The translations under genes and the position numbers were made by a program. DNA of 21,450 bases from a virus, in the IMG/VR virus record IMGVR_UViG_3300025853_009012, positions 1 to 21,450 of that record, one strand, 5' to 3'. Within the stretch, counting starts at the first letter, position 1. Every line of letters begins with the position of its first letter. Under the pieces are notes generated by a model. That model did not search any database and had not been told where the DNA came from. It saw only the letters and a program-made list of their open reading frames with translations. This document shows, piece after piece, positions 1-21,450 of the stretch.

Positions 1-20
1 TTTTAAATACACAATATAAA

Positions 21-55
21 TTATCCCGATTAGGAATAAATTAGTCGTATAATAT
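21..55 (+). promoter_or_regulatory. Repeated promoter/operator element, copy 1
   Basis: First of three near-identical 35-nt elements (others at 1021 and 8769). It begins with TTATCCCGATTAGGAATAA, an imperfect dyad (7 of 9 pairs match), and ends with a consensus TATAAT at 48-53. No good -35 hexamer lies at the usual spacing; the dyad occupies that place, which suggests a bound activator or repressor. The leader to the ATG at 101 is also nearly the same as that of copy 2, including AATTAGCAAGGAAAAATAAA. Promoter function is inferred from the repeat and the -10 match. Confidence 0.75.
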
Positions 56-100
56 ACTTGTTAAATTGAGAAAATGCTTTAATTAGCAAGGAAAAATAAA

Positions 101-304
101 ATGATAATAACTAAAGAAACAAAAAATTATAAACACCATATATTTAATAATGTTCTATTATTAGCCGAAAAAGATATTTGGAATGTTATTTTTGCAATAA
201 CAAATGAATTTGGTATTGAATATGTTCCTAGTCCTATTGGTGGTGAAAAAGTATTCATTAATAAGCTTGTTGAATTAAGAACAAAACAAGTAGAAAATTC
301 ATAA
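101..304 (+). CDS. Hypothetical small protein, first gene after promoter copy 1
   Basis: A 67-residue protein of unknown function. The ATG lies 9 nt after an AAGGAA ribosome binding site in the conserved leader. The stop codon TAA shares its last base with the ATG of the SprT-like gene (TAATG), so the two are translationally coupled. No signal peptide or membrane segment is seen. The sequence is mixed hydrophobic and charged, consistent with a small folded domain. I do not recognise a family. Its position directly behind an early promoter suggests an early phage accessory protein. Confidence 0.7.
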   Translation: MIITKETKNYKHHIFNNVLLLAEKDIWNVIFAITNEFGIEYVPSPIGGEKVFINKLVELRTKQVENS

Positions 305-1005
305 TGAGAGACAAACAAAGACAAAAAGTCTATGACTGGGAAGATTCTCAGTCATGGATGGTTAAGAAAAGTTATCTTACTCAAGATCAATGTCATAAAG
401 TAATTAAAAAATTAAACAAAATTTTTAAACGTAAAATAACCCTTAGATTTAAAGATGGTAATGGTAAATGTTTTGCCAATCGCTATGAGATTGTTATAAG
501 AAATAAATGGGGTAGATCTTATGGAGTTTTATTACATGAATATGCTCATCATCTCAGTTATGATGGACATGGTCGTGAATTTGTTTCAGAGTACTGTATG
601 CTTTTACATTACTTACATCCTGATCAGCCATCCTTTAAAGATTTGGTTGCAAGTATGAATCAAGCCAATGTTGAGTTTAATGATTTTGAAAGAACCGCCT
701 GTAAGAAAAGATTAAGTAAAAGACACAAACCATTTCAATCTGTATGTACTACTCCTATACCTGAACCTAAAAAATATATTAAGAAAAGAACTTCACCTAA
801 ACAAAGGGTGCAAAAACTTTTAGAAGAATGGGGTGATTATTATGATGTAGCAGAATATGACCATATAGAATTCAAATATGTAAACATTAATGAAAAAGAA
901 TATATGCCTGAATGTTGGACATGGAAAGAAGTTGAAGAATGTCTACTTGAAGCAATTGAACAAAAACTACATTTACACGAAGATTATCAATGGGAGGAAG
1001 AATAA
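304..1005 (+). CDS. SprT-like zinc metalloprotease
   Basis: A 233-residue protein with a clear zincin motif: H78-E79-Y80-A81-H82 with a likely third ligand at H89, in the context DGHGREF. This arrangement (HExxH followed shortly by GHGxxF) is typical of the SprT/SprT-like family, whose better studied eukaryotic members cleave DNA-protein crosslinks. The C-terminal half (about 120-233) is basic, then ends in an acidic, aromatic stretch; I recognise no domain there. It is coupled to the preceding 67-residue gene by a TAATG overlap. Phages encode such proteins near replication genes, so a role in handling DNA-bound host proteins is plausible but inferred. No secretion signal, so it should act in the cytoplasm. 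Confidence 0.72.
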   Translation: MRDKQRQKVYDWEDSQSWMVKKSYLTQDQCHKVIKKLNKIFKRKITLRFKDGNGKCFANRYEIVIRNKWGRSYGVLLHEYAHHLSYDGHGREFVSEYCMLLHYLHPDQPSFKDLVASMNQANVEFNDFERTACKKRLSKRHKPFQSVCTTPIPEPKKYIKKRTSPKQRVQKLLEEWGDYYDVAEYDHIEFKYVNINEKEYMPECWTWKEVEECLLEAIEQKLHLHEDYQWEEE

Positions 1006-1020
1006 ATTAGTATAAAATTA

Positions 1021-1055
1021 TTATCCCGATTAGGAATAAAACAGTCGTATAATAT
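1021..1055 (+). promoter_or_regulatory. Repeated promoter/operator element, copy 2
   Basis: Second copy of the 35-nt element, differing from copy 1 only at the two bases after the dyad (AC instead of TT). The -10 TATAAT is at 1048-1053. The leader down to the ATG at 1101 has the same length as that of copy 1 and shares its last 29 bases almost unchanged. It drives the two small genes at 1101 and 1301 and possibly the replication genes beyond. Confidence 0.75.
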
Positions 1056-1100
1056 GATAATAACAATGATAAAACGCTTTAATTAGCAAGGAAAAATAAA

Positions 1101-1301
1101 ATGACAAACCAAGAAAAAAACCAAACATTACAAACTCTAAATGAGATAACTCTTTTATTAGCAGAAGCTAGATTAAAATACTTAGAAGAATTGCCACAAA
1201 GTGCAAGATCTAAATATTGTATGACTTATTCTGATATGACTAAAGCAGAGGCAAGTCTAATTAACTTACCTTATGAATTATTTGAAAAGGAGGTTAAATA
1301 A
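1101..1301 (+). CDS. Hypothetical small helical protein
   Basis: A 66-residue protein, probably all alpha-helical (long runs of Leu, Ala, Glu and Gln; no Pro until the LPQSARSKY turn). It starts at the ATG placed by the conserved leader with AAGGAA upstream. Its stop overlaps the next start by one base (TAATG). An internal AAAGGAGG just before its stop serves the next gene. No family recognised. Confidence 0.7.
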   Translation: MTNQEKNQTLQTLNEITLLLAEARLKYLEELPQSARSKYCMTYSDMTKAEASLINLPYELFEKEVK

Positions 1302-1723
1302 TGGAAAAAGAAATTAGTAAATTTGATATTTATTCTAATATTAGAAAAAAATATATTAGTTTATGTATTGGAACTATAGTTTTAAATTTACATAATGAAA
1401 ATGTAAAGCCTTTAAATAAAACTGAAATAAAATATTTAACAAATTTCTTTTCAAACATTTGTTTTAATAAAAAAATGGCATCTAAAGGTGAATGGATGTC
1501 AGGAAGTATGTATGCAATTAATAAAAAAAATAATGTTGATTTTATGGCTGATTATGTAGGAAATAAATGGACTACATATTGTAATTTAAATCAAAAGCTA
1601 AACATATTTTATATAGATAGTAATGATTATGGCACAAAAAATCCATGTGTAACTTTAGGTGATATTGTCTTAGAAAAAATTACTAAGAATATGTATAAAG
1701 AATTAGAAAATTTATATAAGTAA
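1301..1723 (+). CDS. Hypothetical protein
   Basis: A 140-residue protein, Lys-, Asn- and Ile-rich, with no visible motif, signal peptide or membrane span. A strong ribosome binding site AAAGGAGG (1287-1294) lies in the 3' end of the upstream gene, and the start overlaps that gene's stop, so expression is coupled. The N-terminal half looks helical and the C-terminal half beta-rich (short Trp/Tyr-containing strands). I do not recognise it. Confidence 0.7.
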   Translation: MEKEISKFDIYSNIRKKYISLCIGTIVLNLHNENVKPLNKTEIKYLTNFFSNICFNKKMASKGEWMSGSMYAINKKNNVDFMADYVGNKWTTYCNLNQKLNIFYIDSNDYGTKNPCVTLGDIVLEKITKNMYKELENLYK

Positions 1724-1734
1724 TAGACATATTT

Positions 1735-1757
1735 TTCCTCATTTACGAGGGAGTTTT
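1735..1757 (+). terminator. Possible weak intrinsic terminator
   Basis: The sequence TTCCTC-ATTTAC-GAGGGA can form a 6-bp stem (one G-T pair) with a 6-base loop, followed by GTTTT. It comes 12 bases after the stop at 1723 and before the 1855 gene. The stem is short and the T-run poor, so it may only slow transcription. The rest of the 131-nt gap up to 1855 shows no clear promoter or repeat. Confidence 0.35.
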
Positions 1758-1854
1758 AAGTCTTAAAATAATAAAACTCAAAAATACAAACAGACTTTAC
1801 TAGTATTTCAAGCTGTCGTTAAACAAATCAAACTAGTTTTTATAAGGAGTAATT

Positions 1855-2499
1855 ATGTCAATAGAATGTTTAAACCAAGCTTTAAAAATAGAAGGATTAA
1901 CACCAACAAAAAAATTAATATTAGTTTTATTAGCAAATTATGCCGATGAAAAAGGAACTTGTTATCCATCATATAAACATATAGCTAAAATTATTGGATT
2001 AAAAACTGTAAAAGGGATCCAAAAAGCTATAAAAGAATTTGAAGAATTGGGTTTGTTAAAAATAGAACATAGAATATTAGAAAATGGTAGTTATACATCT
2101 AATAAATATCATTTAATGTTGGGTGGGTTCTTAAAAGACCCTACCCCCATAAAAGTACCTAGTCTAGGTTCGTCAGAGACTAATAATACTAAAGATAATA
2201 CAAAAACTATAAATGTTAATTTAGATATCTTTGAAGAATTTTGGAAAATATATCCAAGAAAGATTGGTAAAAAATCTGCATTAAAAATATTTTATAAATA
2301 TGACGAAAAAAATTATAAAAAAATTATATTTGGTGCCAAATGTTTTGCTAAAGAAAATATAGAAAATGATATTAAATATATACCACATCCTACTACGTGG
2401 TTAAATCAAGAAAGATGGGTTGATTATTTTGAAACTGATAAATATGGAAATATTATTCAACCTAAACAAATTAAAAAAATAAGTAATTTAGCAGGATAG
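1855..2499 (+). CDS. Phage replication initiator, winged-helix O-like protein
   Basis: A 214-residue protein. Residues about 1-95 form a helix-turn-helix/winged-helix domain of the kind found at the N-terminus of phage replication proteins: LTPTKKLILVLLANYADEKG followed by CYPSYKHIAKIIG and a recognition helix. Residues about 120-200 match the C-terminal region common in such proteins (EEFWKIYPRKIGKKSA, then HPTTWLNQERW), thought to contact the helicase. A Gly/Pro/Ser/Asn-rich linker separates the two. The start has AAGGAG 8 bases upstream. It lies directly before the primase-helicase, as expected for an origin-binding and helicase-loading partner. The origin itself is not obvious; such proteins often bind within or next to their own gene. 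Confidence 0.75.
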   Translation: MSIECLNQALKIEGLTPTKKLILVLLANYADEKGTCYPSYKHIAKIIGLKTVKGIQKAIKEFEELGLLKIEHRILENGSYTSNKYHLMLGGFLKDPTPIKVPSLGSSETNNTKDNTKTINVNLDIFEEFWKIYPRKIGKKSALKIFYKYDEKNYKKIIFGAKCFAKENIENDIKYIPHPTTWLNQERWVDYFETDKYGNIIQPKQIKKISNLAG

Positions 2500-2553
2500 T
2501 TTTGAATAAATAAAAATAATCGTAGTATTAATAAAAATTACAGGAGTAATATA

Positions 2554-4251
2554 ATGACAATAGAACAAGCTATTAGAGAAAATGATTTAGTTTTAAAACA
2601 TCAGCAAATTGGTACACAAAAAGTTAAATGTCCAAAATGTCAACCACCACATAATCCAAGAGATAATCCATTATCAGTAACAATTAATGAAGATGGAATT
2701 GTTTGGAAATGCCATCATTGTGATTGGACTGGTGGTAAAACTACAGGACATATATATAGACCATATAATAAACCTTCTTACATTGCACCTGAGCCACCAC
2801 AAATTGATTTAAATAATTCTAATAGTATGTATACCTATTTTAAATCTAGAGGCATTACAAAGGATATAGTTAATAATTATAAAATATTTCAAGAAAATTA
2901 TTGGTTTGGTTTTCAATATTTTGATGAAAATGGTCAATTAACAAATATTAAATATAGAACAGCTGATAAAAAATTTAGACAATCCGCCAATGCTAAATCA
3001 ATTTTATATAACTATGATCGTATATGTAATGCGGAAACAATTATATTTACAGAAGGTGAAATGGATGTATTAGCTTTAGCTGAAAGTGGATTTAATAATG
3101 CAACAACTTTACCAAATGGCGCACCAAAAGAATTTAAAGGTGAAAAAAATGATGCAAGATATAAAGCATTAGAAAATTGTAAATTAATTGCTAAAAAAAT
3201 AATCCTATTTACTGATAATGATGAAGCAGGAAAAGCTTTACATAAGGAACTATTACATAGATTCGGTAAAGATTTATGTTGGTATGTAGAAATACCCGAT
3301 AACTGTAAAGATGCTAATGAAGTTTTATTAAAATATGGTGCATTAAAATTAAAACAAATTATTAATAATGCTATTCCATATCCTATTAATGGTTTATATA
3401 CAGCAGGTGATTATTATCAACAAGTAAATGATTTATATGATGGTAAATATGAAAGACCAACTACTATAGGTTTAAAAGGATTAGATGATATATATAAAAT
3501 AATGACAAGTACATTTCATGTAATAACAGGTATACCAAATCATGGTAAAAGTTTATTTTTAGATCAAATATTAATTAAATTAGCAGAAGATAATGATTGG
3601 AAATTTGCTATATTTTCTCCTGAACATTCTACTTCAATGCATATAAGACGATTAGTCCAAATGTATATAGGTAAAAATTTTGATGAAGGTTTTAATGACA
3701 GAATGACAAAAGCAGAACTAATTAAAGGTTTACATTTTATTCATAATCATTTTTATTTTATAGAAACAAAAGATAGCATTCCTTCAATAAATTTAATTTT
3801 AGATATAGCTAAAAGCGCAGTATATAAGCATGGTATTAAAGGTTTAATTATTGACCCATTTAATGAAGTTTCAGCTATTAGATCTGGAAATCAAAGAGAA
3901 GATGAACATATAAGAGATTTTATATCCTTATGTAAAAGATTTACTAGAATATATGAAATAGTTTGTTGGGTTGTTGCTCATCCAACTAAATTACCTAAAA
4001 CAAATGAAGGTTCATATATGCCACCAACTGCATATGATATAAGTGGCGCGGCTCATTGGCATAATCAAGCAGATGCTGTTTTAACTGTTCATAGAGATTT
4101 TGATGAAAATACAACAGAGGTAATAACAAGGAAAATTAGAGAACAAGATTTATATGGAAAAATAGGTAGTGCTAAATTTTCATATAATTTAAAAAATAAA
4201 AAATATGAACCATATACAGAAATTGATGAATGGGAAGATTGGAATGATTAA
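2554..4251 (+). CDS. Bifunctional primase-helicase (T7 gp4 / Twinkle type)
   Basis: A 565-residue replicative enzyme carrying both activities. The N-terminal zinc ribbon has C26-x2-C29 and C53-x2-C56 for template recognition. The Toprim primase domain shows E167-G-E with VLALAESGF, and a D221-N-D223 metal-binding motif. The hexameric RecA-like helicase has Walker A GIPNHGKS (326-333), Walker B GLIID with D434, and the polar sensor region WVVAHPTK (473-479). Length matches T7 gp4. AGGAG precedes the ATG. Its stop overlaps the stop of the convergent ABC/GNAT gene by 4 nt. No DNA polymerase is seen in the window; it must lie elsewhere in the phage or come from the host. Confidence 0.93.
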   Translation: MTIEQAIRENDLVLKHQQIGTQKVKCPKCQPPHNPRDNPLSVTINEDGIVWKCHHCDWTGGKTTGHIYRPYNKPSYIAPEPPQIDLNNSNSMYTYFKSRGITKDIVNNYKIFQENYWFGFQYFDENGQLTNIKYRTADKKFRQSANAKSILYNYDRICNAETIIFTEGEMDVLALAESGFNNATTLPNGAPKEFKGEKNDARYKALENCKLIAKKIILFTDNDEAGKALHKELLHRFGKDLCWYVEIPDNCKDANEVLLKYGALKLKQIINNAIPYPINGLYTAGDYYQQVNDLYDGKYERPTTIGLKGLDDIYKIMTSTFHVITGIPNHGKSLFLDQILIKLAEDNDWKFAIFSPEHSTSMHIRRLVQMYIGKNFDEGFNDRMTKAELIKGLHFIHNHFYFIETKDSIPSINLILDIAKSAVYKHGIKGLIIDPFNEVSAIRSGNQREDEHIRDFISLCKRFTRIYEIVCWVVAHPTKLPKTNEGSYMPPTAYDISGAAHWHNQADAVLTVHRDFDENTTEVITRKIREQDLYGKIGSAKFSYNLKNKKYEPYTEIDEWEDWND

Positions 4252-5339
4252 CCAATAAATTCAAATGAAGCTGTTAATCTATCAGAAGATATAGATTTGT
4301 TCATTTTAGCTATATCTTTTCTAATACCAATAGTTTTGCCTCTTTCTTTATTAGTTCTTGAAGGTTTTCTTGTCATTATCCAATTTTTACTTGCAGTTAA
4401 ACCATGTATAAATGATGGAGAACTTGTTACTAATCGCATTCTAAAACCATTATTAACATAATCTTTTGCTAACACAGACATAAATCTACCACCTAATCCT
4501 ATGCCTTGATAATCGGGTTTAACAACAATTCTATGTATTCTTTTAAAATTAGATACTTTTGGATGTGGAAAATGCAAAATAGAACACCAAGCAACAGGTT
4601 CATTTCCTATTTCTGCAATATATTTATGAGAAGATACATTATGTTTAGCACTTAAATAATGAAACTCTTTAAATAATTCCCATTCTTGTTGCTCTGCTTT
4701 TCTGATATTGACTTTAATTTTTGGTCGCCGATGTAACCCCCTATAAAATTCTTTTTTATTTGCATCGTATACCCAATCAGGCTCTAACCATTCTTCAATA
4801 TCAAAATGGCATGATACAGCTATAAATTGTTTATTTTCTTTTCTAATAAATTTTTGTATAGCTGAGCTTCCTATTTGTGCTACTTGTCTATCAACAACAG
4901 ATGTAAATTCATCATATATAACAGGTTTATTACTTTCTAATATTAATCTAGCCAATTCTGCTCTCATTTTTTGACCATTTGATAATATATTAAAAGGTTT
5001 TAACCAATCAGGTGGTGATGCAAATCCGACTTTTGATAATGCTTCTGTAATTTCTTTTGGACTTAAATCATTAGAAAAATCGTCAATAATTGTTTTATCT
5101 GACCATTTAAAACCATTAAATAATTTAAAATCCTTAAATACATTTTTAGCTATAGTCGTTTTACCTGAACCACTAGAACCAACAATTAAACCTACATTCC
5201 AATTTATATCTTCAATAGGTATATTTACATCAAATTCTTTTTTAACAATTCCTGCATCATAATCAAAAATACCTTTAACTTTTTCAACTCTAAAACTACT
5301 TGGAATTTTATTTTGTACTACAAACTTTGAACTTGGCAT
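4248..5339 (-). CDS. ABC-ATPase fused to GNAT acyltransferase domain
   Basis: A 363-residue fusion protein. The first part is a full ABC-type ATPase: Walker A GSSGSGKTT (54-62), signature LSNGQKMRAELAR (119-131), Walker B PVIYDE with D143-E144, and H-loop H178. The second part (about 205-345) is a GNAT fold, with the acyl-CoA pyrophosphate loop in RIVVKPDYQGIGLGGRF (270-286) and a conserved-looking EFHYLSAKH (225-233). No membrane segment, so it is not a transporter. Phage Mu Mom, a DNA-base modifying enzyme, also has a GNAT fold and, as I recall, Mom-like proteins are found near ParB-like genes; a DNA modification role is therefore possible but unproven. It overlaps the upstream ParB-like gene by 22 nt and belongs to the leftward four-gene cassette. 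Confidence 0.85.
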   Translation of the reverse strand: MPSSKFVVQNKIPSSFRVEKVKGIFDYDAGIVKKEFDVNIPIEDINWNVGLIVGSSGSGKTTIAKNVFKDFKLFNGFKWSDKTIIDDFSNDLSPKEITEALSKVGFASPPDWLKPFNILSNGQKMRAELARLILESNKPVIYDEFTSVVDRQVAQIGSSAIQKFIRKENKQFIAVSCHFDIEEWLEPDWVYDANKKEFYRGLHRRPKIKVNIRKAEQQEWELFKEFHYLSAKHNVSSHKYIAEIGNEPVAWCSILHFPHPKVSNFKRIHRIVVKPDYQGIGLGGRFMSVLAKDYVNNGFRMRLVTSSPSFIHGLTASKNWIMTRKPSRTNKERGKTIGIRKDIAKMNKSISSDRLTASFEFIG

Positions 5340-5857
5340 TCATACCCCTTTTCTTGTAATTCGTTATATGTTTTTTCTTGGTGATTTTCATCTTCACAAT
5401 TAATAATTACATTAAATACTTCTTTATATTCTTGTTCTTGTAATTCAGGTTCAATCAATTCTAATCCATCAATAATATTTGCTAATTCTTGTTCATTAAA
5501 TCCTAATAAATTTAGATCTATATCATCAGCTATAGTCATAATTTCATTTTTTAACATTTCAAAATCCCAACCTGCATTCATAGCAAGTTGATTATCAGCA
5601 ATAATATATGCTTTTTTTTGTTCCTCTGATAAATTATTTAATACAATTGTTGGAACTTCTTTTAAATCTAATTTTTTAGCCGCTAATAATCTTCCATGAC
5701 CTGCAATAATTAAATTTTTATTATCAATTAATATTGGATTTGTAAAACCAAATTCTTTAATTGAATTAACTATTTGTGTTATTTGTTCTTCGCTATGAGT
5801 TCTTGAATTATTTTCGTATTCTTTTAAATCATTAATTGGTATATTAATTATCTTCAT
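5318..5857 (-). CDS. ParB/Srx-fold nuclease-like protein
   Basis: A 179-residue protein. Residues about 1-110 are a ParB N-terminal-like domain: NSRTHSEEQ, SIKEFGFTNPILID, IIAGHGRLLAAKKL and AYIIADNQLA are all typical. In many phages this domain is fused to an adenine or cytosine DNA methyltransferase. Here no methyltransferase follows; the C-terminal 60 residues are acidic, and the next gene (22-nt overlap) is the ABC/GNAT fusion. The ParB fold binds CTP in chromosome partition proteins and is nuclease-like in others; which applies here is unknown. The start overlaps the upstream small gene by 14 nt. Confidence 0.88.
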   Translation of the reverse strand: MKIINIPINDLKEYENNSRTHSEEQITQIVNSIKEFGFTNPILIDNKNLIIAGHGRLLAAKKLDLKEVPTIVLNNLSEEQKKAYIIADNQLAMNAGWDFEMLKNEIMTIADDIDLNLLGFNEQELANIIDGLELIEPELQEQEYKEVFNVIINCEDENHQEKTYNELQEKGYECQVQSL

Positions 5858-6065
5858 TTTCTATTCTCCAAATTCTACCTTCAAAATTATCATCATTATT
5901 TAATGTTTGTGATTTAATAAAAAAATGACGTCTCAAAAAACTAAATGCACCTAAAAAATCTTTTTTATTATCAAATAAAATACTATCTCCAATTTCCATT
6001 TTTAATAATGAATCGTATTTACTTCTTGTTTTTGGCAATGGTATATCTTTATCTATCTTGTACAT
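5844..6065 (-). CDS. Small conserved phage protein
   Basis: A 73-residue protein of a type often seen in phages: DIPLPKTRSKY, then KMEIGDSILF, a basic central helix and a terminal GRIWRIEN strand. I recall similar proteins with this GDS and R-W-R pattern but no known function. It overlaps both neighbours (HTH gene by 17 nt, ParB-like gene by 14 nt), so it is part of the leftward cassette. Confidence 0.65.
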   Translation of the reverse strand: MYKIDKDIPLPKTRSKYDSLLKMEIGDSILFDNKKDFLGAFSFLRRHFFIKSQTLNNDDNFEGRIWRIENEDN

Positions 6066-6282
6066 AATTAACTGGTTTTATTCCGTAAAAATCATTAGGT
6101 TGAACTTCGCCTTCTGTTATTTCATATAAAATTAACATTTCTTCTTTTCTTGGTATTCTTATATCAAGAATCCACTTAGCTAATGTAGATTGAGGTATTT
6201 TTACATCTTTAGCCATTTCTATTAAATCTATAAATGACTGTTGTGTAAAATTATGTTTTTTTAAATATTTTTGTAATTTCAT
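6049..6282 (-). CDS. Cro/CI-like HTH transcription regulator
   Basis: A 77-residue DNA-binding protein. Residues about 12-42 form a helix-turn-helix (SFIDLIEMAKDVKIPQSTLA), and the C-terminal part ILYEITEGEVQPNDFYG is characteristic of Cro-like regulators. It is the first gene of the leftward cassette and is divergent from the recombination operon. A perfect 18-bp palindrome (6306-6323) lies 23 bases upstream of its start and is the obvious operator, so it probably controls both itself and the rightward genes. Its presence hints at a lysis/lysogeny-like or timing switch, though no integrase is seen. Confidence 0.8.
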   Translation of the reverse strand: MKLQKYLKKHNFTQQSFIDLIEMAKDVKIPQSTLAKWILDIRIPRKEEMLILYEITEGEVQPNDFYGIKPVNYVQDR

Positions 6283-6305
6283 TTAATACTATTAAATATT
6301 CCATT

Positions 6306-6323
6306 TATGAATTATAATTCATA
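6306..6323. promoter_or_regulatory. Palindromic operator with overlapping divergent promoters
   Basis: TATGAATTATAATTCATA is a perfect 18-bp inverted repeat in the 90-nt gap between two divergent operons. It contains TATAAT on the plus strand (6313-6318) and also TATAAT on the minus strand (6311-6316), so both divergent promoters would have their -10 box inside the operator. For the leftward promoter a TTCTCA hexamer at 6334-6339 sits at 17-bp spacing. No convincing -35 is seen for the rightward one. The adjacent HTH protein is the likely ligand. Confidence 0.7.
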
Positions 6324-6372
6324 TAGTTTGTAATGAGAAGTTATAAATTAATAATAAAATTGAGGAAATAAA

Positions 6373-7143
6373 ATGAGTAGTAATAATCCATTTGATAATC
6401 ATGATATAGAACATTTATCAGCATCATCAATAAATACATATATACAAGACCCTTGTATGTTTATATTACGTTATTTATTTAAGCATAAAAGCTCTAGTAA
6501 TCCAGCTATGTGGAGAGGTACAGTAGTTGATGAGGGAATAGGTGATGCATTAACAACAAAAAAAACAACAAAAAAAATAATTAAAAACGCCATTTCTAGA
6601 TTTGATGGATTATATGAATATACAGCCAAAGATTATGAAGTTAATACAATAAAATTAGAAAAAGAAAGAGATTTAATACCTAGATATTTAAATACTGCGA
6701 TTCCGTATTATCAAAATATCGGTAAACCAATTTCCTATCAAAAGGAAATAAGATTGCAAATAGATAATATTCCAATTGATATTTTGGGATATATTGATTT
6801 GCAATATGAAGGATTAGTAAGAGATATAAAGACAGTTAGTCGTTTACCTAGTGCTATACCTGATACTGTTAATAGACAGTTATCTATATATGCTGTAGCT
6901 GAAAATTGTGATGCTATAGTTGATTATGTATATGTAACTTCTAAAAAAGCAGAAATGATAAGTATGCAAGTTGAAAATATTGATGAGCATATTAACACTG
7001 TAAGAAATGTAGCTTATGCAATTATGAATCTACTTTCTTATTCAAATGATAAAAACGAAATAGCAAGTTTATTTTATCCTAACTATGACTCTTGGTTATG
7101 GGGTAAAGATGAAATTAAATTAGCTAAAACCATATGGAGATGA
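6373..7143 (+). CDS. PD-(D/E)XK exonuclease (RecB/Cas4-like)
   Basis: A 256-residue nuclease. It opens with LSASSINTYIQDPCMFILRY, typical of the PDDEXK_1/RecB-like family. The active-site motifs are visible: D142 in LGYIDL, D151-I-K153 in RDIKT, and the Q169-L-S-I-Y173 (QxxxY) motif. These enzymes process DNA ends 5' to 3' for phage recombination. It is directly followed by the annealase, giving an exonuclease/annealing pair like lambda Exo/Beta. The start has GAGG upstream and is the first gene right of the palindromic operator. Confidence 0.87.
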   Translation: MSSNNPFDNHDIEHLSASSINTYIQDPCMFILRYLFKHKSSSNPAMWRGTVVDEGIGDALTTKKTTKKIIKNAISRFDGLYEYTAKDYEVNTIKLEKERDLIPRYLNTAIPYYQNIGKPISYQKEIRLQIDNIPIDILGYIDLQYEGLVRDIKTVSRLPSAIPDTVNRQLSIYAVAENCDAIVDYVYVTSKKAEMISMQVENIDEHINTVRNVAYAIMNLLSYSNDKNEIASLFYPNYDSWLWGKDEIKLAKTIWR

Positions 7144-7144
7144 T

Positions 7145-7786
7145 ATGAAATTAAATGAAGTAATAAATGAAATAGCAAATTTGCCTAATGAAGATAAGGT
7201 AAATATAAGAGGTAAGTATTATACAACTGTAGATACACGCTTACAGGCGTTTAGAAATGCTTTTGGAACTAATGCCAATATAACTACTGAAATTGTTATT
7301 AATGATTTAGAAAGAGTTGTTGTTAAAGCAACTGTTTCTATTTATCAAGATGGTATTTGGAGAGATATTGGAAATGATTTTGCAGAAGAATTTAGAAATC
7401 AGGGTCCCGTTAATAAAACTAGTGCATTAGAAAATTGTACTACATCAGCAATAGGACGAGCTTTGGCTAATTGTGGTCTTGGTGGTGGAGAATATGCATC
7501 AGCTTTTGAAGTAGATAATGCAATAAATAGCAAACAATCAGCACCTGATTTAAATTCAGGATTTGTTGTTTTAAATAATAAAGCTGAAAAAATTGCTCAT
7601 ACTGATAATGTTTCTGATTATTTAAATAAATTAAGAGAAGTATTAAAAGACCCAAGTAATGTTTTACATCAAAAAACTTATCTTCAAAATGAAGAAAGAA
7701 TTAAAAAAGCATTTAATGATACAAATCCTTCAAGTAAAGAAGCAACAGCTTTTGAAAAATTAATTAAAGCATATGAAAAAGCGTAA
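7145..7786 (+). CDS. Single-strand annealing protein (ERF/Rad52-like)
   Basis: A 213-residue recombinase. The core 18-125 shows the pattern known from phage annealases: GKYYTTVDTRLQAFR, a beta sheet, then NKTSALENCTTSAIGRALA (90-108) and a Gly-rich GLGGGEYASAFEV. The C-terminal third (130-213) is a linker plus helical tail. These proteins bind single-stranded DNA and promote annealing during replication-coupled recombination. One base separates it from the exonuclease gene, with GGAG ahead of the ATG. Confidence 0.8.
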   Translation: MKLNEVINEIANLPNEDKVNIRGKYYTTVDTRLQAFRNAFGTNANITTEIVINDLERVVVKATVSIYQDGIWRDIGNDFAEEFRNQGPVNKTSALENCTTSAIGRALANCGLGGGEYASAFEVDNAINSKQSAPDLNSGFVVLNNKAEKIAHTDNVSDYLNKLREVLKDPSNVLHQKTYLQNEERIKKAFNDTNPSSKEATAFEKLIKAYEKA

Positions 7787-8048
7787 ATTAACTTTAGATG
7801 ATTGTGTTTATTTATGTATGAGAGATGGTAAATGGTGGACTTTTTGGAAACTACAACAAAAAATAAAAGATAAAACTGGTAATTTTTTTGGAGAGCCATC
7901 AATTAGTGCCGCAATACGTGATCTTAGGAAAGAACCACAAAGGGTAAAATATGATTTACCCTTATATGGTGAAATAGTTGAAAAAAAAAGAATGTTTAAT
8001 AGCAAAGGCTATGAATATAAATTAAATATAAAAGGAGAAATAAAATGA
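7773..8048 (+). CDS. Small winged-helix-like protein
   Basis: A 91-residue basic protein. The order of elements (WWTFWKLQQKI, then PSISAAIRDLRK, then a GYEYKLN end strand) resembles a winged helix. This fold is my reading from the pattern; no named family is recognised. It overlaps the annealase gene by 14 nt and the SSB-like gene by 4 nt (ATGA), so it is co-translated within the recombination block. Confidence 0.65.
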   Translation: MKKRKLTLDDCVYLCMRDGKWWTFWKLQQKIKDKTGNFFGEPSISAAIRDLRKEPQRVKYDLPLYGEIVEKKRMFNSKGYEYKLNIKGEIK

Positions 8049-8425
8049 ATGATAAATATGAAATGAAAGAAGGACAAGGTAGTCTTTGGCATGAAAATAA
8101 TTGTAAAGTTATTAGAAAAGGAAAAATTAAAATAGATGGACAAGAAAGATATTCATCAATTTTAGAATATACAAATAATAATGGCGAAAAAAAATATGAA
8201 TTAGCTATAAGTGCAGGAATTTTATATATTAATAATCCTGAAGATAAAAAAAGTGAAAAAAGTCCTGATATTGGTGGTGCAATAACTTTTAATAATACCA
8301 AATTTACTTTTGGTGGTTGGAGAAATGTTAGAGACAATGGTGAAGAATGGACTGGAGTACAATTAAAACCAAAGGATGAAAAACCATTTCCAAATAACTA
8401 TGATGATAACGATGCACCATTTTAA
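8045..8425 (+). CDS. Probable single-stranded DNA-binding protein with acidic tip
   Basis: A 126-residue protein, predicted beta-rich, with a strongly acidic disordered tail ending DDNDAPF. This C-terminus mirrors the SSB acidic tip (DDDIPF in E. coli), which recruits repair and replication enzymes. The body (IRKGKIKIDGQERYSSILEY, EKKYELAISAGILY, TFGGWRNV) could be an OB fold but is not a canonical SSB sequence. Placement after the exonuclease and annealase fits. GGAGAAATAAA is the ribosome binding site. An alternative is another DNA-metabolism protein with an SSB-like tail. Confidence 0.6.
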   Translation: MNDKYEMKEGQGSLWHENNCKVIRKGKIKIDGQERYSSILEYTNNNGEKKYELAISAGILYINNPEDKKSEKSPDIGGAITFNNTKFTFGGWRNVRDNGEEWTGVQLKPKDEKPFPNNYDDNDAPF

Positions 8426-8764
8426 ATGGCAAAAAGAATAATAGATAAAAAACATCTTGCTTATGTGAGAACCTTGCCTTGTTTTATACAACGGGCAGGG
8501 TTCTATGCTTGTAGTGGGAACACAGAAGCACACCATCTTTTAAAACCTGAAAGTGGTATGAGAGGATTTGGTTTAAAAGCACACGATTCTGAATGCATAC
8601 CTTTATGTAGATATCATCATTCTTTACTTCATACTAAATACGGTGATGAACATAAATTCTTAAAAAAATATGGATACAGAAAAGATGCGGCAGTTAAATA
8701 TGCTAAGCAATTATACGAGGAAAAAGATCCATATATTGATGATAATTCAAATTTACCATTTTAA
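8426..8764 (+). CDS. HNH-type nuclease (DUF968/Ref-like)
   Basis: A 112-residue protein. H36-H37 in EAHHLL, the segment RGFGLKAHDSECIPLC and the C61-x2-H64-H65 then GDEHKF pattern are characteristic of small HNH proteins such as P1 Ref and DUF968 members, which cut DNA in recombination contexts. Cysteines 19, 29, 57 and 61 may hold a structural zinc. It starts immediately after the stop of the SSB-like gene (TAAATG). The tail YIDDNSNLPF again looks like an SSB tip. It may act with the annealase on recombination intermediates (inferred). Confidence 0.75.
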   Translation: MAKRIIDKKHLAYVRTLPCFIQRAGFYACSGNTEAHHLLKPESGMRGFGLKAHDSECIPLCRYHHSLLHTKYGDEHKFLKKYGYRKDAAVKYAKQLYEEKDPYIDDNSNLPF

Positions 8765-8768
8765 AATA

Positions 8769-8803
8769 TTATCCCGATTAGGAATAAATTAGTCGTATAA
8801 TAT
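8769..8803 (+). promoter_or_regulatory. Repeated promoter/operator element, copy 3
   Basis: Third copy of the 35-nt element, with the same TT variant as copy 1. TATAAT is at 8796-8801. It begins four bases after the HNH gene stop and drives the ArdC-like gene. Its leader differs from the others: it has a GTCC-AAAA-GGAC hairpin (8822-8833) directly before the GGAG ribosome binding site. Confidence 0.75.
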
Positions 8804-8846
8804 ATTAGTTAAATTGATAAAGTCCAAAAGGACAGGAGAAAATAAA

Positions 8847-9131
8847 ATGATAAACTACTTAACTAAAAAAGAATACACAGGTCAAAATATAGAAATATTA
8901 ATGGCTAGTGGATATGAAGAAGGAGATTCATTCCTTACTTTTAAACAAGCACTTAAATTAGATGGAGTTAGTGGAAAAACTTTAAAAGGTTTAAAAAAAT
9001 GTGCAACTTTAATGTTTGTTAAAGAATATGAAGATAAAGAAACTGGAAAAATGGTTAAAAAACCAAAATACTTTTCAGTATTTGACGCTAAACAAATTCT
9101 AGCAAGAATTGAAACTAACAAGGCATCTTAA
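8847..9131 (+). CDS. Stand-alone ArdC N-terminal-like (DUF1738) protein
   Basis: A 94-residue protein that resembles only the N-terminal domain of ArdC-type antirestriction proteins: YTGQNIEILMASGYEEGDSFLTFKQALKL matches the usual R-x-Y-x-G-x-N ... W-L-T-F-K-Q-A pattern, then Lys-rich strands and KYFSVFDAKQI. ArdC's N-terminal domain binds single-stranded DNA; the C-terminal metalloprotease domain is missing here. I chose the ATG at 8847, which has GGAG at the right distance, rather than the in-frame TTG 33 nt upstream that has none. It has its own promoter (copy 3) and terminator, so it is a monocistronic or dominant early gene. A role against host restriction is inferred. Confidence 0.72.
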   Translation: MINYLTKKEYTGQNIEILMASGYEEGDSFLTFKQALKLDGVSGKTLKGLKKCATLMFVKEYEDKETGKMVKKPKYFSVFDAKQILARIETNKAS

Positions 9132-9145
9132 TTGATGCCTTTTTT
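9120..9145 (+). terminator. Intrinsic terminator overlapping the ArdC-like stop codon
   Basis: AAGGCATC-TTAATT-GATGCCTT forms a perfect 8-bp stem (9120-9127 with 9134-9141) followed by a T-run. The stop codon TAA (9129-9131) lies in the loop. The next gene begins only 16 bases later, so readthrough must supply the downstream small genes unless a promoter is hidden here. Confidence 0.85.
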
Positions 9146-9160
9146 ATATAAGGAAATAAA

Positions 9161-9511
9161 ATGAAAAAATTAGATTTAATATTAATTGATCCATATGATG
9201 AAAGTATTAGCAGAGTTGATATTGATGGTAGCTTAAAATCTATATACGAAGTTCTACAATGTAGAGTTATAGATATTATGAATCTTGGCGAAAACATTGA
9301 TTTAATAATGGATGATGAAGGTCGCCTAAATAGTAAAAATAGATGGTTTGCATGGGGTGGAAATTCTTTTGCAGGTAGATGTCTTGTAGCAAGTCATAAT
9401 GATTATGGTGATACTGTTTCATGTCCTTTACAAATATCACAAATTAAAAATTTAGAATTTTTAGAAGAAGGATATTCAGAAGAACCACAAATGGAATTTA
9501 TAAAACTATGA
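9161..9511 (+). CDS. DUF3846-like protein
   Basis: A 116-residue acidic protein. The pattern MDDEGRLNSKNRWF, a Gly-rich turn and then RCLVASHNDYG matches the DUF3846 family, common in phages and plasmids and of unknown function. These often neighbour ArdC-type antirestriction genes, as here. The start has AAGGAAATAAA directly after the terminator's T-run. Its stop overlaps the next start (ATGA). Confidence 0.7.
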   Translation: MKKLDLILIDPYDESISRVDIDGSLKSIYEVLQCRVIDIMNLGENIDLIMDDEGRLNSKNRWFAWGGNSFAGRCLVASHNDYGDTVSCPLQISQIKNLEFLEEGYSEEPQMEFIKL

Positions 9512-9657
9512 GAGTTAAGATAAAAAATACAACCATATTTGGAACTTTTATTGGTTATGACAAAAAAGGTAAAGCAATAATAGTTGATGAAGAAACAAAT
9601 AAATTAAAAAAATATAACAAATCACAAATAATAAAAACTTTTGAAAAAGGAGAATAA
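9508..9657 (+). CDS. Hypothetical 49-residue protein
   Basis: A small basic protein beginning MRVKIKNTTIFGTFIGYD. Short beta strands with Gly turns (GTFIGYDKKGKAIIVDEET) suggest an SH3-like or similar small barrel, but no family is known to me. It shares ATGA with the upstream DUF3846 stop, which supports coupled translation. The next gene's ribosome binding site AAAAGGAG lies in its 3' end. Confidence 0.55.
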   Translation: MRVKIKNTTIFGTFIGYDKKGKAIIVDEETNKLKKYNKSQIIKTFEKGE

Positions 9658-9658
9658 A

Positions 9659-9850
9659 ATGATAAAAAAAAATATAGATAAAATTAATGCTAAAGGTCTT
9701 ATTGATTTAGCATTAATATTTGCAAGAAATAATAGTAATGAATTTTTTAAAACTGATTTACTTAAACAAACAACATATACGCATAAAGATATTGAAACTC
9801 TTACTAACAATTATGTGTTAAACAATTTAATAAGTTTGGAGGATAAATAA
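9659..9850 (+). CDS. Hypothetical small helical protein
   Basis: A 63-residue protein, mostly helical (INAKGLIDLALIFARNN, KDIETLTNNYVLNNLI). The ATG at 9659 has AAAAGGAG 6 bases upstream and is preferred over a TTG at 9641 lacking a site. The stop and next start overlap (TAATG). The segment FKTDLLKQTTYTHKDIETL could be a small helix-turn-helix; this is a guess. Confidence 0.6.
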   Translation: MIKKNIDKINAKGLIDLALIFARNNSNEFFKTDLLKQTTYTHKDIETLTNNYVLNNLISLEDK

Positions 9851-10011
9851 TGAAATATGAAGTATGGGTTTATTTAGAATCAGAGGGTTTTTGGTGGAAG
9901 CACATGACTACACCAAACAAACAACAAGCAGAAACAAAAAAACAAAAACTTATTACACAAGGGCATAAAGTAAAACAAAGTATAAATTACATAGGAGTTG
10001 ATAATGTTTAG
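9850..10011 (+). CDS. Hypothetical 53-residue protein
   Basis: A small protein with two aromatic patches (VWVYL and GFWWKHM) and a Lys/Gln-rich helix. No signal peptide. It overlaps the preceding stop by one base and the next gene by 8 nt. Its GGATAAATAATG start has only a weak ribosome binding site, so translation probably depends on coupling. Function unknown. Confidence 0.5.
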   Translation: MKYEVWVYLESEGFWWKHMTTPNKQQAETKKQKLITQGHKVKQSINYIGVDNV

Positions 10012-10222
10012 CACTAAAGAAGAAATACAAGAATTAAATGATACATTAGGTGAACTTGATTTATGGGAGTATAAGACCTCTAAGAGTAAATTAATTGATT
10101 TAATAGTAAGGCATGAATTATATAATATAAGCTTAGGACAGACTCCTGAGGTGGTTTTAGAGTTATATATACAACATTTAGAGCAACAAGAAGAAAATAA
10201 TTATAGACAAGGATTAATTTAA
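10004..10222 (+). CDS. Hypothetical small acidic protein
   Basis: A 72-residue acidic helical protein (KEEIQELNDTLGELDLWEY, ELYIQHLEQQEENN). The ATG at 10004 follows TAGGAG, so it is chosen over an in-frame TTG six bases upstream. It overlaps its upstream neighbour by 8 nt and its downstream one by 1 nt. No family recognised. Confidence 0.6.
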   Translation: MFSTKEEIQELNDTLGELDLWEYKTSKSKLIDLIVRHELYNISLGQTPEVVLELYIQHLEQQEENNYRQGLI

Positions 10223-10374
10223 TGAAAAAGTTTTTTAAAAAATTAGATAAAACAATAGATAAACTTTATAGACCTTTTGCAAATTGGTTAATTAGTTTAA
10301 ATAAAAAAGAAGATATTGATTGGTTAAACATGCATAACAATATGATAGAGGAAAATAAAAATGAAAGACTTTGA
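10222..10374 (+). CDS. Hypothetical 50-residue protein
   Basis: A small basic protein beginning MKKFFKKLDKTIDKLYRPF, an amphipathic, membrane-surface-like helix. TAATG couples it to the gene before, and it overlaps the next by 14 nt. Function unknown. Confidence 0.5.
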   Translation: MKKFFKKLDKTIDKLYRPFANWLISLNKKEDIDWLNMHNNMIEENKNERL

Positions 10375-10501
10375 AAAATTACTTAAAGATAAACTTGAAA
10401 AGGATGGTATTAATAAAGAATGGATGGAAAAACATTTAATTATTGATACTATAACTAAAGAAGATATTGAAGAATTTAAAAAGGGGGATAAAGATGAATG
10501 A
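10361..10501 (+). CDS. Hypothetical 46-residue protein
   Basis: A charged, probably helical miniprotein (MKDFEKLLKDKLEKDGINK). The ATG follows AGAGGAAAATAAAA, a good ribosome binding site. It overlaps both neighbours (14 nt and 8 nt). The overlaps and the spacing are the main support for it being real. Confidence 0.5.
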   Translation: MKDFEKLLKDKLEKDGINKEWMEKHLIIDTITKEDIEEFKKGDKDE

Positions 10502-10676
10502 ATTTAACTATGATGATGAAGCACCTTATGGGGTAAATTTTAATAGATGGTATCATGCTAATACTATTGAAAGAGAAATGTTTAAAGAAGAAAAAATGCC
10601 TTTTGATGAAGCTGAACACACGTTTAAAAAGATGTGGGGATACAAACAACTAGAATCAAAGGTTTTTATTAATTAG
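10494..10676 (+). CDS. Hypothetical 60-residue protein
   Basis: An acidic and aromatic small protein (FNYDDEAPYGVNFNRWYHAN). The ATG at 10494 follows AAGGGGGAT. It overlaps the preceding gene by 8 nt. No family recognised. Confidence 0.55.
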   Translation: MNEFNYDDEAPYGVNFNRWYHANTIEREMFKEEKMPFDEAEHTFKKMWGYKQLESKVFIN

Positions 10677-10684
10677 GAAAAATA

Positions 10685-10897
10685 ATGTTAAAATTTTTAA
10701 GTGGAGCAGATATAGAATTTTTAAAAAGATCAATAAGGTTTTTTGATAAGAATAAAGAATTAAGTCATCGTGATAAAAATAGAGTAGATTTTTTATTAAG
10801 TAATTTAAGCAAAGATGAAACTATAGAAATATTTACTGATATTGTGATGAATTATGAAAAAACAAAAAATCCTTTAAATGATGGTGATATACACTAA
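10685..10897 (+). CDS. Hypothetical small protein, last rightward gene
   Basis: A 70-residue helical protein (SGADIEFLKRSIRFFDKN, DRNRVDFLL-like stretch, ETIEIFTDIVMNY). AGGAAAAATAATG gives a good start. Its stop overlaps by 4 nt that of the convergent leftward gene, closing the rightward half of the window. Function unknown. Confidence 0.6.
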   Translation: MLKFLSGADIEFLKRSIRFFDKNKELSHRDKNRVDFLLSNLSKDETIEIFTDIVMNYEKTKNPLNDGDIH

Positions 10898-11115
10898 TTG
10901 GACTTTTCAGAACTATATTTAATATTCAAACCACATAAAGTACATAAACGATTCTTTTCATCTAAACCTTTTTCTGTAAGTTTATAATTTTGACCTTCTA
11001 CTTTTATAAAACCTTCACCAATTAAAGCAGTTAGATTTTCACTAGGTATATCATCTCCAAACATTATTGCTAATATTCCACCTAGTCTTTTTGTTTGTGT
11101 TTTACTTAGAGCCAT
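10894..11115 (-). CDS. Hypothetical small protein with CxxC
   Basis: A 73-residue protein. LGGILAIMFGDDIPSENL and ALIGEGFIKVEGQNYKLTEK look like a small winged-helix-like fold; the tail has C58-x2-C61. It is the last gene of the late leftward operon and overlaps the 52-residue gene upstream by 14 nt. Function unknown. Confidence 0.6.
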   Translation of the reverse strand: MALSKTQTKRLGGILAIMFGDDIPSENLTALIGEGFIKVEGQNYKLTEKGLDEKNRLCTLCGLNIKYSSEKSN

Positions 11116-11260
11116 TTTTATTTTCAGTATCTACTATTTTTTTAAGATCATTGATATTAATTTTTTTCTTACCAAATATCTTTTCCCAGTTAGTTAAATA
11201 AGCCTTATCATTACCTTTTTTTCTACGAGAGCCTTTACCCCCATGCCATTGATCAGACAT
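11102..11260 (-). CDS. Small basic phage protein (WHGGKGS type)
   Basis: A 52-residue protein, very basic at its start (MSDQWHGGKGSRRKKGNDKA) followed by YLTNWEKIFGKKK. I recall that small proteins with this W-H-G-G-K-G-S opening and the N-W-x-x-I-F-G-K motif are frequent in marine and enterobacterial phages, with no assigned function. It overlaps the endolysin gene by 8 nt and the downstream gene by 14 nt. The recognisable motif and the tight packing support it despite its small size. Confidence 0.72.
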   Translation of the reverse strand: MSDQWHGGKGSRRKKGNDKAYLTNWEKIFGKKKININDLKKIVDTENKNGSK

Positions 11261-11696
11261 TACTCCAATCTAATCCTGCAAATAATAATGCTTCTGCTTC
11301 CCTTCTTCTTATTAATCCTTGTAACACTTTACCACCTGCTTTATTCCATCTTTTAATTTGTGCAGGTACATCTTCATATGCACCTTTGTTTAAAACTTTA
11401 AGCATAGTGGATGCATTTAAATTTGCACCACCTAAATTAAATGTCCATGAAACTAATGAATCAAATTGATGCTGATGTAATGGAACTGTAACAGCTTTTT
11501 TTACTGCGTCTTCATAAACTTCTAAATCAGTTAATAATATAGAATCTGCTTCTTCTTGTGTAATCTCTTGGTGTTCTTCTACAAATTTTGTATGTCCATA
11601 TCCTATAGTCCAAACATCTGCGGCACATTTGTATGATTTTAGTTCACATCCTTCAAACTTCTTTATAAGTGCTATTCCTTCTTGTGATATTTTCAT
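11253..11696 (-). CDS. Endolysin, GH24 lysozyme (T4/P1 type)
   Basis: A 147-residue muramidase that cleaves the glycan of peptidoglycan. The catalytic triad is E15, C24 and T30 in the arrangement E-8-C-5-T; this has Cys in the place of T4's Asp20, as in phage P1 Lyz. GYGHT and a C-terminal GLIRRREAEALLF complete the family pattern. The start at 11696 follows GGGGAGAA; upstream in-frame sequence encodes the neighbouring nuclease in another frame and is not part of it. There is no obvious signal-anchor, so release probably depends on a holin. One base separates it from the nuclease gene. Confidence 0.92.
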   Translation of the reverse strand: MKISQEGIALIKKFEGCELKSYKCAADVWTIGYGHTKFVEEHQEITQEEADSILLTDLEVYEDAVKKAVTVPLHQHQFDSLVSWTFNLGGANLNASTMLKVLNKGAYEDVPAQIKRWNKAGGKVLQGLIRRREAEALLFAGLDWSNV

Positions 11697-11697
11697 A

Positions 11698-12093
11698 TTA
11701 TTCTCCCCATGTTCCGTCTTTTCTAACTTTAGCTGTTTTTTTACCACCCCAGTATTCAACTGCGTGTCCTTCTTGTACGAGGGTTTGGCAAATATCTTTT
11801 TTACCTTCTGTAAAAGGTGTTGCGAGAATCCGTCCATATTTTCCTTTACCATGTGATTGAATTACTAATTTTTCAGCACATAGTTCTTTAAGTCTTTCTT
11901 TAGCTTTAAGTCCTAGTGCTTTTTCTTCTAAATTTCTTGTTCGTGATTCAGGGGTATCAATACCTGCTAATCTGCATCTTTGTTTATGTAGCTTTACGTC
12001 AAAGCCTAAATCTAAAGTCACATCTATGGTGTCTCCATCTATTACCCTCTCTAGTATAGCGTTGTATACAAATGGTGTGACTAATTCAGACAT
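11698..12093 (-). CDS. Staphylococcal nuclease-like (SNase) protein
   Basis: A 131-residue OB-fold nuclease. RLAGIDTPE holds R41 and E49, and KGKYGRILA holds R88, matching catalytic Arg35, Glu43 and Arg87 of micrococcal nuclease; D21 and D46 are the calcium ligands. No signal peptide is evident. It lies in the lysis block between the small membrane protein and the endolysin. Possible roles include degradation of host DNA or of DNA released on lysis; these are inferred. Confidence 0.9.
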   Translation of the reverse strand: MSELVTPFVYNAILERVIDGDTIDVTLDLGFDVKLHKQRCRLAGIDTPESRTRNLEEKALGLKAKERLKELCAEKLVIQSHGKGKYGRILATPFTEGKKDICQTLVQEGHAVEYWGGKKTAKVRKDGTWGE

Positions 12094-12096
12094 AGC

Positions 12097-12261
12097 TTAT
12101 TGCTTAGCCTTCCCAATATTGATTGCGGCTATTTCAAGTATCTTATATAACTTGCCAATCAATTTATCATCCTTTGGTGTTGGAGTAAGTGAGCAAATAA
12201 TACTTGCACCACAAACAACACCAGTGATAATTCCTAGCCATTCTCCTATCATTCCTAACAT
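12097..12261 (-). CDS. Small membrane protein, possible holin
   Basis: A 54-residue protein with one membrane segment (about 4-25, LGIITGVVCGASIICSL), then a conserved-looking TPTPKDDKLIGKLYKILE and GKAK end. I recall similar small proteins next to phage lysis genes. AGGAGATTAATATG gives a strong start. Its size and position directly upstream of the nuclease and endolysin suggest a holin or holin regulator, but the evidence is context, not a diagnostic motif. Confidence 0.68.
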   Translation of the reverse strand: MLGMIGEWLGIITGVVCGASIICSLTPTPKDDKLIGKLYKILEIAAINIGKAKQ

Positions 12262-12302
12262 ATTAATCTCCTATATAATGAATGAATCTAAATAGTAGCA
12301 AA

Positions 12303-12689
12303 TTATTTGCTTTCTGACACCTTTTCTTTAGGCTCATCTTTTTTGTCATATTCTCTATAGAATTCAATAATGTGTAATGTTTCTTTAATATAGCGTTTGA
12401 TCTCTGCCATATTCATAGATAGGTTTTCATAATCTTTAGAGGTTAAAGAATAATATGCTGTTTCAGGTGCAGAGCCTGTTTCTAAATCTGAAAGGTACTC
12501 TTCCATTATACGAGGGGTTAGAATTTCCCAGTCAATATCCGCCATATTAAGTTCTATTGGGAGTGGCGGGTGATACATAGGGGATGGCTCTGCAACTGTT
12601 ATTACTTCCACAGGCTTAGTTTGTGTTGGTATCATAGAACACGCTGTGAAGTAGAAAAGGGTAAAACTAACTATTAGTAGATTTTTCAT
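12303..12689 (-). CDS. Lipoprotein, probable outer-membrane spanin (Rz1-like)
   Basis: A 128-residue predicted lipoprotein. Residues 1-16 are a signal peptide ending FYFTA and the lipidated Cys is C17. The mature part opens Pro-rich (SPMYHPPLPIELN), then is helical and ends in a charged tail. Its start lies 23 nt inside the 3' end of the coiled-coil membrane gene, an arrangement typical of Rz/Rz1 pairs. I start it at the ATG at 12689 rather than the TTG six bases upstream. It would join the inner-membrane partner to fuse membranes at lysis. Confidence 0.7.
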   Translation of the reverse strand: MKNLLIVSFTLFYFTACSMIPTQTKPVEVITVAEPSPMYHPPLPIELNMADIDWEILTPRIMEEYLSDLETGSAPETAYYSLTSKDYENLSMNMAEIKRYIKETLHIIEFYREYDKKDEPKEKVSESK

Positions 12690-13074
12690 TATCAAATTGA
12701 TTAGGATTAGTTAAATCTATAAGGTCTTGTTTGACCTGTTTAGTTCCTTTATTGACTATTTTTTCTATTAGCTTTGGTTTGGCTAAAGCTAAGTTATCAA
12801 GATCATGTTTTGCAAAAGTGTTTTTTAGTTTATTTACTTCTCTTTGTGCTTCTTGGTTCTTTGCAGTTAAAACATTAACTTGTTCTTGTGTTTGTTTTTG
12901 TTTAGCTATATGTTGCTTTATAGAATCGTTTTGTTCTTTGATAGAGCTTTCTAAGGCTATTTGATTGCCTTTTAAAACTGATATTTGATCTTGGAGTCTA
13001 TCAATATACCAAATACTACTTGATGCTGTTGCTATTAACAGTCCACCAAGTATTAATGATAGTTTGAATCCCAT
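12667..13074 (-). CDS. Inner-membrane spanin-like protein (Rz-like)
   Basis: A 135-residue protein with an N-terminal membrane anchor (about 4-24) and a long periplasmic coiled coil (about 26-95, many Gln/Lys/Glu, EQNDSIKQHIAKQKQTQEQ). It is followed by LALAKPKLIEKIVNKGTKQV, a pattern I associate with phage Rz-like proteins. The lipoprotein gene is nested at its 3' end. The start overlaps the cyclase gene by 22 nt, so it is translated from the same message. Confidence 0.75.
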   Translation of the reverse strand: MGFKLSLILGGLLIATASSSIWYIDRLQDQISVLKGNQIALESSIKEQNDSIKQHIAKQKQTQEQVNVLTAKNQEAQREVNKLKNTFAKHDLDNLALAKPKLIEKIVNKGTKQVKQDLIDLTNPNQFDNEKSTNS

Positions 13075-14831
13075 GTATACACCTGTAACTTATTACTCTT
13101 TCCTTTAGCTTCTATTGGGTCTAAAGGTATTAGATCAAATTCTATCGCATTTTCTGTACTTTGACCAATTAACAAATCAACACCTGCATTTTTTGTACCT
13201 GATTCAAGTCTTGCTGCAACATTAACAGCATCACCTATAGCAGTATAATCAAATCTATTTTGACTACCCATGTTGCCTATAACTGCATACCCAGTATTTA
13301 TTCCTATTCCTATAGCAACTGGACTTATTCCTTGATCAGCAAGAACATAATTTAGTTCATGCATATTTTTTTTTATATCTATAGCACACAAAAGAGCTTT
13401 TTCTTCATGATTTTCTAAATCTAAAGGTGCATTGAAAATAGCCATCATTGCATCTCCAATATATTTATCTACCATTCCGCCATGTGCTTGAACTGCTTTT
13501 TGTTGTGCAGTAAGTGCTTCATTCATAATGTATGTTACTTGTTTAGGCTCTAATGATTCTGATAAAGCAGTGAAACCACGAACATCTGTAAATAAAAATG
13601 TTGCATAACGTCTTTCACCACCAAGTTTTAGTAAATTAGGATTGTCTTGCAATTTTTTTACCTGTCTAGGGTCTAAATAATGTTCAAACTGTTTTTTAAT
13701 TTGCTCTCTTAGTTGCCATTGCTCTCTAAATCGTAAGTAAAATGCTGTTGCTCCAGTTATAAATTGTGAAATTAGCGACCAAGTAACATCAATTAAGATT
13801 CCTCTGTGTATAAGTGCATATCCTGTATAAGCTGTGGACAACATAATAATCAAAGCTAATACTAAACCCCAAGTAATACCAAAAGCGTTTAATACAATCC
13901 ATATGATGCTTACTGATACTAAAAATATAAGTATTTCTAAAGCTATAGCCCAATCAGGTATATAAGGGCTATCTTGTATTAAGATTGATTCTGCTAAAGC
14001 TGTTTGAATCTTATGTGGCTCTAGCAAACCAACAGGAGTAGCTACTTGTGGCATAACACCGTTAGCTGTAACACCTATAAATACAAACTTACCCTCTACA
14101 TTCATTTCTTGTAAATCTGTTTGCGGTGTATCTACCCAACTTATCCACTTACGACCAAGACTATCTGTTTTAACAGGCGGTATTCCTCTTATTGATATTT
14201 CTTCTATACCATTATCATTAGTTTTTATAATGTAAGTTTTTACATCAAACAATGCTTTATAAATTTGTGTTCCAAATGAAGGTATCCATTCGTTTTCAGG
14301 TGTACTTACAAGCAGTGGGATTCTTCTTACAAGAAGATCAATTTCAGTGGGAGCAATGGCTAAACCTTGCAATGTAGTATTTGATAAGGTGTTCAGGTTT
14401 TCCTTGACTCCCATACTTACTATACCATTAACATTATTACCTTTGACAACCGTTCCTGTAGATTTAGGGTAATTATTTTTACCATCTTCAAACATAGCTA
14501 TAACAGAAGGTGCATAGCCTAATGTAGTTGCAAAGACCTTATCTCCACCCATTCTATCTGCTTGGGGAAAGGACATAACCCAACCAACACCAATAGCACC
14601 ACGATTTATAAGTTCTACTTGTATTTCTGCTAATCGTCTTCTTGGTAAAGGATATCCACCTTCGTTTTGTATATCTTCTTCTGTAATATTTAAAATTACA
14701 AAATTTCCTGATGGTTCTTGCGGTTTAACCAAAGTATCAAATGTTCTAAGTTTTATTATTTCAGTTGGTGTACTTTGAAATATAAGCGGCAGTGATAATA
14801 GTAATAATATTGGTATTATAATTTTTTTCAT
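13053..14831 (-). CDS. CHASE2-domain class III adenylate cyclase
   Basis: A 592-residue membrane sensor enzyme. Segment 4-18 is the first membrane span; 20-292 is the extracytoplasmic CHASE2 sensor (LRTFDTLVKP, FVILNITEEDIQNEGGYPLP, FVFIGVTANGVMP); three further spans lie at about 295-316, 319-341 and 346-366; 405-588 is the catalytic domain. All catalytic residues are present: metal-binding D416 and D460, substrate residues K456 and T530 (the K/T pair typical of ATP-using class IIIb), transition-state N537 and R541 in NVAARLE. It should make cAMP from ATP in the cytosol. The start shares one base with the FecR stop. FecR-domain proteins and CHASE2 cyclases are often adjacent in bacterial genomes; a phage copy is unusual. 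Confidence 0.93.
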   Translation of the reverse strand: MKKIIIPILLLLSLPLIFQSTPTEIIKLRTFDTLVKPQEPSGNFVILNITEEDIQNEGGYPLPRRRLAEIQVELINRGAIGVGWVMSFPQADRMGGDKVFATTLGYAPSVIAMFEDGKNNYPKSTGTVVKGNNVNGIVSMGVKENLNTLSNTTLQGLAIAPTEIDLLVRRIPLLVSTPENEWIPSFGTQIYKALFDVKTYIIKTNDNGIEEISIRGIPPVKTDSLGRKWISWVDTPQTDLQEMNVEGKFVFIGVTANGVMPQVATPVGLLEPHKIQTALAESILIQDSPYIPDWAIALEILIFLVSVSIIWIVLNAFGITWGLVLALIIMLSTAYTGYALIHRGILIDVTWSLISQFITGATAFYLRFREQWQLREQIKKQFEHYLDPRQVKKLQDNPNLLKLGGERRYATFLFTDVRGFTALSESLEPKQVTYIMNEALTAQQKAVQAHGGMVDKYIGDAMMAIFNAPLDLENHEEKALLCAIDIKKNMHELNYVLADQGISPVAIGIGINTGYAVIGNMGSQNRFDYTAIGDAVNVAARLESGTKNAGVDLLIGQSTENAIEFDLIPLDPIEAKGKSNKLQVYTWDSNYH

Positions 14832-15925
14832 TAGTTGTCTTGTGTAATTTTAATTGTACTGCCTTCACCACCATTAATAGTGACTACATTAGATACGCCA
14901 TCTTGAATAAAGATAACTGTATAACTTGCATCACTATCTATATCAATTCTAGCTGTATTATTTACACTTCTAAGTAAAGTAAGCTTTTCACCTGTGTAAA
15001 AGGTTGTTATTTGCGTTTCAAGGTCTTGACCTAATTTTGTACCTCTTATATTTGTTTGCGTTGCATCTGCTAGAAGGTCTGCTTCTTTAGCAACTTCAAG
15101 TGCATCTATAACATCAAGTAAATCTTCTAAGAAGTTAACATCTAAGAAGTTAATATCTAACTCTGTAAATTCTAGACTATCATCAGATAAAAAATCTTCA
15201 TCAAGGTAATCAATATCTAAATCATTAAAATCTAGGATGTTTTTTTTCTGTAATACTATTTCCTCACCTTCTATGATTTCTTCTTCAGGCGGTGTAACAA
15301 TTAACATATTATCTATAATATCTAATGTTAAATCTAAGATTACAGGTTTACTTGGTGCATTCTCAAATACAGACACTGTAGTTGCTTGAAAAGGTTTGTT
15401 TAAAAGTACGCTACCAGTCGCTGTAATAACCTCTATTTCACCGCTAGATAGTCCATAAGCATCAGGCAACAATATAATTAAACTACGTCCTAACTCATCT
15501 ACAGTAGCTGTGAAATCTGTACCTCTTATGGCAATATTTGCAGTTGGGGTTTTAAGTTTTATATTTTGCTTATCAATTCTATTTAGATTGCCTGTTATGA
15601 ATCTAGCAGTGCCTAATCCAAAGGTAAGAGCCATTTTAGATTTTGATGGGTTAGGGTCATAGATATATTCATCTATAAGTAGTTCAGAATGTTCTGTAAG
15701 CCTTACAGTTGAATTATCAAGAAATGTAATAGCCATACGACCATTAGTTGTAATAGCTTCATCATTGCTTTGTATACCAAGCTTTAATGCAGCTTGTAAT
15801 GGCTCATCTCTTACTATTTGTGCGAACCCGTTAAGTTCTGATATATCTCCTATATCAGCAACCTGTGGAAGTTCCCCCATCATTTTGAGTGATACAAATA
15901 TTAGAGTTAGATGTAGTAGTTTCAA
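14831..15925 (-). CDS. FecR-domain protein with Asp-rich repeats
   Basis: A 364-residue exported protein. A signal-peptide-like segment (1-23) is followed by a FecR domain (about 48-185): GIQSNDEAITTNGRMAITFL, DNSTVRLTEHSELLI and TPTANIAIRGTDF are family hallmarks. Residues 230-275 carry an unusual Asp-rich repeat of the type LDINFLDVNFL/LDIDYLDEDFL, possibly calcium-binding. The C-terminal 30 residues (FIQDGVSNVVTI ... IKITQ) look like a curlin beta-strand repeat. Its signal peptide region is encoded inside the 3' end of the curlin gene (71-nt overlap). The periplasmic location next to a CHASE2 cyclase suggests it may be the cyclase's sensor partner; this is inferred. Confidence 0.85.
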   Translation of the reverse strand: MKLLHLTLIFVSLKMMGELPQVADIGDISELNGFAQIVRDEPLQAALKLGIQSNDEAITTNGRMAITFLDNSTVRLTEHSELLIDEYIYDPNPSKSKMALTFGLGTARFITGNLNRIDKQNIKLKTPTANIAIRGTDFTATVDELGRSLIILLPDAYGLSSGEIEVITATGSVLLNKPFQATTVSVFENAPSKPVILDLTLDIIDNMLIVTPPEEEIIEGEEIVLQKKNILDFNDLDIDYLDEDFLSDDSLEFTELDINFLDVNFLEDLLDVIDALEVAKEADLLADATQTNIRGTKLGQDLETQITTFYTGEKLTLLRSVNNTARIDIDSDASYTVIFIQDGVSNVVTINGGEGSTIKITQDN

Positions 15926-16589
15926 TTTTTAACCAATCCCTAGCCAATGTGCTTGACTGTATGATGTTTAAAGTATTATTGCTTCCATCAAGATCAAGAT
16001 AAAAATATCCTGAATCAGATGATGTATTTCCTGAGTAACCACTACCTGTAAAGTTAATAGTATTTGTACTTCCATTTACATCCACATTATTAATAGCATT
16101 TGCATAATCAATATCAAAGTCAAATTGATTAGAATCTCCTGTAATAATCCAATCTAGATCAAGATATGATGAATCAGCATTTTCTGCCACTTCTAAATCA
16201 AAGGTATTACTACCACCTGTAATATCAATATTCATATTTATATAATCAGCACTAATTAGACCAGTGCTATTCATAAGAATATCCATAACATTACTATCAC
16301 CATCAAATTCAAAGAAACCAGTGAAATTATCACCGTCAATGCCATCTGATCTAAATATATTACTAGAACCAATTTGATTGATATCAAGTGTCATAGTTAT
16401 ACCATCAAGGTCTAGAGCAGTCATTGTTCCTGAAACAGCAGAAGTCCCGCCTATAAGGTTAGAACTACCTAATTGTTCAAGATCAATACTTGCAGTATTT
16501 CCACTTTGGTCTACATATATTTCGTTATCCGCGTATGTTAGCAATGCACTCAGCATCACAAACAGGCTCATTAATTTTATTTTCTTCAT
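15855..16589 (-). CDS. Curlin-repeat (CsgA/B-like) amyloid protein
   Basis: A 244-residue exported protein. Signal peptide 1-20 (cleavage after LLTYA). The mature part has about eight beta-repeats: VDQSGNTASIDLEQLGSSN, LDINQIGSSNIF, FDGDSNVMDILMNS, DITGGSNTFDLEV, ITGDSNQFDFDI, VNGSTNTINFT, LDGSNNTLNIIQS and ICITQNDGG. The repeated G-x-S-N turn and alternating I/Q or I/D strands match curlin, whose repeats stack into cross-beta fibres. The Asn/Asp/Ser richness and fewer Gln than CsgA make it a divergent member. It lies between csgG and the FecR gene, and its signal peptide is coded in the 3' end of csgG. It is the likely substrate of the CsgG/CsgF channel. Confidence 0.8.
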   Translation of the reverse strand: MKKIKLMSLFVMLSALLTYADNEIYVDQSGNTASIDLEQLGSSNLIGGTSAVSGTMTALDLDGITMTLDINQIGSSNIFRSDGIDGDNFTGFFEFDGDSNVMDILMNSTGLISADYINMNIDITGGSNTFDLEVAENADSSYLDLDWIITGDSNQFDFDIDYANAINNVDVNGSTNTINFTGSGYSGNTSSDSGYFYLDLDGSNNTLNIIQSSTLARDWLKIETTTSNSNICITQNDGGTSTGC

Positions 16590-17397
16590 ATTTCCAGTAT
16601 CCTTTATCGTAACCGATAATAATAAGTTCTAATACAGCACCTTCAATTGCTTTCATTAAAGCAATAGTTGTACTCTCGTTGCGTGAAACTCCAAATTCCA
16701 CTTCAACTAACTCAGTACCCATTTCTATGAATTTAAACACATCTTGTGACTGTCCGTAACTTAGTATTGTCTTATTAGACATAACTTCTACCAGTATCTC
16801 ACCAGTAGCTACAGAAACCATTCTAAGGCTTACTGTGATAGTATCTTCACGATACTGAACACTTGTGCCTATTCCTAAATATCTTGCACCTGCACCACCT
16901 GTAATAAGATTACTATCATACGATACAACAGCACCTTCTAGCAATACACCTGCAAATAGCAAGGGCATGATCTTATTTTCGTTTTTTAGTTCTTCTCTTG
17001 TGCTTCTTATGATTTGTCTTTCTTTTGTTAGGTTATCAAGACCAACTCTTTCAACAACTCTAAAAAATTCACCATTACTTGCGTGTTTCAATGCTCTTAT
17101 TAGTAAATTACTTGGTGCTTGAGTTATAGCACTAGAAAATAAAGCAAACTCACTATTGCTTTTTCTTTGTCCTGTTTGGTCTGTGAATGCAGTTGGGTAT
17201 ACAGCTACAACTGGTTTTGTTTGTGGTGGTTGTACTTGCAGAAGTTCTTTAGATTGTAACGAATAAATACTGTGTTTATCTTTGAAATTTATTTGTTTTC
17301 TAATTTGCTCTGTGTCTTCATAAACATCAAGCAAAGAACAATTAGAAAGTAAAAGAACCAATAGGCAAGGTAATAATTGTTTCGTTTCCATTTGCAT
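16525..17397 (-). CDS. csgG: CsgG, curli secretion channel lipoprotein
   Basis: A 290-residue outer-membrane lipoprotein. The signal peptide ends LLSN and the lipidated Cys is C20 (Asn at -1 is unusual). The CsgG domain spans about 62-272 and aligns by eye along its length with E. coli CsgG: VAVYPTAFTDQTGQ, ALKHASNGEFFRVVERVGL, NLTKERQIIRSTRE, LEGAVVSYDSN, GGAGARYLGIGTSVQY, ATGEILVEV, SNKTILSYG. CsgG forms a nine-subunit ring that exports unfolded curlin. The constriction differs from E. coli: F56 is kept (F87 here), N55 is Leu (L86), and Tyr51 appears to be absent. Its signal peptide is encoded in the 3' end of csgF (56-nt overlap). Two ATGs six bases apart are possible starts; 17397 or 17391. 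Confidence 0.95.
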   Translation of the reverse strand: MQMETKQLLPCLLVLLLSNCSLLDVYEDTEQIRKQINFKDKHSIYSLQSKELLQVQPPQTKPVVAVYPTAFTDQTGQRKSNSEFALFSSAITQAPSNLLIRALKHASNGEFFRVVERVGLDNLTKERQIIRSTREELKNENKIMPLLFAGVLLEGAVVSYDSNLITGGAGARYLGIGTSVQYREDTITVSLRMVSVATGEILVEVMSNKTILSYGQSQDVFKFIEMGTELVEVEFGVSRNESTTIALMKAIEGAVLELIIIGYDKGYWKYEENKINEPVCDAECIANIRG

Positions 17398-17881
17398 CTG
17401 TTATTTTTAATGTTATGAACTCACCATCACTGGTATATTCAATTATATTTCCCTCTAATTCTATTGTTCCTGAATCACTTGGCGTTTCACCAAATAAATT
17501 TTCTACTAATTGTCTTGATAATTGTGCATAGATTCTACTTTCTAGGTTTCTAATAAACCTTGCAAGGGTTGTATTCTCTGCATCTCTTGCTAGTTCTTCT
17601 TTATAAGCTTTTATTTCTGCACGAATAGCTTGTTTACGATTGAACTCTTGATTTTCTATAGTTAAATAATGACTTGATGTATTAATTCCGTTAAAGGATG
17701 GAGATTTAAACTTATGTACTATTTGGTCTGCTGTAGCACTTTGTATAAATATTCCTAGAATAAGAATTATACCTACTATAGATACCCATTTAATTATAGT
17801 ATCTTTTTCAGCTTCTTCTTTTCTTTTAATTAATTCAGCTTTACTTGGTCTACCTCTTTTTTTAGTCTTTTCTTTGGTCAT
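17342..17881 (-). CDS. csgF: CsgF-like curli assembly protein with N-terminal extension
   Basis: A 179-residue protein. The CsgF domain (52-179) is well marked: HKFKSPSFNGINTSSHYLTI (56-75), a helical Arg/Glu-rich centre ending IYAQLSRQLVENLFG, and the terminal EGNIIEYTSDG, TLKITDANGNETIITLP and GSFTF. CsgF caps CsgG's pore and couples it to nucleation. Before the domain is an unusual cytosolic extension with an AT-hook-like KKRGRPSKAEL and a charged helix (1-28), then a hydrophobic segment (29-48) ending SATA, a possible signal peptidase site. I use the ATG at 17881 rather than a TTG 18 nt upstream. It overlaps the holin-like gene by 20 nt. Confidence 0.85.
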   Translation of the reverse strand: MTKEKTKKRGRPSKAELIKRKEEAEKDTIIKWVSIVGIILILGIFIQSATADQIVHKFKSPSFNGINTSSHYLTIENQEFNRKQAIRAEIKAYKEELARDAENTTLARFIRNLESRIYAQLSRQLVENLFGETPSDSGTIELEGNIIEYTSDGEFITLKITDANGNETIITLPIGSFTF

Positions 17882-18209
17882 CTCTATCCGCCTTAGCAAT
17901 TTTACTGCTATCTATTAGTTGTGGCACTCCAAGAATAGTCTTAATAAGAGTATCTTGCCTTATAATCTCATTGTCTAAACTTCGCACCCTATCAATTAAT
18001 GCTACCAAAATACCATGTTGAGAATCAAGTTTTGTGCCTAGTCTATCTTCTATAGCAGATATTTGTTCTGCTACTTTGTGATCTACCACATCAAGTTTAG
18101 TCTCCATACCATCAACAATACGCATGATAAGTTTATAAATAAACCAACCAAGACCAAGTGAAGCGGCAATAGGAAACCCAACCTCTTGGATAACAGTTAT
18201 TGCATCCAT
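17862..18209 (-). CDS. Holin-like protein (UviB/BhlA type)
   Basis: A 115-residue protein with one N-terminal membrane segment (about 9-28, VGFPIAASLGLGWFIYKLI), then a charged, coiled-coil cytosolic part and ILVALIDRVRSLDNEII. This layout matches the UviB/BhlA-like holin-type proteins common in phages. It opens the lysis and curli block and overlaps csgF by 20 nt. It starts one base after the stop of the 67-residue gene. Holin function is inferred from pattern and place. Confidence 0.7.
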   Translation of the reverse strand: MDAITVIQEVGFPIAASLGLGWFIYKLIMRIVDGMETKLDVVDHKVAEQISAIEDRLGTKLDSQHGILVALIDRVRSLDNEIIRQDTLIKTILGVPQLIDSSKIAKADRDDQRKD

Positions 18210-18413
18210 TTACTTAGATTTCTTTTTCTTTACTTCTTTTAATTGTATTGATAATAAACCATTCTTAGTTGTGTGTGATTCTACTGATCTAAGTTTGCCA
18301 TCAAGGTTGATCTTGTCACCAACCTCAATAACATTCTTCATCTGTATTTCATTATCTTTAACCCAAGCCAAGAATTTATCTTTATCTACCTTTACGGTTG
18401 CTTTGTTCCACAT
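18210..18413 (-). CDS. Hypothetical small basic protein
   Basis: A 67-residue protein (MWNKATVKVDKDKFLAWVKD) with short strands and a very basic tail (VKKKKSK). No motif recognised. It is tightly packed, one base from the preceding gene and adjacent to the holin-like gene. It may be a small virion-associated or regulatory protein. Confidence 0.6.
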   Translation of the reverse strand: MWNKATVKVDKDKFLAWVKDNEIQMKNVIEVGDKINLDGKLRSVESHTTKNGLLSIQLKEVKKKKSK

Positions 18414-18414
18414 A

Positions 18415-18657
18415 TTAAGCCCAAATTGCAGTACAGATAGTTTGTACTAGAGCATCTTCACCTGTGACATCATCAGTACAATTAAAGTGTTTCACTTTAG
18501 TAGCTGTAACTGGTAAATCAGCGTCATCAGAGTCATCAAATACATCATTATAAACCACCATCACTGTAGGTTTAGTTTCAGATACTGTTTCTGATTCAGC
18601 ATTCACCAAAGGATACGTCTCCACTCTTTGTACTGTTCTAGTTAATGTTATCGCCAT
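18415..18657 (-). CDS. Small phage protein downstream of tail fibre
   Basis: An 80-residue protein opening MAITLTRTVQRVETYPLVNA with an acidic centre (DDSDDADLPV). I recall similar beta-strand starts (LTRTVQRVE) in small proteins near tail genes of marine phages; function unknown. AGGAGAAAAAAATG is a good start. It follows the tail fibre gene by 9 nt and begins the short late genes before the holin-like one. Confidence 0.62.
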   Translation of the reverse strand: MAITLTRTVQRVETYPLVNAESETVSETKPTVMVVYNDVFDDSDDADLPVTATKVKHFNCTDDVTGEDALVQTICTAIWA

Positions 18658-18666
18658 TTTTTTCTC

Positions 18667-21450
18667 CTATATTGTTGTTATTATAAAACTTAGCAATTCG
18701 TTATATCTTACACCAAGTCTCGTTTGTTCTACACCATCATCATCAGTCCAAGTGCTAGATATAAACATACCATAGTCACCTGCATCTAATCCTTCTGCTG
18801 TAAACGCATCTTGTAAGTCTTGTGCTATGACTCCAAAATGATATCTAGCTGTTTCATCAGAATCAGAATTATCATCTTTTTCTGCTACTGAATCTTGCCA
18901 TCTAAATCTTCTTATTAAACCTTTACATGCTGTGGCTACTCTTTGCTCTGCATCTGTTAAGACTTGTATGTCTTGTTTTTGATTTCTATCTGAAGTTTGT
19001 ATAGTGCCATTGGTTGCGTATATGTCATCAAAACGAACTGATGAACTTCCTAAATCAATAGCATTGTCACTATCTGCACCATTTTCATTACAAGGTAAGA
19101 TAGCTTTATAAGTAATGTAGGATTCAAATTTAAGACCAGTGCTAAAAGTTGCTATAAATATATTAGACTCTGTTTGATCTACATGACCAATTTGCCCTAT
19201 ATTAACTCCTGCATTGTCATTAAATTGTAAATAACGACCTTCATTAGTAGTGCTTGTATTTTTAAGTGTAAGAATAGGATTTGCTGTGCTAGATTTACTA
19301 TGGTTGGCGGTTATAGTTCCTGCAAAGGTAGAGCCTGTAGTTGTTAAGGTTAAAGGTATTGCTGTTCCAACTTGGAAAAATATATTGCCACCAGTATTGG
19401 TATTTTTCATTGAAAAATTGCCATCTTGAGCATTGCCACTACCATATGCAATTAAATAAGCTGTATTGCCTGATAAGGTATCTGTTTGGAAATTTTGTAA
19501 TGCATAATTTGTTTGTGATGAGCTTCCTACAGTAAGCAAAGTTGCGGCGGTTGTGCTATTTGCTATAGATACAGCACCACTATCAATAGTTCCTATATTG
19601 GTTAAATTTCTACCACTGCTTATAATTTGTGTAGAACCCATTTTGATATTGCCATCAATATCAATTTCTAGTTTTGGTGATGATGTGCTTCCATTTGTAT
19701 AAAGTTGTATTTTTCCTGATGTGTCTCCACCATCGTTATAACCTGCAAGAATTTTTATACCACTATTGCCACTAGCAGATGCACCATTTCTAAGAAGTAA
19801 AGTTTCAGAATCATTTTGACCACCTTCATCACCTAAGAAGTGATCGGGTTGTCCAAAAGTAACACCATCTGCTACATGAATACCGCCTATAGTCGCTGTA
19901 AATCCTCCTGATGAAGAAGTTACACTTCCTGCAAAGGTGGCGTTTCCTGAATTATCTATAGTAAGTTTAGTAGCCCCATCATTAGTTCTAAAGAAAACAG
20001 AACTAGAATTACCATAAGTGTAAAAAAGGTTTCCTGTTGCCCTTATATCAAAATTACTAGATGTTCCAAGAATAGCTCCGCTTAATGATAAACCCACTAT
20101 ATTAGTTAGGTTTCTTGAGGCATCTATTACTGTTGTAGAACCAATATTATATGAACCTGCCCTTACATTGGCAAATCCACTATCTGTTTGATTGTAAATA
20201 TCTAGACCACCGGTAGTGTTGGCGTTCATTCTTACAATATCGTGTGATGAAGAATATTGAGTGGCATACCATTTATTGTTTTGTAGATAGACACCATAAT
20301 TTGAATTTGTTGCTGTTCCCCCAACTCCTATTACACCTGAGAATGTAGAGTTACCAGTAGAAGTAATAGCACCACTAGAGATAGTTCCTGCAAAAGTGGC
20401 ACTACTGGTAGTAAAACTTGCCATTGAGGTACCATTGTCTTTTAGATTTATATCACCACCGTCTGCGTCTAGTGTAATATCCCCTGCAGCATCAATATCA
20501 AAAACACCATTACTTTGTACCCTGCCACCAGTACCTGCATCCGTGACTATTCTTACATCATAATCATCAGTAGAAGGTTTTTTAAGGTCAATAAAAGCAC
20601 CGCTTGAGCCGCCAACTTCTAAAGTTCCATAGCCACTATTATTTACCGCATTAAAATTAGTAGCAGTAATTGCGGCACTACTTGTAATAGCACCACTAGA
20701 GATTGTTCCTATGTTGGTTAGGTTTCTACTTGTATCTATCACACCAACAGTTCCAATAGAAAGTGCATATCCTGTTTGTGGCGCACCAACACTAGCTAGG
20801 TTTAGATGACCACTGCTATTCATCAACGCTCTATAACTAGTTGCACCATTACCAAAAAATATTCCAGCACCTTCATAGTAGTTTAGGTAAATAGAATTAC
20901 CTGTTTCTGAATCTATGTGCAAATTACCATTAGTACATTTTAATTCAGCTTTTTTATTAGCAGTAGAACCTGCTAAAAATAGTGAGCCTGTATTAGTAGT
21001 GCTTATTGTCCCTATAGTAATGTGGCTTGTAGTATTGATATCCCCACTAGAGATAGTTCCTATATTGGTTAGGTTTCTTGATTGATCTAATATAGTAGTT
21101 CCATTTACTTGGATGTTGCCTGATGTATCTATATTGAATCTACGAGCATTATTTGTCCAAAACTCTAATCCATCTGTTGGGTGTATAACAACTAAACTCT
21201 TATCATTATTACCAATAGAAATTCCTTTAGAGTTAGCAGTAAATATACCAAAATCATCTGTATTAACTCCCCCATGCATATTTCCTGCAGGTAATCTTGG
21301 TTGAAATTTTAGGTTGTAATCTGAACTTGAATTTCTTATCTGTAGAGCAACATCACTAGCACTAGCAGTTGAACTATCTGTTTTTAAAATATGTCCATTG
21401 GCATCTGCAGTTGTACCTTCTATTTTACCACTAGAGATAGTTCCTACATC
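18667..21450 (-). CDS. Tail fibre with S74 intramolecular chaperone (5' end outside window)
   Basis: The gene is open through the right edge; 927 residues are in the window, so the true start lies outside. The body is Gly/Ser/Thr/Asn-rich with repeated modules around N-L-T-N-I-G-T-I-x-S-G (21044, 20693, 19577 and degenerate copies), typical of beta-helical trimeric fibres. The last 108 residues (from Ser at 18991-18993) are a Peptidase_S74 domain: SDRNQKQDI, YHFGVIAQDLQDAF and VRYNELLSF. This domain trims itself off at that Ser after helping trimerisation. It should be the receptor-binding fibre. Nothing in the sequence names the receptor. Confidence 0.92.
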   Translation of the reverse strand, partial: DVGTISSGKIEGTTADANGHILKTDSSTASASDVALQIRNSSSDYNLKFQPRLPAGNMHGGVNTDDFGIFTANSKGISIGNNDKSLVVIHPTDGLEFWTNNARRFNIDTSGNIQVNGTTILDQSRNLTNIGTISSGDINTTSHITIGTISTTNTGSLFLAGSTANKKAELKCTNGNLHIDSETGNSIYLNYYEGAGIFFGNGATSYRALMNSSGHLNLASVGAPQTGYALSIGTVGVIDTSRNLTNIGTISSGAITSSAAITATNFNAVNNSGYGTLEVGGSSGAFIDLKKPSTDDYDVRIVTDAGTGGRVQSNGVFDIDAAGDITLDADGGDINLKDNGTSMASFTTSSATFAGTISSGAITSTGNSTFSGVIGVGGTATNSNYGVYLQNNKWYATQYSSSHDIVRMNANTTGGLDIYNQTDSGFANVRAGSYNIGSTTVIDASRNLTNIVGLSLSGAILGTSSNFDIRATGNLFYTYGNSSSVFFRTNDGATKLTIDNSGNATFAGSVTSSSGGFTATIGGIHVADGVTFGQPDHFLGDEGGQNDSETLLLRNGASASGNSGIKILAGYNDGGDTSGKIQLYTNGSTSSPKLEIDIDGNIKMGSTQIISSGRNLTNIGTIDSGAVSIANSTTAATLLTVGSSSQTNYALQNFQTDTLSGNTAYLIAYGSGNAQDGNFSMKNTNTGGNIFFQVGTAIPLTLTTTGSTFAGTITANHSKSSTANPILTLKNTSTTNEGRYLQFNDNAGVNIGQIGHVDQTESNIFIATFSTGLKFESYITYKAILPCNENGADSDNAIDLGSSSVRFDDIYATNGTIQTSDRNQKQDIQVLTDAEQRVATACKGLIRRFRWQDSVAEKDDNSDSDETARYHFGVIAQDLQDAFTAEGLDAGDYGMFISSTWTDDDGVEQTRLGVRYNELLSFIITTI
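19577..21450 (-). repeat. Degenerate internal repeats in the tail fibre gene
   Basis: The 44-nt block beginning CCACTAGAGATAGTTCC and ending near a GGTTAGGTTTC segment recurs at 21428 (cut by the window edge), 21044 and 20693; shortened versions are at 20372 and 20100, and a diverged one at 19577. They encode R-N-L-T-N-I-G-T-I-x-S-G modules of the fibre. Their spacing varies from about 350 to 1100 bases, which fits recombination-driven reshuffling of fibre modules rather than a regulatory array. Confidence 0.75.

Follow-up and report, generated by a model that had tools for sequence, protein, structure and literature searches.

Why would a phage carry a curli secretion pore, its cap and a curlin-repeat protein together with a FecR-domain protein and a CHASE2-adenylate cyclase, and place this set directly against its lysis genes? 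The question is raised by a linear IMG/VR virus record, of which a stretch of 21,450 bases (the window; GC content 29.9%) was analysed. The contig is marked as phage DNA by its replication genes and by genes for a tail fibre, a spanin and an endolysin. Read along the minus strand, a tail fibre gene with an S74 chaperone end is followed by two small genes and then by the first gene of the module, which encodes a protein of 115 amino acids with one N-terminal transmembrane helix and a coiled coil (TMcc; 17862..18209). The genes for CsgF (17342..17881), CsgG (16525..17397), a curlin-repeat protein (15855..16589), a FecR-domain protein (14831..15925) and a CHASE2-adenylate cyclase (13053..14831) come next, all on the same strand, as do those for an Rz-like inner-membrane spanin (12667..13074; phrog_739, 1.8e-13), an Rz1-like outer-membrane spanin (12303..12695; phrog_812, 3.8e-15), an SNase-family nuclease (11698..12093; PF00565, 3e-14) and, adjoining it, the endolysin, a phage lysozyme (11253..11852; PF00959, 1.1e-47). 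TMcc and csgF share 20 bases, CsgF and CsgG 56, CsgG and curlin 65, curlin and FecR 71, FecR and the cyclase 1, the cyclase and Rz 22, and Rz and Rz1 29, resulting in an unbroken chain of overlaps from TMcc through Rz1 that makes the module continuous with the lysis genes. A single transcript shared with these genes would therefore be the simplest reading, and scans for promoters and terminators gave no excess over shuffled sequences. A sequence-only reading of this DNA had recognised five consecutive, overlapping genes at 13053-17881, an arrangement that stands; all five are present, but as a complete unit the description was too short, since it missed the sixth gene at 17862-18209 and the overlap between cyclase and Rz.

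CsgG is known as an outer-membrane pore and CsgF as its cap, and in bacteria CsgE gates the CsgG pore from the periplasm. Both the pore lipoprotein (PF03783, 1.9e-49) and the cap (PF10614, 2.6e-18) exceeded the curated Pfam cut-offs, as did FecR (PF04773, 1.8e-10), CHASE2 (5.2e-23) and Guanylate_cyc (2.7e-19). CsgG of the window also matched the E. coli CsgG structures at 2.8e-65, and the pairing of a CsgG pore with CsgF that marks curli, or type VIII, secretion is present. Five of the six domains named in the sequence-only reading were thus recovered by Pfam, but the curlin match remained below its cut-off (0.13). Despite this score, the curlin assignment, and with it the likely role of export substrate, is supported by the repeats, by a cross-match to bacteria and by a structural model. 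The motif QxGxxN is present in 49 of 49 homologues, with 88 copies against a mean of 4.4 and a maximum of 12 in shuffled sequences, and the protein of the window carries two; the repeat that defines curli substrates is X6QXGX2NX10. Of 25 csg loci from bacteria, 13 have genes near csgG that the phage profile matches (best 3.9e-12), and AlphaFold2 predicted a beta-solenoid (pLDDT 83.5, pTM 0.81). The structural matches listed for this model include the CsgA fibril 8enq (Z 10.3, rmsd 8.9 over 109 residues), which was rejected as a curli-specific match because other beta-helix proteins score higher, so that it speaks for a solenoid only. A sequence search of the PDB with the curlin profile returned chance matches only.

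Is the module a property of this contig or of a wider group of phages? IMG/VR was searched with CsgG, Rz and TMcc as queries. The gene order was constant in all 181 viral loci holding CsgG, and all six genes occurred in each of the 83 loci whose flanks reach 1.6 kb or more upstream and 5.5 kb or more downstream. Some contigs are counted twice, having been found with two queries, and the loci are for the most part fairly closely related. The order is also kept at about 30-60% identity, in HTVC008M, in Melnitz and in phage contigs binned in MAGs. A chimeric contig is ruled out by the order kept in the 181 loci, and the proposal of a phage-borne unit was borne out, the bacterial csg loci that we sampled being without this arrangement. 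With TMcc as query, csgF lay directly downstream in 79 of the 80 best viral relatives, the 80th ending at the contig edge, which makes TMcc a part of the module. A histidine kinase label for this first gene was considered and rejected, as neither HisKA nor HATPase was found in a protein of only 115 amino acids, and the Pfam matches of 18 TMcc members, with E up to 1, contained no kinase family.

Genes for the tape measure, tail terminator, distal tail and central tail hub proteins are present in a 53-kb relative (92% identity in CsgG), and the phage group is therefore siphovirus-like. In podovirus-like relatives the module lies between a nuclease gene and a pair formed by a lysozyme gene and a gene that we take, from its sequence, to be holin-like. 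Its surroundings in HTVC008M and Melnitz are replication and baseplate genes, and none of the adjoining genes is annotated for lysis. As to the host, the GC content of the window and the binning of a related phage contig (L239) in a Pelagibacter MAG would fit Pelagibacter, binning being weak evidence. An empty-site comparison gave no clean pair of occupied and unoccupied loci; the distant module-free relatives of Rz sit in a different neighbourhood, where a nearby gene resembles, by eye, a terminase small subunit. A genome scan with CsgG yielded no bacterial donor; of its eight matches, one is a distant CsgG and the other seven, from MAG bins, are module loci that look like phage. The module is thus real, phage-borne and of a described kind, with a further member in a siphovirus.

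The position of the module bears on a role suggested for Melnitz (PMC9004378), in which the timing or completion of lysis would be aided by CsgG and CsgF as a pinholin or a gated pore of the outer membrane. The module does lie between a holin-like gene and Rz, Rz1 and the endolysin, with genes overlapping, and TMcc itself matched the holin family phrog_1296, weakly (0.004). Moreover, among loci with enough flank, a lysis gene was near in 27 of 33 found with CsgG and in 30 of 30 found with TMcc. However, the phage already owns an endolysin and both spanins, so that a pure lysis-pore role is unlikely, and the presence of the spanin and endolysin genes in the same operon weakens lysis timing as the main role. 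The podovirus-like relatives have a further holin-like gene, while the modules of HTVC008M and Melnitz are away from annotated lysis genes, and TMcc also precedes csgF in myoviruses where none is annotated alongside. A lysis device would also leave unexplained why curlin, CsgF, FecR and the cyclase are retained in 83 of 83 full loci. Taking both sides together, we consider this role unlikely.

The FecR-domain protein looks secreted. Its start is hydrophobic, with an N-terminal helix at residues 2-15 and FecR strands from residue 26 in the model, and its relatives carry an AQA-type cleavage site. Residues 52-207 form a core that matches the PupR signalling domain 6ovk (Z 15.4, rmsd 2.7, 136 residues). 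An anti-sigma factor of the FecI/FecR type was considered and rejected, as no cytoplasmic anti-sigma part with a transmembrane helix precedes the FecR domain. Both observations bear on the proposal of an import pore (PMC7029224 and PMC9599517). According to this proposal, CsgG without CsgE would stay open, so that nutrients or cofactors of larger size could enter the periplasm of the infected cell, and FecR would sense an iron compound. In favour of import, the module proteins gave no Pfam match to CsgE, and the fold of the FecR core is that of an anti-sigma domain from siderophore signalling. Nevertheless, the curlin and CsgF genes that are kept go unexplained, the anti-sigma part ahead of the FecR domain is missing, and no matching inner-membrane transporter was seen in the module, which leaves import quite improbable in our judgement.

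A different connection is suggested by the end of the FecR protein. After the core, the model has a low-confidence stretch and then a six-strand tail with a pLDDT of about 82; the tail spans residues 296-364 (14834..15040, minus strand). Across 54 FecR homologues, the conserved tail residues Q341, G343, I358 and Q362 are those of curlin repeats. QxGxxN occurs in 27 of the 54 tails (shuffles: mean 1.6, maximum 6) and in none of the 54 bodies, and [ILVF]x[ILVF]xQ in all 54 tails, where its 115 copies compare with 23 on average in shuffled sequences, although these counts come from related sequences and are not independent trials. Comparison of the tail and curlin profiles gave a weak match over 13 columns (E 0.0044, probability 8), which is too weak as proof of homology.

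The last protein of the module has all the features of a class III adenylate cyclase with a CHASE2 domain, that is, CHASE2, two metal-binding Asp residues, a Lys, a Thr/Ser and the catalytic Arg. The catalytic residues D416, K456, D460 and R541 are invariant in 16 relatives, and they are retained even where the cyclase domain has been exchanged (relatives L014, L069 and L151), so that the combination of CHASE2 with a cyclase seen in the sequence-only reading comes with an intact catalytic site. PADLOC models of PycC match the cyclase domain (best 5.7e-29), which might indicate a Pycsar-like enzyme that produces cCMP or cUMP in defence against other phages, with the curli genes merely adjoining it. 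A Pycsar system also needs an effector, for which the models gave no match in the neighbours scanned. Furthermore, the residues that select adenine, Lys456 and the Thr/Ser before AIGD, are present, adenylate cyclases are the best matches among solved structures, and CHASE2 co-varies with FecR. Consequently, a defence role of this kind is very improbable.

How the parts may contact each other was approached through partial rank correlations of protein distances across 84 dereplicated modules. CsgG correlated with the FecR core at 0.48 [0.30-0.62], CsgF with the FecR core at 0.36, the FecR core with CHASE2 at 0.30 [0.13-0.47] and curlin with the FecR tail at 0.28 [0.13-0.40], while values of -0.17 and 0.00 were obtained for curlin with CsgG and for CHASE2 with the cyclase. 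That curlin prefers the FecR tail to the core was seen in only 88% of bootstraps. Since the curlin gene lies between csgG and fecR, linkage alone is insufficient to account for the correlation of CsgG with FecR; linkage may contribute to that of the adjoining FecR and CHASE2, and recombination can be another source of correlated distances. In one relative (L088), CsgG, curlin and FecR diverge together from the window (74, 52 and 73% identical, respectively), against 86-97% identity in TMcc, cyclase, Rz and lysozyme. Purifying selection acts on every gene of the module, with dN/dS against the window of about 0.02-0.33, once 0.41 for curlin, and 0.02-0.09 for TMcc where computable.

We propose that the six genes, expressed late, act as one phage module whose task is to secrete a curlin fibre from the infected Gram-negative cell and to sense this secretion, a proposal to which we give about an even chance. 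By homology, CsgG would form the outer-membrane pore and CsgF its cap, and the curlin protein would be the exported beta-solenoid substrate passing through both. The periplasmic FecR protein would probably stand in the place of CsgE, with its core toward CsgG and its tail touching or seeding the fibre subunit, a placement suggested by the tail motifs together with the co-variation. CHASE2 could then read FecR and switch the cytoplasmic adenylate cyclase, and the cAMP signal would track the state of export, FecR-CHASE2 pairs being recurrent in bacteria. Eleven phage records contained no cAMP-binding protein, so the target of cAMP would be a host protein. The benefit for the phage would most likely be a fibre coat that holds sibling cells near or bars a second infection. 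In a more specific form, FecR would be the hub of a phage-only, self-monitoring amyloid circuit, its core replacing CsgE, its tail seeding or sensing the fibre and CHASE2 reporting through cAMP; this we regard as doubtful, if conceivable. With the curlin-like tail, the connection of a secretion pore with an amyloid subunit and a second-messenger enzyme becomes concrete enough to be tested, and the tail may help to explain how FecR-CHASE2 pairs sense in bacteria. Together, a third tail type, the constant six-gene make-up and the position in the lysis operon narrow the question of what the module does.

Parts of this proposal have precedents. Sibling capture was put forward in PMC7029224 and a lysis-timing pore in PMC9004378, both of which treat the CsgF/CsgG pair, and superinfection block, aggregation and lysis timing had all been suggested before across these papers and PMC9599517. 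No clumping was seen in Melnitz-infected cells (PMC9004378), which counts against the fibre-export reading.

The belief that no phage system joining all five genes had been described must be given up. According to PMC9599517 (2022), a T8SS (curli) module with FecR and adenylate cyclase occurs in nine podovirus genomes and in myoviruses and is widespread in marine phages, and the order in pelagiphages is small gene(s), CsgF, CsgG, CsgA/B, FecR, in some cases a second CsgA/B, and adenylate cyclase. The window has the same genes in the same order after one or two small genes, and CsgC, CsgD and CsgE are likewise absent. The one or two 'histidine kinases' that precede the module in that account most likely correspond to TMcc, judging by position, length and copy number. 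In contrast to those podo- and myoviruses, the relatives of the window are siphoviruses, and its kinase-free membrane and coiled-coil first gene and curlin-like FecR tail are not stated in the part of that paper available to us. Measured against that part, the module itself was already known, and what is new is the siphovirus setting, the overlap with lysis genes, the probable identity of TMcc with the earlier 'histidine kinase', and the FecR tail together with the co-variation of FecR with CsgG, CHASE2 and, through the tail, curlin.

Bacterial curli systems (csgBAC-DEFG and the alphaproteobacterial form) share the CsgG pore, CsgF and curlin repeats with the phage module, and Alphaproteobacteria likewise lack CsgC, CsgD and CsgE (PMC3521004). 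An alphaproteobacterial organisation resembling that of the phages is reported in PMC9599517, a resemblance that was not seen for FecR and the cyclase in our small sample of 25 bacterial csgF loci (five from the class of a Pelagibacter MAG, five from the class of a Thiotrichaceae MAG and 15 from the phylum of a Flavobacteriaceae MAG). Phage profiles found no FecR, CHASE2-cyclase or TMcc in the 10-16 kb scanned at these loci, nor did Pfam models find FecR or CHASE2 in the csg locus of the 25 genomes, and this lack of FecR or CHASE2 alongside csgF is also new. FecR genes occur elsewhere in 21 of the 25 genomes, the nearest about 20 kb from the csg locus. FecR and CHASE2 are found together in other settings. 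In the Burkholderia biofilm operon (BiofilmReg; PMC5192318), a secreted FecR-domain protein adjoins a CHASE2 membrane sensor, as in the phage, but that operon has a histidine kinase as its output and LysM on its FecR protein, whereas in the phage the output is a cyclase and FecR carries the curlin-like tail. In the bacterial genomes of our sample, three of eight CHASE2 loci also have a FecR gene on the same strand and no more than 1.5 kb away, and it therefore seems that in phages genes for curli export were combined with a FecR-CHASE2 sensor pair of the kind found in bacteria.

Loci resembling the phage curli module are also found in metagenome-assembled genome (MAG) bins, which bear the names of Maricaulis, Neomarinimicrobiota, Flavobacteriaceae, Rhodobacteraceae and Pelagibacter (L233-L239), and such phage-like modules are a pitfall when a bacterial origin is claimed. 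A csgG-like gene is contained in a record of 1,499 bases titled Salmonella phage (OR851715.1), whose length and content suggest that the gene is host DNA and not a phage gene.

The predicted CsgF protein (17342..17881, minus strand) carries an AT-hook-like motif, KKRGRPSKAEL, at its N-terminus ahead of the membrane helix (window 17800-17881). This stretch, present in many relatives, though not all, gave 0.015 against Pfam AT_hook, below the cut-off. Elsewhere in the window, a gene at 4248-5339 encodes a fusion of an ABC-type ATPase with an acetyltransferase-like portion (phrog_11143, 3.7e-102) and adjoins a ParB-like gene (5318-5857).

Within the module, CsgG, curlin and FecR of the related locus L088 diverge from the window as a block (74, 52 and 73% identity, respectively), whereas the flanking genes share 86-98%, a sign that this block was exchanged inside the module. 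The CHASE2-adenylate cyclase gene (13053..14831, minus strand) has undergone domain exchange in three other loci (L014, L069 and L151): their CHASE2 region belongs to the type seen in the window and the catalytic residues (D416, K456, D460 and R541 in the window) are retained, despite a cyclase domain of a different sequence type, FADIVGFTPISEAY, shared with the myovirus pelagiphage HTVC008M.
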